Below, piece after piece: positions 1-64,000 of a stretch of 64,000 nucleotides of DNA. The DNA lies in assembly GCF_029910535.1 (NCBI RefSeq), contig NZ_CP069362.1, positions 1 through 64,000 of the forward strand. The letters run 5' to 3'. The notes beneath the pieces are model-generated. The model searched no databases, was not told the DNA's origin, and saw nothing but the letters and a program-made list of their open reading frames with translations. Within the stretch, counting starts at the first letter, position 1. Each line of letters starts with the position of its first letter. A program made the translations under genes and the position numbers. The DNA comes from Marinitoga aeolica. GTDB taxonomy: Bacteria > Thermotogota > Thermotogae > Petrotogales > Petrotogaceae.

Positions 1-1365
1 GTGACAAACGAAGAATTGTTGGAACTACTTAAATCAAAAATTAACCATAATACCTGGGAACAATGGTTTACCTCTGCCCAAATATTAGATATTCAGGAAA
101 AAAAGGTAATAATAGGTATTGGAAATCTTTTTGTTAAAGATTTTATAGCTAGAAAATACGGTTCTTTAGTTTCCAATACATTATCTGATATTCTTTCTAA
201 AAAAGTAACTGCAGAATTTACATTTATTCCTGCTGATCAATCCACAAAGAAAAAAGCAGGTCCTTTAATAAAGGAAAGACCTTTAAAACTTTCTGATTTT
301 AACCCTGAATATACATTTAATAGCTTTGTAATCGGAGAAGCAAATAGAGTTGCATATTATTCTGCATTAGAGGTAGCAAATAACCCAGGCAAATATAATC
401 CTTTGTTTATTTATGGTGATGTTGCATTGGGAAAGACTCATCTTTTACATGCTATTGGAAATCATTTAATGGAAACTTCTCCAGATTTAAAAGTTATGTA
501 TGTAACAGCAGAGGAGTTTATGAATGATTTAATGAAATCATTACGTGAAGAAAAAATGGATGATTTTAGAGAACGCTATAGAAAAAAGATAGACATATTA
601 TTAATAGATGATGTGCAATTTTTAATTGGAAAGGATATGGCTCAAGGAGAGCTTTTCCACACATTTAACACTTTATTTAATCTTGGAAAACAAATAATAA
701 TATGTTCTGATAGGACTCCCGAAGAACTAGCAACATTTCACCCAAGATTAATTAGCAGATTTGAGATGGGGTTAGTGGTAAACGTTGATGAACCAGATAA
801 AAAAACAAAATTAAAAATTGCTAAAAAAATGGCCGAAATGTCTTCATTGTATCTATCTGATGATGTTGTTTCTTATTTAGTAGAAAATATAGATAACAAT
901 TTAAGAAGACTAAGAGGACTAATATTAAATTTATTTTTTCATAGTAAAGTTACTGGAGAAAAGGTTAATATAGAAACTGTTAAAAAATTATATAGCTCTT
1001 TAAAAGCTCATAAGAAAAACATTCCTCAAACCAAAGAAACTTTAAGAGTATTAAAGAAAAACCTTATCTTAGAAGCAGTTATTAAAGAATATAATTTAAC
1101 AAGAGAACAGTTGTTTAGCCCAACCAGAAAAAAAGAAATATCAGAAGCAAGACAAATATTATCATTTATGCTTAAAAATTATGGAAAAATGAAGGTTAAA
1201 GATATTTCTGAATTTATAGGAAAAAATCATTCTACAATTAGCCAATCTATTAAAAAAATAGAAAAAGAATTAACTGGCGGAAATTTAATCTTGAAAAGAA
1301 GAATAGATGAAATAAGGAAACAATTTGAAGAAGCTGAAAAAATACAAAGCCAAACAGCAAGTTAA
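1..1365 (+). CDS. dnaA: Chromosomal replication initiator DnaA
   Basis: AAA+ ATPase that binds DnaA boxes and melts oriC. The 454-residue protein shows a short domain I (residues 1-75) and almost no domain II linker. Its AAA+ core has Walker A GDVALGKTH (about 139-147) and Walker B ILLIDDVQF. A C-terminal helix-turn-helix (about 375-425) contains the KNHSTISQSIKKI signature. The sensor-2 stretch reads NLRRLRGLI rather than the proteobacterial NIRELEGAL; I associate this with Thermotogota. The start is GTG at base 1, so its promoter and any upstream DnaA boxes lie outside the window. A bidirectional terminator follows directly. Confidence 0.97.
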   Translation: MTNEELLELLKSKINHNTWEQWFTSAQILDIQEKKVIIGIGNLFVKDFIARKYGSLVSNTLSDILSKKVTAEFTFIPADQSTKKKAGPLIKERPLKLSDFNPEYTFNSFVIGEANRVAYYSALEVANNPGKYNPLFIYGDVALGKTHLLHAIGNHLMETSPDLKVMYVTAEEFMNDLMKSLREEKMDDFRERYRKKIDILLIDDVQFLIGKDMAQGELFHTFNTLFNLGKQIIICSDRTPEELATFHPRLISRFEMGLVVNVDEPDKKTKLKIAKKMAEMSSLYLSDDVVSYLVENIDNNLRRLRGLILNLFFHSKVTGEKVNIETVKKLYSSLKAHKKNIPQTKETLRVLKKNLILEAVIKEYNLTREQLFSPTRKKEISEARQILSFMLKNYGKMKVKDISEFIGKNHSTISQSIKKIEKELTGGNLILKRRIDEIRKQFEEAEKIQSQTAS

Positions 1366-1381
1366 AAAAACTATATATATA

Positions 1382-1414
1382 AAACTAGCGGTTGAATTAA
1401 CCGCTAGTTTTTTT
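1382..1414. terminator. Bidirectional terminator between dnaA and trpB2
   Basis: A 12-bp perfect stem (AAACTAGCGGTT, 1382-1393, with AACCGCTAGTTT, 1399-1410) has a 5-nt loop and a T-run on the + side and an A-run on the other. It serves convergent dnaA and trpB2; the trpB2 stop codon sits in the T-run. Confidence 0.9.
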
Positions 1415-2687
1415 ATGCATATGCAGTCAAGTCTAAAAGCCCATGCCCAGATAAAGTAAAAACTATAACCTTCTCTTCCTTATTTTCTTTTGCTTTAATT
1501 GCTTCTCTTATAGCTCCTGCAATAGCATGAGAAGATTCTGGAGCAGGAATTATACCCTCTAATTTAGAGAAAATCCTTGCTGCTTCAAAAGTTTCTTCTT
1601 GATCCAAAGCTATAGCATTTAACATATTTTCATGTTTTAGCTTTGCAATAATAGGTGCTGAACCATGATATCTTAAGCCTCCAGCATGAATTTTAGGTGG
1701 AATAAATTCTTTTCCTAAAGTATACATCATCATCAAAGGGGTTAATCCCGCTGTATCTCCATTATCATATCTATACTCACCTTCTGTTAAAGTAGGACAA
1801 GATTTTGGTTCACAAGCTAAAAATTCAATTTTTTCTCCAGATAATTTTTCAGGAATAAATGGCAATATAGTTCCACCAAGATTTGAACCTCCGCCATGAC
1901 ATCCTATTATAACATCCGGCTTTATATTTATTTTTTCAAATTGTTTTTTTATTTCTAAACCTATAATAGTTTGATGTAATAATACATGATTTAAAACGCT
2001 ACCTAAAGCATATTTTGCATTATCTTTCTTAAAAACCTCTTCTAAAGCTTCACTAATAGCAATACCTAAACTTCCCGGATTTTCTCTATCAATATCTAAC
2101 ATTTTCTTTCCAAATTCTGTGTTTAAACTTGGACTCGGAGATACTTTACCACCAAAAAAATTAATAATAAGTTTTCTCATAGGCTTTTGTTCAAAACTCG
2201 TTTTTACCATATAAACTTCAATATTCAATCCAAATTTTAACCCTGCATATGATAAAGCAGTTCCCCACTGTCCAGCTCCTGTTTCTGTTACCAAAGTTTT
2301 AGTTCCAGAAATCATATTATAATATGCTTGTGGAATAGAAGTATTAGTTTTATGACTACCTGTAGGAGAAACTCCTTCATATTTATAATATATTTTTGCT
2401 GGAGTTTCTAAGTATTCTTCTAAATTAGATGCTCTAATTAATGGTGATGGTCTAAATACAGCATATTCATCAAATACTTTTTTAGGAATTTTAATAAATC
2501 TTTCTGTAGTGACTTCTTGTTCTACAAGCGGTTGCGGAAATATAGCCCCTAATTCTTCAGGTTTTAAAACTTCTCTTGTTTGAGGATTTAAAGGCGGATC
2601 TAATTGAAAAGGCAAATCAGCTAATACATTATACCAATATTTAGGCATCTCCTCAACAGATAAATATATTCTTTCTCTTCTACTCAT
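1413..2687 (-). CDS. trpB: TrpB2-type tryptophan synthase beta subunit
   Basis: PLP enzyme joining indole and serine to make tryptophan. At 424 residues it is longer than TrpB1 and has the TrpB2-type N-terminal extension. The PLP lysine lies in GSHKTNTS (about K113), and the glycine-rich phosphate loop is GCHGGGSNLGG (about 262-272). No trpA or other trp gene is in the window, so it is an orphan copy, as TrpB2 often is. The ATG is preceded by AAAGGGGAGTG. The upstream RNA encodes a Trp-rich leader peptide and an attenuator (separate entries). This supports a genuine role in tryptophan supply, possibly indole salvage, over some other lyase activity. Confidence 0.93.
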   Translation of the reverse strand: MSRRERIYLSVEEMPKYWYNVLADLPFQLDPPLNPQTREVLKPEELGAIFPQPLVEQEVTTERFIKIPKKVFDEYAVFRPSPLIRASNLEEYLETPAKIYYKYEGVSPTGSHKTNTSIPQAYYNMISGTKTLVTETGAGQWGTALSYAGLKFGLNIEVYMVKTSFEQKPMRKLIINFFGGKVSPSPSLNTEFGKKMLDIDRENPGSLGIAISEALEEVFKKDNAKYALGSVLNHVLLHQTIIGLEIKKQFEKINIKPDVIIGCHGGGSNLGGTILPFIPEKLSGEKIEFLACEPKSCPTLTEGEYRYDNGDTAGLTPLMMMYTLGKEFIPPKIHAGGLRYHGSAPIIAKLKHENMLNAIALDQEETFEAARIFSKLEGIIPAPESSHAIAGAIREAIKAKENKEEKVIVFTLSGHGLLDLTAYA

Positions 2688-2711
2688 AATAACACTCCCC
2701 TTTCGTTATTT

Positions 2712-2911
2712 TAATAAAAAAAACCGGACATCCATATGGATATCCGGTGATTGTCTACAATAATAAAAATACTCTAAACTTATCTCAGAGCATGACAAAA
2801 CGGTAGACACCCACCGGGCGTCCACCACCAATTTAAGCTATTGATATTTATTGAATTAAATAAATTTTTACCATTTTTAGTTATTTTTTCCATATTCATT
2901 CCTCCAAATTT
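2712..2911 (-). promoter_or_regulatory. Tryptophan attenuator RNA (leader of trpB2)
   Basis: Four complementary segments can be traced on the transcript. Segment 1 (2816-2823, GGACGCCC) starts inside the third Trp codon and pairs with segment 2 (2805-2812, GGGTGTCT, one G-U at the end and one inside). Segment 2 can instead pair with segment 3: 2803-2817 against 2744-2758 gives 7 bp, a 3x3 internal loop and 5 bp. Segment 3 overlaps the upstream arm of the intrinsic terminator (2738-2748 with 2723-2733, 11 bp with one G-U, loop ATAT), which is followed by a run of eight T. A small hairpin around 2771-2791 holds the leader stop codon. A ribosome stalled at the Trp codons would mask segment 1 and favour the 2:3 antiterminator. 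Confidence 0.9.
2780..2893 (-). CDS. Trp leader peptide
   Basis: A 37-codon ORF starts with an ATG 7 nt downstream of GGAGG (2901-2905) and ends with TAA at 2780-2782. Residues 22-24 are three consecutive Trp codons (2822-2830), followed by TPGGCLPFCHALR. Trp is otherwise rare, so a run of three fits a sensor of charged tRNA-Trp. It lies between a good promoter and an attenuator terminator 90 nt ahead of trpB2. An in-frame ATG at 2899 is only 1 nt from the Shine-Dalgarno and is less likely. The ORF is below usual gene-calling length. Confidence 0.9.
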   Translation of the reverse strand: MEKITKNGKNLFNSININSLNWWWTPGGCLPFCHALR

Positions 2912-2917
2912 TTTACC

Positions 2918-2946
2918 ATTATACTACATTTTTTTCAAAAAGTAAA
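2918..2946 (-). promoter_or_regulatory. Promoter of the trp leader / trpB2
   Basis: On the minus strand, TTTACT (2941-2946) is followed by 17 nt and TATAAT (2918-2923). Transcription would start near 2911, just ahead of the leader-peptide ribosome site. Confidence 0.8.
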
Positions 2947-2990
2947 CTACTTTATTGAAAAAAAGTTAATCATAACAAAGAAATACTTAT

Positions 2991-3052
2991 ATTAATATAT
3001 CTAAGATATATTAATGATATGTAAAAAATAATAGTTTTCAATCAAAACTATT
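2991..3052. promoter_or_regulatory. Two palindromes between divergent promoters
   Basis: A 12-bp perfect inverted repeat (2991-3002 and 3004-3015, ATTAATATATCT arms, 1-nt centre) is followed by a second of 9 bp (3030-3038 and 3044-3052, AATAGTTTT arms, 5-nt centre). The second touches the -35 box of the gene at 3130. They could be operator sites, or chance in AT-rich DNA; the near-zero loop of the first argues against a terminator. Confidence 0.5.
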
Positions 3053-3079
3053 TGATTTATATTTTCTAAGTGATATAAT
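3052..3079 (+). promoter_or_regulatory. Promoter of the CsgG-like gene
   Basis: TTGATT (3052-3057), a 16-nt spacer and TATAAT (3074-3079). The expected start near 3086 lies downstream of a possible in-frame start codon at 3082, which rules that start out. Confidence 0.7.
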
Positions 3080-3129
3080 ATTTGTATAAGGTTAATTTTT
3101 TTAAAATTTATTTTAATTTGGAGGTTGTT

Positions 3130-3960
3130 ATGAGAAAATTTATAGTTTTTATAATTTTGATTTTATCTGCTATATCGTTCTCTGATTTCGTGAAAATAGG
3201 AATATATGGTTTTGAGAATAAACCTATATACAATAAAATAGCTGAATCTTATCTTTCTAAAAAAGATAATGTTATCGTCGTTGATAGAACAAATCTCGAA
3301 TTAATTATTGAAGAAAAAAAATTAGAATTATTGGGTATTGTAGAAAATGATGAGAAAGCTGGAGAATTTAGCGAATTAGCTAATTTAGACTATCTTTTTA
3401 TTGGCAAAACATTAGATAATGGTGTATATTATAAGATCATTGATAAATCTGGAAAAGTTATATATAGTAATGTATTAAAAGGTAATATAGAAAAATCATT
3501 AAGAAAAGATTTATCTTCGTTAGAGTTTAATATTTCAAACGGCGAAATAATAAACGTAATAAAAAAAGATATACCTAACACTTTTCAAAACACTGCTTAT
3601 ATATCTTTTAAAGGTACATTATCTTTTTTTGAACCATATTTAGGTTTAGATATGGGTTATTATATTATAGATAATATAGCCTTAGGCATATCAGGAGAAT
3701 TAAATGTAATTGGTTATCCATTATCAAGATGGAATATTGAAGGATATACAAAATATAACTTTAATAGATTTTATTCAAAATTTGGTTTAGGTTATCACAA
3801 TGATATATACAACATAGCAAATACAATATATTATTTAACATTTAATCCTGGTTATGAATTAAATAATTTTAGTATAGAATTACCTTTAAAATTGGGATAT
3901 AATTTAGGTCAATTAATTTTTGATCCTGGTTTGAATTTATATATAACAATAAAATTTTAA
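3130..3960 (+). CDS. Exported CsgG/FlgO-like protein with predicted outer-membrane C-terminus
   Basis: 276 residues with an N-terminal signal peptide (hydrophobic 4-18, cleavage near SFS-DF). Residues 20-140 resemble the CsgG/FlgO/LpoB-type fold: VVDRTNLELIIEEKKLELLG, then a region matching 'LANLDYLFIGK'. Residues 150-276 alternate aromatic and polar residues in short strands (for example YLGLDMGYYII and YLTFNPGYELNN) and end in Phe, like a small membrane beta-barrel. ATG 3130 was chosen for its TTGGAGGTTGTT ribosome site. The lipoprotein gene follows 14 nt later and is probably co-transcribed. The exact function is not recognised. Confidence 0.7.
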   Translation: MRKFIVFIILILSAISFSDFVKIGIYGFENKPIYNKIAESYLSKKDNVIVVDRTNLELIIEEKKLELLGIVENDEKAGEFSELANLDYLFIGKTLDNGVYYKIIDKSGKVIYSNVLKGNIEKSLRKDLSSLEFNISNGEIINVIKKDIPNTFQNTAYISFKGTLSFFEPYLGLDMGYYIIDNIALGISGELNVIGYPLSRWNIEGYTKYNFNRFYSKFGLGYHNDIYNIANTIYYLTFNPGYELNNFSIELPLKLGYNLGQLIFDPGLNLYITIKF

Positions 3961-3974
3961 TTTGGGGGTATAAT

Positions 3975-6113
3975 ATGAAAAAAGTTTTTATTCCTATAAT
4001 TACACTAATACTCATTCTTATTTCATGTATGAATTTGAATAATCCTCCAACCATACCTAATAATCCAGTGCCAGCAGATAAAGCAAAAGATATTCCAGTT
4101 AATACAACATTAAGTTGGAATGCTACAGATCCAGATAAAGATATACTAATATACAAGGTATATTTTGGAGAAAATAGTAATCCACCATTGGTTAATAAAG
4201 GACAGGTGGATAATAAATATAATCCCGGAATATTAAAATATAATACAACATATTATTGGAAAATAGTTGCTATAGATAGTAATGGTTTCAAGACAGAAGG
4301 AGATATATGGTCATTTACTACTAAACCACAAAACACAGCACCAGAATTAGAAATAACTTATCCAAAAAATAATTCAACTAATATAGAATTAAATCCAACA
4401 ATAACCTGGAGCGCAACAGATAATGAAAATGATGAAGTTAAATACAATGTATATTTAAACGGAGAATCAAAAACAGAAAATTACACATCAAAATCATATC
4501 AATTATCTAACTTAAATACCAATACAACATACACAGTAAAAATAGTAGTTATAGATGAATATAATGCAATAACAGAAAAAACAGTATCATTTACAACAAC
4601 AAAAGCACCAACAATATCATTAAATAAACCAGATAATAATTCCACAGTAATTGGTAAAGAAATAACATTATCATGGACAGCGTCTGATCCAGATAATGAT
4701 ACTTTGACATATGATATATATTTAGATAAAAACACTAACCCAACAACAAAAGTAAAATCAGATATAACAGAAACAAGTACAACAATAACAGTAAATGATT
4801 ACAGAACATACTATTGGAAAGTAGTTGCTAAAGATGATAAAGGAGCCAAAACAGAAAGTAATATATATACTTTTACTAACAAAATACCTCGATGGCAAAA
4901 AACTTTCGGTGGTTCAAATGGTGATATGGCACACTCAATTCAACAAACAACAGATGGTGGTTATATCGTTGCTGGTACTACTTATTCAAATGATGGTGAT
5001 GTTTCTGGTAATCATGGATATTACGATTATTGGATAATAAAGTTAGATGAGAAGGGGAACTTAAAATGGCAAAAAACTTTTGGAGGATCTGATATGGATG
5101 AAGCTTATTCAATACAAGAAACTAGCGATAATAATTTTATTATTGCTGGATATACAAGATCAACAGATAAAGACATATCAAATAATCATGGAAATTTTGA
5201 TTATTGGATAATAAAAACTGACAGTGAAGGAAATTTGCTTTGGCAAAAAACTTTCGGAGGTAATGGTGAAGATATTGCTTTTTCAATATTAGAAACAAAC
5301 AATGATAATTTTATTATTGCAGGCACTTCTGCTTCTAATAATGGAAAATTTTCTAATAATCATGGTGATTTTGATTACTGGATAATAAAGACCAATAATG
5401 AAGGTAACTTGCTTTGGCAAAAAAACTTTGGTGGTTCTGATTGGGATATAGCTTATTCAATGCAAAAAACTAACGATAATTGTTTTATTATTGTTGGATA
5501 TACAAAATCAAACGATAATGATATTCTCTTTAATCACGGAAATTTTGATTATTGGATAGTAAAAATTGATAGTTATGGAAATCTACTCTGGCAAAAAACT
5601 TTTGGTGGTTCAAATGATGATTACGCTCAATCTATAGAAAAGACTAGTGATGGTGGTTTTATTATCGTTGGATATACAAATTCAAATGACAGTGATGTTA
5701 CTGATAATCATGGTGATTATGATTATTGGGTTATAAAAATAGATAATAATGGTAATTTACTCTGGCAAAAAACTTTTGGTGGTTCTAAAAATGATTATGC
5801 TTACAATATAAAGAAAACAATTGATAATAACTTTATTATAAGTGGTGAAAGTTATTCAAACGATGGTGATGTTACTGATAATCATGGTAATTATGATTAT
5901 TGGATTATAAAAATAGATAATAATGGTAATCTACTTTGGCAAAAAACTTTTGGGGGATCTGATAATGATTGTGCTCAATCTGTCGAAGAAGCAAACTATG
6001 GTAGTTTAATTATTACTGGATATACAAAATCAAATAATGGTGATATTACTAATAATCATGGTAGTTACGATTATTGGATTATAAAAACTGATAAAAATGG
6101 AAATATACAATAA
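3975..6113 (+). CDS. Lipoprotein with three Fn3-like modules and a seven-repeat propeller
   Basis: 712 residues. The signal peptide ends in a lipobox, LISC (Cys about 18), so the protein is likely lipid-anchored outside the cytoplasm. Three Fn3/Ig-like modules follow (about 25-117, 120-212, 213-305), each with the 'TLSW.A.DPD.D' and 'TTYYWK..A.D' pattern. From about residue 308 there are seven repeats of about 57 residues. Each starts WQKTFGG (the fourth WQKNFGG) and contains (F/Y)II(A/V)G and NHG..DYWIIK. Seven repeats fit a seven-bladed beta-propeller. No catalytic motif was seen, so binding or adhesion is the likely role. Ligand unknown. Confidence 0.8.
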   Translation: MKKVFIPIITLILILISCMNLNNPPTIPNNPVPADKAKDIPVNTTLSWNATDPDKDILIYKVYFGENSNPPLVNKGQVDNKYNPGILKYNTTYYWKIVAIDSNGFKTEGDIWSFTTKPQNTAPELEITYPKNNSTNIELNPTITWSATDNENDEVKYNVYLNGESKTENYTSKSYQLSNLNTNTTYTVKIVVIDEYNAITEKTVSFTTTKAPTISLNKPDNNSTVIGKEITLSWTASDPDNDTLTYDIYLDKNTNPTTKVKSDITETSTTITVNDYRTYYWKVVAKDDKGAKTESNIYTFTNKIPRWQKTFGGSNGDMAHSIQQTTDGGYIVAGTTYSNDGDVSGNHGYYDYWIIKLDEKGNLKWQKTFGGSDMDEAYSIQETSDNNFIIAGYTRSTDKDISNNHGNFDYWIIKTDSEGNLLWQKTFGGNGEDIAFSILETNNDNFIIAGTSASNNGKFSNNHGDFDYWIIKTNNEGNLLWQKNFGGSDWDIAYSMQKTNDNCFIIVGYTKSNDNDILFNHGNFDYWIVKIDSYGNLLWQKTFGGSNDDYAQSIEKTSDGGFIIVGYTNSNDSDVTDNHGDYDYWVIKIDNNGNLLWQKTFGGSKNDYAYNIKKTIDNNFIISGESYSNDGDVTDNHGNYDYWIIKIDNNGNLLWQKTFGGSDNDCAQSVEEANYGSLIITGYTKSNNGDITNNHGSYDYWIIKTDKNGNIQ

Positions 6114-6193
6114 TATTTAAAGATAATAAGATTTATAAGTATTTCTTATCTATAAAATCAAAAAATAATATAAAAATAAAATTATAAATTTTT

Positions 6194-6225
6194 CGGCTAA
6201 TGATTTTCATTAGCCGCTTTTTTAT
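6194..6225 (+). terminator. Intrinsic terminator after the propeller lipoprotein
   Basis: A 10-bp stem, CGGCTAATGA (6194-6203) with TCATTAGCCG (6207-6216), is followed by a T-run. Confidence 0.9.
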
Positions 6226-6377
6226 TATCTACTTAATCACGATAAAGAATAGAAAAATAAGTTTTTTAATTAACAATCTTATTTTTAATATGTAACAAAT
6301 AAGAAATCTTTAATTCCGATAAAAATGGTAGAATTTAAATGAAATAAAATTAAAATAATTACAAAGAAGGAATTATT

Positions 6378-7208
6378 ATGAATATAAATTTAATTAAAAG
6401 CAAAAATACTAATATATATAATAATTTAGCTATAGAAGAATATATTTTAAACCAAAATATTAAAGATATCTATTTATTATTTTGGAAAGCAAAAGATTCT
6501 GTAGTTATAGGAAAACACCAAAATCCATGGAGAGAAATTAATTTTGATAGTGATTATAACTTTAATATTGCCAGAAGAATTTCTGGTGGAGGAGCAGTAT
6601 ATCATGATTTAGGTAATTTAAATTACTCAGTTATTGCACCAAAAAATTATCTAAATAGTGATGAAATATTTGAATTCGTATTAGAAGCTTTAAATAATTT
6701 AGGAATTGATAGTTATAGAAATTATAAGAATGATTTAATGCATAAGGATTTTAAGTTTTCTGGTAGTGCGTTTTGTATTAAAAAAAACAATTTCTTACAT
6801 CATGGGACATTACTTATTGACTCTAATATAGAAAAAATAAAAGAAACATTAAAAATAAATCCAGCATTTAATACACATGCTACTATTTCAAAACCATCTG
6901 AAATTATAAACATAAAGGAAATTAATTTTTGTATTGACGATGATATGATTATGAACAATATAATTAATGTATTTTCAAAAAGACTTAAATTACAAACCCA
7001 ATTAATAGAAACCCATTATTTTAGAGATAATGAATTAATTAAAAAACATAAATCCTGGGAATGGATATATGGAAGAACACCAAAATTTACTGTTGAATTA
7101 GGAAATAATATTTATCAAATAGAGAATGGATATATTATTTCAATTAATGAAAAAAATATGAATAAAAAAGAAAAATTTGATTTTAAAAACTTATTATTAA
7201 ACGTTTAG
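6378..7208 (+). CDS. lplA: Lipoate-protein ligase
   Basis: Cytoplasmic enzyme that attaches free lipoate (via lipoyl-AMP) to a lysine of lipoyl domains. 276 residues, in the range of short LplA forms lacking the full E. coli C-terminal domain. It has the RRISGGGAVYHDLGN motif (about 68-82), a conserved lysine in NDLMHKDFKFSGSA and H in HHGTLLID. It heads the gene set encoding pyruvate dehydrogenase, whose E2 it would lipoylate, so lipoate scavenging is the likely source. A weak extended -10 (TGGTAGAAT, ending at 6334) lies upstream. The ATG has AAGGAATT ahead. Confidence 0.92.
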   Translation: MNINLIKSKNTNIYNNLAIEEYILNQNIKDIYLLFWKAKDSVVIGKHQNPWREINFDSDYNFNIARRISGGGAVYHDLGNLNYSVIAPKNYLNSDEIFEFVLEALNNLGIDSYRNYKNDLMHKDFKFSGSAFCIKKNNFLHHGTLLIDSNIEKIKETLKINPAFNTHATISKPSEIINIKEINFCIDDDMIMNNIINVFSKRLKLQTQLIETHYFRDNELIKKHKSWEWIYGRTPKFTVELGNNIYQIENGYIISINEKNMNKKEKFDFKNLLLNV

Positions 7209-7220
7209 GAGGCGCTTATT

Positions 7221-7664
7221 ATGGATAAAAATGATGTTATGGAGAAATTAGGAAAACTATTATCTGAAACCAAAACAGGTGTTTTAGGATGGGTAAATAA
7301 AGAGGGATATCCTGAATTAAGATGGATGTCACCATGCTTAATGCCTTATAACAAAGAATGCACTTATGCAGTTACTTTAGAAGATTTTCCAAAAGTTAAT
7401 GACTTAAAAACAAATGATAAGGTTCAATGGTTAATACAAAATAGAGACCTTACAGAAGTTATCAATATATATGGAAAAATGAATATTATTGAAGATGCTC
7501 TATTTAAATCAGAAGTATTAGAAAATTTATCTTCTAATTTAGTAGCAATATGGAAATTAGAAGATGATGCAGAATTTGTAGTATTGGAAACAGTTATAGA
7601 AGAAATTGTATATTATGACACAATGAAAGGCATTAAAGAAAGAATTAATTTTAGGGAGGAATAA
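7221..7664 (+). CDS. Pyridoxamine 5'-phosphate oxidase-fold (split-barrel flavin) protein
   Basis: 147 residues. 'TGVLGWVNKEGYPELRWMSP' (about 19-38) is typical of the FMN-binding split barrel of the PNPOx / general-stress-protein-26 group. The length matches that small family. Substrate and even cofactor cannot be told from sequence; a true pyridoxine oxidase is unlikely at this size. It sits 12 nt after lplA and 2 nt before pdhA, with a strong GGAGGCGC ribosome site, so it is part of the pyruvate dehydrogenase operon. Confidence 0.75.
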   Translation: MDKNDVMEKLGKLLSETKTGVLGWVNKEGYPELRWMSPCLMPYNKECTYAVTLEDFPKVNDLKTNDKVQWLIQNRDLTEVINIYGKMNIIEDALFKSEVLENLSSNLVAIWKLEDDAEFVVLETVIEEIVYYDTMKGIKERINFREE

Positions 7665-7666
7665 TT

Positions 7667-8638
7667 ATGAAAGATATTAATAAATATGATTCCAAATTAC
7701 TTAAAGATTTACTGTATAAAATGGTTTTAATTAGAAGATTTGAAGAAAAAGCTGCTCAAGCATATGGGTTAAAAAAAATAGGTGGATTCTTACATCTATA
7801 TATTGGTGAAGAAGCAGTAGCAGTAGGTTCTATTTCAAATTTAGATATGACAAAAGATTATGTTGCTGCAGCATATAGAGACCATGGTCACGCTTTAGCT
7901 GCTGGATTAGATCCAAATTCATTAATGGCTGAATTATATGGGAAAATCACTGGCTGTTCAAAAGGGAAAGGTGGTTCAATGCACTTTTTTGATTATGAAA
8001 AACATTTCTTTGGAGGAAATGGTATAGTTGGTGCTCAAATTCCTGTAGCAACTGGTATAGGATTAAAAATAAAATACAATGAAGAAGATGGAGTTGTATT
8101 GTGTTATTTTGGTGATGGTGCTATTCATCAAGGTTCATTCCATGAAAGTTTAAATTTAGCAAAAATATGGAATTTACCTGTTGTATATATATGTGAGAAT
8201 AACCATTATGGCATGGGAACAGATTTTAGAAGAGTATCAGCAATTGACGATTTTTCTATAATGGCTGAATCATATGCAATGAAAGGAAAACAAGTAAATG
8301 GTATGGATGTTTTAGAAGTATATGATGCTACAAAGGAAGCTATTGAAGTAGCAAAAAGTGGAACTCCATTTTTACTTGAGGCTAAAACATATAGATTTAA
8401 AGGACATTCAATGAGTGATCCTGCAAAATACAGGACTAAAGAAGAATTAGAAAAATACAAACAAAAAGATCCAATTATTAGTTTCAAAGAATTATTAATA
8501 GAAAATAATGTTATTACAGAAGATGATTATATAGAAATGGATAAACGATGTAAGAAAATTGCTAAGGATGCTGCAAAATATGCAGAAGAAAGTCCTGAAC
8601 CTGATCTGAATGAATTATATACAGATCTATACGTTTAA
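7667..8638 (+). CDS. pdhA: Pyruvate dehydrogenase E1 alpha subunit
   Basis: ThDP-dependent E1 component that decarboxylates pyruvate and reductively acetylates E2 lipoate. 323 residues with GFLHLYIGEEAVAVG near residue 38, the ThDP-Mg motif GDGAIHQGSFHESLNLA (about 144-160) and the loop HSMSDPAKYRT. These are closer to pyruvate than to acetoin or branched-chain E1 subunits, though acetoin cannot be fully excluded. It is followed after 15 nt by the beta subunit, then E2 and E3. Confidence 0.9.
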   Translation: MKDINKYDSKLLKDLLYKMVLIRRFEEKAAQAYGLKKIGGFLHLYIGEEAVAVGSISNLDMTKDYVAAAYRDHGHALAAGLDPNSLMAELYGKITGCSKGKGGSMHFFDYEKHFFGGNGIVGAQIPVATGIGLKIKYNEEDGVVLCYFGDGAIHQGSFHESLNLAKIWNLPVVYICENNHYGMGTDFRRVSAIDDFSIMAESYAMKGKQVNGMDVLEVYDATKEAIEVAKSGTPFLLEAKTYRFKGHSMSDPAKYRTKEELEKYKQKDPIISFKELLIENNVITEDDYIEMDKRCKKIAKDAAKYAEESPEPDLNELYTDLYV

Positions 8639-8653
8639 GAGGGAGTGGTATAA

Positions 8654-9631
8654 ATGGCAATTATAACTATGAGAGAAGCTTTAAGACAAGCCATGGATGA
8701 AGAAATGGCAAGAGATAAAAATATTATATTAATGGGCGAAGAAGTAGCACAATATAATGGTGCGTATAAAGTGAGTCAAGGATTATATGATAAATATGGT
8801 GAAAAAAGAGTTATTGATACACCTATTACCGAAAATGGTTTTGCAGGTGTTGGAATAGGTGCTGCCATGGCAGGTTTAAGACCTATAGTAGAATTTATGA
8901 CCTTCAATTTTGCTCTACAAGCATTTGATCAAATTGTAAATAACGCAGCAAAAATGAGATATATGTCAGGAGGACAATTTAAAGTTCCAGTCGTTTTTAG
9001 AGGGCCAAATGGACCTGCTGAATATCTAAGTTCTCAACATTCTCAAGCAACACAATCATTTTTTGCACATGTACCTGGATTAAAAGTAGTTGCTCCTGGA
9101 ACACCCTATGATGCTAAAGGATTATTAAAATCTGCTATTAGAGATGATAATCCAGTTATATTCTTGGAAAGTGAATTAATGTATTCTTGGGAAGGTGAAG
9201 TGCTTGAAGAAGAATATGTTATTGATATAGGAAAAGCTGATGTGAAAAAAGATGGTTCTGATGTAACTATTATTTCTTATTCAAAACCATTAAAATATGC
9301 AATGGAAAGTGCTGAAATATTAGAAAAAGAGGGTATTAACGTTGAAGTTATTGATATAAGAAGTATTAGACCTTTAGATGAAGAAACAATACTTAATTCT
9401 GTAAAGAAAACAAACAGATGTGTAATTGTAGATGAATCATGGCCATTTGTTAGTGTTGCATCTCATATAGGATGGTTAATTTCACATAAGGCATTTGATT
9501 ATTTAGATGCACCTGTTGAATTAGTTACTTCAGAAGATGTGCCAATGCCTTACAATCACAAATTAGAATTAGCTGCACAACCATCTGTTGAAAAGATTAT
9601 AAAAGCTGTTAAGAAAGTTATGTATATTTAG
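8654..9631 (+). CDS. pdhB: Pyruvate dehydrogenase E1 beta subunit
   Basis: Partner of the E1 alpha subunit, forming an alpha2beta2 enzyme. 325 residues, the usual length. It has MREALRQAMDEEMARD at the N-terminus, DTPITENGFAGVGIGAAMAGLRP (positions about 55-77; catalytic Glu in TEN), SSQHSQATQSFFAHVPGLKV (His-containing active-site loop) and a transketolase C-terminal domain from about 195. The ribosome site is GAGGGAGTGG. Confidence 0.93.
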   Translation: MAIITMREALRQAMDEEMARDKNIILMGEEVAQYNGAYKVSQGLYDKYGEKRVIDTPITENGFAGVGIGAAMAGLRPIVEFMTFNFALQAFDQIVNNAAKMRYMSGGQFKVPVVFRGPNGPAEYLSSQHSQATQSFFAHVPGLKVVAPGTPYDAKGLLKSAIRDDNPVIFLESELMYSWEGEVLEEEYVIDIGKADVKKDGSDVTIISYSKPLKYAMESAEILEKEGINVEVIDIRSIRPLDEETILNSVKKTNRCVIVDESWPFVSVASHIGWLISHKAFDYLDAPVELVTSEDVPMPYNHKLELAAQPSVEKIIKAVKKVMYI

Positions 9632-9643
9632 GAGGACGATAAT

Positions 9644-10879
9644 ATGGCTGAAAAATTATATATGATAGCCTTATCTCCTACGATGGAGAAAGGAACTATC
9701 GTTAAATGGAATATAAAAGAAAATGAATCCTTTTCAGAGGGAGATGTGCTCTGTGAAGTTGAAACAGATAAAACTACAATGGATTATGAAGCTACAGATG
9801 AAGGAACTATATTGAAAATATTAATTCCTGAAGGTGGTAAGGCTGCCGTTGGAGAGCCAATTGCTATTTTCGGTGAACCTGGTGAGGATATTTCCGATTT
9901 ATTATCTGAAGAAAAGGAAGAAATTGAAAATGTTGAAGAAAAAACTCAAATAGAAAAACAAGTAGAAACAAAAAATACTACTATCCCAAAAGAAATACCA
10001 GAAAATAATGATTTAAAGAGAATAAAAATATCACCATTAGCAAGAAAAATTGCATTAATGAAAAAAATTGATATTTCTAAAATTAAAGGTACTGGACCAG
10101 GTGGTAGAATAGTAAAAAGAGATGTGGAAAATTATACTGCAGAACCTGTTCGAACTGTGAAAGAAATCAAAAGAGAGTATGCATCTATACAAGTTGAAAC
10201 AAGAGATGAAGATGTTGTTATTCCATTATCTGATAAAAGAAGAATTATTGGTGAAAGATTATCTCAATCAAAATACACAGCACCTCATTTCTATTTAACT
10301 GTTAGTGTTGATATGAGCAATGTGTTAGAAAATAGAAAAATGCTTAATAAAAAATATAACTTATCATTAAATGCATTTATTATAAAAATTGTTGCAAATA
10401 CATTGAAAAAGCACAGAAGAATTAATGCTACATTAAACAATGATTCTATAATTGAATTTGGTAGAGTTGATATAGCATTAGCAGTTGCGCAAGAAGATGG
10501 ATTAATAACTCCTATCGTAAGGAATGCTGATAAAAAAGGTATTTTACAAATAGATGATGAATTAAAAACATTAATTGATAAGGCTAAAAATAACAAATTA
10601 GATCCAGAAGAATATACAAATGCTACATTTACAATTAGTAATTTGGGTTCATTTGGAGTTGATGAATTCACTGCAATAATTAATCCTCCAGGATCAGCTA
10701 TTTTAGCTATTGGTATGATAAAAGAAACTCCAGTTGTAGAAAATGGAGAAATCGTTATTAAACCTATAATGAAAATGACATTATCATCTGATCATAGAGT
10801 TATAGATGGTGCTTTAGCTGCTGCATTTATGAAAGACTTAAAAGATACATTTGAAAATCCAATATTAGCAATACTTTGA
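9644..10879 (+). CDS. pdhC: Pyruvate dehydrogenase E2 (dihydrolipoamide acetyltransferase)
   Basis: Core of the complex; transfers the acetyl group to CoA. 411 residues with a single N-terminal lipoyl domain (1-78; lipoylated Lys43 in ETDKTTMD), an acidic linker, a peripheral-subunit-binding domain (about 128-165, SPLARKIA...GTGPGGRIVKRDV) and a catalytic domain (about 195-411) with the DHRVIDGA active-site motif near the C-terminus. A single lipoyl domain is the simple Gram-positive or mitochondrial type. Modification would be by the LplA at the head of this operon. Confidence 0.94.
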   Translation: MAEKLYMIALSPTMEKGTIVKWNIKENESFSEGDVLCEVETDKTTMDYEATDEGTILKILIPEGGKAAVGEPIAIFGEPGEDISDLLSEEKEEIENVEEKTQIEKQVETKNTTIPKEIPENNDLKRIKISPLARKIALMKKIDISKIKGTGPGGRIVKRDVENYTAEPVRTVKEIKREYASIQVETRDEDVVIPLSDKRRIIGERLSQSKYTAPHFYLTVSVDMSNVLENRKMLNKKYNLSLNAFIIKIVANTLKKHRRINATLNNDSIIEFGRVDIALAVAQEDGLITPIVRNADKKGILQIDDELKTLIDKAKNNKLDPEEYTNATFTISNLGSFGVDEFTAIINPPGSAILAIGMIKETPVVENGEIVIKPIMKMTLSSDHRVIDGALAAAFMKDLKDTFENPILAIL

Positions 10880-10889
10880 GGTGATAGAT

Positions 10890-12257
10890 ATGAATTATGA
10901 TTTAATAGTTTTAGGTTCAGGACCAGGCGGATATGTTGCTGCTATTAGAGCATCGCAACTTGGATTAAAAACAGCAATTATTGAAAAGGAAAAAGTTGGA
11001 GGTGTTTGTTTAAATATAGGCTGTATCCCTTCAAAGGCTTTAATCCATCAAGCAGAAACTTTTTCTAGAATAAAAGAATTAGAATATATGGGTATAAAAA
11101 TTGATAAGGGTGAATTTGATTATAAAAAGGTATTTGAAAAATCCAGAAAAGCTGCCGACACATTATCAAAAGGTGTTCAGTTTTTATTAAAGAAAAACAA
11201 AATAGAATTAATTCAAGGGTTTGGACAATTAATAAGTAAAAATGAAATTAAAGTTAATGATAAAATATATTCTGCAAAAAATATTTTATTAGCTACTGGA
11301 TCAAAACCAAAATCCATTCCAGGATTTGATATAGATGAAAAACAAATATTAAGTTCTAATGGTGCTTTAATGTTAGAAAAATTGCCTAAATCAATAGCAA
11401 TTATTGGTAGTGGAGTAATAGGTATAGAATTTAGTTATATAATGAATGCTTTTGGTGTTGGAGTTCATATTATAGAAATTATGGACAGAATATTACCTAC
11501 CGAAGATTTAGAAATAGCAGAATTTCTTGAGAAAGTGTATAAAAAAAGAAATATAAAAATATATAAATCTACTAAATCAAAGATTATCGAAAAAACAGAA
11601 AATTCAATTAAATTAGAAGTAAACGGTAAAGATATTATTGAAGTAGAAAAAGTATTAGTTGCTGTAGGAAGAAGTCCTAATACAGAAAACATAGGGTTAG
11701 AAACTGTTGGAATAGAATTAGAAAATGAATATGTTAAAGTAGGTAATTATTATAAGACTAATGTGGAAAATATTTATGCTATTGGAGATATTGTAAAAAC
11801 CCCTCAACTAGCTCATGTAGCTTCAAAAGAAGGAGAAATTGTTGTAGAACATATTGCTGGATTAGAAACAGAAGAATTTATTGATTTAAATAAAATTCCT
11901 TCTGCTATTTATTCAGAACCACAAATAGCAAGTTTTGGTTTAACAGAAGAAAAATTAAAAGAATTAAAAATTGAATATAATAAATTTTCATTCCCATATA
12001 GGGGTGTTGGTAAATCAGTAGCAATAGAAAAGTCTGAAGGTTTTGTAAAAATACTAACTGATAAGACAACAAATGAAATTTTAGGAGCACATATTATTGG
12101 TGCTGAAGCTACAGAATTAATCCATGAAGTTTTACTTGCAAAAAATGCAGAATTATTACCTGAAGATATTGCAAAAATGATACATGCACACCCTACTCTA
12201 TCTGAAGGTATTATGGAAGCATTTAGAGGTATTGAAGGCTGGGCAATCCACATTTAA
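10890..12257 (+). CDS. lpdA: Dihydrolipoyl dehydrogenase (E3)
   Basis: FAD enzyme that reoxidises dihydrolipoamide with NAD+. 455 residues. It has an FAD-binding GSGPGGYVAAIRA, the redox disulfide GGVCLNIGCIPSKAL, an NAD-binding GSGVIGIEF and the C-terminal HAHPTLSEGIMEA with the His-Glu dyad. ATG 10890 is used because GAGGTGAT (10879-10886) precedes it; an in-frame GTG at 10881 overlaps that site. It ends the operon at a strong terminator. Confidence 0.95.
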   Translation: MNYDLIVLGSGPGGYVAAIRASQLGLKTAIIEKEKVGGVCLNIGCIPSKALIHQAETFSRIKELEYMGIKIDKGEFDYKKVFEKSRKAADTLSKGVQFLLKKNKIELIQGFGQLISKNEIKVNDKIYSAKNILLATGSKPKSIPGFDIDEKQILSSNGALMLEKLPKSIAIIGSGVIGIEFSYIMNAFGVGVHIIEIMDRILPTEDLEIAEFLEKVYKKRNIKIYKSTKSKIIEKTENSIKLEVNGKDIIEVEKVLVAVGRSPNTENIGLETVGIELENEYVKVGNYYKTNVENIYAIGDIVKTPQLAHVASKEGEIVVEHIAGLETEEFIDLNKIPSAIYSEPQIASFGLTEEKLKELKIEYNKFSFPYRGVGKSVAIEKSEGFVKILTDKTTNEILGAHIIGAEATELIHEVLLAKNAELLPEDIAKMIHAHPTLSEGIMEAFRGIEGWAIHI

Positions 12258-12267
12258 CACTTTATAA

Positions 12268-12298
12268 ACAAAGCAGCTACAAATTGTAGCTGCTTTGT
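12268..12298. terminator. Bidirectional terminator between lpdA and cysK
   Basis: A 13-bp perfect stem (12268-12280 with 12286-12298, ACAAAGCAGCTAC arms), with a 5-nt loop, lies between convergent genes. The flanking T-runs are short, so efficiency is uncertain. Confidence 0.8.
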
Positions 12299-13185
12299 TA
12301 TAATAAACTCAAATATTTATCTCCAAAATCTGGTGCCACAGTAACTATCTTTTTATCAGGATATTTTTCTGCTAATTTTTTTGCTGCTAATATATTTGCA
12401 GCAGCTGATATTCCAACAAATAATCCTTCTTTTTTTGCTAAAATATCCTGCATTTCAAATGCTTCTTCATCTTTTATTGTAATTACCTCATCTAAAATAG
12501 AAACATCTAAATTTTTCGGAATAAATCCTGCTCCTATCCCTTGAATTCTGTGTTTTCCAGGCTGTTTCCCCGATATAACTGCTGAATTTTCAGGTTCAAC
12601 TGCTATTATTTTTATTTTATCTCTAAAAAATCTTTTTAATACTTTTCCTGTCCCAGTTATTGTTCCACCGGTTCCAACACCAGCTACAAAAATATCTAAA
12701 TTATAATCCATTTGTTTTAATATTTCTGGTCCTGTTGTTAATTCATGTGCTAAAACATTTGCTGGATTTTCAAATTGATTTGGCATATATGCATTTTTCT
12801 CATTTACTATTTCTAAAGCCTTTTCTATGGAACCTTTCATTCCTTTATCAGCTGGAGTTAATATTAATTCTGCCCCATACTTTTCTAATATCTTTCTTCT
12901 TTCTATACTCATACTTTCTGGCATAGTTAATATAACTCTATAACCTCTGTACTTTCCAATTGCTGCCAAAGCTATACCTGTATTTCCACTTGTAGGTTCT
13001 ACTATAATATTATTATCTTTACCTAATTTTCCTTCTATTTCTGCTTTTCTAAGCATAAAATATGCTGCTCTATCTTTTACACTACCTGTTATATTATTTT
13101 TTTCAAGCTTTACAAATATTTTATTAGGTTTTACAATTTTTGAGAGTGTTATTATAGGTGTACCACCAATTCCTCTATCAAACAT
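12298..13185 (-). CDS. cysK: Cysteine synthase (O-acetylserine sulfhydrylase)
   Basis: PLP enzyme making cysteine from O-acetylserine and sulfide. 295 residues with the PLP-lysine motif NITGSVKDRAA (about K42), substrate loop EPTSGNTGIA (about 63-72) and phosphate-binding GVGTGGTITGTGK. Slightly short at both ends compared with the family (about 305-315). Monocistronic behind a consensus-like promoter. Serine O-acetyltransferase is not in the window, and cystathionine-beta-synthase-like use of other serine esters is possible. Confidence 0.9.
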   Translation of the reverse strand: MFDRGIGGTPIITLSKIVKPNKIFVKLEKNNITGSVKDRAAYFMLRKAEIEGKLGKDNNIIVEPTSGNTGIALAAIGKYRGYRVILTMPESMSIERRKILEKYGAELILTPADKGMKGSIEKALEIVNEKNAYMPNQFENPANVLAHELTTGPEILKQMDYNLDIFVAGVGTGGTITGTGKVLKRFFRDKIKIIAVEPENSAVISGKQPGKHRIQGIGAGFIPKNLDVSILDEVITIKDEEAFEMQDILAKKEGLFVGISAAANILAAKKLAEKYPDKKIVTVAPDFGDKYLSLL

Positions 13186-13257
13186 TTTTCTCCCTCCTTA
13201 TGAAATTTATCACAAATAGTATATATAAATTCAGACAATTTTTATCTTGTTTCTTCC

Positions 13258-13286
13258 ATTATATCAAATTGGATAAAAAAAGTCAA
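13258..13286 (-). promoter_or_regulatory. Promoter of cysK
   Basis: TTGACT (13281-13286), exactly 17 nt and TATAAT (13258-13263) on the minus strand. The roughly 60-nt leader shows no hairpin or leader ORF. Confidence 0.85.
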
Positions 13287-13369
13287 GTTAAAAAATCACA
13301 AATTATATTACATATATATGATATAATATAATTATAATAAAATTCAAATTTTGCATTGGGGGGATTATA

Positions 13370-14842
13370 ATGTCATATTATTTAGCTATTGATGAAGGCA
13401 CAAGTAGTACAAGGACGTTATTATTTAATGAAAATTTTAAATTAGTAGATTATGTTCAGAAAGAAATTAATATGTATTATCCACACCCAGGATGGGTTGA
13501 ACAAGATGCTGAAGAATTATATCAAAAAACTGAAGAAACAATGATAGAAGTATTAGAAAAAAATAATGTTTCCTGGAATGAAATTATTGGAATTGGTATT
13601 ACAAACCAAAGAGAAACTATTGTAGCTTGGGATAAAAATACAGGAAAGCCATTATATAATGCTATTGTCTGGCAATGTAGAAGAACTGCAGATATATTAA
13701 ATAGGTTTCCTGTAAGTTTTTGGACTGAGGTTAGGAGAAAAACTGGTCTTGTTAAAGATCCATATTTTTCTGGATCTAAAATATTATGGTTGATTGAAAA
13801 TGTTGATGAAGTAAAAAATGCGTATGATAATGGAAATTTAAAAGTTGGAACAATAGAATCATGGTTAGCATTTAAATTATCTGGTAAACATGTATCAGAT
13901 GTATCAAATGCATCAAGAACTCAATTAATGAATATTCACACATTAGATTGGGATGACGAAATATTAAAAACCTTTGGAATAAAAAAAGAGATATTACCAG
14001 AAATTGTAAACACTGCTATTGAAAATGGTATAGAAACAAAATTTGGACCTAAAATATATGGTATGATAGGAGATCAACAATCTGCACTTTTTGGACAAAG
14101 AGCATTTGAAGTAGGAGATGCTAAATGTACGTATGGTACTGGTGCATTTGTTTTAATGAATTCAGGAAGTACTCCACCAAAACCACATCCCGGATTATTA
14201 ACCTCTGTTGGATGGAAAATAAATGAAGAAGCTATATATTCTTTAGAAGGAAGTATATTTACTGTAGGCGCTTTCTTTAAATGGTTAAAAGATATTAAAA
14301 TGATAGACGAATATGAAGATTTAGAAAATTATTCAAGAAATACAGATAATGGTGGAATATATATAGTCCCAGCATTGAGTGGTTTAGGATCTCCATATTG
14401 GGATTCAGATGCTAGAGGATTAATTATTGGTTTAACTAGAGCTACTAAAAAAGAAAATATTATTAGAGCCGCTTTAGAATCTGTTGCGTTTAGTGTTAGA
14501 GAAGTCATTGATTCAATGCAAGAAGCTGTTTGGACAAAAATTAAAAAGATGAATGTTGATGGTGGAGCTACAAAAAATAGATTATTAATGGAAATTCAAA
14601 GTGATTTGATTAATGCAGAAATATTTGTTCCTGAATTCCAGGAAATCACAGCGTTAGGTGCAGCATTTATGGCTGCTATTGGTTCAAAAAATATTTCTAT
14701 TAATGACATAAAAAATTTGCATTTTTCAGGTATAAAGATAATGCCTAACAATTCAGATAAAATAGAAAAAGAATATTATATTTGGAAGGAGGCCGTTCTA
14801 AGATCAAGAGGCTGGATAAAATCAACGAATATAAGTTATTAG
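13370..14842 (+). CDS. glpK: Glycerol kinase
   Basis: Phosphorylates glycerol to glycerol 3-phosphate using ATP. 490 residues with the FGGY N-terminal signature IDEGTSSTRTLLF, substrate residues in GITNQRETIVAWD and WQCRRT, and the C-terminal FGGY signature GGATKNRLLMEIQSDLI (about 401-417). The canonical 'DQQSALFGQ' loop is present. No glycerol facilitator or dehydrogenase is adjacent. The AT-rich upstream region holds several TATAAT matches without a clear -35. Its 3' end overlaps tsaE. Confidence 0.95.
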   Translation: MSYYLAIDEGTSSTRTLLFNENFKLVDYVQKEINMYYPHPGWVEQDAEELYQKTEETMIEVLEKNNVSWNEIIGIGITNQRETIVAWDKNTGKPLYNAIVWQCRRTADILNRFPVSFWTEVRRKTGLVKDPYFSGSKILWLIENVDEVKNAYDNGNLKVGTIESWLAFKLSGKHVSDVSNASRTQLMNIHTLDWDDEILKTFGIKKEILPEIVNTAIENGIETKFGPKIYGMIGDQQSALFGQRAFEVGDAKCTYGTGAFVLMNSGSTPPKPHPGLLTSVGWKINEEAIYSLEGSIFTVGAFFKWLKDIKMIDEYEDLENYSRNTDNGGIYIVPALSGLGSPYWDSDARGLIIGLTRATKKENIIRAALESVAFSVREVIDSMQEAVWTKIKKMNVDGGATKNRLLMEIQSDLINAEIFVPEFQEITALGAAFMAAIGSKNISINDIKNLHFSGIKIMPNNSDKIEKEYYIWKEAVLRSRGWIKSTNISY

Positions 14843-15261
14843 AAATAGCAAAAAATATATCTGAATATGCTTTCCCTGGAATGATAGTATTATTATATGG
14901 TGATTTGGGTACTGGTAAAACAACTTTCACAAAAGGTTTTATTAGAAGTCTTTTAAAAGATGATTCATTATCAGTAACATCACCAACTTTTGCATTAGTT
15001 AAAGTATATGATAATGATTACAAAATATATCATGTGGATTTATATAGACTCTCTGATCCGGAAGAAATTCCATATGTTGGTCTTTTTGAGGATTCAGAAG
15101 GTATATATTTAATAGAATGGCCAGAAAGATTAGATTATTATATTCCAGACGAATATTTAGAAATAAAATTATATTATAACATTGAAGATATGACAAAAAG
15201 AGATATAGAAATTGAAGCTATAGGTGAAAAATATAAAATTTTCGAGGAGGCTTTAAAATGA
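14782..15261 (+). CDS. tsaE: tRNA threonylcarbamoyladenosine biosynthesis ATPase TsaE
   Basis: P-loop ATPase of the t6A-tRNA modification complex. Walker A is GDLGTGKTTF (about 41-50), followed by SPTFALVKVY and HVDLYRL, as in the family. The start is unclear. The only standard codon is TTG 14782, inside glpK, but the strong AAGGAGG (14786-14792) lies after it. Family length points to a start near residues 6-8, where an in-frame ATC (14803) is 10 nt from that site. The end overlaps ychF by 4 bp. Confidence 0.9.
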   Translation: MEGGRSKIKRLDKINEYKLLEIAKNISEYAFPGMIVLLYGDLGTGKTTFTKGFIRSLLKDDSLSVTSPTFALVKVYDNDYKIYHVDLYRLSDPEEIPYVGLFEDSEGIYLIEWPERLDYYIPDEYLEIKLYYNIEDMTKRDIEIEAIGEKYKIFEEALK

Positions 15262-16337
15262 AAATAGGTATTTTAGGATTACCTTTAACAGGAAAAACTA
15301 CAATTTTTTCCCTTTTGACAAATAAACCATATGATGGCAGTTACAAGCAAGATGCTGAAGAAAGAGTAGCAAATGTTATGGATGAAAGGCTTGAAAAATT
15401 AACTGCTATGTATAATCCAAAGAAAACAGTTCATGCTACCTTAAATTTTATTGATATTCCAAGTTATAACACATCTGCAGATAGGAAAGAAAAAAATAGA
15501 ATATTACAAATGATTCAAACTGTTGATGCCATAATATTAGTAATAAGAGCATTTAAAAATGATTCTGTTCCTTTCCCAGAAGGTGCTGAAACGCCAACAG
15601 ATCAATTGGACACTTTAAAGACTGAACTTATTATAAGGGATTTGGAAGTTGTTGAAAATAGATTAACAAGATTAATAGAACAAAATAAAAAGAAAAAGCC
15701 AACAAAAGAAGAGGAAAGACAGGTAAAGATTTTAAATGAAATAAAACCTATTTTAGAAGATGGAAAATTTGCTTCAAAAATTGAGTTAAGCGAAGATGAC
15801 AAAAAATTAATTAGTTCTTTAGCATTGTTTACGCTAAAACCAATAATCACAGTAGTAAATGTTGATGAAGATCAATTAATGAGTGGCGAATATCCTGGAA
15901 AAGATGAATTGATTAATACATGTAAAGAAGAAAACTTTGCATATATTGAAATTTGTGGAAAAACAGAAGCTGATTTGATTGAACTTGAACCTGAAGAAAA
16001 AGAAGAATTTATGAAAGAATTGGGTATTGAGAGACCTGGTATCGCAAGATTGTCTAAAACTGTTTATGATCATTTAGGATTAATAACTTTCTTTACTGTT
16101 GGTGAAGATGAAGTGAGAGCCTGGACGATTAATCAAGGTACTACCATGAAAAAAGCTGCCGGTAAAATTCATACAGATTTAGAAAAAGGATTTGTAAAAG
16201 CTGAAGTTATGCATTATGATGACTTAATTAGATTAGGTTCAGAAGAAGAGGTTAAAAAAGCTGGATTATGGAGATTAGCTGGAAAAGAAGAAATTGTAAG
16301 AGATGGTGATATATTAACTATAAGAGCAAATGCATAG
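15258..16337 (+). CDS. ychF: Ribosome-associated P-loop ATPase/GTPase YchF (OLA1 family)
   Basis: Obg-related ribosome-binding NTPase with a TGS domain. 359 residues. The P-loop is GLPLTGKTTIFSLLT, somewhat unlike the usual GLPNVGKSTLFNALT; the family normally shows NVGKS. FIDIP replaces the DxPG motif. The usual NKxD guanine motif is seen only as VVNVDEDQ, consistent with the ATP preference of the family. The TGS domain covers about 275-359. The start ATG overlaps the tsaE stop (ATGA). Confidence 0.85.
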   Translation: MKIGILGLPLTGKTTIFSLLTNKPYDGSYKQDAEERVANVMDERLEKLTAMYNPKKTVHATLNFIDIPSYNTSADRKEKNRILQMIQTVDAIILVIRAFKNDSVPFPEGAETPTDQLDTLKTELIIRDLEVVENRLTRLIEQNKKKKPTKEEERQVKILNEIKPILEDGKFASKIELSEDDKKLISSLALFTLKPIITVVNVDEDQLMSGEYPGKDELINTCKEENFAYIEICGKTEADLIELEPEEKEEFMKELGIERPGIARLSKTVYDHLGLITFFTVGEDEVRAWTINQGTTMKKAAGKIHTDLEKGFVKAEVMHYDDLIRLGSEEEVKKAGLWRLAGKEEIVRDGDILTIRANA

Positions 16338-16346
16338 GAGGAAAAG

Positions 16347-17381
16347 ATGAGAAAACCATTATACGAAGTAAAAGATTTTGATTATTATTTACCAGATGAA
16401 TATATAGCTCAAAAGCCTGTTGAACCAAGAGATTCATCCAGACTAATGGTTTTAAATAGAAAAGAAAAAAGCATTGAACACAAGATTTTCAGAAACATTA
16501 TTGATTATTTACATCCTGGTGATTTATTGGTTGTAAATAATACCAAAGTAATTCCTGCCAGATTATATGGTCAAAAAACAACAGGTGCAAAAGTAGAAGT
16601 TTTATTATTAGAAAAAACTCATGAAGAAAACACATGGAAAGCTTTGGTAAAACCTGGTTCTAAATTAAAAACGGGAGCAGAAATTAAATTTTCAGATAAT
16701 TTATTTGCAAAGATAGTTCAACACAACAACGATGGTTCGAGAATAATAAAATTCTTTTCAAATTCTGATGTTTGGGAAGAAATTGAAAAAATAGGTAATA
16801 TGCCTTTACCACCTTATATAAAAAATTATAATGGCCCAAAAGAAAGATATCAAACTACTTATGCCAAAGTTCAAGGTGCTGTAGCCGCACCAACTGCAGG
16901 GCTTCATTTTACAAAGGCATTAATTGAAAATATCAAAAATAAAGGAATTGAATTTGCTGAAGTTACTCTTCATGTGGGTTTAGGAACTTTTAGACCTGTA
17001 AAAGTAGATAACATTGAAGAACATGAAATGCATGAGGAATATTATGAAGTTCCAGAAGAAACAATTAAAAAAATAAGAGAATATAAAAATAATGATGGAA
17101 GAATTATCAGCGTTGGAACTACAGTAGTCAGAACCTTAGAGACTATAGCTAATTTACCTAAGCAGGATGCATATATGGGAACAACTGATATTTTCATTTA
17201 TCCACCATATGAATTTAAAATGATAGATGCTTTAATAACTAATTTTCATTTACCAAAATCAACTCTATTAATGTTAGTTGCAGCTTTTGGAGGATACGAT
17301 TTTATTATGAATGCTTATAAAATTGCTGTTCAAGAAAAATATAGATTTTTTTCATTTGGTGATTCAATGTTTATTTATTAA
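16347..17381 (+). CDS. queA: S-adenosylmethionine:tRNA ribosyltransferase-isomerase QueA
   Basis: Transfers and isomerises the ribosyl moiety of SAM to preQ1-tRNA, making epoxyqueuosine. 344 residues, the expected length. It has YDYYLPDEYIAQKP-like start residues, DSSRLMVLNR, VNNTKVIPARLYG, APTAGLHFT, ITNFHLPKSTLLMLV and a C-terminal FGDSMFIY. It follows ychF by 9 nt with an AGGAGG site. Confidence 0.96.
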   Translation: MRKPLYEVKDFDYYLPDEYIAQKPVEPRDSSRLMVLNRKEKSIEHKIFRNIIDYLHPGDLLVVNNTKVIPARLYGQKTTGAKVEVLLLEKTHEENTWKALVKPGSKLKTGAEIKFSDNLFAKIVQHNNDGSRIIKFFSNSDVWEEIEKIGNMPLPPYIKNYNGPKERYQTTYAKVQGAVAAPTAGLHFTKALIENIKNKGIEFAEVTLHVGLGTFRPVKVDNIEEHEMHEEYYEVPEETIKKIREYKNNDGRIISVGTTVVRTLETIANLPKQDAYMGTTDIFIYPPYEFKMIDALITNFHLPKSTLLMLVAAFGGYDFIMNAYKIAVQEKYRFFSFGDSMFIY

Positions 17382-17409
17382 TATAATTTCACATGGGTGG
17401 TGGGGTGGT

Positions 17410-18285
17410 TTGAATAAAAAAACTATTGGAATTTTATATATGCTATTAACTGTTATCTTTTGGGGTATCTCATTTGTTGCTACAAAAATAATTGTTCAAA
17501 ATATTCCGCCTATAACAGCGGCTTTTTTAAGATTCTTTTTAGCTACTGCTGTATTATTAATTTTTATTAGAAAGGAAATTAAATATACAAAAAAAGAATT
17601 ATTATATGTAATGCTCTCTGGTTTTTTTGGTGTTACTGCGTATTTTTTGTTTGAAAATACCGCTTTGCAATATACGACTCCCACAAATGGTTCTTTAATT
17701 ATTTCTGCGACACCTGTGATGTATTTGTTTTTTTCTGACATTTTAAAAAAATCTTTTTCTCATAAAATGAGATATTTGGGAACTTTATTAGCTTTTTCAG
17801 GAGTAGCAGCCATTGTTTTAAATGGTAGATTTATTTTAAAATTAAATCCAATTGGCGATATGTTAATGTTCGGTGCATCATTTTCATGGATTTTTTATAC
17901 AATTTTTATTGAAAAACTACATCATCATGATAATTTGATTATTACCAAGGATTTAAATTTTTATGGAATGTTATTCTTTTTACCATTTGTTTTTTTTGAA
18001 TTAAAAGGTAGTGGTACATGCCCTCTATTCCAATTATGGTTTCAACCAAAAGTCATAGTTGCTTTTATTTTTCTCAGTATCTTTTGTACTGCATTAGGAT
18101 ATATATGGTGGAATAAAGCCATAAGACTTGCTGGTGCAAAAACAACAACAAATGGTATCTTTTTTATACCTATAGTTACTGTTATTTCAGATGCTATAAT
18201 TTTAAAAAATATTCCAAATTTATATACTATTTTAGGAGTTATCTTAGTTTTATTAGGAAATTATATAGCCGAAATAAGAGATTAA
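17410..18285 (+). CDS. EamA-family (DMT) permease
   Basis: Inner-membrane drug/metabolite transporter superfamily protein. About ten hydrophobic segments over 291 residues form two EamA repeats (about 8-135 and 150-285). The start used is TTG 17410, preceded by the G-rich ribosome site GGGTGGTGGGG; an upstream ATG at 17311 would overlap queA by 71 nt. The substrate cannot be predicted. A second EamA protein lies at 27104, on the other strand. Confidence 0.82.
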   Translation: MNKKTIGILYMLLTVIFWGISFVATKIIVQNIPPITAAFLRFFLATAVLLIFIRKEIKYTKKELLYVMLSGFFGVTAYFLFENTALQYTTPTNGSLIISATPVMYLFFSDILKKSFSHKMRYLGTLLAFSGVAAIVLNGRFILKLNPIGDMLMFGASFSWIFYTIFIEKLHHHDNLIITKDLNFYGMLFFLPFVFFELKGSGTCPLFQLWFQPKVIVAFIFLSIFCTALGYIWWNKAIRLAGAKTTTNGIFFIPIVTVISDAIILKNIPNLYTILGVILVLLGNYIAEIRD

Positions 18286-18291
18286 TCTAAA

Positions 18292-18337
18292 AAATAAAGG
18301 GATCTTCGAAAATTCGAAGGTCCCTTTATTTTTTTGG
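18292..18337 (+). terminator. Intrinsic terminator before the pst operon
   Basis: A long stem (about 15 bp, AAAGGGATCTTCGAA with its complement, one G-U) is followed by TTTATTTTTTT. It isolates the EamA gene from pstS. Confidence 0.9.
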
Positions 18338-18347
18338 CCAAAGCAAT

Positions 18348-18400
18348 CTTAACATTTCTTAATATTTGTATATATTCAAAAAAACAAAGATATATATAAT
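18348..18400 (+). promoter_or_regulatory. Putative Pho-box promoter of pstS
   Basis: Direct repeats CTTAACA (18348-18354) and CTTAATA (18358-18364) are exactly 10 bp apart and lie upstream of TATAAT (18395-18400). No good -35 is present. This fits activation by an OmpR-family regulator of the type encoded at 22424. The consensus for this phylum is unknown to me. Confidence 0.5.
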
Positions 18401-18446
18401 CAAATCGTAAAACTAAAAAAGAAATTTAATTAATGGAGGTAAAAGT

Positions 18447-19271
18447 ATGAAGAAAGTATTATTAGTTATAGTCTTAATGAGTATTATGGTTATTTCATTT
18501 TCTGCCAAATTAGTTATTAAAGGTTCAAATACTATTTTCCCTATAGCTCAATTATGGATAGAGGAATTAAAAAAAGAAAAACCTGATTTAGAAATAACAT
18601 TAGAAGGTGCAGGATCTTCAACTGGAATTGCAGCATTATTTAATGGTACAACAGATATTGCAAATGCAAGTAGATTTTTAAAAGAAAAAGAAATAAAAAA
18701 AATGAATGAAGAAGGAAAATACTTTGCACCAATTGTTATAGCATATGACGGAATTGCTATAATAGTTAATCCAAAACTTGGAATTAATGACATATCATTA
18801 GAGACATTAAAGGGAATTTATACAGGAAAATTACGCACCTGGAATCAAGTTAGCCCTAATCTACCTAAAAAGAGAATAGTTATCTATTCAAGAAATACAG
18901 CTTCTGGAACATTTGAAACATTTGAAAAAAAAGTATTAAAAGAAGCAAGAATGGCTCCAACTGTAAAAATGGTAGAATCTACTCAATTTGAAATTGATCA
19001 AGTTGCAAGAAACCCATATGCAATTGCCTATGTTGGTGTAGGTTATGTAAATAATTCTGTTAAAGTTTTGAAAGTTGAAGGTGTTGAACCAACAAAATTA
19101 AATGTTTTAAAAGCAACTTATCCTATTTCCAGACCATTATACATGTTTATTGATGTAAGCAATGGTTGGCCAGAAACAGGAATAATAAAAGAATATATAA
19201 CATTTGGATTATCCAAAAAAGGACAAGAATTAGCAGAAAAGGCTGGATATATTGCAGCATATGGATTCTAA
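18447..19271 (+). CDS. pstS: Phosphate ABC transporter, substrate-binding protein
   Basis: Periplasmic phosphate-binding protein with an N-terminal signal peptide (hydrophobic about 4-18). 274 residues. It has KGSNTIFPIAQ (phosphate-binding loop), EGAGSSTGIAALFNG and SRNTASGTFETFE, all typical of PstS. First gene of pstS-C-A-B-phoU-phoB-phoR, all on the + strand with small gaps or overlaps. Confidence 0.95.
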   Translation: MKKVLLVIVLMSIMVISFSAKLVIKGSNTIFPIAQLWIEELKKEKPDLEITLEGAGSSTGIAALFNGTTDIANASRFLKEKEIKKMNEEGKYFAPIVIAYDGIAIIVNPKLGINDISLETLKGIYTGKLRTWNQVSPNLPKKRIVIYSRNTASGTFETFEKKVLKEARMAPTVKMVESTQFEIDQVARNPYAIAYVGVGYVNNSVKVLKVEGVEPTKLNVLKATYPISRPLYMFIDVSNGWPETGIIKEYITFGLSKKGQELAEKAGYIAAYGF

Positions 19272-19286
19272 AAAGGAGTGTTTTAG

Positions 19287-20147
19287 TTGAGAGAGTTTAA
19301 AAATAAAATAAATTCTTTAATTATAAAAAGTGTTGCATTAACTGGAATTATAGCTTTAATATTAATTTTTGGATTTGTTATAAGGGAATCCATACCAGCT
19401 TTAAAAGAAGCTGGTATGGAAATTTTTACGTCATTTGATTGGTATCCTACATATGATCCACCTTCATTTGGTATATTAACCATGTTAATAAATTCTATAC
19501 TTTTAACTATATTTTCTTCATTAATTGTTTTACCTTTAGGATATATTGTAGCATTTTTCATGTATGATTATGCAAAAAATTTTGAAAAAAGAATGATTAA
19601 AGGAGCAATAGATTTACTATCTGGTGTCCCATCTGTTATTATAGGTATGTTTTTAATAATATATGTTTCTCCATGGATGCTTGAAATAGGCGCATGGTCA
19701 CCAGAAAATATACTACTTGCATCAATTGGTTTAACTATTCTTTCATTACCCTATACAGCTTCTTTAATGGAAGAAGCCATGAGTTCTATTGATAAAAGCC
19801 TTAAAGAAGGAGCTTTAGCATTAGGGACAACAAGATTTACTGCTGGTTTTAAAGTAGTTTCTAAAGCGGCATTACCTGGAATTTTCAATGCAATTATATT
19901 AACTATAAATAGAATTATTGGTGAAACAATGGTTGTATTAATGGCTGCAGGAGGTGCTAATATGCTTCCACTTTCTATTCTTGATCCTATTAGGCCTTTA
20001 ACTGCAGCTATAGCAAGTGAAATGGGAGAAGTAGAAATAGGAAGTATTCATTATTCCGCTTTATTTGTTTCTGGATTGGTACTACTTACAATATCATTTA
20101 TACTCACCTTAACTTCTAAAAGACTCTCAAGGAGATGGAGCAAATGA
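19287..20147 (+). CDS. pstC: Phosphate ABC transporter permease PstC
   Basis: Inner-membrane permease with about six hydrophobic segments in 286 residues. The ABC permease loop reads EEAMSSIDKSLKEGALALGTTRF. The start is TTG with AAAGGAGTG ahead. The stop overlaps the pstA start (ATGA). Confidence 0.94.
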   Translation: MREFKNKINSLIIKSVALTGIIALILIFGFVIRESIPALKEAGMEIFTSFDWYPTYDPPSFGILTMLINSILLTIFSSLIVLPLGYIVAFFMYDYAKNFEKRMIKGAIDLLSGVPSVIIGMFLIIYVSPWMLEIGAWSPENILLASIGLTILSLPYTASLMEEAMSSIDKSLKEGALALGTTRFTAGFKVVSKAALPGIFNAIILTINRIIGETMVVLMAAGGANMLPLSILDPIRPLTAAIASEMGEVEIGSIHYSALFVSGLVLLTISFILTLTSKRLSRRWSK

Positions 20148-20968
20148 GAAAAGATAAAATAATTTCTTTAATATTTAGAATAATAAGTTATATAACATTT
20201 TTTAGCATAGTTTTTATATTTATTTTTGTTATATTAGATGGAATAAGATATTTTTCGATAGATTTTTTTACTCAATTTCCCAAAAATATGATGACTGAAG
20301 GCGGAATTTTTCCAGCTATTATAGGTACAATTTATCTTCTTTTAATGACATTAATAATTGCAATTCCATTTGGTGTATTAACAGGTATATTTTTATCCGA
20401 ATATGGAAATAATAAAATTGGAAGATTATTAGACACAGCTATTACATCTTTATCCGGTGTTCCTTCTATAGTATACGGATTATTTGGATTAGCATTATTT
20501 TCTATAACGATGGGATTAAGAACATCATTAATATCAGGTTCTTTAACTTTATCTATAATGGCTTTGCCAATTATTTCTTCTTCTACAAGAGAAGCAATGA
20601 GTTCTATTCCTAATACAATGAGAGAATCAGCATATGCATTAGGGGCAAAAAAAACTGAAGTTATATATAAAGTATTATTACCTGCAGCAAGATCAAGAAT
20701 AATAACTGCTATTTTGATTGGTGCTGGTAGAGTTATGGGAGAAACAGCACCTGTGTTATTAACTGCCGCTGTGTTTTATTCAACGCATATGCCTAAATCT
20801 ATAAAAGATCCAATTATGACTTTACCTACACATATTTATAATGTTGCTATGGCTTATGGTGAAGATGCTCAATGGATGGCAAAAGGTACAGCATCATTTT
20901 TAATGTTATTAATATTAGTTATATACTCAATAGCATTTAGAATAAGGAGGAAGGTTAATGATAAATGA
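20144..20968 (+). CDS. pstA: Phosphate ABC transporter permease PstA
   Basis: Partner permease of PstC. 274 residues with about six membrane segments and the loop [24 protein letters not shown] 20144 was chosen over 20135 because AAGGAG is 9 nt upstream of it and it forms an ATGA overlap with pstC; at 20135 the ribosome site abuts the codon. Confidence 0.94.
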
Positions 20969-21737
20969 TGTAATTTTAAAAAATGATGATATAATCAAAG
21001 TAAGGAATTTTAATGCATGGTATGGTGATAAACAAGCTTTAAAAAATATAAATATAGATTTTAAAAGAAATAAAATTTCAGCTATTATTGGTCCATCTGG
21101 CTGTGGAAAATCTACATTATTAAGAAGTATTAATAGAATAAATGATGAAATTCCGACTTATAAAACCTCTGGAGAAATTATTTTTGAAAATAAAAATATA
21201 TATGATAAAAACTTAGATTTAACTATATATAGAAAAAGGGTGGGAATGGTTTTTCAAAAACCAGTTCCATTTCCAATGTCAATATATGAAAATGTAGCAT
21301 TCGGTTTAAGGATTCATGGAATGAAAAATAAAAATAAGATAGACGAAATAGTAGAAAAATCATTGAAGCAAGCAGCTTTATGGGATGAAGTTAAAGATGA
21401 ATTACATAAATCTGCTTATGAATTATCCGGCGGGCAACAACAAAGATTAGTTATTGCAAGAGCTATTGCTGTAGACCCTGAAGTAATATTGTTAGATGAG
21501 CCTACTTCTGCTTTGGATCCTATTGCAACACAAAGAATTGAGAGATTACTTGAAGAGTTGGTTGAAAATTACACTATAATAATAGTAACTCATAATTTGC
21601 CACAAGCTGTAAGAATTTCAGATTATTTATATTTCATGTATCAAGGTGAATTAATAGAATCAGGTTTAACTTCTGATATAATTAAATCGCCAAAAAATCA
21701 ATTAACTGAAGACTATTTAAATGGTAGAATAGGATAA
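20958..21737 (+). CDS. pstB: Phosphate ABC transporter ATPase PstB
   Basis: ATP-hydrolysing subunit. 259 residues with Walker [11 protein letters not shown]-loop [20 protein letters not shown] (typical of PstB), signature LSGGQQQR and Walker [14 protein letters not shown]. It overlaps the end of pstA by 11 nt, with a GGAGGAAGG site inside pstA. Confidence 0.97.
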
Positions 21738-21750
21738 TGGAGGTTAAAAT

Positions 21751-22413
21751 ATGCAAAATGTACATCATTTTGAAAATGAATTATTAATATTAAAAGCGGA
21801 TATATCCAAAATGTTATCTCTTGTTTTAGATTCATTTAATATGGCTATTGAATCACTTGAGAAAAATGATGAGATATTAGCAAAAAGAGTTTTAGATTTA
21901 GATGATAATATCGATGATATTAATAGAAAAATAGAAGATGAAGTTTATCAAATTATCGCAAGATATAATCCATTAGCAAAAGAATTAAGATATATTATTA
22001 CTATGATTAAATTTTCTAATAATCTTGAAAGAATAGGAGATTTATCCTGCAATATAGCTCAAAAAGTTTTTGGATTTAAAAAAATAAACTTCATACCATA
22101 TCTAAATGATGATATGCTAAAAATGATTGGTTTATCTTTAGAAATGTTAAAAGAGGTTTTTAAAGCCTTTAATGAAAGAAATATAGAATTAGCTATTGAG
22201 ATTTGGAAAAAAGATAATATTATAGATAATTTAGAAATTGAAATTAGAAAAGATATTTTAAAAGAATTTAAAGAAGGGAAATATGATGAAAACATTATTA
22301 TTCCTTACGCTTTAATTGCAAGAGATATTGAAAGAATCTCTGACCAGGTAACTAATTTATGTGAAGAAATAGTATATATTGAAAAAGGTGAAAAAATAAC
22401 AAATCTATTATAG
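21751..22413 (+). CDS. phoU: Phosphate-signalling adaptor PhoU
   Basis: Negative regulator linking the Pst transporter to the PhoR kinase. 220 residues, two three-helix PhoU repeats (about 10-105 and 115-215). The second metal-binding motif is visible as ARDIERISDQVTNLCEE; the first is NNLERIGDLSCNIA. Expected partner of the soluble kinase two genes downstream. Confidence 0.95.
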   Translation: MQNVHHFENELLILKADISKMLSLVLDSFNMAIESLEKNDEILAKRVLDLDDNIDDINRKIEDEVYQIIARYNPLAKELRYIITMIKFSNNLERIGDLSCNIAQKVFGFKKINFIPYLNDDMLKMIGLSLEMLKEVFKAFNERNIELAIEIWKKDNIIDNLEIEIRKDILKEFKEGKYDENIIIPYALIARDIERISDQVTNLCEEIVYIEKGEKITNLL

Positions 22414-22423
22414 GAGGAAAACT

Positions 22424-23101
22424 ATGCCTTCGATTTTAATTGTTGAAGATGATAAAGACATTAGAGATATTTTAAAAACATATTTAGAAATAGAAAAATT
22501 TGACGTTTATGAATCTGATTCAATCAACGCCATGAATAGATTTTTAAAAAATAATAAAGTGGATATTATTTTATTAGATATTATGCTACCAGATGGAGAA
22601 TCTGTAGATATTTTGCCTTTTATTAGGTCAAAGAATAAAAATACCGGAATTATAATTATTTCTGCTAAAAATACTGATAGGGATAAAATTTATGGAATAG
22701 AAAATGGTGCTGATGATTATATCACAAAACCTTTTAATCCAAGAGAAGTTATAGCAAGGGTTAGAGCTCTTTTAAAAAGATTAAAAAATGATGATGAAAA
22801 ACTCCAATTTGGAAGTTTAGAAATATTTTCAAATAATTATACAGTAAAATATAAAGGAAAAATTGTTGATTTAACGGCTAAGGAATTTGAAATATTATAT
22901 TTATTAGCAAAAAATTCTGATAAAATATTCACCAGAAATGATATTATCAATAAGATTTGGTTTGATGATGATTTTATTACTGATAGAGTAGTGGATGTTC
23001 ATATTAGTATGATAAGATCAAAAATTGGGAAAAATTGGATAAAGACTATTAGAAATTTAGGATACAAGTTTAATAAATCTGCTGATGAAATCGGTGATTA
23101 A
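22424..23101 (+). CDS. phoB: PhoB-like OmpR-family response regulator
   Basis: Receiver domain (1-118: acidic pocket EDD, phosphoacceptor Asp in LLDIMLPDG at about 53, conserved Lys in ITKPF) plus an OmpR/PhoB winged helix (about 128-222, VVDVHISMIRSKIG and TIRNLGYKF). Its place directly after phoU supports control of phosphate genes, probably through the 10-bp direct repeats upstream of pstS. Confidence 0.9.
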   Translation: MPSILIVEDDKDIRDILKTYLEIEKFDVYESDSINAMNRFLKNNKVDIILLDIMLPDGESVDILPFIRSKNKNTGIIIISAKNTDRDKIYGIENGADDYITKPFNPREVIARVRALLKRLKNDDEKLQFGSLEIFSNNYTVKYKGKIVDLTAKEFEILYLLAKNSDKIFTRNDIINKIWFDDDFITDRVVDVHISMIRSKIGKNWIKTIRNLGYKFNKSADEIGD

Positions 23102-23102
23102 C

Positions 23103-24050
23103 ATGATTTTTAATACTTTAGATTTTCTCGATGTGATGATTATTGAATTAGATGGCTATATAATTAAAAGAGCTAATAAAATAGCTCGAGAGTACGGATT
23201 CAAAAAAGGGATTGAAATAATAAGTGTTTTTACTTTCAATGAAATAGATAATCTTATATCTCACATAATTAATAAAGAAGATTATTTTCTGGAAACAACT
23301 ATATATTTTTTTCAAGGTTCCAGTAAATTCTGTAAGATTTCATTTTTAAAAGATGATTCTACAATAATTATAGAGGATAAAACCGAAAAAGAACTTATAA
23401 AGCAAGTAAAGGCAGATTTTATTACAGCTTTATCTCATGAATTGAGAACTCCTTTATCTGTTGCAAAAGGAAATCTCTTTTTGATAGAGGATTTAAATAA
23501 AAAAGATAAATTAAAAGAACCTATAAAAAAAGCTAAAAAAGCCATATCAAGAATAGAACGAATATTAGATCAATTAACAATGCTTTCCATGGCTGAATTT
23601 GGTAATTATATGATTAAAGTAGAATTATTTGATCCAAAAAAAGTTTTCCAGGATGTTATTTCGGATCTTGAAAATAAAATTAAAGAAAAAAATATAGAAT
23701 TAATATTTAATTCTGAAATTGAATTAATGCAGGGTGATCCTTTTATAATATATACTATTTTAAGAAACCTAATATCAAATGCTGTTAAGTATTCTCACAA
23801 AAATTCAAAGGTTTATGTAACTATAACTAATAGCGAAATCATTGTAGAGGATAACGGAATCGGGATAAGAGAACAAGAAAAAAACAGAATTTTTGAACGT
23901 TTCTTTAGAGGCACAGATTCAAAAAAATACGCCAATGGTTCTGGCCTTGGTTTAGCAATTGTAAAATATTTATGTGAATTAGCAAATTATAAAATTAGCT
24001 TTGAATCTCAATGGATGGTAGGTACAAAGTTTATAATAAAATTAGCTTGA
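23103..24050 (+). CDS. Soluble PhoR-like sensor histidine kinase
   Basis: 315 residues with no membrane segment. A PAS-like N-terminal region (about 1-100) leads to a HisKA domain (HELRTPL, His about 116) and HATPase_c with N-box NLISNAVKYS, DNGIGI and GSGLGLAIV. Classical PhoR has one or two membrane spans; here coupling to Pst would have to go through PhoU. The start ATG 23103 is one base after the phoB stop; an in-frame ATG at 23085 lacks a ribosome site. Last gene of the pst unit. Confidence 0.88.
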   Translation: MIFNTLDFLDVMIIELDGYIIKRANKIAREYGFKKGIEIISVFTFNEIDNLISHIINKEDYFLETTIYFFQGSSKFCKISFLKDDSTIIIEDKTEKELIKQVKADFITALSHELRTPLSVAKGNLFLIEDLNKKDKLKEPIKKAKKAISRIERILDQLTMLSMAEFGNYMIKVELFDPKKVFQDVISDLENKIKEKNIELIFNSEIELMQGDPFIIYTILRNLISNAVKYSHKNSKVYVTITNSEIIVEDNGIGIREQEKNRIFERFFRGTDSKKYANGSGLGLAIVKYLCELANYKISFESQWMVGTKFIIKLA

Positions 24051-24070
24051 GGTTACTCCTCAAGCCTTTT
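24045..24070. terminator. Bidirectional terminator between the kinase and helicase genes
   Basis: Stem GCTTGAGG (24045-24052) with CCTCAAGC (24058-24065), followed by TTTTATTTAT on the + side. It overlaps the stop codons of both convergent genes. Confidence 0.75.
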
Positions 24071-25864
24071 ATTTATATCTATATTAAATATTTCTTTGTT
24101 CGAATATATTTTTAATTCTTTTTTTGCTCTTGTTATAGCAACATAAAAAAGATTAATTTCATCAATTATATATTGATGTTTAAAATGTCCAATAATTCCA
24201 TTAATTAAATTTTTTAAATGTGTGCTATAATTTTTTTGAAATTCTTTAACTGTTTTATATTTTTCTTTTTTTAGTAATTCTAATATATTTTGAAAATCGT
24301 GGCAAATTATGACTTTATCCCATTCTAATCCTTTACTCGTATGAGCTGTAGTTAAAAAGACTCTACCTTTGTTTCTTGAATATTTTTCTTCCGCACTTTT
24401 CAAAAGATCGAATAGCTTTTCTTCATAATCTTCAACAATATTTATGGCAGAAATTAACTCATAATCTTCAAACTCTTCTGCATAATCCTTTAAATTATCA
24501 AGAGATTTGAAATTCAACAGCCATTTTTCATTTACATAATCCTTGTATTTCTCATCTTTAAGATATTTAATAAAATAATATATATTAATTGGAAGATGAA
24601 AAATTTCTTTTGGAGATCTGATCAACTTTATTTCATAATCTTTAAACTTCTCTATTAATTTTATAAGCGTTGCATTTGTTCTGGTAATATAACATATATT
24701 TTCTATATTTTTATCGTTATCTTCTTTAAAAGATATTATTTCTTTTTCTTCTGATTTGAAATTTTTTAAAATAAAGTTTGCTTTATCTGCTATGTAATTT
24801 GAGAATCTAAATGTTTTGGTTAAATATAGAATTTCAGCATTTATTTCATTTCTAATTTTATATAATGCATTTATTGAACCTCTAAAAGAATAAATTTGCT
24901 GATGAGGATCACCTACAATTATTTTTTTCCCTCTTAAATTTTTAAAAATATCCAGTACTACTTCATTTGTATCCTGTGCCTCATCAAGTAGAACATAATC
25001 AAATTTAATATAATTAATATATTTTTTTATATTCATTTGAAAATATTTCAGATAAACATTATGAGTTATATCCAATTTTTTATCCATATATAAATCCCAA
25101 ATTTTAAGTATTTTATCTTTTATATAGTCTTTTTGTTCTCTGATAATTTTTAACTTATGATTAGAATTCAATATTTCCTCTATCGTTTCATCTGAAACAT
25201 TAGTAAAATTCCCATTACAAAAATCATTAAATGCTGTTTTTACCAAATCAGCAATAAATATATCTATATTTAATATTTTTGATATTTCAGAAGTATTTAA
25301 TTCTTTTCCCAACTTTTTGAAGTTTAAATCTCTTTTAGCAAATTTATAGGCTAAACCATGTGTTGTTAAAACTTTTACATTATTTAATTTTGCCTTTTTT
25401 ATTTTTTCTTCTATTTCCACTTTAACTGATTTATTAAAGGCAAGAAATAAAAAGCTTTTATTCTTTAATGCATATGCTATACTTAAAAGTGTTGTTGATT
25501 TTCCAGATCCAGCAAAAGCATTTATTATTAGATTATTATTTTTTGCTTTTTTTATTATCTCAATTTGTTCATTTGTTAATTTAATATAATTTTTTTTATT
25601 TTGAACAAGTGAATTTCCAAATTCTGTATTTTCAATCTCTTCAATATATAATTTATAAAAATCTATTTTTTTATTTTTTTTCCTTTTCTTTTTATTTCCA
25701 AAATCCCATCCACAGTTCCAACATTTTTTTATGTTATCTTTCATAATTTCATTACATCTGGGACATTTTTTTGTTAAAAAGAAACTATTACAATTTGGAC
25801 ATATTTTTTCATTATTTTCCACTATTTCATCACATTTGGGACACATTTTTATTCCAGTACTCAA
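24053..25864 (-). CDS. SF1 (UvrD/Rep-like) helicase with two N-terminal zinc ribbons
   Basis: 603 residues. Two C-x2-C...C-x2-C zinc ribbons (about 8-53) and a very basic stretch precede a superfamily 1A helicase. Motifs: Q-motif plus Walker A AFAGSGKSTTL, Walker B DYVLLDEAQDTNEV, VGDPHQQIYSFRG, TTAHTSKGLEWDKVI and FYVAITRAKKEL. It is shorter than UvrD/PcrA and closer in layout to small viral or FBH1-type helicases. The TTG start at 25864 follows GAGGTGA (25869-25875) and avoids overlap with the upstream gene; an ATG at 25846 would also keep both ribbons. Its target and pathway are unknown. Confidence 0.82.
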   Translation of the reverse strand: MSTGIKMCPKCDEIVENNEKICPNCNSFFLTKKCPRCNEIMKDNIKKCWNCGWDFGNKKKRKKNKKIDFYKLYIEEIENTEFGNSLVQNKKNYIKLTNEQIEIIKKAKNNNLIINAFAGSGKSTTLLSIAYALKNKSFLFLAFNKSVKVEIEEKIKKAKLNNVKVLTTHGLAYKFAKRDLNFKKLGKELNTSEISKILNIDIFIADLVKTAFNDFCNGNFTNVSDETIEEILNSNHKLKIIREQKDYIKDKILKIWDLYMDKKLDITHNVYLKYFQMNIKKYINYIKFDYVLLDEAQDTNEVVLDIFKNLRGKKIIVGDPHQQIYSFRGSINALYKIRNEINAEILYLTKTFRFSNYIADKANFILKNFKSEEKEIISFKEDNDKNIENICYITRTNATLIKLIEKFKDYEIKLIRSPKEIFHLPINIYYFIKYLKDEKYKDYVNEKWLLNFKSLDNLKDYAEEFEDYELISAINIVEDYEEKLFDLLKSAEEKYSRNKGRVFLTTAHTSKGLEWDKVIICHDFQNILELLKKEKYKTVKEFQKNYSTHLKNLINGIIGHFKHQYIIDEINLFYVAITRAKKELKIYSNKEIFNIDINKRLEE

Positions 25865-25877
25865 AATTTCACCTCTA

Positions 25878-27074
25878 TTAACATTTGCCAATAAATTCTA
25901 AAACATCCTCATCAAATTTCTTTATAGATAATGTTAATTTACCAATTCTTTTTATTGTTTCTTCAACATCTTTAGCCGCAATACCATTTCCACATGGAAT
26001 ATTTGCGTTATTTAAAGCTAATTCTGCACTCTGCAATGCAACAAATGTTCCTGTCCCTGCTTTTAATGCACAGCCTTTTTTAGCCCCATCACATGTTAAA
26101 CCAAAAAGTGTAGATAGAACATTATTTATTGCATTTTTTATTTGCCCAGCACTACCACCTTTTAAATATACAATTCCTGCAGAAGCTCCTGCAGAAGATA
26201 TTGAGCCCGCACCACATATTGGCGTTAATACACCTGTATAAGATTTAATATAAATTGTAATTAACATACTTAATAGAATAGCTTTTTTTACTTTATTTTC
26301 ACCATATTTTTCGCCTATTTTTATTAGCGGTAATGTACATGATAAACCTTGATTTCCACTCCCAGCAACCGTCATAACAGGAAGTAATTCACCACTCATT
26401 CTTGCATCAACAGCTGCCTGAACTATGTTCACAGGCTCAAAATTTAAAATATTACCAAAATTTCCTGGTGTTTTTAACCCTTTTTTTGCTATTTCTGTAT
26501 TTATCGTTATAGCCTTTTCAACTAATTCTATAACCTCTTTTTCTGGATTCTCTATATATTCTAAAAAATTATCAATATTATATTTTTTTATACTTTCCAA
26601 TAATGTTCCACCTTTTTCAAATGGTTTATCAATAATAGGGTTACCATTTTCCTCTATGTGCACTATATTATCATGTGTTCCTTCAATTATAACATTAACT
26701 TTATTTTCTCCTTCTAATATGCAATTCACTTTTAATCCTATATAATTTTTATCAACATCAACATTTATTTTTCCTAAGATTTTATGAGATGTATCTATAC
26801 ATTCCTGATTTACATGCTTTAATACTTCTAAACCCAACGCAGCTTCACCACATGTATATGCTAAAGCTGCAGCAATTTCAAGTCCTATAAATGGTGTCCC
26901 GGGAATATTGACTTCTAACCCATTTTTATATGTATTTTTATCAAGAATGATTTTTATGCTCTCTAAGTTCCCCTTTAAATATTTTTTTGCTGTTGCAACT
27001 GCTAATGCCACTGCTATTGGTTCAGTACAGCCATATGCTGGTTTTACCTGATCAAAAATAATATCTTTCAACAT
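25878..27074 (-). CDS. L-cysteine desulfidase / UPF0597 family protein
   Basis: 398 residues. KPAYGCTEPIAVALA near the N-terminus and CDGAKKGCALKAGTG near the C-terminus carry the cysteines expected to bind an Fe-S cluster in this serine-dehydratase-alpha-like family (CyuA/YhaM). Known members break cysteine into pyruvate, ammonia and sulfide. GSGNQGL and CGAGSISSAGASAGIVYL are family-typical. It lies 13 nt upstream of the helicase and probably shares its transcript. Desulfidase is the best guess; a related dehydratase activity is possible. Confidence 0.82.
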   Translation of the reverse strand: MLKDIIFDQVKPAYGCTEPIAVALAVATAKKYLKGNLESIKIILDKNTYKNGLEVNIPGTPFIGLEIAAALAYTCGEAALGLEVLKHVNQECIDTSHKILGKINVDVDKNYIGLKVNCILEGENKVNVIIEGTHDNIVHIEENGNPIIDKPFEKGGTLLESIKKYNIDNFLEYIENPEKEVIELVEKAITINTEIAKKGLKTPGNFGNILNFEPVNIVQAAVDARMSGELLPVMTVAGSGNQGLSCTLPLIKIGEKYGENKVKKAILLSMLITIYIKSYTGVLTPICGAGSISSAGASAGIVYLKGGSAGQIKNAINNVLSTLFGLTCDGAKKGCALKAGTGTFVALQSAELALNNANIPCGNGIAAKDVEETIKRIGKLTLSIKKFDEDVLEFIGKC

Positions 27075-27103
27075 CTTTATTCCCCCCGTTTATATATTTT
27101 TAT

Positions 27104-27979
27104 TTAGGTTATTGATTGAGATTCAACATTTGAAATATCTATAATCGGCGCAAGACCTACCATAATAAATCCCAATATTTTCAGAGCATTAAAAGGTTCA
27201 TGAAAAAATATTGCAGATAATATAGAAGCAAAAACTAGTTCTAAAGGCATTAGTAAAGATAATGTATGTGATTGTAATCTTTTTAATGCTATAAAATTTA
27301 AGGTTAAAGGTACAAATGTTGCCAAAACGGCAAGTATAAAACCTGCTAATAAAAATTTATTATTCAATGTATATATTTCGTTATTTCTGATTACAAAAAG
27401 TAAGTAATATATAAATGCCCCAGTAAATGTATAAAAAGCATTTTCAAAAGGGTTTGAGTTTTCTTCTTTTATTTGTTCGCTAACAGAAACTATAAATAAA
27501 GCATTTACAAATGAACTAAACAATATTATTAATGTTCCAAATATTATATTTGGATTTTCAATCAATGCCCTCTCACCAAGATTGGCTATAATTACTCCCA
27601 CGAATGAAATTGCAACTGCAGACGCATTTACTATATTAATCTTCCTTTTTGTAGTTTTTGTTTGCAATATTGAGACAAAAATAGGGTTTGTAAAGTAAAT
27701 TACTGTAGCATATGCTGGATTTAAGTATTGTAATCCTATAAAAAAAGCATAAGCAGCTATTCCATAATTAACAATACCAAGTATCGAAAATAATATAAAT
27801 TTTTTTAAATGAAATTTATATCCAGCAAATATAAAAATCATACCTGATATTATAAAAGAAAAAAGAAATCTCAAAAATAAGATTTGAGATACTGTTGCTC
27901 CTATATTAAAGGAATATTTTCCTAATACTGAAGTTACAGAAGAAGAAAACGCAGATAAAACAGCTAATAAATAATGCAA
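27104..27979 (-). CDS. EamA-family (DMT) permease
   Basis: 291 residues, about ten hydrophobic segments, two EamA repeats. TTG 27979 is preceded by GGAG at 8 nt; the in-frame GTG at 27988 overlaps that site and is less likely. First gene of a unit with the cysteine desulfidase-like gene 29 nt downstream, which makes a cysteine or other amino acid exporter an attractive but unproven role. Confidence 0.8.
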   Translation of the reverse strand: MHYLLAVLSAFSSSVTSVLGKYSFNIGATVSQILFLRFLFSFIISGMIFIFAGYKFHLKKFILFSILGIVNYGIAAYAFFIGLQYLNPAYATVIYFTNPIFVSILQTKTTKRKINIVNASAVAISFVGVIIANLGERALIENPNIIFGTLIILFSSFVNALFIVSVSEQIKEENSNPFENAFYTFTGAFIYYLLFVIRNNEIYTLNNKFLLAGFILAVLATFVPLTLNFIALKRLQSHTLSLLMPLELVFASILSAIFFHEPFNALKILGFIMVGLAPIIDISNVESQSIT

Positions 27980-28014
27980 TTTAATCACTCCAAAAATTTT
28001 TTCGTATCTCGTTT

Positions 28015-28043
28015 ATTATATAATTTTTTTGTTTTTTTTTCAA
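28015..28043 (-). promoter_or_regulatory. Promoter of the EamA-cyuA-helicase unit
   Basis: TTGAAA (28038-28043), 17 nt, TATAAT (28015-28020) on the minus strand. Confidence 0.75.
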
Positions 28044-28072
28044 TACAAAATAACACAAAAAATATTGAAGTT

Positions 28073-28110
28073 TTCAATAATAAAAAACTCTTCCTTTTCA
28101 GGAAGAGTTT
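28073..28110 (-). terminator. Terminator of the gltA-pro-icd operon
   Basis: A 10-bp stem (AAACTCTTCC, 28085-28094, with GGAAGAGTTT, 28101-28110) is followed on the minus strand by TTTTTTATTATT. Confidence 0.9.
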
Positions 28111-28132
28111 GATTAATTTTTATAATGGATAT

Positions 28133-29248
28133 TTAAAATTCCTCTATAATTTTATTTGCAAATTCAATTGCAGATAAAGATTTTGATGAATCTGAGGAAA
28201 TATCAGGAGTAGAATAACCATTTTTTATAGTAGTTTCAATAGATTTTTTTATCAATTCAGCAGCTTCGGTATAACCAATGTATTCTAGCATCATTACTCC
28301 TGATAAAATAAGTGAGGTTGGATTAGCCATTTCAGGATTTTTTATTCCAGGTGCTGTCCCGTGTGTTGGTTCAAATAAAGCTATTTCATCTCCAATATTA
28401 GCGCCTGGAACTATACCTATTCCGCCAATTTGAGCCGCTGCCGCGTCCGACAAATAATCACCGTTCAAATTTGGAGTTATTAAAATATCAAAATTTGATG
28501 GATTTAATAATAATTGCTGAAACATGTTATCAGCTATAATATCATTTACCATAATATTTTTATTTTCTAATTGTTCTTTGAATTCATCAACTACTTCATA
28601 ACACCATTTTCTAAAATTACCTTCGGTGTATTTCATTATATTCCCTTTATGAACTATTGTTATTTTTTTTCTATTATTTTCTAATGCATATTTTATTGTT
28701 TTTCTCATAAGCCTCTTTGTTTTAAACTCGCTTATAGGTTTTATACCAATTGAAGCTTTACTTAAATTTGTTCCAAATTTTTCATTTAATATTTTTATTA
28801 ATTCATTTGATTCTTTAGAGTCCTCTTCCCATTCAATACCAGCATACACATCTTCTGTATTTTCACGAAAAATAATAATATCAACATTTTCTGGATTTTT
28901 TACTGGAGCTTTAATTCCAGGTATATATTTAACAGGTCTTATACAAGCATATAAATCTAACTTTTGCCTCATTGCTACATTCAAACTTCTATAACCACTA
29001 CCTATAGGTGTTTCAAGTGGACCTTTTATTCCTATTTTATATTCCTTTAATAAATCTAACGTTTCTTTTGGTAAAAGAGTTCCAAACTTTTTAAGAGCTT
29101 TTTTACCTGCATATGTTTCCTTCCAAATAATTTTTTTCTTTCCAGAATATATATAATCAATAGCTGCGTTCCAGACTTTCATAGCAGCTTTCATAATGTA
29201 TGGACCAATCCCATCACCTTCGATATATAAAATTGTTATTTCATCCAT
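28133..29248 (-). CDS. icd: Isocitrate dehydrogenase
   Basis: Oxidative decarboxylation of isocitrate to 2-oxoglutarate. 371 residues, E. coli Icd-like. The substrate region has IGSGYRSLNVAMRQ and RENTEDVYAGIEW. The cofactor loop reads HGTAPGIKNPEMANP; E. coli has Lys-Tyr after HGTAP (NADP-specific), whereas Gly-Ile here resembles NAD-using enzymes. ATG 29248 has GGCGGTGA ahead; the ATGA-overlap ATG at 29269 has none. Last gene of the operon; it supplies 2-oxoglutarate for glutamate. Confidence 0.93.
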   Translation of the reverse strand: MDEITILYIEGDGIGPYIMKAAMKVWNAAIDYIYSGKKKIIWKETYAGKKALKKFGTLLPKETLDLLKEYKIGIKGPLETPIGSGYRSLNVAMRQKLDLYACIRPVKYIPGIKAPVKNPENVDIIIFRENTEDVYAGIEWEEDSKESNELIKILNEKFGTNLSKASIGIKPISEFKTKRLMRKTIKYALENNRKKITIVHKGNIMKYTEGNFRKWCYEVVDEFKEQLENKNIMVNDIIADNMFQQLLLNPSNFDILITPNLNGDYLSDAAAAQIGGIGIVPGANIGDEIALFEPTHGTAPGIKNPEMANPTSLILSGVMMLEYIGYTEAAELIKKSIETTIKNGYSTPDISSDSSKSLSAIEFANKIIEEF

Positions 29249-29265
29249 TTTTTCACCGCCTATTT

Positions 29266-30315
29266 TCATAATATTACAAGATTATCAGCATGAATAAATT
29301 CTTCATAATCATAATTACCTAATTTTTGAATTTCTTCACTTTTTTTACCCAATATATTTTTACTTTCCAAATATGAATAATTAGAAATACCTTTTGCTAT
29401 TATTTTATTTTCATAATATATATTTACAGCATCACCTTTTAAAAATTTCCCTTCTACCTTTTCAATTCCTATTGATAATAAACTTTTTCTCTTTAAAATT
29501 GCTTCTTTAGCACCTTTATTTATATATATTTTCCCTTTACTATGAGACAAATAAGCAATCCAAGCTTTTTTATTTTTCATTTTTTTATTTGGCAAGAATA
29601 TCGTTCCAGGATTTTCACCATATATAAATTTTTCTATATTTCCTAAATTCTTACCATTACATATACATGTTTTTACTCCAGAATTTGATGCCATTTTTCC
29701 TGCTTCTATTTTGGAATTAATTCCACCTGTTCCAAACGACGTTTTTTTTATTTTTAATAATTCTTCTTTCTCATTGTAATTTTTTATAATATTTCCATTT
29801 TTATCATAAATCCCATCAACTGAAGTCAATATTACTAATCCATCCGCACCCCAACCAATAGCAAAATAAGCAGATAACATATCATTATCACCAAATTTGA
29901 TTTCTTCTACAGATATTGTGTCATTTTCATTTATTATTGGAATTATATTAAATTGGTTTAGCCCTATTAATGTATTTTTTAAATTTAAAAATCGATCTCT
30001 ATATGAGAAATCATCTTTTGTTAATAAAATTTGGGCTATTTTTTTATTATAAAAGTCAAAAGCTTGCTCATATATTTTCATTAACTGTACCTGCCCAATT
30101 GCGCACAATGCTTGTTTTTGAGCTAAACTTTTTATAGGATTCAAATTCAAATATTTTAATCCTGCAGCATTTGCACCAGAAGAAACAATAACGACTTTTT
30201 TGTTATTATCCATTAATTTAGACACAATAGAACTCAATTTTATTATGAATTTTTTATTTATTTCCTTCTCTTTAACAAGTAAATTACTTCCTATTTTAAT
30301 TACTATTTTTTCCAT
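29266..30315 (-). CDS. proB: Glutamate 5-kinase
   Basis: First proline-specific step: ATP-dependent phosphorylation of glutamate. 349 residues with an amino-acid-kinase domain (about 1-245: VIKIGSNLLV, VSSGANAAG, NENDTIS, FGTGGINSKI) and a C-terminal PUA-like domain (about 268-345). The full-length form is usually feedback-inhibited by proline. It sits 1 nt after proA. Confidence 0.94.
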   Translation of the reverse strand: MEKIVIKIGSNLLVKEKEINKKFIIKLSSIVSKLMDNNKKVVIVSSGANAAGLKYLNLNPIKSLAQKQALCAIGQVQLMKIYEQAFDFYNKKIAQILLTKDDFSYRDRFLNLKNTLIGLNQFNIIPIINENDTISVEEIKFGDNDMLSAYFAIGWGADGLVILTSVDGIYDKNGNIIKNYNEKEELLKIKKTSFGTGGINSKIEAGKMASNSGVKTCICNGKNLGNIEKFIYGENPGTIFLPNKKMKNKKAWIAYLSHSKGKIYINKGAKEAILKRKSLLSIGIEKVEGKFLKGDAVNIYYENKIIAKGISNYSYLESKNILGKKSEEIQKLGNYDYEEFIHADNLVIL

Positions 30316-30316
30316 T

Positions 30317-31561
30317 TTAGTCCCTCACATTATAATTGCCTTGAATTATATATTTATATGTAGTTAATTCTTTTAAACCAACTGGTCCTCGAGCATGCAT
30401 TTTTTGAGTACTTATACCCATTTCTGCTCCCATTCCAAATTCTCCACCATCTGTAAATCTTGTTGATGCATTAATATATACTGCTGCAGAATCTATTTCA
30501 TTAACAAACTTCATTGCATTTAAATAATTTTCTGTTAATATGGACTCAGAATGACCTGTTGAATATTTTTTTATATGATTAATGGCCTCATTTAAATCTT
30601 CAACAATTTTTATTGAAAGAATTAAATCAAGATACTCCGTAGCCCAATCTTCTTCTGTAGCTTTTTTTACTTTTATGATACTTATGGTTTTTTCACAACC
30701 ACGAATTTCTACAGATTTGCTTTCAAGTTGTTCTTTTAATGCTGGTAATATTTTTTCTGCAATATTTTTATGAATTAATACAGTCTCAACTGTATTACAT
30801 GTGCCTGGTCTTTGTGTTTTTGCATTATCTATTATGTCAATTGATTTTTCGATATTTGCTGATTCATCTACAAATATATGACATATTCCAACACCTGTTT
30901 CTAAAACAGGAACGGTAGAATTTTTTACTACAAAATCTATTAATCCTTTACCTCCTCTAGGGATTATTAAATCAATATATTCATTTAATTTAAGCATTTC
31001 ATTTACTAATTCTCTATTTGTGTTTTCTATTAATTCGATAGAATTTATAGGTATTTCAGAATTTCCCAACCCATCTTTTATAGCTTTTACAATAGCTTTA
31101 TTAGAGTTTATTGCATCTGAACCTCCTCTTAATAATACTGAATTTCCGGATTTTAAGGCTAATATTGTAGCTTCTAAAGTAACATTAGGTCTAGATTCAT
31201 ATATTATACCTATTACACCTAAAGGAACTCTTACTTTACTTATTCTCAAACCATCTTCTCTTAAAAATGAATCGAACATTTCACCCACTGGATCTTTTAA
31301 ATTTACAACCGTTTTGCAAGCTTCTATCATCCCTTTAATTCTTTTCTCATTTAAAGCTAATCTATCTATTAATGATTTTTTTATTCCTTTTTTTTCTGCT
31401 ATTTCTACATCTTTTTTATTTTCTGTTAATATATATTCTTTATTTTTTTCTATTGATTTAGCTATTTCTAATATGGCTTTATTTTTTTGTTTTGCATTTA
31501 ACGTTTTTAAAATATTAGAACTTTCTTTCAAATTTTTCGCTTTTATTATTAATTCACTCAT
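30317..31561 (-). CDS. proA: Glutamate-5-semialdehyde dehydrogenase
   Basis: Reduces glutamyl-5-phosphate with NADPH. 414 residues with aldehyde-dehydrogenase-fold motifs GVIGIIYESRPNVT, LRGGSDA, IPRGGKGLI and the catalytic cysteine in QRPGTCNTVET. C-terminal GEFGMGAEMGISTQKMHARGP (positions about 373-393) is typical. ATG 31561 follows GAGGTGGT. Confidence 0.95.
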   Translation of the reverse strand: MSELIIKAKNLKESSNILKTLNAKQKNKAILEIAKSIEKNKEYILTENKKDVEIAEKKGIKKSLIDRLALNEKRIKGMIEACKTVVNLKDPVGEMFDSFLREDGLRISKVRVPLGVIGIIYESRPNVTLEATILALKSGNSVLLRGGSDAINSNKAIVKAIKDGLGNSEIPINSIELIENTNRELVNEMLKLNEYIDLIIPRGGKGLIDFVVKNSTVPVLETGVGICHIFVDESANIEKSIDIIDNAKTQRPGTCNTVETVLIHKNIAEKILPALKEQLESKSVEIRGCEKTISIIKVKKATEEDWATEYLDLILSIKIVEDLNEAINHIKKYSTGHSESILTENYLNAMKFVNEIDSAAVYINASTRFTDGGEFGMGAEMGISTQKMHARGPVGLKELTTYKYIIQGNYNVRD

Positions 31562-31571
31562 TTTTACCACC

Positions 31572-32351
31572 TCATAATTCTTTATTTTTTAAATATGATT
31601 CATATACTGCCTTCATAATTGCACCTTTAGTTCCTTTTTGTTCTAATTCATATAAACCCTTAATGGTTACTCCACCAGGAGAAGATACTCGGTATTTTAA
31701 CTCTGATAAATCTATTTCCTCTTTTTCTAAAAAACGTATTGATCCTTCAAATGTTTTTAAAACAATATCCTTAGCAGTATCTGCATGTAACCCTATATTT
31801 ATAGCCCCTTCTATAAAACTTTCGAGTATGAATGCTACAAATGCTGGTCCGCTGCTGTTCAATATTGTAAACGCATCAAATTTTTCTTCTTCTAATTCCA
31901 ATACTTTCCCAAGGGGTTTTAATAATTCTATGATTTCTTTTTTTTCATCTCTTACAATAGTTTCATGAAAAGCTATTGCTGTGACTCCTTTCCCTATTTT
32001 AGAAATTACTGTTGGCATTATTCTAACTACATTATTTTTTTTTGATTTTTCTGATATTTCATTTATTTCTTTTCCTGCTGCGGTACTAATAATATAATTC
32101 CCGTCTTCTTCTAATTCTGATATTTCTTTAAATACTTCATCAATATGTTGAGGTTTTACAGATACAAATACATACTTTGAATTTTTATATACATCTTTTA
32201 TTGATTTGCATATTTTTATATTTCCTATTTTTTCATATTTTTTTAATTTTGATCTAGTTCTATTTATTATATGAAAAGTATGTTCTTTATTTTGTAAAGT
32301 TTCTAACAACATACTACCAATATTTCCTATTCCTATAATTCCAATATTCAT
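31572..32351 (-). CDS. proC: Pyrroline-5-carboxylate reductase
   Basis: Last step of proline synthesis. 259 residues with a Rossmann NAD(P) motif GIIGIGNIGSML, the VSVKPQHIDEV segment, RIMPT and the C-terminal SSPGGVTIKGLYELEQKG signature. ATG 32351 lies 4 nt after the leuD-like stop and has a GGAGTGTGAG site inside that gene's end. Confidence 0.95.
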   Translation of the reverse strand: MNIGIIGIGNIGSMLLETLQNKEHTFHIINRTRSKLKKYEKIGNIKICKSIKDVYKNSKYVFVSVKPQHIDEVFKEISELEEDGNYIISTAAGKEINEISEKSKKNNVVRIMPTVISKIGKGVTAIAFHETIVRDEKKEIIELLKPLGKVLELEEEKFDAFTILNSSGPAFVAFILESFIEGAINIGLHADTAKDIVLKTFEGSIRFLEKEEIDLSELKYRVSSPGGVTIKGLYELEQKGTKGAIMKAVYESYLKNKEL

Positions 32352-32355
32352 GTTC

Positions 32356-32856
32356 TCACACTCCATAATTTCCATATTTTTTTATATATTCATCTATGCC
32401 ACCAATTTCAAGTATTTTATTTATGAATTTTGGAAAAGGTATGAATTTATATTCTTTGTTTTGAGTTAGATTATTTATTATTCCTTTTTCTGTATCAACT
32501 TTTAATATATCGCCTTCATTAATTTCATCAACTTCTTTTAATTCAATTACAGGCAATCCAATATTAATAGAATTTCGATAAAAAATTCTTGCAAATGATT
32601 TTGCGATAACACATGAAACACCGGAAACTTTTATTATTCTTGGAGCATGTTCTCTTGAGGAGCCTAACCCAAAGTTTTTCCCACCTACTATAATGTCACC
32701 AGAATTAACTTTTTTAGCAAAATCTTCTCTTGCATCTTCTAATACGTGTTTAGCTAACTCTTTAAGATTTGAACGCAAATGAAAATATCTTCCAGGTGCT
32801 ATATGATCAGTTGAAATATTATCTCCAAATTTCCATACATTTCCTTGTAATATCAT
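32356..32856 (-). CDS. Aconitase/isopropylmalate-dehydratase-type small subunit
   Basis: Swivel-domain subunit of a two-subunit [4Fe-4S] hydro-lyase. 166 residues with [30 protein letters not shown] and [18 protein letters not shown]. The loop that sets substrate choice in LeuD/HacB reads [11 protein letters not shown], unlike the short 'YLRM' or 'YLRT' types I know for isopropylmalate or homoaconitate. With citrate synthase and isocitrate dehydrogenase in the same operon, aconitase activity is the best inference. Overlaps the large subunit by 4 nt. Confidence 0.85.
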
Positions 32857-34112
32857 TCTAATACCTCCCTTGGATCTGTTATATAACCTGTTATTGCACT
32901 TGCTGCAGCAACTGCAGGAGAAGATAAATATATTTCTGAGTTTGGATTTCCAGCTCTTCCGTGAAAGTTTCTATTTTGTGTAGACAACACTTTTTCACCA
33001 TCTGCAGGTACTCCAGCATGTACTCCAACACAAGGGCCGCATCCAGGTGGTAGGATGGTGGCTCCTGCTTTAATAAACGTATTAATTAATCCCTCTTTTA
33101 AAGCTTGGAGATATACATCTTTTGAAGCTGGTGCAATAATTAACCTTATATCATCTGATTTTTTTCTGTTTTTTAAAATATTGGCGACAATTCTCAAATC
33201 TTCAATTCTTCCATTTGTACATGTCCCAATGTAAACTTGGTCAATTTTTACACCTACAGCATCTTTTATATTTCGTGTGTTATCTACTGTATGTGGAAAT
33301 GAAACCTGAGGTTCTATTTCGGATAAATTTATTTCAATTGTTTTTTCATATTTTGCATCCGGATCTGCGGTTATTTCTTTATAATCTTTTTCTCTGCCTT
33401 GTGATTTTAAATATTCTTTTGTTATTTCATCTGTTGGGAATATACCCACTTTTGCTCCAGCTTCCACAGCCATATTTGAAATTGTCAATCTGGATTCCAT
33501 TGAAAGATTTTTAATTCCATCACCATCAAATTCTAAAGCTTTATATGTTGCACCATCAGCACCAATCTTCCCTATAAAATATAAGATAATATCTTTTGCA
33601 TAAACACCTTTAGACAATTTTCCTTTTAAAATTATTTTGAATGTTTCAGGAACTTTTAACCAGACTTTTCCTAAACCATATGCAAGGGCAATATCTGTTG
33701 ATCCCATACCAGTTGCAAAAGCTCCTAAAGCTCCTGCTGTACATGAATGTGAATCAGCTCCTACAATAACATCTCCTGGTTTTGCATATTTTTCAGCAAC
33801 AATTTGATGTGATATACCTTCACCTATATCATAAAGGCCTGCAGAAGACTTTTTACAAAATTGTCTGAGTTTTTTTTGTGTATTGGATAATTCTTTTCTA
33901 GGACTTGGAGAAGCATGATCTATAAAAACTAAAGATTTACTTTTCACATCATCAAAATTTAAATAATTAAATTGATCAACTGTTAGTGGTCCTGTTCCAT
34001 CTTGAACAAATGCTAAATCAATATCTGAAATGATTATTTCTCCTGCTTTAACTTCTTTTTTTGCATGTTCACTTAATATTTTTTCTGCTATTGTTTTTCC
34101 CACTTTATTCAA
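32853..34112 (-). CDS. Aconitase/isopropylmalate-dehydratase-type large subunit
   Basis: Catalytic subunit carrying the [4Fe-4S] cluster. 419 residues, LeuC/HacA length, much shorter than classical AcnA/AcnB. Cluster cysteines are in GADSHSCTAGALGA (about 120-133), YIGTCTNGRIEDL and PPGCGPCVGVHAG. The operon contains no leuA or leuB. It sits between gltA and proCAB-icd, so citrate to isocitrate is the expected reaction. A purely leucine role cannot be excluded by sequence. Confidence 0.88.
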   Translation of the reverse strand: MNKVGKTIAEKILSEHAKKEVKAGEIIISDIDLAFVQDGTGPLTVDQFNYLNFDDVKSKSLVFIDHASPSPRKELSNTQKKLRQFCKKSSAGLYDIGEGISHQIVAEKYAKPGDVIVGADSHSCTAGALGAFATGMGSTDIALAYGLGKVWLKVPETFKIILKGKLSKGVYAKDIILYFIGKIGADGATYKALEFDGDGIKNLSMESRLTISNMAVEAGAKVGIFPTDEITKEYLKSQGREKDYKEITADPDAKYEKTIEINLSEIEPQVSFPHTVDNTRNIKDAVGVKIDQVYIGTCTNGRIEDLRIVANILKNRKKSDDIRLIIAPASKDVYLQALKEGLINTFIKAGATILPPGCGPCVGVHAGVPADGEKVLSTQNRNFHGRAGNPNSEIYLSSPAVAAASAITGYITDPREVLE

Positions 34113-35223
34113 CTCCTTTCACTTCTTTATATTTTAGATTTTTTGGGCCATTGTATATAGCTTTTGGTCTAAATATTCTATTATTTTTGCAATATTCCAT
34201 AGCATGTGCTGTCCATCCCACAATTCTGGCCATTGCAAAAATAGGAGTAAAAAATTCTTTTGGAATACCAAAGTAGTTATAAAGAATTCCAGAATAAAAA
34301 TCTACATTTGGATAAATCTTTTTATCTTTAAATTTGTTTACTACTATTTCCTCTACTTTTAAGGCTATTTCAAAATACTTTATGTTATTGTTTATAAAGA
34401 TTTCTTTTATCCAATTTTTTAAAATTTTTGCGCGAGGATCGTATGTTTTATATATTCTATGGCCAAATCCCATTATTTTTTCTTTTTTTTCAATTAGATT
34501 GTTTATATAAAACTCAACATTTTCTATACTACCAATTTCATCGAACATTTTTAAAACTTTTTCATTCGCACCACCATGTAAAGGTCCTTTTAATGTTCCA
34601 ATAGCAGTTGTTATAATAGAATAAATATCTGATAATGTTGATGCTGTAACTGTAGATGCAAAGGTTGAAGCATTCATTCCTTGTTCTTCATGTAGAATTA
34701 AAGCTTTATCAAATAAATTAAAATGTTCTGGAATTTTACCGAACATCATATATAAGAAATTTTCTGAATGTTTTAAAGATTCTTTAGGTTTAATTAAAGG
34801 TAAATCGTTTCTTATTCTATACCAGTACGCAATTATAGTTGGTATCTTTGCCGTTAAGTTAATAGCGTTTTCAAAAGTTGAATTTTCTTTTTTTGAATAC
34901 ATACCTAACATTGAAACAACACTTCTTAAAACTTCCATAGGATGAGAATTTTTAGGAAATAATTTCATCATTTCTATTATTTGGTTAGGTAATTCTCTTT
35001 TTTTAGATAGCATTGAAATTAAAAAATCCAATTCATTTTCATTAGGCAAAGAACCAAACCATATTAAATAAGCAGTTTCTTCAAAATTAGAATTTTGTAT
35101 CAAATCTTCAATTTCAAAACCTCTATAAACTAATTTACCCTTTTCTCCATCAACACAGGAGATTGAACTAATAGCTACTGCTACACCATCCAAACCATAT
35201 TTAACTTCAAATTCAATATCCAT
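34105..35223 (-). CDS. gltA: Citrate synthase
   Basis: Condenses acetyl-CoA and oxaloacetate. 372 residues, the short archaeal/Gram-positive type. Active-site segments: GPLHGGANEKVLKM (His), MGFGHRIYKTYDPRA (His, Arg) and NVDFYSGILYN (Asp). First gene of gltA-leuC-leuD-proC-proA-proB-icd. ATG 35223 is 7 nt after GGAGG; ATG 35226 is also possible. Expression is probably set by the leader attenuator immediately upstream. Overlaps leuC-like by 8 nt. Confidence 0.94.
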   Translation of the reverse strand: MDIEFEVKYGLDGVAVAISSISCVDGEKGKLVYRGFEIEDLIQNSNFEETAYLIWFGSLPNENELDFLISMLSKKRELPNQIIEMMKLFPKNSHPMEVLRSVVSMLGMYSKKENSTFENAINLTAKIPTIIAYWYRIRNDLPLIKPKESLKHSENFLYMMFGKIPEHFNLFDKALILHEEQGMNASTFASTVTASTLSDIYSIITTAIGTLKGPLHGGANEKVLKMFDEIGSIENVEFYINNLIEKKEKIMGFGHRIYKTYDPRAKILKNWIKEIFINNNIKYFEIALKVEEIVVNKFKDKKIYPNVDFYSGILYNYFGIPKEFFTPIFAMARIVGWTAHAMEYCKNNRIFRPKAIYNGPKNLKYKEVKGVE

Positions 35224-35298
35224 CATTTCACCTCCTTGAAAATAAAAAAGGCCACACTTTTTAAGTGTGGCCTTAGGATTACCTTAAGTAAAATATAG

Positions 35299-35400
35299 CT
35301 ATACACCGAACTTAAGGTGTTGTGAAGGCCACACCTTGGGTTCGGGTTGATTATTTAATGTATTTATTAAATTAAATAAAGAAAGGATAAATATTTTCAT
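35299..35400 (-). CDS. Leader peptide of the gltA-pro operon
   Basis: A 33-codon ORF starts at ATG 35398-35400, 8 nt after GGAGG (35409-35413), and ends at TAG. Residues 16-22 are NNQPEPK. The run Gln-Pro-Glu-Pro (35338-35349) uses CCC twice, a codon that looks rare in this AT-rich DNA and so would sharpen stalling. Product of the operon downstream is glutamate precursor and proline, matching the codons. Too short for routine gene calls. Confidence 0.82.
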   Translation of the reverse strand: MKIFILSLFNLINTLNNQPEPKVWPSQHLKFGV

Positions 35401-35415
35401 TACAATAACCTCCTA

Positions 35416-35436
35416 TATCTATAAAAATTATAGATA
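35416..35436 (-). repeat. Inverted repeat at the 5' end of the gltA leader
   Basis: Perfect 9-bp arms (TATCTATAA and TTATAGATA, 3-nt centre) lie between the predicted transcription start and the leader-peptide ribosome site. It could be a 5' mRNA-stabilising hairpin or an operator. Confidence 0.5.
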
Positions 35437-35447
35437 ACTTTTAATGA

Positions 35448-35476
35448 ATTCTAACATATATATTATTAAAAGTCAA
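35448..35476 (-). promoter_or_regulatory. Promoter of the gltA operon
   Basis: TTGACT (35471-35476), 17 nt, TAGAAT (35448-35453) on the minus strand. Confidence 0.82.
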
Positions 35477-35522
35477 GTGAATTTTTACAATTATATTTTA
35501 GTAACTGAATTTTAAATATATT

Positions 35523-36299
35523 TTAATTATTTCCCCAATTATAATTTAATATCCATTCTTGTTTTAATTCTTCTAATGTTCCATCTACTTTCAATGTCTC
35601 TATAACAGTGTTTAACCATAAAAGTAAATCTATATCTTTTTTGTTCACAGCTATACCGAGGTTTTCTTTTGTTAATAATTCATTAATCATTTTCATGGAA
35701 GGATATTTTTTTACTAAAGTACCAAAATATAAATCATCAAATACCATAGCATCAGCTTTTTTTATAATTACCTGATAAGCAGCAGCATCAACAGTTTCAA
35801 AAGTTAGAATTTTAGCTTTTGGAAACATTTTCCTTGCAACAATTTCCCCAGTTGAACCCAGTTGGACAGCAATTTTAACTTTAGACCCCATATTTTTAAT
35901 GTCTTTTATTGTTAAGTTGGAATATTTTTGTGAATTAAACATTAAAGCCTGTCCAGTTTGATAATAAGGTATTGTAAAATTAACTTTTATAGCTCTTTCA
36001 GGAGTTATAGTCATAGCAGCCAAAATAATATCAAACTTATTTGCCATTAAAGCAGGAATTATCCCATCCCAATTAGTTATAACAAATTTGACTTTTACAC
36101 CTAAAAAATCTGCTAAAATTTTCGCAAAAGCAATATCGTGTCCAATTCTTTTACCATTAATATCAATTCCATAGAATGGGGCATAAGCAGGATCCTGACC
36201 AACTAACAAAACACCACGTTTTTGAATTTCTTCGATTTTTCCACTAAATATGCTAATTGAAATAATAACTACCAAGATAAATAATGCTAATTTTTTCAT
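35523..36299 (-). CDS. Amino acid ABC transporter substrate-binding protein (second copy)
   Basis: 258 residues, signal peptide 1-19, family-3 solute-binding fold (start of mature protein KIEEIQKRGVLLVGQDPAYAPF; FVITNWDGIIPALMANKFD; AAMTITPERA). It is a close paralogue of the protein at 37943 (roughly two-thirds identical by eye) and lies after the ATPase gene, behind its own attenuator with three His codons. The leader points to histidine as ligand. Probably shares the permease/ATPase pair. Confidence 0.88.
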   Translation of the reverse strand: MKKLALFILVVIISISIFSGKIEEIQKRGVLLVGQDPAYAPFYGIDINGKRIGHDIAFAKILADFLGVKVKFVITNWDGIIPALMANKFDIILAAMTITPERAIKVNFTIPYYQTGQALMFNSQKYSNLTIKDIKNMGSKVKIAVQLGSTGEIVARKMFPKAKILTFETVDAAAYQVIIKKADAMVFDDLYFGTLVKKYPSMKMINELLTKENLGIAVNKKDIDLLLWLNTVIETLKVDGTLEELKQEWILNYNWGNN

Positions 36300-36340
36300 A
36301 ATATCTACCTCCTAATAAAGTTTTTTTAAATAAATAAAAA

Positions 36341-36420
36341 AGCCACACCAAATTATGGCGTGGCCTCTGATTTTCCTTGAGCAGCATCACAACTCAAGGT
36401 GTCAGCCTGAGGCCACACCT
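36341..36420 (-). repeat. 80-nt repeat of the attenuator core, copy 2
   Basis: Matches 38763-38842 in the same orientation with only two differences (at 36341 and 36359) over 80 nt. It covers all attenuator segments. Direct repeats 2.4 kb apart flank the ABC importer genes. Confidence 0.9.
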
Positions 36421-36483
36421 GAAATGATGATGTTTGAAGTTTTGATTTGATTTATAATTATAGGCAAAGAAAAGTTTTTCCAT
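36394..36483 (-). CDS. His leader peptide (second binding protein)
   Basis: A 29-codon ORF starts at ATG 36481-36483 with GGAGTGGT ahead and stops with TGA. Residues 19-21 are three consecutive His (36424-36432), followed by FRCGLRLTP. The last eight residues are the same as in the leader at 38816. The stop codon lies in segment B, so a ribosome that is not stalled would cover A and B and permit termination. Confidence 0.85.
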   Translation of the reverse strand: MEKLFFAYNYKSNQNFKHHHFRCGLRLTP

Positions 36484-36508
36484 ATTAACCACTCCTATAC
36501 TCTAATTT

Positions 36509-37204
36509 TTAAGCTATTTCGTATTTTAATTCTGTTTTGAAAAATGTATCGGGATCCATATTTTCTAATATTTTCCCATCTTTCATAAATATAATTCTAT
36601 CTCCAGCTTTTTTAGCAAAATCAACTTCATGTGTAACTACTAACATCGTTTTTCCGCTATTAGATAGTTCTACCATTGTTTCTTTTACTTCATATACTAA
36701 ACTAGGATCAAGTGATGAGGTTGGTTCATCAAATAATATTATTTCTGGGTCCATCGCTAAAGCTCTTGCTATACCTGCCCTTTGTTGTTGGCCGCCTGAT
36801 AATTGAGAAGGAAAATTATAAGCTTTATCTTTTAAATGAACTTTCTCTAAAACATTAAGAGCAATTTCATATGCTTCGTCTTTTTTCATCTTTTTAGTTC
36901 GTATTAATCCCAATGATATATTATCTATTATTTTTAAATGAGGAAATAAATTATGTTGTTGAAAAACAAAACCTATTTTTTGTACCAAGGTTTTTCTTGA
37001 ATAATCATAAATATTTTTTTCTTCTAAAGCAATTATTCCTTTTTGATATTCTTCTAAACCAGCTATACATCTTAATAATGTTGATTTTCCAGAACCTGAT
37101 GGGCCCATTATTACTAATACTTCTCCCTTTACAACTTTAAGATTTACACCCTTTAAAACCTCAAGGTTTCCAAAACTTTTCTCTAAATTTTTTATTTCAA
37201 TCAT
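36509..37204 (-). CDS. Polar amino acid ABC transporter ATPase
   Basis: 231 residues, GlnQ/HisP family. Walker A GPSGSGKST, signature [15 protein letters not shown], Walker B IILFDEPTSSLDP, H-loop VVTHEVDFA. Overlaps the permease stop by 4 nt. Substrate predicted as histidine from the leader peptides on both sides of the transporter genes. Confidence 0.93.
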   Translation of the reverse strand: MIEIKNLEKSFGNLEVLKGVNLKVVKGEVLVIMGPSGSGKSTLLRCIAGLEEYQKGIIALEEKNIYDYSRKTLVQKIGFVFQQHNLFPHLKIIDNISLGLIRTKKMKKDEAYEIALNVLEKVHLKDKAYNFPSQLSGGQQQRAGIARALAMDPEIILFDEPTSSLDPSLVYEVKETMVELSNSGKTMLVVTHEVDFAKKAGDRIIFMKDGKILENMDPDTFFKTELKYEIA

Positions 37205-37950
37205 ACTATTGCAAACCTCCTTTCAAAATATTTCCCTAATAATTGCAATAATGCAGTTATTGTAAAATAAAATACTGCTACTGTAATATATGACTCAAAT
37301 GATGCAAAGGAAGAGGTGGCGATTTGTCTTCCTACCATTGTCAATTCCTGTAATGCTATAACAGATGCTAGAGAACTATCTTTTACCAAGCTAATAAATT
37401 GTCCTGTTAATGCAGGTAACGTAGTTCTAAAAGCTTGAGGTAATAATATATCTATATATAGATAAAATGTATTTAATCCTATTGTTTTTGCTGCTTCAAC
37501 TTGACCTTTTGGTACAGCTTCAATACCACCTCGAATAATTTCAGACACATAAGCACCTTCAAATAAAGATAATGATACTATCGCACCAATCATTGCACTT
37601 ATTTCTATCATTGAACCTATACCATAATAAACAATCAATATAATAACTAATAAAGGTATATTTCTAAAAATTGTTGTATATGTATTTGCAAATTCTTTTA
37701 AAATTTCGTACTTAGATGTTTTCATAACCCCAAATATTATCCCTATAATCATTGCAAAAAATATTGAAAATACTGATATTTTTAAAGTCATATAAAAACC
37801 CTCTAAGTATAGATTCATATATTTAAAAGGAACCTTTTGCCAATTAAACGGATATGTTTTTGACATTTCAATATAGAAGACAGCTAGAATAATTATTAAT
37901 ACGGCATAAGCTATAAATTTTTGTATGTAATTTTTGTTCAACTTATTCAC
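37201..37950 (-). CDS. Polar amino acid ABC transporter permease
   Basis: 249 residues, HisM/GlnP family, about five or six membrane segments and the loop EIIRGGIEAVPKGQVEAAKTIGL contacting the ATPase. A single permease gene implies a homodimer. Overlaps the end of the first binding-protein gene by 8 nt. Confidence 0.92.
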   Translation of the reverse strand: MNKLNKNYIQKFIAYAVLIIILAVFYIEMSKTYPFNWQKVPFKYMNLYLEGFYMTLKISVFSIFFAMIIGIIFGVMKTSKYEILKEFANTYTTIFRNIPLLVIILIVYYGIGSMIEISAMIGAIVSLSLFEGAYVSEIIRGGIEAVPKGQVEAAKTIGLNTFYLYIDILLPQAFRTTLPALTGQFISLVKDSSLASVIALQELTMVGRQIATSSFASFESYITVAVFYFTITALLQLLGKYFERRFAIV

Positions 37951-38719
37951 CCCAATCGTAGTCTACCATCCATTTTTGTTTTAATTGATCTAATGTTCCA
38001 TCTGTTTTTTTACATTCTATAAATGTGTTTATCCATAATAATAAATCTAAATTTTCTTTTTTTACAGCTATACCTAATTTTTCTTTGTTCAATAATTTAC
38101 CAATAGTTTTTATTGATGCATATTTTTTTGAAATTGATCCATAATATAATTCATCAAATACTAATACATCCGCTTTTTTAGTTATTATTTGATATGCTGC
38201 AGCATCAACTGTTTCAAAAGTTAATATCTGTGCTTCCGGGAAAAACTTTCTTGCCGCAAATTCACCAGTTGTTCCTAATTGAACAGCTATTTTAGCTTTT
38301 TTACCCATTTTTTTAAGTTCATCTATAGTGATACCATTTGGATATTTTTGTGTATTATAAAATATAGTTTGTCCAGTTTCATAGTATGAAGTTGAAAAGT
38401 TAACTTTTATAGCTCTTTCAGGAGTTATTGTCATACCAGCTAATACAAAATCAAATTTATCGGCTAATAATGCTGGAATTATACCATCCCAATTTGTAAT
38501 AACAAATTTCAACTTAACGCCTAAAACTTCTGCCATCATTTTAGCCAAATCAACTTCATAACCTATTCTTTCACCTTTAGTATTTACACCATAAAATGGT
38601 GCATATGCTGGATCTTGACCAACTAATAATACTCCACGTTTTTGAATTTCTTCAATTTTACCGCCAAAAATAGTAATAATGGAAACGACCATAATCAATA
38701 CAACCAATAACTTTTTCAT
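37943..38719 (-). CDS. Amino acid ABC transporter substrate-binding protein (first copy)
   Basis: 258 residues, signal peptide 1-19, family-3 solute-binding protein (VLLVGQDPAYAPFYG, FVITNWDGIIPALLADKFD, AGMTITPERAIKVNF). ATG 38719 is preceded by GGAGGTAG. An in-frame upstream extension to 38812 runs through the attenuator terminator and is not real. First structural gene of the importer operon; the leader has Arg-His-His-Ser-Arg, consistent with histidine or basic amino acids. Confidence 0.92.
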   Translation of the reverse strand: MKKLLVVLIMVVSIITIFGGKIEEIQKRGVLLVGQDPAYAPFYGVNTKGERIGYEVDLAKMMAEVLGVKLKFVITNWDGIIPALLADKFDFVLAGMTITPERAIKVNFSTSYYETGQTIFYNTQKYPNGITIDELKKMGKKAKIAVQLGTTGEFAARKFFPEAQILTFETVDAAAYQIITKKADVLVFDELYYGSISKKYASIKTIGKLLNKEKLGIAVKKENLDLLLWINTFIECKKTDGTLDQLKQKWMVDYDWGE

Positions 38720-38762
38720 AATCTCTACCTCCTTATATAATTTTCTTTTAAATAATAAAAAA

Positions 38763-38842
38763 GGCCACACCAAATTATGGTGTGGCCTCTGATTTTCCTT
38801 GAGCAGCATCACAACTCAAGGTGTCAGCCTGAGGCCACACCT
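38763..38842 (-). repeat. 80-nt repeat of the attenuator core, copy 1
   Basis: 78 of 80 positions match 36341-36420. One difference changes a Watson-Crick pair in A:D to a G-U, so both copies keep the fold. The adjoining binding-protein genes have diverged far more. Confidence 0.9.
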
Positions 38843-38908
38843 TGAGTGATGTCTTAATATTATATTTGAGTTAATATTATTAATAATTAATAAATAATTC
38901 TTTTTCAT
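38816..38908 (-). CDS. His/Arg leader peptide of the ABC importer
   Basis: A 30-codon ORF starts at ATG 38906-38908, 7 nt after GGAGG, and stops with TGA. Residues 19-23 are RHHSR (His codons 38846-38851), followed by CGLRLTP as in the other His leader. The N-terminal half differs completely between the two leaders, so only the control codons and RNA-pairing part are conserved. Confidence 0.83.
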   Translation of the reverse strand: MKKNYLLIINNINSNIILRHHSRCGLRLTP

Positions 38909-38934
38909 AATTTCTCCTCCGGAATTTTTTTCTT

Positions 38935-38963
38935 ATTATAGCATAAATTTGTTCTCATGTCAA
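38935..38963 (-). promoter_or_regulatory. Consensus promoter of the ABC importer operon
   Basis: Perfect TTGACA (38958-38963), 17 nt, perfect TATAAT (38935-38940) on the minus strand. A strong constitutive promoter suits control by attenuation downstream. Confidence 0.92.
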
Positions 38964-39005
38964 TGTATTTTGTAATTTTAATCTTTTATTAACTTTTTGG
39001 TAAAT

Positions 39006-39034
39006 TTGATTTTTTTTAATAAAAATGATATAAT
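39006..39034 (+). promoter_or_regulatory. Promoter of the ferritin gene
   Basis: TTGATT (39006-39011), 17 nt, TATAAT (39029-39034). No obvious Fur or PerR palindrome noted. Confidence 0.75.
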
Positions 39035-39068
39035 TACAATAGCGTAGAAATTACAAGGGGGTGTTTTA

Positions 39069-39581
39069 ATGATATCAAAAACTATGGAAGAAGCATTAAA
39101 TAAGCAAATTAATGAAGAAATGTTCTCTGCTTATTTATATTTGTCAATGGCTGCCTATTTTGAAGAAATTGGCTTAAAAGGCTTTTCAAATTGGATGAGA
39201 GTACAATATCAAGAAGAAACATTTCATGCAATGAAAATGTATGATTATTTATTATCAAGAGGAGGAAGTGTTAAACTTCACGCAATAGCTGAACCTCAAA
39301 AGGAGTGGAATTCACCATTAGAAGTTTTTAAAGCTACTTTAGAACATGAGAAACATATTACTAAATGTATAAATGATTTAGTTGATATCGCAGAGAAAGA
39401 AAGAGATAGAGCTACATTTAATTTCTTGCAATGGTATATTGATGAGCAAGTTGAAGAAGAGGCTAATGATGAAGAAATTATACGCAAGCTCGAATTAATA
39501 AAAGATAATCCAAATGCTTTATTTATGTTAGATAGAGAATTGGCATCAAGAGTTTTTAACGAACCAACGACAAAAGAATAA
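39069..39581 (+). CDS. ftn: Non-haem ferritin
   Basis: Iron-storage four-helix-bundle protein, 170 residues. Ferroxidase residues are visible in NEEMFSAYLYLSM (Glu about 17), YQEETFHAMKMYDYL (Glu about 50, His about 53), LEHEKH and QWYIDEQVEEE. Typical FtnA length. Monocistronic with its own promoter and terminator. Confidence 0.95.
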   Translation: MISKTMEEALNKQINEEMFSAYLYLSMAAYFEEIGLKGFSNWMRVQYQEETFHAMKMYDYLLSRGGSVKLHAIAEPQKEWNSPLEVFKATLEHEKHITKCINDLVDIAEKERDRATFNFLQWYIDEQVEEEANDEEIIRKLELIKDNPNALFMLDRELASRVFNEPTTKE

Positions 39582-39589
39582 AAACTAAT

Positions 39590-39622
39590 AAAAGCATCTG
39601 TGTTTAACAGATGCTTTTATTT
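39590..39622 (+). terminator. Terminator of the ferritin gene
   Basis: 12-bp stem AAAAGCATCTGT (39590-39601) with ACAGATGCTTTT (39607-39618), T-rich tail. Confidence 0.9.
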
Positions 39623-39669
39623 ATACTATTTATAAAATATTTTGTGTTTAAATTAAGTTTATTTACAAT

Positions 39670-39706
39670 TTGTAATAAAAACATCTGTGTTTTAATAGAC
39701 GTTTTT
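39670..39706 (-). terminator. Terminator of the GH1-like/yjbQ unit
   Basis: A 10-bp stem (39697-39706 with 39677-39686, one G-U) is followed on the minus strand by TTTTTATTAC. The sequence resembles the ferritin terminator on the other strand. Confidence 0.75.
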
Positions 39707-39707
39707 A

Positions 39708-40844
39708 TTATTGTGTATATTTTTCAAGATATGATGGAATCCCATTGTTGTTGATTATATTGGAAAATATTTTCCCGCTTGATCTAATATGAATTTTTAT
39801 ATTTTCATAATCATACTCGTACAAACCATATTTAGCGGAAAAACCATTTTCCCATTCAAAAAGATCAAATAATGTTTTATGATGGAAACCAAAAACTTTT
39901 ATATTTTTCTTTAAGGCTTCATATATATTTGTTAATACTTTTATCAAAAATATCGATCTATATATATCATTTTCATCCGCAATACCTGTAGATAATATTA
40001 ATATAGGCTTATCATGTATTTTTAGTTTTAATAGATTCTTTAGTATTTCGTCTGGATTTATGTTTTTGCCTATATCATCTTTTTGAATAGGTTTTCCTTC
40101 ACTAAAATTATCATCCCCATCATAACTAATAGAAAAGAAATCCATATATTTTAATATGTTATTTTTTCTATACTCTATCTCTTCATATGCTATATTTTTG
40201 GTTAGTGAAATCTTTGAGTATCTATTTTCTTTTTTTATCATTACATAAATTTGTTTATGTAAATTATAAATATTGTTTATAAAAGTTTCTTTCTTTTCAT
40301 TATATTTACTATATGAAGGAAAACTTTTGTCTTCAAATGTCTTTTTTATAAATTTACCTGGCTCAAAAAAAGTTATATAATAATCTACAATATTGCCTAT
40401 GTTTTTCAACAATAATTCAACATATTCCAAAAAAAATTTAAAATTTTCTTCTTTACCAAAACTTCCTTTTTCTTCAAACCACACTGGCAATGTATAGTAA
40501 TTTAAAATTAATATTGGTTCTATACCTTCTTTTTTTAAATTAAGAATAAAATTTTTATAACTTTCCAATTTTTTATAATTAACAAATCCCATTTCTGGAA
40601 CTATCTTAGCCCATTCTAACGAAAATGATAAAGAATTGTATCCCATTTCTTTTGAAAGTTTAAGTATTTCATTAAATAAATTTTTATTAATATTATTTAA
40701 AACATCTAAACCAGTACCATCTTTTATATGGCCTTTTTCCTGCCATATATCCCAATTAGTTTTTTTATTCATTTTTTCAATTTGATAAGAAGAAAATGTA
40801 CTACCCCACATAAATCCTTTTGGAAAAGAAATGTTTTTTTCCAT
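39708..40844 (-). CDS. Glycoside hydrolase family 1-like protein lacking the nucleophile
   Basis: 378 residues, shorter than usual GH1 (about 440-480). GH1 features present: FPKGFMWGSTFSSYQIE at the N-terminus, SFSLEWAKIVPE, the acid/base Glu in ITFFEP (normally TFNEP) and FEWENGFSAKYGL. The nucleophile motif ITENG is replaced by LSTG in KPILILSTGIADEND, so the catalytic Glu is Ser and the Asn before the acid/base Glu is Phe. It is probably not a retaining glycosidase; binding or another transfer mechanism is possible. ATG 40844 has AGGTGAT ahead. 13 nt after yjbQ. Confidence 0.8.
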   Translation of the reverse strand: MEKNISFPKGFMWGSTFSSYQIEKMNKKTNWDIWQEKGHIKDGTGLDVLNNINKNLFNEILKLSKEMGYNSLSFSLEWAKIVPEMGFVNYKKLESYKNFILNLKKEGIEPILILNYYTLPVWFEEKGSFGKEENFKFFLEYVELLLKNIGNIVDYYITFFEPGKFIKKTFEDKSFPSYSKYNEKKETFINNIYNLHKQIYVMIKKENRYSKISLTKNIAYEEIEYRKNNILKYMDFFSISYDGDDNFSEGKPIQKDDIGKNINPDEILKNLLKLKIHDKPILILSTGIADENDIYRSIFLIKVLTNIYEALKKNIKVFGFHHKTLFDLFEWENGFSAKYGLYEYDYENIKIHIRSSGKIFSNIINNNGIPSYLEKYTQ

Positions 40845-40857
40845 TTTTATCACCTAT

Positions 40858-41313
40858 TTATTCATTTGTTATACCAAAAGCCTTTAGAATAACTCGTTTA
40901 TTTCTTTGACCATCAAATTCTGCATAAAAAATTTCTTGCCATGGTCCTAAATCAAGTTCTCCATCTGTTATTGGCACTATTATTTGATGATGCATAATCA
41001 AATTTTTTAAATGTGCATGCCCGTTTATTTCACCAGTTCTATGATGTTTATAAGGATAATCTTGAGGAGCTAATTTTTCTAACCATTCTTTTATATCCTC
41101 AATTAAACCTGATTCATAATCATTAATATACACAGCTGCTGTTAAATGCATTGCAGAAACCATTACATATCCATCAATAACTTTGGATTCTCTTACAAAA
41201 TTTCTTACTTCATCCGTAATATGTATAATTTCAATAGGCTTTTTTGTATTAAACCATAAATATTTAGTAACACTTTTTACTTTATTACCAAAAACCTCTC
41301 TATCTATCGACAT
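40858..41313 (-). CDS. YjbQ (UPF0047) family protein, divergent copy
   Basis: 151 residues. The family core is visible: [11 protein letters not shown] (usually HTTAGI..NE), [17 protein letters not shown] and [14 protein letters not shown]. Known members have weak thiamine-phosphate-synthase activity; real role unresolved. A second, more canonical copy lies at 59379. Lies in a minus-strand run with the phosphatase-like gene. Confidence 0.85.
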
Positions 41314-41325
41314 ATAAAATTCCCC

Positions 41326-42387
41326 CTAAAATTTAGGTTTTTCTCTCATTGTTTTTATACTAATTTTTTCGAAAAATCTTAAAATTTTTGTAAAAAATCT
41401 TTCTTTATTTGACAATGGTTTCACTTTTATAGTATAGAATCCATTTTTATTTCCTGCAATTATATCAGTAAAAAGTTGATCCCCTATTAATGCAACATGT
41501 GTTGATTCAATTCCAAATTCTTTAATTCTTTTTTTTATTCTAAAAGTAAAAGGTTTTAATGAATACCCCATTACTTTAATATTATATTTTACCAATTGCT
41601 CTTTGATTCCTTCAAATCTGTATTCTTTACCATTTGAAGCAATCATAATTTTAAAATCTTTTGATATTTTTTCAAATAATTTTATTATTTCTTCAGGTAA
41701 TTTCTCAGAACGCCATGTTGTTAAAGTATTATCAAAATCAAATATTAATAATTGATAATTCTTATTTTTTAATTTTTTATAATCTATATCAAAAACAGAA
41801 TCTACAAATTCATTTGGAACAGCTAAATCCATAACTCTAAAAAACCAACCCAATGTATAAAAAAATATAAAGTAAGTAATCTTTGATATTATAGCAACTG
41901 TTTTTTTGTAAAAAGAATCTATCTCATATGTATAAGGATTAACTAAAATCGTATATAATCTATTTTTATTACCTACTAAAATATCTGTAAAAAAAAGATC
42001 ACCTATTAATACTGTTTCTTCTGGTTTTGAATTTATATCTTCTAATACTTTTTTTAGTTTTTTTGAAAACGGTTTTTTCATTCTCCAATAAATTTTTACT
42101 TTTCCATAAGTTTTTTCTTTTACATTGTTAATTCTTTCTTCAGGTCCATTGGATACAACTGCTATTTTAAATCCCATGCTAATAAGTTTATTAAATAATT
42201 TAACTGTTTTTTCATCTATTTGTTGTTTCCATGGAGCTAATGTAAAATCATAATCAAATAAAATTGTAGAAAATCCAAATTTTTTTAATTTTTCATAGTC
42301 TATATCAAAAATCGTAGAATGATGTTCATATGGAATTGGAATATACTTATAATAATTTTTCCTAGACTTCGCCGTTGTTTGGCTCAA
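41326..42387 (-). CDS. Tandem YqeG-like HAD (IIIA) phosphatase
   Basis: 353 residues made of two similar halves of about 170, each resembling the YqeG/GEP4 HAD family, which is normally one domain. Half 1: IFDIDYEKL, FDYDFTLAPW (catalytic Asp), VSNG, GDLFFTDI. Half 2: VFDIDYKKL, FDFDNTLTTW, ASNG, GDQLFTDI. Both keep the D-x-D-x-T motif, so both may be active. A hydrophobic link (about 150-170) may lie at the membrane, in line with a phosphatidylglycerophosphatase role (inferred). TTG start 42387 with GGAGG 9 nt upstream; it overlaps the preceding gene. Confidence 0.8.
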   Translation of the reverse strand: MSQTTAKSRKNYYKYIPIPYEHHSTIFDIDYEKLKKFGFSTILFDYDFTLAPWKQQIDEKTVKLFNKLISMGFKIAVVSNGPEERINNVKEKTYGKVKIYWRMKKPFSKKLKKVLEDINSKPEETVLIGDLFFTDILVGNKNRLYTILVNPYTYEIDSFYKKTVAIISKITYFIFFYTLGWFFRVMDLAVPNEFVDSVFDIDYKKLKNKNYQLLIFDFDNTLTTWRSEKLPEEIIKLFEKISKDFKIMIASNGKEYRFEGIKEQLVKYNIKVMGYSLKPFTFRIKKRIKEFGIESTHVALIGDQLFTDIIAGNKNGFYTIKVKPLSNKERFFTKILRFFEKISIKTMREKPKF

Positions 42388-42607
42388 CCCTTACTACCTC
42401 CAAATCTGTCATTTCTTTCAATGAATTTATTAATTTCAACGATTCATCTAATGTATCTTTAGGGCATATTATTTTCATTAGGTTATTTTCAATAACATTT
42501 CTTACATTCATTAAATTATCAACTGATTCCAATAAATACGTAACAAGATGAATATCTTTTCTCCTTACTTTTACATATACATCATATTCTAATACTTCTT
42601 GTTGCAT
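42362..42607 (-). CDS. Small hypothetical protein, DUF4911-like
   Basis: 81 residues, predicted alpha-beta: VYVKVRRKDIHLVTYLLESVDNL ... KIICPKDTLDESLKLINSL (positions about 10-66). Resembles small DUF4911 proteins; no function known to me. ATG 42607 follows GAGGGTGAT. Overlaps the phosphatase gene by 26 nt, suggesting translational coupling. Confidence 0.65.
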   Translation of the reverse strand: MQQEVLEYDVYVKVRRKDIHLVTYLLESVDNLMNVRNVIENNLMKIICPKDTLDESLKLINSLKEMTDLEVVRVEPNNGEV

Positions 42608-42676
42608 CAAATCACCCTCTCATAAATTCTTTTTATCTATCAAAATATATTTTACATTAGATTTCTTAAAACTTTT

Positions 42677-43957
42677 TTACAAAAGTTCTGCAGCTTTAGT
42701 AGCCAATTCTGATCTTTCACCTTTTATTAAGTATATATGTGCAGCTAAATCAGAATCTTTAAATTTCGTAGAAACATAAGTTAACCCATTTGATGAAAAA
42801 CCTAAATATGGATTATCTATTTGGAAAGGATCTCCTGTTAATACTATTTTAGTATTTTCTCCTACTCTTGTTATTATAGTTTTTATTTCATGAGGAGTTA
42901 AGTTTTGCGCCTCATCTATTATCATGTATTGTTCTGGTATTGATCTCCCTCTAATATAGGATAACACTTCTATTTCCAATATATCTTTTTTTTCAAGATA
43001 TTCATCTGGTTTTTTACCTTTTCCCTGAAATAAAAATTCAAGATTGTCATAAATTGGTTGTAGCCATGGTTTCATTTTTTCAGCAATAGAGCCAGGCAAA
43101 AATCCAATATCTTTTCCAACAGGAACTACAGGTTTTGATATCAACAATTTTTTATATTTTTTTTCATCAAGAACTTTATTCAAACCAACTGCTAAAGCTA
43201 ATAATGTTTTCCCTGTACCTGCACTCCCCACAAGCGTAACAAGAGGAATTTCATCATTTAGTAGAGCATCAAAAGCAAATATTTGTTCTCTATTTCTTGG
43301 ATTTATACCAAAAACTTCTGTAAAATATGACACGTTCAATTTAACTAACGATTTTTCTTTTTTTGAATACCTATAATAATTACCATCATTTAAATCAAAA
43401 TAAGTATTCGGTGATGGTTCTTCCTCTAAATCTAATAAATTGTAATTTATTCTATCTTTTTCTATTAATTTTTTATCCACATTTAAATTTACAAACCCCG
43501 GAAAATAGTTTTCATATTCTACTCTATCAGTTAAATAATCCTGTGCTATAATCCCTACTGCTTCTGCTTTTATTCTTAAATTCAAATCTTTTGTAACCAA
43601 AAATGTAGGAATATTACTTTCTTTTTTTAATTCTATTGCATATAATAAAATCCAATCATCCATTTTCTTCCCCAAATATTGTGGAATATGAATACCATTT
43701 TTTTCTAGTGTTGCTATTTTTAAAGTACCACCATTTTCTAATTTTATTCCTTCTCTCAAACTTCCTTTTTTCCTTAAATTATCTAAAACTCTATTTACTT
43801 CACGAGCTGCTGCACCGGTTCTTTCACCTCTAGTTTTCAAATTATCTATTTCTTCAAGTACAGGAAATGGAATAATTACATTGTTATCCTGGAAATTAAA
43901 CATAGCCTTTGGATCATGAATTAATACATTAGTATCAAGAACGAAGTTTTTTACCAT
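42677..43957 (-). CDS. phoH: PIN domain-PhoH fusion ATPase
   Basis: 426 residues. N-terminal PIN nuclease-fold domain (1-135: VLDTNVLIHDP, FPVLEEIDNLK) and C-terminal PhoH ATPase (about 220-426: Walker A LVGSAGTGKTLLAL, PVGKDIGFLPG, Walker B YMIIDEAQNLTPHEIK, VLTGDPFQID). The PhoH2 type, proposed to act on RNA. Starts 1 nt after the exonuclease gene ends. Confidence 0.92.
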   Translation of the reverse strand: MVKNFVLDTNVLIHDPKAMFNFQDNNVIIPFPVLEEIDNLKTRGERTGAAAREVNRVLDNLRKKGSLREGIKLENGGTLKIATLEKNGIHIPQYLGKKMDDWILLYAIELKKESNIPTFLVTKDLNLRIKAEAVGIIAQDYLTDRVEYENYFPGFVNLNVDKKLIEKDRINYNLLDLEEEPSPNTYFDLNDGNYYRYSKKEKSLVKLNVSYFTEVFGINPRNREQIFAFDALLNDEIPLVTLVGSAGTGKTLLALAVGLNKVLDEKKYKKLLISKPVVPVGKDIGFLPGSIAEKMKPWLQPIYDNLEFLFQGKGKKPDEYLEKKDILEIEVLSYIRGRSIPEQYMIIDEAQNLTPHEIKTIITRVGENTKIVLTGDPFQIDNPYLGFSSNGLTYVSTKFKDSDLAAHIYLIKGERSELATKAAELL

Positions 43958-43958
43958 A

Positions 43959-44528
43959 CTATCCCCTCCATTTTTTTATAAAATCACCCAGACTTTTTAA
44001 CCCAAATTTCTTTATAAAAATTAAAAACAATTTAGCAGTCATCAAAGCATCTTCATAAGCTCTATGGGATCTTCCAACATAAATATTAAATTTTTTAGAA
44101 AGATGTTCTAATGAGTATGGTCCTCTCTCTAAAAGAACTTTTGCAATTTCTAATGTGTCTATATAATAATTTTCTACAGGTAATATCCCACTTTCTTTGG
44201 CTGCAACATCCAAAAATAACATATCCATTTTCGCATTATGAGAAACAAGTATTGTATTTGCAATGTATTCTTTAAACTTTGGAAAAATTTCAATCATTGT
44301 AGGTGCATTTTCTATATCTTTATTGTTTAACTTATGAAACTGAGAACCTTCAACTGGAATCCTTATTTTCGGATTAACTAATGTATGAAACTCAAATTTC
44401 CTTTTTATTTTTCCATTGAATATTGGAATTGCAGCAATCTCAATAATTCTATCTCCTAAATCTGGCTTTAAGCCTGTAGTTTCCAAATCAAAAGATACGA
44501 ATACTTGTGTATCAAGATTATACATCAT
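43959..44528 (-). CDS. DnaQ-type 3'-5' exonuclease
   Basis: 189 residues, DEDDh exonuclease: FDLETTG (Exo I), HNAKMDMLFLD (Exo II), HRAYEDALMTA (Exo III with His). Resembles the epsilon/PolC exonuclease domain but is free-standing, so it may proofread for a polymerase or process DNA or RNA ends. ATG 44528 or 44525, GGAGG ahead. Confidence 0.88.
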   Translation of the reverse strand: MMYNLDTQVFVSFDLETTGLKPDLGDRIIEIAAIPIFNGKIKRKFEFHTLVNPKIRIPVEGSQFHKLNNKDIENAPTMIEIFPKFKEYIANTILVSHNAKMDMLFLDVAAKESGILPVENYYIDTLEIAKVLLERGPYSLEHLSKKFNIYVGRSHRAYEDALMTAKLFLIFIKKFGLKSLGDFIKKWRG

Positions 44529-44642
44529 TAATACCTCCTATAATTAGTATAGCATAATTTTTTCTAACTTGCAATTTTAGTTTCAAAAAGTTATTAATTT
44601 GAATAACATTAGGTTAAATATTTCAAAACACAGATTTTTTTT

Positions 44643-44706
44643 GGTATAATATATTGGCAAAAATTCCGCTCTTATAAAGGGGCCAAATTGTCCGAGGAGG
44701 TGTGGT
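44643..44706 (+). promoter_or_regulatory. Extended -10 promoter and leader of rpsF
   Basis: TGGTATAAT (44642-44650) is an extended -10; no clear -35. The 50-nt leader can fold TTGGC (44654-44658) with GCCAA (44681-44685), enclosing an unpaired CCG (44665-44667). That arrangement recalls S6:S18 autoregulatory motifs but is not a firm match. Confidence 0.45.
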
Positions 44707-44707
44707 A

Positions 44708-45091
44708 ATGAAAAGGATTTATGAAGTAATGTTTATTGTTTCTCCAGAATTATCTGAAGAAGCTAGAAACACTGAAGTAGAAAAGGTAAAAGGTTGGATT
44801 GAAGAAAAGGTTGGAGGAGAAATCCAACACTGGGAAAGATGGGGCATGAGAAAATTAGCTTACAGAACCCATCAAGGTTATACTGAAGGCGATTACACTT
44901 GGGGCATTTTTAAAGCCGAACCTAATAAAGTAAATGAATTAGATGGACTTTTTAGAATTAACAGTCAAAACACTTTTAGATGGCAAGTATTTAGAAGAGA
45001 AGATTTAGAAAAAGCTGAAAAAAACAAAGAAAAAAAGGCAGCTGAAAGCCAAGAGGTTGTTGTTGAAGAACCTGTAAATTCTGAAGAATGA
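44708..45091 (+). CDS. rpsF: 30S ribosomal protein S6
   Basis: 127 residues: S6 core (RIYEVMFIVSPELSEE, YTEGDYTWGIFKA) plus an acidic, lysine-rich C-terminal tail. ATG 44708 follows GAGGAGGTG; an in-frame GTG at 44702 overlaps that site. First gene of rpsF-ssb-rpsR. Confidence 0.96.
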   Translation: MKRIYEVMFIVSPELSEEARNTEVEKVKGWIEEKVGGEIQHWERWGMRKLAYRTHQGYTEGDYTWGIFKAEPNKVNELDGLFRINSQNTFRWQVFRREDLEKAEKNKEKKAAESQEVVVEEPVNSEE

Positions 45092-45104
45092 TAGGGATGA
45101 AATT

Positions 45105-45608
45105 ATGAGTTATTCATTTAATAGAGTCATTTTAGTAGGAAGGCTTACACGTGACCCTGAGGTTAGAATGACTACTTCAGGAGATAAAGTAGCCAATTTC
45201 ACATTGGCTGTAGATAGGCCAAACTGGAATAATGATTACAATGGTCAGAAAACTGATTTTATAAGAATAGTTGTATTCGGCAAAAAAGCTGAATTTGCAG
45301 AAAATTATTTAAAAAAAGGTGTTTTGATTCTCGTAGAGGGTGCTTTGAGAATAAATAGCTGGAGAGATCAAAACAATAACTATAAAGAAAGAGCAGAAGT
45401 TTCAGCATCAAGTATTCAATTTATGGAATCAAAAGCTAGCAGAGATGCATATATAACAGATAATTTCGAAAACAACTCTCAAATTGAAGTAGTTGAACCG
45501 AATATTGAAGAAATATCAGATGATTTAGACGATTTTTCTAACGATGATTTTCCGCAATTTTTCCCAATAGATGATAATGCGGAAGATGATACTCCGCCAA
45601 ATTTTTAG
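45105..45608 (+). CDS. ssb: Single-stranded DNA-binding protein
   Basis: 167 residues. OB fold 1-105 (FNRVILVGRLTRDPEVR, ANFTLAVDR, FIRIVVFGKKAE). The acidic tail ends DDTPPNF instead of the usual DDDIPF; Phe is still terminal. Between rpsF and rpsR as in many bacteria. Confidence 0.96.
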   Translation: MSYSFNRVILVGRLTRDPEVRMTTSGDKVANFTLAVDRPNWNNDYNGQKTDFIRIVVFGKKAEFAENYLKKGVLILVEGALRINSWRDQNNNYKERAEVSASSIQFMESKASRDAYITDNFENNSQIEVVEPNIEEISDDLDDFSNDDFPQFFPIDDNAEDDTPPNF

Positions 45609-45621
45609 GAGGTGAATATTT

Positions 45622-45849
45622 ATGGCATTTAATAGAAGACCAAGAAGGGTAAAAAAATGTAAATTATGCTCAATGAAAGTTGAATATATCGATTATAAAA
45701 ATATAGATTTATTGAAAGATTTTATTAATGAAAAAGGTAAAATTATTCCAAAAAGATTAAATGGTAATTGTTCAAAACATCAAAGAATGGTTAAAACTGC
45801 TATTAAAAGAGCAAGACAAATGGCTTTATTACCTTTCATAAACGATTAA
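45622..45849 (+). CDS. rpsR: 30S ribosomal protein S18
   Basis: 75 residues. [19 protein letters not shown] and the basic C-terminal [15 protein letters not shown] are typical. It keeps a CKLC pair at the N-terminus that may bind zinc. Followed by a strong terminator. Confidence 0.96.
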
Positions 45850-45851
45850 TC

Positions 45852-45876
45852 AAAGGAGGCTTTGCCTCCTTTTTTT
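45852..45876 (+). terminator. Terminator of the rpsF-ssb-rpsR operon
   Basis: 9-bp stem AAAGGAGGC (45852-45860) with GCCTCCTTT (45864-45872), T-run. Confidence 0.92.
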
Positions 45877-45971
45877 ATATATTGATGTCTTAAAATTTAT
45901 ACGTTAAATTTTTAAAGTAATTATGGTATACTTAGTATATAATATAAAAGTATTTCATGGAGGGTGAAAAT

Positions 45972-46421
45972 ATGAAAGTTATGTTATTAAAAGATGTTGC
46001 GAAAGTTGGTAAAAAAGGTGAAATTGTTAAAGTTTCTGATGGCTATGGAAGAAATTATTTAATCCCAAGAGGGTTAGCTATTGAAGCTAAAGAAGGAGAA
46101 ATTAAACATGTAAAAAAAATTCAAGAAGTAAAAAATGAAGTAAAACAAAAAAGAAAAGAAAAAAATGAAAAACTTTTGAAAAAATTACAGGAAAGGGTTT
46201 ATAAAATAAAAATTAAATCTGGTGCGAATGGCAAATTGTTTGGTTCTATTACAGCAAATGACATAGCCAAATTAATAAAGGAATCTACAAATGTGGATTT
46301 TGACAAAAGATGGTTTGCAGAAAAAGTTGGTATTAAAGAAATTGGTTTATATACATTAAAAATAAAATTACCTGAAGGAGTTAAAGGTGAGATTAAGTTA
46401 AAAGTTGAACCTTTGGAATAA
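45972..46421 (+). CDS. rplI: 50S ribosomal protein L9
   Basis: 149 residues. N-terminal domain [21 protein letters not shown], a long helix rich in Lys/Glu (about 42-75) and a C-terminal domain starting [16 protein letters not shown] 45972 has GGAGGGTG ahead. Upstream TATAAT (45938-45943) or extended TGGTATACT (45925-45933) could be its promoter. Confidence 0.95.
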
Positions 46422-46436
46422 TGGATGGTGAATATT

Positions 46437-47267
46437 TTGGAATTTATAATTCGATCAAAAGCATTATATACAACCTGGATATATTATAAACCAGATAGAC
46501 TTTTATTTGATGTTGGAGAAGGAATAAGTGCTGCATTGGGTAATAAAATATATAGTATTGAGAAGATATTTATTTCACATTCACATGTAGATCATATTGC
46601 AGGGTTATGGGGATTTATTAATACTCGTAATAATGCAATGGGAAGTCGTGAAAAAAATTTAGAAATATATTATCCTAAAGGGTCCAAAAATATAGAAGAA
46701 TATTTAAATTTTATTAAAGGAATGAATAGATATTTAAGATTTAAATTAATTACAAAGGAAATTGAACATGGAGATAATATCCCGTTAAAAAATAATAGAT
46801 TTTTAAGAGCATTTAAAACACGTCATACACCTGGCGAAAAATCTCTTGGATTTCAGATTCTTGAAAGACGAAAAAAATTAAAATCTGTATATAGCAATTT
46901 ATCAGGAGAAGAAATTAAAAAAATTATTTCAGAAATCGGTAAAGAGAACGTCCTGGAAGAATATGTTAAAAAGATCGTTACTATTAGTGGTGACTCTTTA
47001 CCTATATCTCCAGATATTATAGAAGATTCTGATACTTTAATTCATGAATGCACCTTTATAAAAGAGTCTGACAGAAAGTTAAGAAATCATACTTCGTTAA
47101 ATGAAATTAAAAAATTATTGAATTCAATACACCCAAAAAGAGTTATTTTATACCATATATCTAGCAGATATAATAGGTTGATTAATAAAGTTAAAAGAGA
47201 TTTAACTGAAAATTTTAGCGATATAGAGTTTCACATCGTTCACCCAGAAGAAATTTCTATTATTTAG
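46437..47267 (+). CDS. RNase Z-like metallo-beta-lactamase-fold hydrolase
   Basis: 276 residues. Metal motifs: HSHVDHIAG (about 46-54), H in TRHTPGEKS, Asp in SGDSL, IHECTF and C-terminal H in LYHISSRY. The layout matches the ELAC/RNase Z group, which cuts tRNA 3' trailers, although the exosite arm is short or absent. TTG start 46437 has GGATGGTGA ahead. Another MBL activity is possible. Confidence 0.75.
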   Translation: MEFIIRSKALYTTWIYYKPDRLLFDVGEGISAALGNKIYSIEKIFISHSHVDHIAGLWGFINTRNNAMGSREKNLEIYYPKGSKNIEEYLNFIKGMNRYLRFKLITKEIEHGDNIPLKNNRFLRAFKTRHTPGEKSLGFQILERRKKLKSVYSNLSGEEIKKIISEIGKENVLEEYVKKIVTISGDSLPISPDIIEDSDTLIHECTFIKESDRKLRNHTSLNEIKKLLNSIHPKRVILYHISSRYNRLINKVKRDLTENFSDIEFHIVHPEEISII

Positions 47268-47289
47268 ATTGTATGAGAGGGGGGAAACT

Positions 47290-47718
47290 ATGCTAGAATG
47301 GCAATTCTGGATAATATTGGGGATTATTTTTATAATACTTGAAATTATTACACCAACTTTTTTCTTTTTCTGGTTCGGCTTGAGTGCTTTTATAACTTCA
47401 ATTCTAGGAATATTTATCACAAATAAAATTATCACATCTATTATTTTTATTGTTTTATCTACTATTTTATGGCTATTTTCGAGAAAAATTGTAAAAAAAT
47501 GGATAAAACCTGTTCAAAACAAAAATTTCCATCTTGATGAATTAATCGGGAAAATCGGTATCGCTCTTACAGATTTTGATAAAGAAAATTCTGGAATAGT
47601 TAAGGTATTTAGTGAGGAATGGAGAGCGTATTCGGAAAATGAAGAAATAAAAAAAGGGGATAAAGTTATCATTTTAAAGAGAACTTCAAATATCTTAATT
47701 GTAAAAAAACAACTTTAA
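47290..47718 (+). CDS. NfeD-like membrane protein (short form)
   Basis: 142 residues: two to three membrane segments (about 5-70) and an OB-fold domain (about 80-142: [17 protein letters not shown]...GDKVIILKR). Short NfeD proteins work with SPFH proteins, which is what follows 13 nt later. ATG 47290 follows GAGGGGGG. Confidence 0.85.
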
Positions 47719-47731
47719 GGAGGGGGATGTT

Positions 47732-48661
47732 ATGTATTTATTGGGTATTATAACGCTATTTATACTTATTTTAGCTGCTACGAGTTTAAAAATTATTAGG
47801 CCATATGAAAAAGGTTTGATTGAAAGATTAGGTAAATTTCATAGAGAAGCACAACCAGGGTTACAATTTATTATTCCATTTCTTGACAGAATGATAAAAG
47901 TAGATATGAGAGAACGCGTAATTGACGTTCCACCACAGGAAGTTATTACTAAAGATAATGTTATTGTTACTGTAGATGCAGTTATTTATTATGAGGTAAC
48001 AGAAGCTTTTAGAGTCATATATAATGTAAGTAATTTCGAAATTGCTGCTATAAAATTAGCTCAAACAAATTTAAGAAATGTTATTGGTGAATTGGAATTA
48101 GATCAAACATTAACTTCAAGAGAAATGATAAATACTAGATTAAGAGAAGTTCTAGATGAAGCTACTGATAAATGGGGAGTTAAAGTTACAAGAGTTGAAA
48201 TCAAAAAAATTGATCCTCCAACTGATATTATGGATGCTATGAGTAAACAAATGAAAGCTGAAAGGATGAAAAGAGCTGCTGTTCTTGAAGCAGAGGGATA
48301 TAAACAGGCCGCTATATTAAGAGCTGAAGGAGATAAAAGATCTGCTATTTTAAAAGCTGAAGGGCAAGCAGAATCAGTTAAAAGAGTTGCAGAAGCACAA
48401 AAATATAAGTATGAAGTTGAGGCCGAAGGACAAGCACATGCTATTATAAATGTATTTAATGCTATTCATGAAGGAAAACCTACAACAGATCTTTTAAGAG
48501 TAAAATATTTAGAAGCATTAAAAGAAATGGCAAATGGAAAAGCTTCAAAACTATTTATACCTTACGATGTTATTGGTGTCCTTGGTTCAGTAGCTACTTT
48601 ATTTGAAGCAAATTCTGCTAAAAAAGATATGATGAATGAAGAAAAAGGGAAGGAGAAATAA
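47732..48661 (+). CDS. SPFH/band-7 (paraslipin, QmcA-like) membrane protein
   Basis: 309 residues. One N-terminal membrane segment, the SPFH domain (about 22-190: [38 protein letters not shown]) and an Ala/Glu-rich coiled coil (about 190-250, repeats of AEG). Scaffold of membrane microdomains together with NfeD. Confidence 0.92.
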
Positions 48662-48665
48662 ATAA

Positions 48666-49178
48666 ATGTTTTATTTTTGGTACCTTATTTTTGAATGCTT
48701 CATAGCTTCTTTTCTGGCATTTTTTATCGCACAATATTATATAATTACGAATAAAAAATTCCCTTATATTTTTGAATTAATGAATATTTATAATTTTGTG
48801 GCCATAATTTTAATAATAAAAATGGTCAGCGCTGATTATGTAAAAATTACTAATTTTTTGTTATTTATTTCATTGATATTATTTTATGTAAGGTTTTATT
48901 TAACCGCTAAAGATAAATTTGATAGTAGATTTAGATCTATGATTCTTTCATTTGGTTATACAAGAGAATCCTATTTTTATAAGTTTTTAATGAAGAGAAT
49001 TTTGGTCAGAGGGTTAGAAGGTTTTTCTTTTTCAATCGCACTAATATTACTTGTAAATAAGATTCCATTTTGGATTAATTTAAAAAATAATTTAGATGAA
49101 TTCTTTTATATTATCTTATTTTTAATTGGTGCTGGAATAGTAAAATCTACAAATTTCGGTAAAATTTCAAGGATATGA
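48666..49178 (+). CDS. Hypothetical membrane protein downstream of SPFH gene
   Basis: 170 residues, four to five hydrophobic segments (about 3-22, 35-52, 62-78, 115-130, 145-160). No domain recognised. Begins 4 nt after the SPFH gene and ends at a terminator, so it is probably the third gene of the NfeD-SPFH unit. Start ATG 48666 has AAGGAGAAATAA ahead. Confidence 0.7.
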   Translation: MFYFWYLIFECFIASFLAFFIAQYYIITNKKFPYIFELMNIYNFVAIILIIKMVSADYVKITNFLLFISLILFYVRFYLTAKDKFDSRFRSMILSFGYTRESYFYKFLMKRILVRGLEGFSFSIALILLVNKIPFWINLKNNLDEFFYIILFLIGAGIVKSTNFGKISRI

Positions 49179-49181
49179 AAA

Positions 49182-49208
49182 AGCGGCCATTTATTTAAGA
49201 TGGCCGCT
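49182..49208. terminator. Bidirectional terminator
   Basis: 9-bp stem AGCGGCCAT (49182-49190) with ATGGCCGCT (49200-49208), 9-nt loop; T-rich on both exits. Between convergent genes. Confidence 0.85.
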
Positions 49209-50346
49209 ATATTTTTTCTCGTTGAACTTTATACCATTGTCTTTCTTTTTTATTCAAATTAAAAAACGAATTTAGTAATATAACATACTCAAATATCAAC
49301 ATTAAAGGTGTTGTTATAAAAAGACTAATTATTAATTTTAACAAATTTCCTGTTTTTACAGTGGTTAGTATAGCTGATCCAATGCTTAATCCCCAAAATA
49401 CATTCAAATAATTCCTTAGCAAAAACATACCAAGTCCAATATCTTTTAATAAAATTATAATAGATATTATTGGAAATACTATTATCATCAGAATTAATAA
49501 ATTTATAAAGAATATATTAAAATCTTTATATTTTAATGCCTTTATTAGTTCTTCAACTCCACCTAAATACCATCTTTTATGTTGAAAAAAAAGATCTCTG
49601 AAATTTGAAACATATTGGATCATTACTTTCGGTGAAATGATGAATATTTGATTGATTTTTTCTTGGTTTAACTTAATAGCTAAATGAACATCATCTACTA
49701 ATGTTGCATTGTCTAAGGGTAAAACTTTTTCGAGAATATTTTTTCTAATAAATACTCCATTCCCCATAAAAACTACTTTAGAAAAAATATTTGAATATAA
49801 AATATTCCTGCTAAATTCAAAATATATTTCTTGATAATCAAAAATCAGTTTTTCTTTATAATTATATGCTTCAAAATCTACATACGTCATATTTATTTTA
49901 GGATTATAAAAATACTTTATATGTTCTTCCAAAAAGTTCTCATCAATTAATGTATCTGCATCCAAAAATAATACTACATCACCTGTAATATATTCAAATG
50001 CTTCATTTATAGATTGAGGTTTCCCTTTTTTCCCTTTCTTTTTTACTATTTTAATATTATCAAATCTATTTTTTAGTTCTTTCAATATATCAAATGTTCT
50101 ATCAGTTGAATTATCATCAATAACTATTATTTCAAAATTTTTATAATCATTTTTCTCTATACTTTCAATGCTTTTTTTGATAACTTCTTCTTCATTATAT
50201 ACAGGTATTACAATCGATATTTTCAAAATTCTATCAGAAATTTTTTGAATATTATTTTTACTTACAAATGTTTTATATAAATTTGTATATTTACCTAATA
50301 TTTGGAATAATAATGAAAAAATAATGCTAAAAAATAATATTTCCAT
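49207..50346 (-). CDS. Membrane glycosyltransferase, family 2
   Basis: 379 residues. An N-terminal membrane segment, then a GT-A domain (IVIPVYNEEEVIKKSIESI, VIDDNSTDRTF, VVLFLDADTLID = DxD, QHKRWYLGGVEEL = QxxRW) and three to four C-terminal membrane segments. QxxRW with membrane helices suggests a processive or polymer-forming enzyme (hyaluronan/cellulose-synthase-like) or a lipid glycosyltransferase. Last of the envelope cluster. Confidence 0.85.
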   Translation of the reverse strand: MEILFFSIIFSLLFQILGKYTNLYKTFVSKNNIQKISDRILKISIVIPVYNEEEVIKKSIESIEKNDYKNFEIIVIDDNSTDRTFDILKELKNRFDNIKIVKKKGKKGKPQSINEAFEYITGDVVLFLDADTLIDENFLEEHIKYFYNPKINMTYVDFEAYNYKEKLIFDYQEIYFEFSRNILYSNIFSKVVFMGNGVFIRKNILEKVLPLDNATLVDDVHLAIKLNQEKINQIFIISPKVMIQYVSNFRDLFFQHKRWYLGGVEELIKALKYKDFNIFFINLLILMIIVFPIISIIILLKDIGLGMFLLRNYLNVFWGLSIGSAILTTVKTGNLLKLIISLFITTPLMLIFEYVILLNSFFNLNKKERQWYKVQREKI

Positions 50347-50368
50347 TTCTTCGCTCCTCTATAAAAAA

Positions 50369-50443
50369 TGGTGGGTGCTGCAGGGATCGAACCTGCGACC
50401 TCTTCCGCGTCAAGGAAGCGCTCTCCCACTGAGCTAAGCACCC
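50369..50443 (-). tRNA. tRNA-Val (anticodon GAC)
   Basis: 75 nt with encoded CCA. Acceptor GGGTGCT pairs with AGCACCC; D-arm GCTC..GAGC; anticodon stem CTTCC/GGAAG with loop TTGACGC (GAC); T-arm GCAGG TTCGATC CCTGC. Lies between two glycosyltransferase genes on the same strand, so may be processed from their transcript. Confidence 0.97.
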
Positions 50444-50461
50444 ACTACCTGCAATATTTTA

Positions 50462-51631
50462 TCATAAATTCTTTTTTTTGTCAATATTTAAGAGGCTCTT
50501 ATACACATTAAGTATTTTATTTACTGAAACTTCTATGGAATAATTCTTTTTCACAAAATCGATTGCATTTTTTGATAATTTTTCATACAATTTTTCATCT
50601 TTCAAAACTCTTATAATTTCATGTGCAAAATCATCTTCATTTAATTCTTTAAGCATTATTCCACCAGCATTTTCATGATTCAATAAATCATATACTCCCA
50701 TTTTCCCCAACGCTACCACAGGAGTACCAGCTGCCATTGATTCTAATACCACTAATCCTTGAGTTTCTGTATAAGAAGCAAAAATAAATAGGTCTGCTTG
50801 TTTATACGCATCTAAAACTCTTTCTCTTGGTTGACCTCCTGTAAATATAACTTTATCATGCATATCTAATTCAACAACTAATTCTTCTAATTTGTTTCTT
50901 TCAACTCCATCTCCAACAATAATTAATTTAACATTTTTCTCTTCATATGAAACTTTATGAAAAACTTTTATTAAAAAATCAATATTTTTTTCAGGACCCA
51001 ATCTTCCCACAAATAATAAAATTTTTTCTTCTGGAAGAATACCATATTCTTCTTTTATATTCCATTCTATTTTTTTATTAAATTTTTCAGTATCGATACC
51101 TGTAGGTATAACAACTATATGTTCATCTGGAACACCATAACTTACTAAAAGCTCTTTTATGTTTTTGGTGGGAGAAATTACCTTGTCTAGTTTCAAACAC
51201 CAATTTTTTATTACCCTTTGTGTTTGTTTTAATGTTGGTCTTATGATTAGCGGTAAATAATTTCTGTAATATTCATACATAGTATGATGAGTTCCAACGT
51301 GCTTAATCTTTAATAATTTAGACATAAATTCAGCAAATATTCCCATGGAAAAAGGATCTTGAGAATGAATTATATCAAGATTAAGATCTCTTATTTTAAA
51401 AATATCTGTCGAAATTGGTAATGCTATTCTCTGTTCTTTTTCAAATAAAAATTTTATTGCTGGAAATTCAAAAACATTTTTTTCATTTCTTTTATAATCT
51501 TTAGAATATTTAGGAATAAATAAATATACGTTGTGACCTAATTTTTCCATTTCTTCTTTATATAATTTAACCGCTGTAGAAACTCCATTTTTTTGAGGAA
51601 AATATACATCAGAAAATATTCCTATGTTCAT
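50462..51631 (-). CDS. Glycosyltransferase, family 4
   Basis: 389 residues, GT-B fold. N-terminal domain MNIGIFSDVYFPQKNGVSTAV, SQDPFSMGIFAE, VGTHHTMYEYY; C-terminal LLFVGRLGPEKNIDFLI and the E-x7-E type motif TETQGLVVLESMAAGTPVVA. Close in pattern to 1,2-diacylglycerol 3-glucosyltransferases, so a glycolipid-forming enzyme is likely. ATG 51631 (AAGGAGTGGT ahead) is 2 nt from glf. Confidence 0.87.
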   Translation of the reverse strand: MNIGIFSDVYFPQKNGVSTAVKLYKEEMEKLGHNVYLFIPKYSKDYKRNEKNVFEFPAIKFLFEKEQRIALPISTDIFKIRDLNLDIIHSQDPFSMGIFAEFMSKLLKIKHVGTHHTMYEYYRNYLPLIIRPTLKQTQRVIKNWCLKLDKVISPTKNIKELLVSYGVPDEHIVVIPTGIDTEKFNKKIEWNIKEEYGILPEEKILLFVGRLGPEKNIDFLIKVFHKVSYEEKNVKLIIVGDGVERNKLEELVVELDMHDKVIFTGGQPRERVLDAYKQADLFIFASYTETQGLVVLESMAAGTPVVALGKMGVYDLLNHENAGGIMLKELNEDDFAHEIIRVLKDEKLYEKLSKNAIDFVKKNYSIEVSVNKILNVYKSLLNIDKKKNL

Positions 51632-51633
51632 TT

Positions 51634-52746
51634 TTACCACTCCTTATAAATCTTTATTATTTTTTCTGCACTTTTTTCTATAACCTGATCCATATTGTAA
51701 TATTTATATTCAGCTAATCTTCCAACAAATATATATTCTCCACTTTCTTCTAATTTTTTTACTTCGTTTATGTATTGTTTTCTTTTTTTCATATTATCTT
51801 CCGTCATTACTATATAATATGGTTCCCCTTCTGCCTTTGGATATTCAAAACATACTGTAGTTTTATTTGATTTTTCATCTAAAAAATGTTTGAACTCTGT
51901 AATTCTTGTCCAATCATAATCATTTGGATAATTTACTGTTGCTACTGGTTGATAATTTTCTGTATCATATGTTTTTAGTTCCAATTCTAATGACCTATAT
52001 TCTAATTTCCCATATTTGTAATCAAAGAATCTATCTAATTCTCCTGTATATATTGTTAATTCAGGTTTTATTATATCTTTTATTTCGAAATAATCTGCCC
52101 CTAATAATATTGATATGTTTTCATGATCCAACATATTTTCTACCATTTTGGTATATCCATATTTTGGTATTCCTTGATATTGATCAGAAAAATATCTGTC
52201 ATCTCTATTTTCTCTAATTGGTATTCTCTTTGCTACTTCTGGAGATAATTCTTCTGGATCTCTTTCCCATTGTTTTATTGTATAATTTTTAAAGAACATT
52301 TCATATAATCTTTCTCCTACTTGTGATACTACAACATCTCTAAAGTTTTTTGGTGGATTATTATATCTAGACTTTTTAACTTCTTTTTCTAAAAATTCTT
52401 TTACTTCATGTGTTCCTATTTCAATTCCAAACACTTCTTTTAATGTATCTCTGTTAATAGGAAAGGGTATTAATTTCCCTTCTGCATAACTTAATACTTT
52501 ATGTTGATAATAATGAAATTCTGTAAATTTGTTTACGAAATCCCATACTTTTTTATTTTTTGTATGAAATATATGCGGTCCATATGTATGAACAGTTATT
52601 CCATTTTCATCTTTATAATCATGACAATGTCCAGCCACATGTTTGTGCTTTTCTATCACTAACACTTTTTTACCTTGTTCTGCTAATAATCTGGCAGAAG
52701 TTGCTCCTGCTAATCCTGCCCCTACAACCAATATATCGAATTTCAT
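51634..52746 (-). CDS. glf: UDP-galactopyranose mutase
   Basis: FAD flavoenzyme converting UDP-galactopyranose to UDP-galactofuranose. 370 residues: FAD motif VVGAGLAGATSARLLAEQGKKVLVIEK region (positions 6-32), GPHIFHT, the active-site segment NYTIKQW and RIPIRENRDDRYF. Indicates galactofuranose in a surface glycan. Flanked by glycosyltransferases on the same strand; overlaps the upstream one by 4 nt. Confidence 0.96.
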   Translation of the reverse strand: MKFDILVVGAGLAGATSARLLAEQGKKVLVIEKHKHVAGHCHDYKDENGITVHTYGPHIFHTKNKKVWDFVNKFTEFHYYQHKVLSYAEGKLIPFPINRDTLKEVFGIEIGTHEVKEFLEKEVKKSRYNNPPKNFRDVVVSQVGERLYEMFFKNYTIKQWERDPEELSPEVAKRIPIRENRDDRYFSDQYQGIPKYGYTKMVENMLDHENISILLGADYFEIKDIIKPELTIYTGELDRFFDYKYGKLEYRSLELELKTYDTENYQPVATVNYPNDYDWTRITEFKHFLDEKSNKTTVCFEYPKAEGEPYYIVMTEDNMKKRKQYINEVKKLEESGEYIFVGRLAEYKYYNMDQVIEKSAEKIIKIYKEW

Positions 52747-53651
52747 TTTGACACCTCTTTTATATCCTTTTGCCCTGGTTTAATAACTTTACCACCTATT
52801 CCATTTAACCCATCTTTTAATCCTTTTAAAGCAAAAGGATATAATTTAGGATCTATTCTCTTCCATATTAATGCATCAAATTTAAAAAATATTTTCAAGA
52901 AAAATTTGATCATTTCATTATTTTTATATATTAAAAATGGATTCCTAAATACATAATATATTTTCCAACCAGGTATTTTTATTTTCCTCTTTTTAAAAAT
53001 ATAATCCCATTGCGTTGTCCATGTTGGATGATAAATATAACTTCCAAATATTGTCAATGTTTTATAACCCATTTTTCTTACTCTTAAAGTATATTCTACA
53101 TCATCTGAATAAATAAAAAACTCTTTTTCAGGGAATCCTATTTTGCCTACAACTTCCGTTTTTATTAAATATCCAACAAATGTTCCTGCCCATCTTTTTT
53201 TTGCTTTTAATGGAAAATATTTCCCATTATTTTCATCAAACCATTTTCTATCTAACACTCTTTTATTTTGTAATACCCCTATTTTATTTTGCTTTTTTTT
53301 CGGAAGATTGTTATAATATGTAAAAAGGGTTTCTAGTGCATTTTCAGCTGGTACAGCATCATCGTCCATCAGCCATATCCAATCATATTTAAAAGTATTA
53401 TAAATATAGTGGATTCCGTAATTAAATCCACCAGCTCCACCCAAATTTTCTTCGAGGTTTACAATCTTTATCTTGTCTGAGTATTTTTCTTTATATTCTT
53501 CTAAAACTTTATCTGTTCCATCTGTACTTGCATTATTTATAACAAATAATGTATTTATTGAAAATGTTTGCATTAAAATTGCTTTTAATGTTTCTCTCAA
53601 TAAATCTTTTCTATTATAAGTTACTACTAATGCTGCAATTTTAGGTGCCAA
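52743..53651 (-). CDS. Glycosyltransferase family 2, candidate galactofuranosyltransferase
   Basis: 302 residues: ALVVTYNRKDLLRETL, INNASTDGT, WLMDDDAVP (DDD metal motif), then FIYSDDVEYTLRVRKMGYK. Resembles rhamnosyl- or galactofuranosyltransferases of the GlfT type. Overlap with glf supports use of UDP-galactofuranose (inference). TTG start 53651 with AGGGGG ahead; overlaps the upstream gene by 11 nt. Confidence 0.83.
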   Translation of the reverse strand: MAPKIAALVVTYNRKDLLRETLKAILMQTFSINTLFVINNASTDGTDKVLEEYKEKYSDKIKIVNLEENLGGAGGFNYGIHYIYNTFKYDWIWLMDDDAVPAENALETLFTYYNNLPKKKQNKIGVLQNKRVLDRKWFDENNGKYFPLKAKKRWAGTFVGYLIKTEVVGKIGFPEKEFFIYSDDVEYTLRVRKMGYKTLTIFGSYIYHPTWTTQWDYIFKKRKIKIPGWKIYYVFRNPFLIYKNNEMIKFFLKIFFKFDALIWKRIDPKLYPFALKGLKDGLNGIGGKVIKPGQKDIKEVSK

Positions 53652-54705
53652 TATGAAGATCCCCCTTAGTTTTTCTAAAATATATCCCCATCAAAATAAA
53701 TAAAAAGAAAATTTGAAGATAATATGTAGATATTCTCCATAAAAATATCGATAAAACTATTAATGATTTGTTTTTAAAAAAATCAAGAAATACTAAAATA
53801 TATGCACTTTCAATACCACCACTTGCACCAGGTGTAGGTACATAAAAGCTAACTAACATAATAAGAAAGTATATTAAAGAAAATTCAAAAAAATTCATAT
53901 CTATTTTTATAATCTTAAAAAATAAATAATACATTGAATAAGCCTGCAATAATAAAACTATTAACCCTAAAAATATATCCAAAATCATTATATATAAATT
54001 TTCTCTCCATAAGATGGTTACACTATTTTTTAATTCTATAGTCCATTTATTTATTTTTTCAGATAATTTTTGTTTATTAAATTTCTTTTCAAGTAAAATG
54101 ATAAATTTCGTAGTTTCAATTTTTTTAGCAAATTTACCAATATAATCTGGCCTTATAAGGAAAAAAAGAAAAAAAATAGCAAAAAATAAAGAAGTTACTA
54201 AACCTAAAAATAAAATTTTTCTATTTAAATTTGTAGTGTATACAATATCCAATACCCTTCTTATAAATATTAAAATAATGATAATAATTGAAATTGTATT
54301 TTCTACAAACCTTGAAATTATTATACTACTCGACTCTCGAGCTTTAACATTAAGCGTCTTTAGATGATATATTTGAAAAGGTTGTCCTCCAGAAGCTAAG
54401 GGAGTTAAATAACTAAATAAATACCCCATAGCACTATTAAAAAAAGAATCTTTAAAAGAAATTTTATACTTAAAAAGCCTTAAAACAATTGTTAATCTGA
54501 GTGATTCTATTAAATATACCACAATATAAACAAAAAAAGGAATTAAAAAATAGCCTAATTTTATTGTTTTTAATGCCTCTCCCATTTTTCCAAAATCTGT
54601 ATAAAAAGAAAATATTATATTTATCCCTAACCCTAACGCTAAAACAAAGATTAAATTTTTAATTATATTCTTTTTATTTATAAAACCCGGGCTGGATTGA
54701 GACAT
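53641..54705 (-). CDS. Flippase-like / LPG_synthase_TM (UPF0104) membrane protein
   Basis: 354 residues, about eight membrane segments. Family motifs: APLASGGQPFQIYHLK-like TPLASGGQPFQIYHL (about 98-112) and YVPTPGASGGIESAY (about 288-302). Lacks the C-terminal lysyl-transferase domain of MprF. Proposed lipid or glycolipid translocator. Paralogue of its upstream neighbour. Confidence 0.82.
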   Translation of the reverse strand: MSQSSPGFINKKNIIKNLIFVLALGLGINIIFSFYTDFGKMGEALKTIKLGYFLIPFFVYIVVYLIESLRLTIVLRLFKYKISFKDSFFNSAMGYLFSYLTPLASGGQPFQIYHLKTLNVKARESSSIIISRFVENTISIIIIILIFIRRVLDIVYTTNLNRKILFLGLVTSLFFAIFFLFFLIRPDYIGKFAKKIETTKFIILLEKKFNKQKLSEKINKWTIELKNSVTILWRENLYIMILDIFLGLIVLLLQAYSMYYLFFKIIKIDMNFFEFSLIYFLIMLVSFYVPTPGASGGIESAYILVFLDFFKNKSLIVLSIFLWRISTYYLQIFFLFILMGIYFRKTKGDLHIGT

Positions 54706-54735
54706 ATCCCCACCTCAATATTATTCTACACTTTA

Positions 54736-55743
54736 TTATTCTATATTTTTAAAAAAACTCTTTACAACAAATCTAAGTATTACCCCAAAAAAAATCTGCA
54801 TATAATAAGTAGCAAATCTCCACCCAATAATAGATAAAAAAACACCATTCTGGATCTTCAATATTGAAGAAAATATAAGTTGGTAAGATGCTTCTATTGT
54901 TCCACTTGCCCCTGGCGTTGGTATATAATAAACTACCATGTTTAATAACATCATTACTCCAAAAACTATAAGAAAATTATCAAAATTATTATTTAAATTA
55001 GCATATCTTGTAAACAAGAAAAAAAGCGAAAAAGCTTGTAAAGACAAAACTAAAAGGTTTAATAATATATCTAAAATCATTATATGAAATTTTTCATTCC
55101 AAAGAAATGCTATACTTTCTTTTAAACTTTTTGACCATTCCAAATATTTACTTTTTAATTTTTGAACTCTTTTAAATTTAAAAAAATCTAAAATTTTTAT
55201 TACTATATCAGAATTTATAAAAACCAGTAATATTAAAATTGTTATTGTCGAAGACACAATTAATCCAATGTTTATTAAAGCAGATTCTATTGTTGTTCCA
55301 TATAAAGAATGGATAACTTTTTTATAAGAAAAAAAAGCTATGATTAAATTCAACATCATTGCTGTAATAAACCGTGAAACTACTATATTTGTAGAATGTT
55401 CTGTACTTAACCCATGTTTATTTAAATGATAAATTTGATAAGGTTGTCCCCCTGCCGCAAATGGCGTAATTGAAGAAAAAAATAAACCCATAACATTATT
55501 ATAAAATAAATTAAAAAATCGTATCTTTTTACCAAATTGCTTAATAATTATTAAATATCTCAGAGAATCTATTATATATCCCATAAAATATATTAAAAAT
55601 ACACTGATAACATCATAAATATTAATTTTCTTTATTTCTTTTAAAAAATTAGTTTTGTAAAACTTTTCTATAAATAAAATAACAAGCAATCCTATAATAA
55701 TTGAAGATATAAGACCTATTATATTATTGTATTTCTTCTTCAT
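54736..55743 (-). CDS. Flippase-like / LPG_synthase_TM membrane protein, second paralogue
   Basis: 335 residues, about eight membrane segments; TPFAAGGQPYQIYHL and YIPTPGASGTIEASY match the neighbour's motifs. The two genes are a tandem duplication separated by 30 nt. ATG 55743 has GGTGAG ahead; ATG 55755 is possible. Start lies inside the preceding glycosyltransferase gene. Confidence 0.82.
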   Translation of the reverse strand: MKKKYNNIIGLISSIIIGLLVILFIEKFYKTNFLKEIKKINIYDVISVFLIYFMGYIIDSLRYLIIIKQFGKKIRFFNLFYNNVMGLFFSSITPFAAGGQPYQIYHLNKHGLSTEHSTNIVVSRFITAMMLNLIIAFFSYKKVIHSLYGTTIESALINIGLIVSSTITILILLVFINSDIVIKILDFFKFKRVQKLKSKYLEWSKSLKESIAFLWNEKFHIMILDILLNLLVLSLQAFSLFFLFTRYANLNNNFDNFLIVFGVMMLLNMVVYYIPTPGASGTIEASYQLIFSSILKIQNGVFLSIIGWRFATYYMQIFFGVILRFVVKSFFKNIE

Positions 55744-56728
55744 AAATCTCACCATATATATTCTTTAATTTGATTCCAATATTTTTTAAATCTCTTTCTT
55801 CAGCTATCTTCCTACCATTTTCCACCATTTTTTTTACATCTACTTTATTATTTACAATCAGATCAATATTTTCTATAAAATCTTCAAATGTTTGTGATTT
55901 TAAACAATTTTCTTTATGAGATAACCAATTTTTATATACTGGAATATTTCTTATTATTAAAGGTGTTTTTGATGATAATGCCTCCAAAACAACAATTCCT
56001 TCATTTTCTTCATAACTTGGAAACAAAAATACAGCTGCTTCACAAAATGCTGAAATTAACATTTCATCAGATACAAAACCAGGAAATTTTAAATTTGGTA
56101 ATTTATGATTTAGTATTTTTTTTATTTTTTTCGGAATAATATTTAATTTTGCACCTAACCAAACAAAATCATATTGTGGTAATCTTTTTGCTAAATTGTA
56201 AAAATCTATAATCCCTTTTCTTTCAAATGGCAATCCAACTGATAATATTAAAGGTTTATTTATACTAAAAGTTTGTTTAAATATTTTTTTTATATTATTA
56301 CAATTGAATTTATTTGTATCGACACCATTAGAAACCACTTCAATTTTATTATCAATTCCATAAGACAATACTACATTTTTTGTATATTCAGAAGGTGAAA
56401 TCAACATATCTGCTTTGGAATACATTCTAATTAATCTTCTCTTTATAAAAGGTGCTAAATAATTGCTGAAAAGAAAGCTGTTCCTAAAATCTTCATACGT
56501 TGTATGAGTATGAACTATAACCTTTTTACCTTTTTTCTTTGAATTTATTAATATTTTCTCACTTAAAACCCCTATTGTATTAATATGCGCTATGTCATAA
56601 TCTTCATCTGGATCCAAAGTATAATTAACACCAGCTAGTTCTAATGCTTTCATTTGATGTTCTAATGCTTTTCCAACACCAGATTTCTTGAATAAATTCT
56701 TTCCTTCAGAAAATAGTAATACTTTCAT
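55724..56728 (-). CDS. Glycosyltransferase, family 4
   Basis: 334 residues, GT-B fold. N-terminal VLLFSEGKNLFKKSGVGKALEHQ region, HTHTTYEDFRNS, SPSEYTKNVVLSYG; C-terminal LSVGLPFERKGIIDF and the motif EENEGIVVLEALSSKTPLI. Lipid-linked sugar transfer likely. Precedes and overlaps the flippase-like pair, suggesting the lipid product is moved by them. Confidence 0.85.
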   Translation of the reverse strand: MKVLLFSEGKNLFKKSGVGKALEHQMKALELAGVNYTLDPDEDYDIAHINTIGVLSEKILINSKKKGKKVIVHTHTTYEDFRNSFLFSNYLAPFIKRRLIRMYSKADMLISPSEYTKNVVLSYGIDNKIEVVSNGVDTNKFNCNNIKKIFKQTFSINKPLILSVGLPFERKGIIDFYNLAKRLPQYDFVWLGAKLNIIPKKIKKILNHKLPNLKFPGFVSDEMLISAFCEAAVFLFPSYEENEGIVVLEALSSKTPLIIRNIPVYKNWLSHKENCLKSQTFEDFIENIDLIVNNKVDVKKMVENGRKIAEERDLKNIGIKLKNIYGEIYEEEIQ

Positions 56729-56737
56729 TTTTACCTC

Positions 56738-58015
56738 CTACATAAATTTTAATGTCCCATCTGCCCTTAATGTCGCTATATTTGACTTAAACAAATAATC
56801 TATTAATTCACTATCCTTTTTATCATTAATTCTAAATAATTCTTTTATCTCTTCTATTTTTAATTGTGATTTATTCAAAATATTTTTACCATATTTTTTT
56901 ATCATAAAGTTTAATTTTTCTTCAAAAGATAATGGCGAATGCCAGTAACGTTCAAAATCAAGTCTTTTTATTAAATTTTTTACAATCTTTAGCCCAAATG
57001 CTGGATTACTAATTACTAACTCATCCAAATTGCTCTTTTCTATTTTTATCACCTGTAAAGGAGTTGAGGTAAAAACAGTTGCGGTTCTTTGAATTTCTTT
57101 AAAGCAGGCTATTTCACCAACAACCTCTTCATTGGATAAAACAGCAAGTAATCTTTCACCTCTTTCATCAAATTGCGAAACCCTAACATTTCCTGTCAAT
57201 ATCATAAAAGCCCAATTACCCTCTTCTCCTTCATAAAATAAAACTGTATTAGATGGTATTAAATAACCGCTTTTTAAATAAGTTACAAGAGGTTTAGATA
57301 ATGGAGTATTTGTTATAATACTTTCAAATATCATAAATGAAAAAAGCTCTTTAACAAATGGATATTTTTCTTTTAATGTTTTTTCAAGATAATATTTTTT
57401 ATCTGGAGAAATTAAAATCATGCATAAATACTTCCAAATTTCTATTTCAGCCTGAAAGTATATATCAAAATTTGTATATTGAATTTTTTTTAGTTCATTA
57501 AGTGATTCTTTTATTTTCCCTTTGTTAAATAACCATCTGGCTTTGGTATAAATTCGAAAATGTTCATCCTCAATATGATGAAAAAGCTTCCTTCTACTTA
57601 TTTTCAAGTATTTTTTAGATAATTCTTCTTTTGTAAGATTTTTATCCTTTATATTTTCTTTATTATTTTTATTCTTTTTTACTGAGCCATAAATCTTATT
57701 ATTTAAAGATATTATTTTAAGTATATATTTTTTTATCAAGTGAATAATCAAACTGGAATTTGAAAGCAAGAATTTTTCTGCTAATTCTTTTTCAATTAGA
57801 ACAATTCTGCTATTCTCTACAATCCTTATTGATTCAAAAGATTTGGTATTAGGAACTATCATTTCTGCACCAAATATTCCTTTACTTTCAACTGATGAAT
57901 AGCCACAAAAATTCGAAAAAATTTCTACTTTTCCTTCTTTTAGTAATATTAATTCTTTAATATATTCTCCTTCATTTACAAGTATTCTATCAGGTGCATA
58001 TAAAAATTCTCTCAC
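56738..58015 (-). CDS. Protein with two cyclic-nucleotide-binding-type domains and winged-helix-like tail
   Basis: 425 residues. N-terminal cNBD-like barrel (about 5-95), a helical middle (about 120-235), then a clear second cNBD (about 245-345: NTVLFYEGEEGNWAFMILTG, EVVGEIACFKEIQRTATVFT). The phosphate-binding cassette lacks the usual R-x-A of CRP. The C-terminus (about 360-425) ends TLRADGTLKFM and could be a degenerate winged helix. GTG 58015 follows GGAAGTGA; the in-frame ATG 58030 has no site. Paralogue of the next gene. Ligand unknown. Confidence 0.75.
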   Translation of the reverse strand: MREFLYAPDRILVNEGEYIKELILLKEGKVEIFSNFCGYSSVESKGIFGAEMIVPNTKSFESIRIVENSRIVLIEKELAEKFLLSNSSLIIHLIKKYILKIISLNNKIYGSVKKNKNNKENIKDKNLTKEELSKKYLKISRRKLFHHIEDEHFRIYTKARWLFNKGKIKESLNELKKIQYTNFDIYFQAEIEIWKYLCMILISPDKKYYLEKTLKEKYPFVKELFSFMIFESIITNTPLSKPLVTYLKSGYLIPSNTVLFYEGEEGNWAFMILTGNVRVSQFDERGERLLAVLSNEEVVGEIACFKEIQRTATVFTSTPLQVIKIEKSNLDELVISNPAFGLKIVKNLIKRLDFERYWHSPLSFEEKLNFMIKKYGKNILNKSQLKIEEIKELFRINDKKDSELIDYLFKSNIATLRADGTLKFM

Positions 58016-58040
58016 AAAAATCACTTCCATTTATTTATAA

Positions 58041-59303
58041 TCATTTAAAATAAAGTGTTCCATCAGGCCTCAAGGTTGCTATTTTATTTTTAACAAGCTC
58101 TGCAAAAAATTCATTTATATCTTCTTTAATACAAAATAAATTTAAAAATTGATTAGGTGTCAATCGTAATTGATTTAATCTTTCAATAGAATATTTTTTT
58201 ATTAACAAAGAAGCTTTTGAAATTAAATCATGTTGACTTAATAAATTCTTCTGAAAATCAACTCTATATATAAGCGCCTTCAATATATTTTTACCCAACA
58301 AATAACTTTCTTCAATTAAATTTTCAAAATTCTCCGAATTAATTAAAATCATCTGTAATGGTGTTTTAGTAAAAACAGTTGCAGTTCTTTTTATGCTCTG
58401 TAAGACCGCAATTTCACCTACAATTTCTCCTTCAGTTAAAATATTTAATAATATTTCCGTATTATTTTCAATAAACCGTGAAACATAAATATTACCACTT
58501 AAGACTAAAAAAGACCAATCTCCTTCTTCACCTTCATAAAACAAAACAGTATTACCTGGAATTAAATATCCTTTTTTAAAATATGTTTTATATATATTTT
58601 CTAATTCATTTCCTTTTAATATGCTTTTTAATATTTTAAAAGAAAATAAAGAATCTAAAAAATCATATTTGTATTTAATTTTTTCAAATAATTCATTAGC
58701 CTTTTTTTTGTTTAAAAAATTCGTACAATATATTTTCCATATATCTATTTCTGCTTTAAAAAAAGGATCTTTTATTTCATTTAAATTTATTTTATTAAGA
58801 ATATCTAACGCATCTTCTACTTCTTCTTCTAATATTTTTTCTCTTGCATAGATATAACTTTGAATAAATTTATCATTAAAATAGTTCCAATTATATCTAT
58901 ATATTTTTTTAAAAATTTTCTTTGTTTCCTGATCTGTATATATTTTTTCTTCATTTGATCGCGAGAATTTTGATGAAATTTTTTTATTCATGTTAATGAG
59001 CATATTTATTCTTTTTTCTATAGCCAATTTTAATAATTCTTTATTTTGAGATAAATATTCATTCGCTTCATTTAAATCATCTATAATTAAAATCTCACTG
59101 TTTCTTACATTTTTTAAAAATTCGTTTGTTTTTACTCCAAACAAAAATTCCTCTGAAAATACTCCTTTATTAATATATATTTTCCTATAATCACAAAAAC
59201 GCGATTGGCATAATAAATCGCCTTTCTTTAATACTATAAGACCTATTGAATATTCATTTTCATCTTGAATGTCTTTTTCCTCATAAAATTTTAATTTCTC
59301 CAT
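58041..59303 (-). CDS. Protein with two cyclic-nucleotide-binding-type domains, paralogue
   Basis: 420 residues, same architecture as its neighbour: weak N-terminal cNBD-like part (1-105), helical middle and a C-terminal cNBD (about 235-335: GNTVLFYEGEEGDWSFLVLSG, EIVGEIAVLQSIKRTATVFT) with the end TLRPDGTLYFK. The shared last residues suggest a conserved functional tail. 10 nt between the genes. Probably a signalling or transcription protein; no DNA-binding claim can be made. Confidence 0.75.
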   Translation of the reverse strand: MEKLKFYEEKDIQDENEYSIGLIVLKKGDLLCQSRFCDYRKIYINKGVFSEEFLFGVKTNEFLKNVRNSEILIIDDLNEANEYLSQNKELLKLAIEKRINMLINMNKKISSKFSRSNEEKIYTDQETKKIFKKIYRYNWNYFNDKFIQSYIYAREKILEEEVEDALDILNKINLNEIKDPFFKAEIDIWKIYCTNFLNKKKANELFEKIKYKYDFLDSLFSFKILKSILKGNELENIYKTYFKKGYLIPGNTVLFYEGEEGDWSFLVLSGNIYVSRFIENNTEILLNILTEGEIVGEIAVLQSIKRTATVFTKTPLQMILINSENFENLIEESYLLGKNILKALIYRVDFQKNLLSQHDLISKASLLIKKYSIERLNQLRLTPNQFLNLFCIKEDINEFFAELVKNKIATLRPDGTLYFK

Positions 59304-59349
59304 AAAAATTCACTCCCTATTAAATTATACTCTATTAATTTAACAAAAT

Positions 59350-59380
59350 CAATATAAAAAAAGCGGGATGCCTCCCGCTT
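59350..59380 (-). terminator. Terminator of the minD-minE-yjbQ unit
   Basis: 8-bp stem AAGCGGGA (59361-59368) with TCCCGCTT (59373-59380); minus-strand exit TTTTTTTATATTG. Confidence 0.9.
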
Positions 59381-59777
59381 AATCACTCATTAACTTAATA
59401 AAAAATTTTCTTCTCCTTGGACCATCAAATTCACAAAAGTATATTCCTTGCCATGTCCCTAATAATATATCATTATCTTTTATTATTATAGTTAAAGAGG
59501 GGCCAACCAATGTTGATTTAATGTGCGAATCAGAATTACCTTCAAGATGCGTAAAATAAGATTCTGAAGGTATTAATTTATTCAAAAATTCTTTCATATC
59601 TCTTTTTACAGATGGATCTGCATTCTCATTCATTGTAATTCCTGCTGTAGTATGTGGTACAAAAATTATGGCAATTCCATCTTTTATTTTACTTTCTTTT
59701 ACAAAATCTCTTATATTATGAGTAATATCTATATATTCATTTCTATGTGATGTCGAAATAAAAAATTCTTTCAACAT
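59379..59777 (-). CDS. yjbQ: YjbQ (UPF0047) family protein
   Basis: 132 residues with the canonical VPHTTAGITMNENADPSVKRD and HLEGNSDSHIKSTLVGPS, LGTWQGIYFCEFDGPR. Possibly thiamine-phosphate-synthase-like; real role unsettled. Downstream of minE by 9 nt. Second member of the family in the window. Confidence 0.9.
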   Translation of the reverse strand: MLKEFFISTSHRNEYIDITHNIRDFVKESKIKDGIAIIFVPHTTAGITMNENADPSVKRDMKEFLNKLIPSESYFTHLEGNSDSHIKSTLVGPSLTIIIKDNDILLGTWQGIYFCEFDGPRRRKFFIKLMSD

Positions 59778-59786
59778 ATTTCCACC

Positions 59787-60077
59787 TCATCTGAAAAAAA
59801 TATTAGTTACTATAGTATAACCATTTTCATCTTTACTAATATGAACTTTCACGTTTTTCCCATCTATTTTGGCCTTTTTTCTTACATAGTCTCTGATCAC
59901 TTTCGACACTTCGTTTACATTAATATTAAAATTGTATCTTTCTACAACTGCAACATTGCTCTCTTCTTTCATAGAAAGATTTGATATATTTTCTCTTCTA
60001 TTACCAACAAGATTTTGCATTCTTTTTAGTGCAACATCTCTACTAGCCTTCTTCTTGCCAAAATTAAACCAACCCAT
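59787..60077 (-). CDS. minE: Cell division topological factor MinE
   Basis: 96 residues. N-terminal amphipathic MGWFNFGKKK, then ASRDVALKRMQNLVGNRREN (MinD-interaction helix region) and a C-terminal dimerisation part with VIRDYVRKKAKIDGKNVKV. Adjacent to minD confirms the call. minC is not in the window. Confidence 0.88.
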   Translation of the reverse strand: MGWFNFGKKKASRDVALKRMQNLVGNRRENISNLSMKEESNVAVVERYNFNINVNEVSKVIRDYVRKKAKIDGKNVKVHISKDENGYTIVTNIFFR

Positions 60078-60082
60078 TCATA

Positions 60083-60907
60083 TCACCTGCCACCAAACAT
60101 CTTTTGCAGGAATCCCATAAACCCTTTTCTAGAATCATCCTTTAAAAGCGCAAAATCATTTTCTATTGGATTCTCCTTCCCAGCAATCCTTTGTGCAATA
60201 TTCATAAATATATTTGAAACTCTTGAATTATCCTCTAATGTAACAGGAACACCTTTATTAGTCGCAATAATTATTTCTTCACTATCAGGAACAACACCTA
60301 ATAATTCAATAGCTAATCCTGTTTTAATATCTTCAGGAGAAAGCATTTCGTTTTTATTTATCATATGAAGTTTTACTCTATTAACTACCAAAGAAATACT
60401 ATCTTCATCAAATTTTTCATTTTCTAATAATCCTATAACTCTATCAGCATCGCTTATAGCTGTTAACTCAGGAGTTGTAACAACTATTGCATGTTGTGCT
60501 GCTACAACTGCATTTTTAAACCCTCTTTCAATTCCTGCAGGAGAATCAACAATTACATAATCAAAATGTTTAGATAATTCATTTACTATCATTTTCATAT
60601 CTTCAGGTGATATCATATCTTTATTTGCAATCTGAGAAGACGCCAATAAATTTAGCTTTTTTATTTGTTTGTGCTTAACAACTGCTTCTATTGGTGATTT
60701 GCCACCTTTTACAACATCTAAAATAGTATAGACAATTCTATTTTCAAGTCCTAAAACTAAATCTAAATTTTTTAATCCAATGTCTGCATCAATTAAACAT
60801 ACATCATATCCCATTAAAGCCAGGGAAGCACCTATGTTTGCGGAAACAGTTGTTTTCCCTACTCCCCCCTTCCCAGAAGTAACAACAATAACTTTACTTT
60901 TTTTCAT
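60083..60907 (-). CDS. minD: Septum-site ATPase MinD
   Basis: 274 residues with the deviant Walker A GKGGVGKTTVSANIGA, DADIGLKNLDLVLG and DSPAGIERGF. The C-terminal amphipathic membrane-targeting helix is SRKGFMGFLQKMFGGR. Recruits MinE and, where present, MinC. GGAGGGGGC ribosome site. Confidence 0.97.
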   Translation of the reverse strand: MKKSKVIVVTSGKGGVGKTTVSANIGASLALMGYDVCLIDADIGLKNLDLVLGLENRIVYTILDVVKGGKSPIEAVVKHKQIKKLNLLASSQIANKDMISPEDMKMIVNELSKHFDYVIVDSPAGIERGFKNAVVAAQHAIVVTTPELTAISDADRVIGLLENEKFDEDSISLVVNRVKLHMINKNEMLSPEDIKTGLAIELLGVVPDSEEIIIATNKGVPVTLEDNSRVSNIFMNIAQRIAGKENPIENDFALLKDDSRKGFMGFLQKMFGGR

Positions 60908-60946
60908 AATGCCCCCTCCAAAACTTATATTTAAATTTCATTACAT

Positions 60947-60974
60947 ATTATACAACATTTTTTTAAAATATCAA
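60947..60974 (-). promoter_or_regulatory. Promoter of minDE
   Basis: TTGATA (60969-60974), 16 nt, TATAAT (60947-60952) on the minus strand. Confidence 0.75.
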
Positions 60975-61013
60975 AATCCATAATTCACTTATTATGAGAA
61001 TTATGGATTTTGA
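60971..61013. repeat. 16-bp perfect inverted repeat overlapping the minD promoter
   Basis: TCAAAATCCATAATTC (60971-60986) is repeated inverted at 60998-61013, 11-nt spacer. The left arm covers most of the minD -35. No T-run follows on either side, so an operator is as likely as a terminator. Confidence 0.7.
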
Positions 61014-61082
61014 TTATTCAATAAAATATTATATGTTTTTAATTGTAAAATTTTTAGTTTTCAATATTTAAAAATTTAAAAT

Positions 61083-61110
61083 AAAAAAGCCAACCTTCAA
61101 GGTTGGCCTT
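61083..61110 (-). terminator. Terminator of the ferredoxin gene
   Basis: 7-bp GC-rich stem (61101-61107 with 61089-61095), loop TTGAA, then TTTTTT on the minus strand. Confidence 0.85.
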
Positions 61111-61115
61111 TAGAG

Positions 61116-61313
<198 letters not shown>

Positions 61314-61379
61314 TTATAAGAATAACTATATGTATTATAACTCAAAAAATATCAAAGAATATTAAATTAACTTAACAAA

Positions 61380-62309
61380 TTACATATTTTTTATTATTTC
61401 CACCATTTTATCTACTAATTCTAATCCTACTCTTCTTTGTGCTTCTTTTGTTGTTGCCCCAATATGTGGAGTTGCTACAACCATAGGATGGTTCAATAAC
61501 TTCATTTGTAATTCTGAAGTTGGTGGTTCTGTTTCAAATACATCTAATCCTACTCCAAGAATTTTACCTGATTCTAAAGATTTTAACAATGCTTCTTCAT
61601 CAACTACTCCACCACGAGCTGCATTAATTATAACTACATTATCCTTCATCATTTCAAATTCTTTTTCAGATATTAAATGTTTTGTCTTTTCATTTAATGG
61701 AACATGTAACGTAATAATGTCAGAGTTTTTAATCAATTCTTCAAAAGATACTTGTTTTACATTATGTTCTTTTTGAACTTCTTCGGGAATCTCAAAAACG
61801 TCAAATACTAATACTTTCATATCAAACCCTGTAACTAACTTTCTAACTAATTTACCAATATGTCCAAATCCAACAATACCTAACGTTTTTCCAGTTAATT
61901 CATAACCTTTTAATTTTTTCTTTTCCCATTTTCCTTCTCTTAATGAAGTAGTTCCAGTTACAAGATGTCTGTATATTGATAACATATATCCTACTACCAA
62001 TTCTGCAACTGATAAGGAATTAGCGCCAGGAGTATTAATTACTTTTATATTCTTTTCCTTAGCAGCTTCTAAATCAACATTATCCAATCCCATTCCTGCT
62101 CTGGCTATTAATTTTAAATTTTTACCATTTTCTATTATTTCACTTGTTACTTTTGTAGCACTTCTTACAACTAAAACATCGAAATCTTTAACTTTTTCTT
62201 TTAATTCTTCTTTTTCAAAGTGTTCAATTGTTATTTTTGCTTCTGGTAATGCATCTTTTAATCTTTGTGTAGCTTCCTCAGCTAAAGGATCGTTAATATG
62301 TATCCACAT
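61380..62309 (-). CDS. serA: D-3-phosphoglycerate dehydrogenase (short form)
   Basis: 309 residues, 2-hydroxyacid dehydrogenase family without ACT domain. NAD motif GIVGFGHIGKLV, catalytic Arg in NAARGGVVDEEAL, Glu in VFETEPP and His in TPHIGATTKEAQ. With the aminotransferase directly upstream (1 nt gap) the serine route is likely; glyoxylate or hydroxypyruvate reduction is an alternative. ATG 62309 follows GAAGGTGT. Confidence 0.88.
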   Translation of the reverse strand: MWIHINDPLAEEATQRLKDALPEAKITIEHFEKEELKEKVKDFDVLVVRSATKVTSEIIENGKNLKLIARAGMGLDNVDLEAAKEKNIKVINTPGANSLSVAELVVGYMLSIYRHLVTGTTSLREGKWEKKKLKGYELTGKTLGIVGFGHIGKLVRKLVTGFDMKVLVFDVFEIPEEVQKEHNVKQVSFEELIKNSDIITLHVPLNEKTKHLISEKEFEMMKDNVVIINAARGGVVDEEALLKSLESGKILGVGLDVFETEPPTSELQMKLLNHPMVVATPHIGATTKEAQRRVGLELVDKMVEIIKNM

Positions 62310-62310
62310 A

Positions 62311-63459
62311 TTAAACACCTTCTTTCATAAATACTTCTTGTGCAGCTTTGACACCTGAACCCAATTCAACATCAAAACCAAATTTCTTTAATGCCATTTC
62401 TAAAGCACTAATTCCGACAATAACATCATATTTTGACATGTATCCTAAATGAGCAATTCTTATAATTTTTCCTTTTAAGTGTGCTTGACCACCAGCAAAG
62501 GTTACCCCTTCTTCATCTCTTAGATATTTTAGTATTTTTCCACCATCAACGCCTTCAGGAACTTTTACTGAAGTTAAAACATTTCCAGGATTTTTTGCAA
62601 ATAATTCAAGTCCCATAGCTTTAACAGCTGCCCTTGTTGCATCAGCCATTATTCTATGTCTTTCCCAAACATTTTCAATTCCTTCTTCTTCTATCATTTG
62701 GACAGATTTTGCTAATTGATAAACTAAATTTACCGGTGGTGTATATGGTGAATCTGGATATTTTTTCTTATAAGCTTTCAAATCAAAGTAATAGTGATGA
62801 TTTTTATTTTCTTCGATCACTTTCCATGCCTTTTCACTTACACTAATTAAAGCAATACCGGGAGGCATCATGAAACCTTTTTGGACACCTGTTACAACTA
62901 TATCTAAATTCCATTCATCCATTTTCAAAGGTTGAGCTAGCATACCACTGATAGCATCTACGGCAATAATTGCATCTGTATCTTTTACTATTTCAGCTAT
63001 TTCTTTTATAGGATGTATTGTACCTGTTGATGTTTCACTTAATGTTGTAAATACAGCTTTAGTATCAGGATTTTTTTCTAATAATTCTTTAATTGTTTCT
63101 GGTTTTACGTAATCTCCCCATTCTAAATCCACAACAATAGGATCTATTCCATAAGCTTTACAAATTTCCATCCATCTTTCACCAAATTTACCAGCAACGA
63201 CTACGATAGCTTTATCTCCTGGATTTAAAGTATTAGCAACAGCTGTTTCCATTGCTCCTGTTCCTGATGAAGATAATATAAATACAGGATTTTTTGTCTG
63301 AAAAATATATTGTGCCCCTTCTAAAGCTATTTTTTGAATTTCTAAATATTGAGGAGTTCTGTGATGAATTGTATCTTTTGCACCTTCCAACAATAAATCA
63401 ATAGGCACAGGAGTTGGGCCTGGTGCCAACAAATAATTTTTTCTTATCATTTTTGCCAT
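62311..63459 (-). CDS. Serine-glyoxylate/alanine-glyoxylate-type aminotransferase
   Basis: 382 residues, class V PLP aminotransferase: PGPTPVP at the start, [34 protein letters not shown] and [11 protein letters not shown] (PLP Lys). Related to the small subunit of soluble hydrogenase and phosphoserine aminotransferases of archaea and Thermotogota. Paired with serA, so a phosphoserine aminotransferase role is plausible. Upstream TATAAT (63513-63518 on the minus strand, approximate) lacks a clear -35. Confidence 0.87.
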
Positions 63460-63604
63460 ATATAACCCTCCTTTAAAATTTAGTATTTACCAATTTTGAT
63501 TATACCATACTTATTATTTTTTAAAAACCCTCCATATAATTAAAAAAAAGCGGATTTTATAAGATAATGAAATTTTTTTCATTATATTCGTGTTTTTCTA
63601 ATTT

Positions 63605-63632
63605 TTGCAATTTATAATATAAATAGTATAAT
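63605..63632 (+). promoter_or_regulatory. Promoter of the nicotinamidase-like gene
   Basis: TTGCAA (63605-63610), 16 nt, TATAAT (63627-63632). A 9-bp inverted repeat (63564-63572 and 63577-63585) lies just upstream. Confidence 0.55.
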
Positions 63633-63668
63633 TATATATAAATATAGAAACAAAAAGAGGTGAACTAT

Positions 63669-64000
63669 GTGGAAATTATAAAAAAACTAAAAAATATGGA
63701 GTTCAATTCAGAAAATACTGCTATATTATGTGTTGATTGTCAAAATGGTTTTACTTTACGTTGCCCAAATGAATTACCTGTCGAAGGGACTGATGAAAAA
63801 TGGATAAAATCTGTGAATGAATTTTTAAACGAAGCGAAAAAAAATAATTATTTAATAGTTGCAAGTAAAGATGATCATCCGAAAAATCATAAATCTTTTG
63901 AAATATGGCCACCACATTGTATAAAAAACACATTTGGAAATGAATTATTTATTAATACATATGATTTTGTAGTAAAAAAGGGGACTACTGAGAATACAGA
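63669..64000 (+). CDS. pncA: Nicotinamidase-like protein (5' part; runs off the window)
   Basis: About 110 residues are visible. GTG start 63669 follows GAGGTGA. LCVDCQNGF carries the catalytic Asp; SKDDHPKNHKSFEIWPPHC matches the nicotinamidase metal-site pattern (Asp-His...His...WPxHC); the conserved Lys is in VVKKGT. It would convert nicotinamide to nicotinate for NAD salvage. The catalytic Cys is beyond the edge. Confidence 0.85.
   Translation, partial: MEIIKKLKNMEFNSENTAILCVDCQNGFTLRCPNELPVEGTDEKWIKSVNEFLNEAKKNNYLIVASKDDHPKNHKSFEIWPPHCIKNTFGNELFINTYDFVVKKGTTENT

Follow-up and report, generated by a model that had tools for sequence, protein, structure and literature searches.

Predicted leader-peptide attenuators with alternative RNA pairings upstream of amino acid genes in Marinitoga aeolica

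Three short ORFs, each followed by the same five-segment RNA, are situated within a few kilobases of one another in the 64,000-nucleotide stretch of Marinitoga aeolica DNA analysed here (hereafter the window). The question raised by this locus is whether these elements control the genes that follow them and, if so, by what mechanism. In the Yanofsky-type trp and his attenuators of the Enterobacteria, a leader ORF with tandem control codons is combined with an intrinsic terminator and a mutually exclusive antiterminator. T-box riboswitches, which sense tRNA charging upstream of amino acid genes, bind the tRNA directly and need no leader ORF. The original prediction described the three elements as a transferable cassette, re-tuned by changes of control codons, and as a candidate for an undescribed system. 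The data presented below lead us to predict, with high confidence, that all three elements work by ribosome-mediated attenuation of transcription.

All features of this locus are on the minus strand. As predicted, leader ORFs were found upstream of gltA (35299–35400; 33 aa, MKIFILSLFNLINTLNNQPEPKVWPSQHLKFGV) and of two binding-protein genes, SBP1 (36394–36483; 29 aa, MEKLFFAYNYKSNQNFKHHHFRCGLRLTP, with ATG as the start codon) and SBP2 (38816–38908; 30 aa, MKKNYLLIINNINSNIILRHHSRCGLRLTP), and a Shine–Dalgarno-like sequence precedes each of them. The gltA and SBP2 leader ORFs are retained in all seven Marinitoga genomes. The five predicted segments were likewise present after each leader, namely A (GGTGTGGCC), B (ACACCTT), C (AAGG), D (GGCCACRC) and E (GTGTGGC), and at all three loci D:E is an intrinsic terminator ahead of the first gene. 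gltA (34105–35226; citrate synthase) is the first gene of an operon (28133–35226) with the order gltA–aconitase (two subunits)–proC–proA–proB–icd, in which the assignments from gltA to proB are those of NCBIfam and the last gene (28133–29269) appears from its sequence to be isocitrate dehydrogenase-like. The operon as a whole corresponds to a pathway that starts at citrate and leads towards glutamate and proline. NCBIfam assigns SBP1 (35523–36299) to the amino acid binding proteins of the Lys/Arg/Orn-His family, and SBP2, with the permease and ATPase genes (together 36509–38725), to a polar amino acid ABC transporter. Among the nearest solved relatives are binding proteins for several amino acids.

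The gltA leader transcript is preceded by a promoter-like sequence, TTGACT-17-TAGAAT (35448–35476), with 10 of 12 matches and a TG before the second hexamer. Its probable control codons, CAA CCC GAA CCC (Q P E P; 35338–35349), are followed by A (35325–35335; GGTGTGGCCTT), for which the partner is B or D; by B (35306–35320; ACACCTTAAGTTCGG), for which the partner is X+A (CCGAACCCAAGGTGT) or C, X being a segment upstream of A or overlapping it; and by C (35282–35289; ACTTAAGG), the helix B:C being 99% paired. The terminator hairpin D:E (35248–35274; 99% paired in 17 sequences) is followed by a U run. The SBP2 leader has a sigma-70-type promoter sequence with 12 of 12 matches, TTGACA-17-TATAAT (38935–38963), control codons CAT CAC (HH; 38846–38851), A at 38831–38841, B at 38815–38824, C at 38797–38803 and D:E at 38760–38790. 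In the SBP1 leader, control codons CAT CAT CAT (HHH; 36424–36432) are followed by A (36409–36419), B (36393–36402, containing the leader stop TGA at 36394–36396), C (36375–36381) and D:E (36338–36368). In the SBP1 and SBP2 copies, A and B are supported by sequence and by helix pairing in the alignment, and C by helix pairing. No promoter of its own was seen for the SBP1 leader, which begins 25 nt past the stop of the ATPase gene, and it is therefore regarded as an internal attenuator within the transporter operon. Two predicted His attenuators accordingly stand in series on one transporter operon, the SBP1 leader being situated between the ATPase gene and SBP1 (36483–36509).

The module is present in all seven Marinitoga genomes, in 17 copies, and the alternative pairings originally proposed (A with B or D, B with C, D with E) were borne out by the aligned copies. 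Pairing was 98% for A:D plus B:C, where 3 pairs had changed on both sides, and 95% for A:B plus D:E, where 5 pairs had done so. Slid controls for both helix sets all gave far lower pairing than the real alignment. The 17 copies had been aligned to fit A:B plus D:E, and the count for A:D plus B:C is therefore less subject to bias. It is apparent that the Marinitoga His/Pro set has an antiterminator that overlaps the terminator and is supported by covariation. The reading frame through A is A-AGG-TGT in the His leaders and AAG-GTG-TGG in the Pro leaders, and the Pro leader of one genome (G042) reads A in a third frame. Since the frame differs while the bases of A are kept, A acts as RNA; the codons before A are kept as codons, and A itself is kept as RNA.

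The SBP2 leader reads R-H-H-S and the SBP1 leader H-H-H, and both are thus His leaders, whereas the gltA leader reads N-N-Q-P-E-P. The claim that the three leaders carry different control codons was therefore correct only in part (His, His and Pro/Gln/Glu), although the codons do vary in the larger family described below. HHH was found in all three SBP1 copies (from the three genomes in which an SBP1 copy was found), and HH in six of the seven SBP2-type copies from the seven Marinitoga genomes, with HR in the other. A role of the His codons as mere pairing partners was ruled out, CATCAT being kept while the opposite bases change. The His control codons of both leaders make His a candidate substrate of the transporter. 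QPEP is present in six of the seven Marinitoga gltA leaders and EPEQ in the seventh, and the third position of the second Pro codon varies (CCC/CCT/CCA) across the genus. In the gltA leader Asn is enriched as much as Pro, so that the statistics of codon use leave the control residue ambiguous and cannot by themselves identify Pro; it is the position of the leader before gltA–aconitase–proC–proA–proB–icd that makes Pro the likely sensing residue, a plausible assignment but a weaker one than those of the other leaders. The stretch coding NTLNNQPEP (35338–35360, minus strand) is nearly invariant across the genus, silent positions included.

The genome was also scanned de novo for a terminator D:E with an upstream A able to pair with D, a short ORF led by a ribosome binding site around A, and a downstream gene; the module sequence was not used. 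Two whole-genome scans yielded four further attenuators of unrelated sequence with matching codons: Trp before trpB2, Tyr before aroF, Asn before asnA and Met before metQ. When the scan was relaxed, 13 matches were obtained, and the top six by A:D all precede amino acid genes to which their codons correspond, clearly or plausibly, i.e. SBP2, trpB2 (NWWW), asnA (NNFNNNNIN), SBP1, gltA and aroF (YCYYY). A seventh match, at 1533010, had a lower score and no amino acid gene match. An A:D of at least 13 beside a leader ORF was observed 7 times, as compared with 0.4 expected when upstream regions were swapped between terminators, a count in which no downstream gene was required.

The Trp element is in the window, on the minus strand, with its leader ORF at 2780–2893 (MEKITKNGKNLFNSININSLNWWWTPGGCLPFCHALR, containing WWW), A at 2803–2817 (CCGGTGGGTGTCTAC), D and E (the terminator) at 2723–2758 and the TrpB-like tryptophan synthase beta gene trpB2 (NCBIfam) at 1413–2687. 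The Tyr leader (YCYYY; L147, whole-genome positions 1986611–1986788, plus strand) precedes aroF–aroA–tyrA-like–aminotransferase, for which the NCBIfam assignments are DAHP synthase, aroA, a prephenate dehydrogenase-like protein and an aminotransferase. It has the pairings X:B, B:C, A:D and D:E in a sequence unrelated to the His/Pro module. The Asn leader (NNFNNNNIN; whole-genome position 1405079, minus strand) precedes asparagine synthetase A (asnA, NCBIfam). The Met leader (VHMMMW; 693235–693400 in the whole genome, minus strand), found in a codon-run scan, precedes metQ and methionine transporter-like genes, and its Met run comprises 3, 3, 4 and 4 codons in four species (L253–L256). We read the set of this genome as His (the two transporter leaders), Pro or Gln/Pro/Glu (gltA–pro), Trp (trpB2), Tyr (aroF operon), Asn (asnA) and Met (metQ). 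Agreement of control codons with operon product is clear for Trp, Tyr, Asn and Met, the His codons are clear, and Pro for gltA is plausible only. When control codons were compared with downstream gene function across the wider set, the residue enriched beside A, when called blind, agreed with the product of the downstream gene for 44 of 50 leaders.

We infer promoter use, ribosome stalling, antitermination and the direction of the response in the following scheme. RNA polymerase would start upstream, and a ribosome would translate the leader of approximately 25–40 codons, in which the control codons stand just before A. With ample charged tRNA, the ribosome would reach the leader stop. In the His, Pro, Tyr and Met leaders, the hairpin X:B would then re-form behind the finished ribosome and trap A, D:E would form and transcription would end; in the Asn leaders, the ribosome at the stop would cover A, leaving D to pair with E, with the same outcome. 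If the cognate tRNA were uncharged, the ribosome would stall on the control codons and cover X, B would pair with C and the 3′ part of A with D, the terminator would be blocked and the operon would be transcribed.

Folding is in part consistent with this scheme. Without a ribosome and before D is made, X:B forms and holds A in its stem or loop, the energies of the whole folds being roughly −10 to −15 kcal/mol at 60 °C. Under constrained folding with a ribosome at the first control codon, X is covered and B:C forms; after D has been transcribed, the A:D helix encloses B:C. This nested scheme accommodates the His, Pro, Tyr and Met leaders, those of Tyr and Met with unrelated sequences, and the Trp leader has the classical three-hairpin form (X:A, A:D, D:E). 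In the Asn leaders the stop is in or near A, so a finishing ribosome covers A, and folding gives a high A:D when stalled and a mostly low one with the ribosome at the stop. For the Tyr leader of this genome, the fold alone discriminates the stalled from the finished state. For His, Pro and Met, A:D is favoured at equilibrium before E is made even without a ribosome, and static folding was rejected as proof of the switch in these leaders. Their OFF state therefore depends on kinetics; X:B or the ribosome would delay A:D until E is made.

It might be supposed that the hairpins merely terminate transcription in the ordinary way, or belong to a palindromic repeat element, and that the short ORFs before them are there by accident. 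Two covariance models built for the module (R1 and R2) do also score ordinary terminators and opposite strands, at 20–32 bits. The leaders, however, have ribosome binding sites and codons conserved in seven of seven genomes, compensatory changes occur in helices outside the terminator, and control residues match gene products at unrelated loci, all of which makes this explanation highly improbable. A simpler switch, in which only A, D and E have a role, with A blocked by a ribosome at the stop and no function for B and C, would work on paper for the Asn leaders, with their stop in or close after A. The His, Pro, Tyr and Met leaders, in contrast, leave A unmasked or partly masked from the stop, and the stop of the gltA leader is too far downstream for masking of A. 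As B:C is 99% paired with compensatory change, and recurs in the Tyr and Met leaders with unrelated sequence, this simpler switch is considered improbable.

A further alternative concerns the gltA leader, which may be something other than a simple counter of Pro codons: NTLNNQPEP could stall the ribosome via the nascent peptide or a Pro motif and sense, for example, EF-P activity or Gln/Glu status. Its ACATTAAATAATCAACCCGAAC is almost invariant across the genus even at silent sites, while the ORF start varies; it has just two Pro codons, and the highest enrichment is not that of Pro. The available text of PMC3641672 provides a precedent in Salmonella mgtCBR, where a Pro-codon leader serves a non-proline operon. 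This alternative is nevertheless rather unlikely, given that the second Pro codon varies at its third position and is replaced by Gln in one species, that codon counting suits an operon for the synthesis of Glu and Pro, and that the bases upstream in the His leaders show similar conservation.

The original prediction of a transferable cassette rested on a core sequence conserved at loci of different amino acids. Such a core does exist. The gltA and SBP2 leaders have the 13-nt sequence CAAGGTGTGGCCT in common, and no pair of unrelated attenuators shares more than 8 nt; among 20,000 random genome segments one matched as well, its longest match being 48 nt, presumably a sister copy. With a model from the His copies alone, all seven gltA copies rank next in the phylum (32–45 bits). 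An ordinary terminator scores up to 31 bits with that model, and the shared A-B-C part is therefore the better evidence of kinship. Common sequence at loci of different amino acids was found only at the Marinitoga tandem His/Pro locus and in a His/branched-chain pair of family f7, and none was found for the Trp, Tyr, Asn and Met attenuators. Model R1 gave just three strong matches in the whole genome, namely the gltA, SBP1 and SBP2 leaders. The search of relatives that had been suggested recovered further copies throughout the genus, but outside it the matches of R1 and R2 were mostly ordinary terminators or opposite strands, so that the family cannot be delimited with a covariance model by itself. 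When 84,980 species, from which near genomes may be left out, were scanned with a pattern, only Marinitoga lauensis matched. Because the near-identical sequence does not extend beyond a single tandem locus in a single genus, there is no support for a freely transferable cassette; what recurs elsewhere is the topology. The confinement looks like local duplication with codon changes, and this is the likely origin of the tandem His/His/Pro set as judged from its sequence.

Loci were excised from 103 Thermotogota genomes for a survey. Runs of Asn codons before asnA were found in nearly all members of the family of M. aeolica (f1) and also in members of families f2, f4 and f7, and Tyr runs before aroF in families f1, f7 and f9. 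In a sister genus belonging to the same family, argJ is preceded by an Arg leader (NNRRRQCSR; L020, 1390–1573). The Pro leader before gltA was found in Marinitoga only in this survey, and it was looked for and not found at the gltA loci of families f2, f4, f10 and f11.

The elements share the logic of leader, terminator and antiterminator with the trp and his attenuators of the Enterobacteria, and the Trp leader has their 1:2, 2:3, 3:4 layout. Unlike that type, most leaders here are nested, with A between X and B (or overlapping X) and the antiterminator A:D around B:C, and the Asn leaders are without a clear segment 1. The mechanism is thus classical attenuation and "undescribed system" is too strong a term, although the variant and its specificities may be undescribed. 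An Rfam search gave chance matches only, with no T-box or other family. The leader-peptide attenuators of Actinobacteria and the Bacillus his leaders (PMC1262725, PMC2965389) follow the same principle outside the Proteobacteria, in other phyla and with other specificities; for the Tyr, Arg and Met operons of Actinobacteria, no conserved RNA structures were reported (PMC1262725). The tandem attenuators of Salmonella mgtCBR likewise have short leader ORFs with Pro codons involved but, according to the available text of PMC3641672, govern a Mg2+ transporter/virulence operon and not proline synthesis. A word search of the literature, which can miss papers, revealed no leader-peptide attenuator in Thermotogota (Lopatovskaya et al. 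2010, cited in PMC4833913, may hold predictions) and none for Asn, Met, Tyr or Arg before cognate genes.

It is tentatively proposed, as a possibility somewhat short of probable, that the Thermotogota exert general control over amino acid genes by leader-peptide attenuation (His, Trp, Tyr, Asn, Met, Pro, Arg and perhaps branched-chain) on a nested X:B/B:C/A:D/D:E switch, new specificities arising by local duplication of the core and exchange of codons, as at the tandem His/His/Pro locus. If so, a deep-branching, mostly thermophilic phylum would regulate amino acid genes by ribosome stalling; Asn, Met, Tyr, Arg and Pro would be specificities for which no matching biosynthesis or transport leader attenuator was found in the literature searched; the tandem locus would be a natural record of a change in attenuator specificity; and control codons would provide independent predictions of transporter substrates.

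Two observations from the survey may be added. At a DAHP synthase gene of one genome (G052, locus L205), the leader has WW rather than Tyr codons, and that genome has a second DAHP synthase. In family f7, at a set of loci (L039, 1501–1606; L047, 4861–4966; and, on the reverse strand, L018, L021, L022, L025 and L048), one RNA core is found under His leaders, before a binding-protein gene, and under branched-chain leaders such as VVYIVLIL. The gene behind the VVYIVLIL leader is, by our own reading of its sequence, probably amidohydrolase-like.
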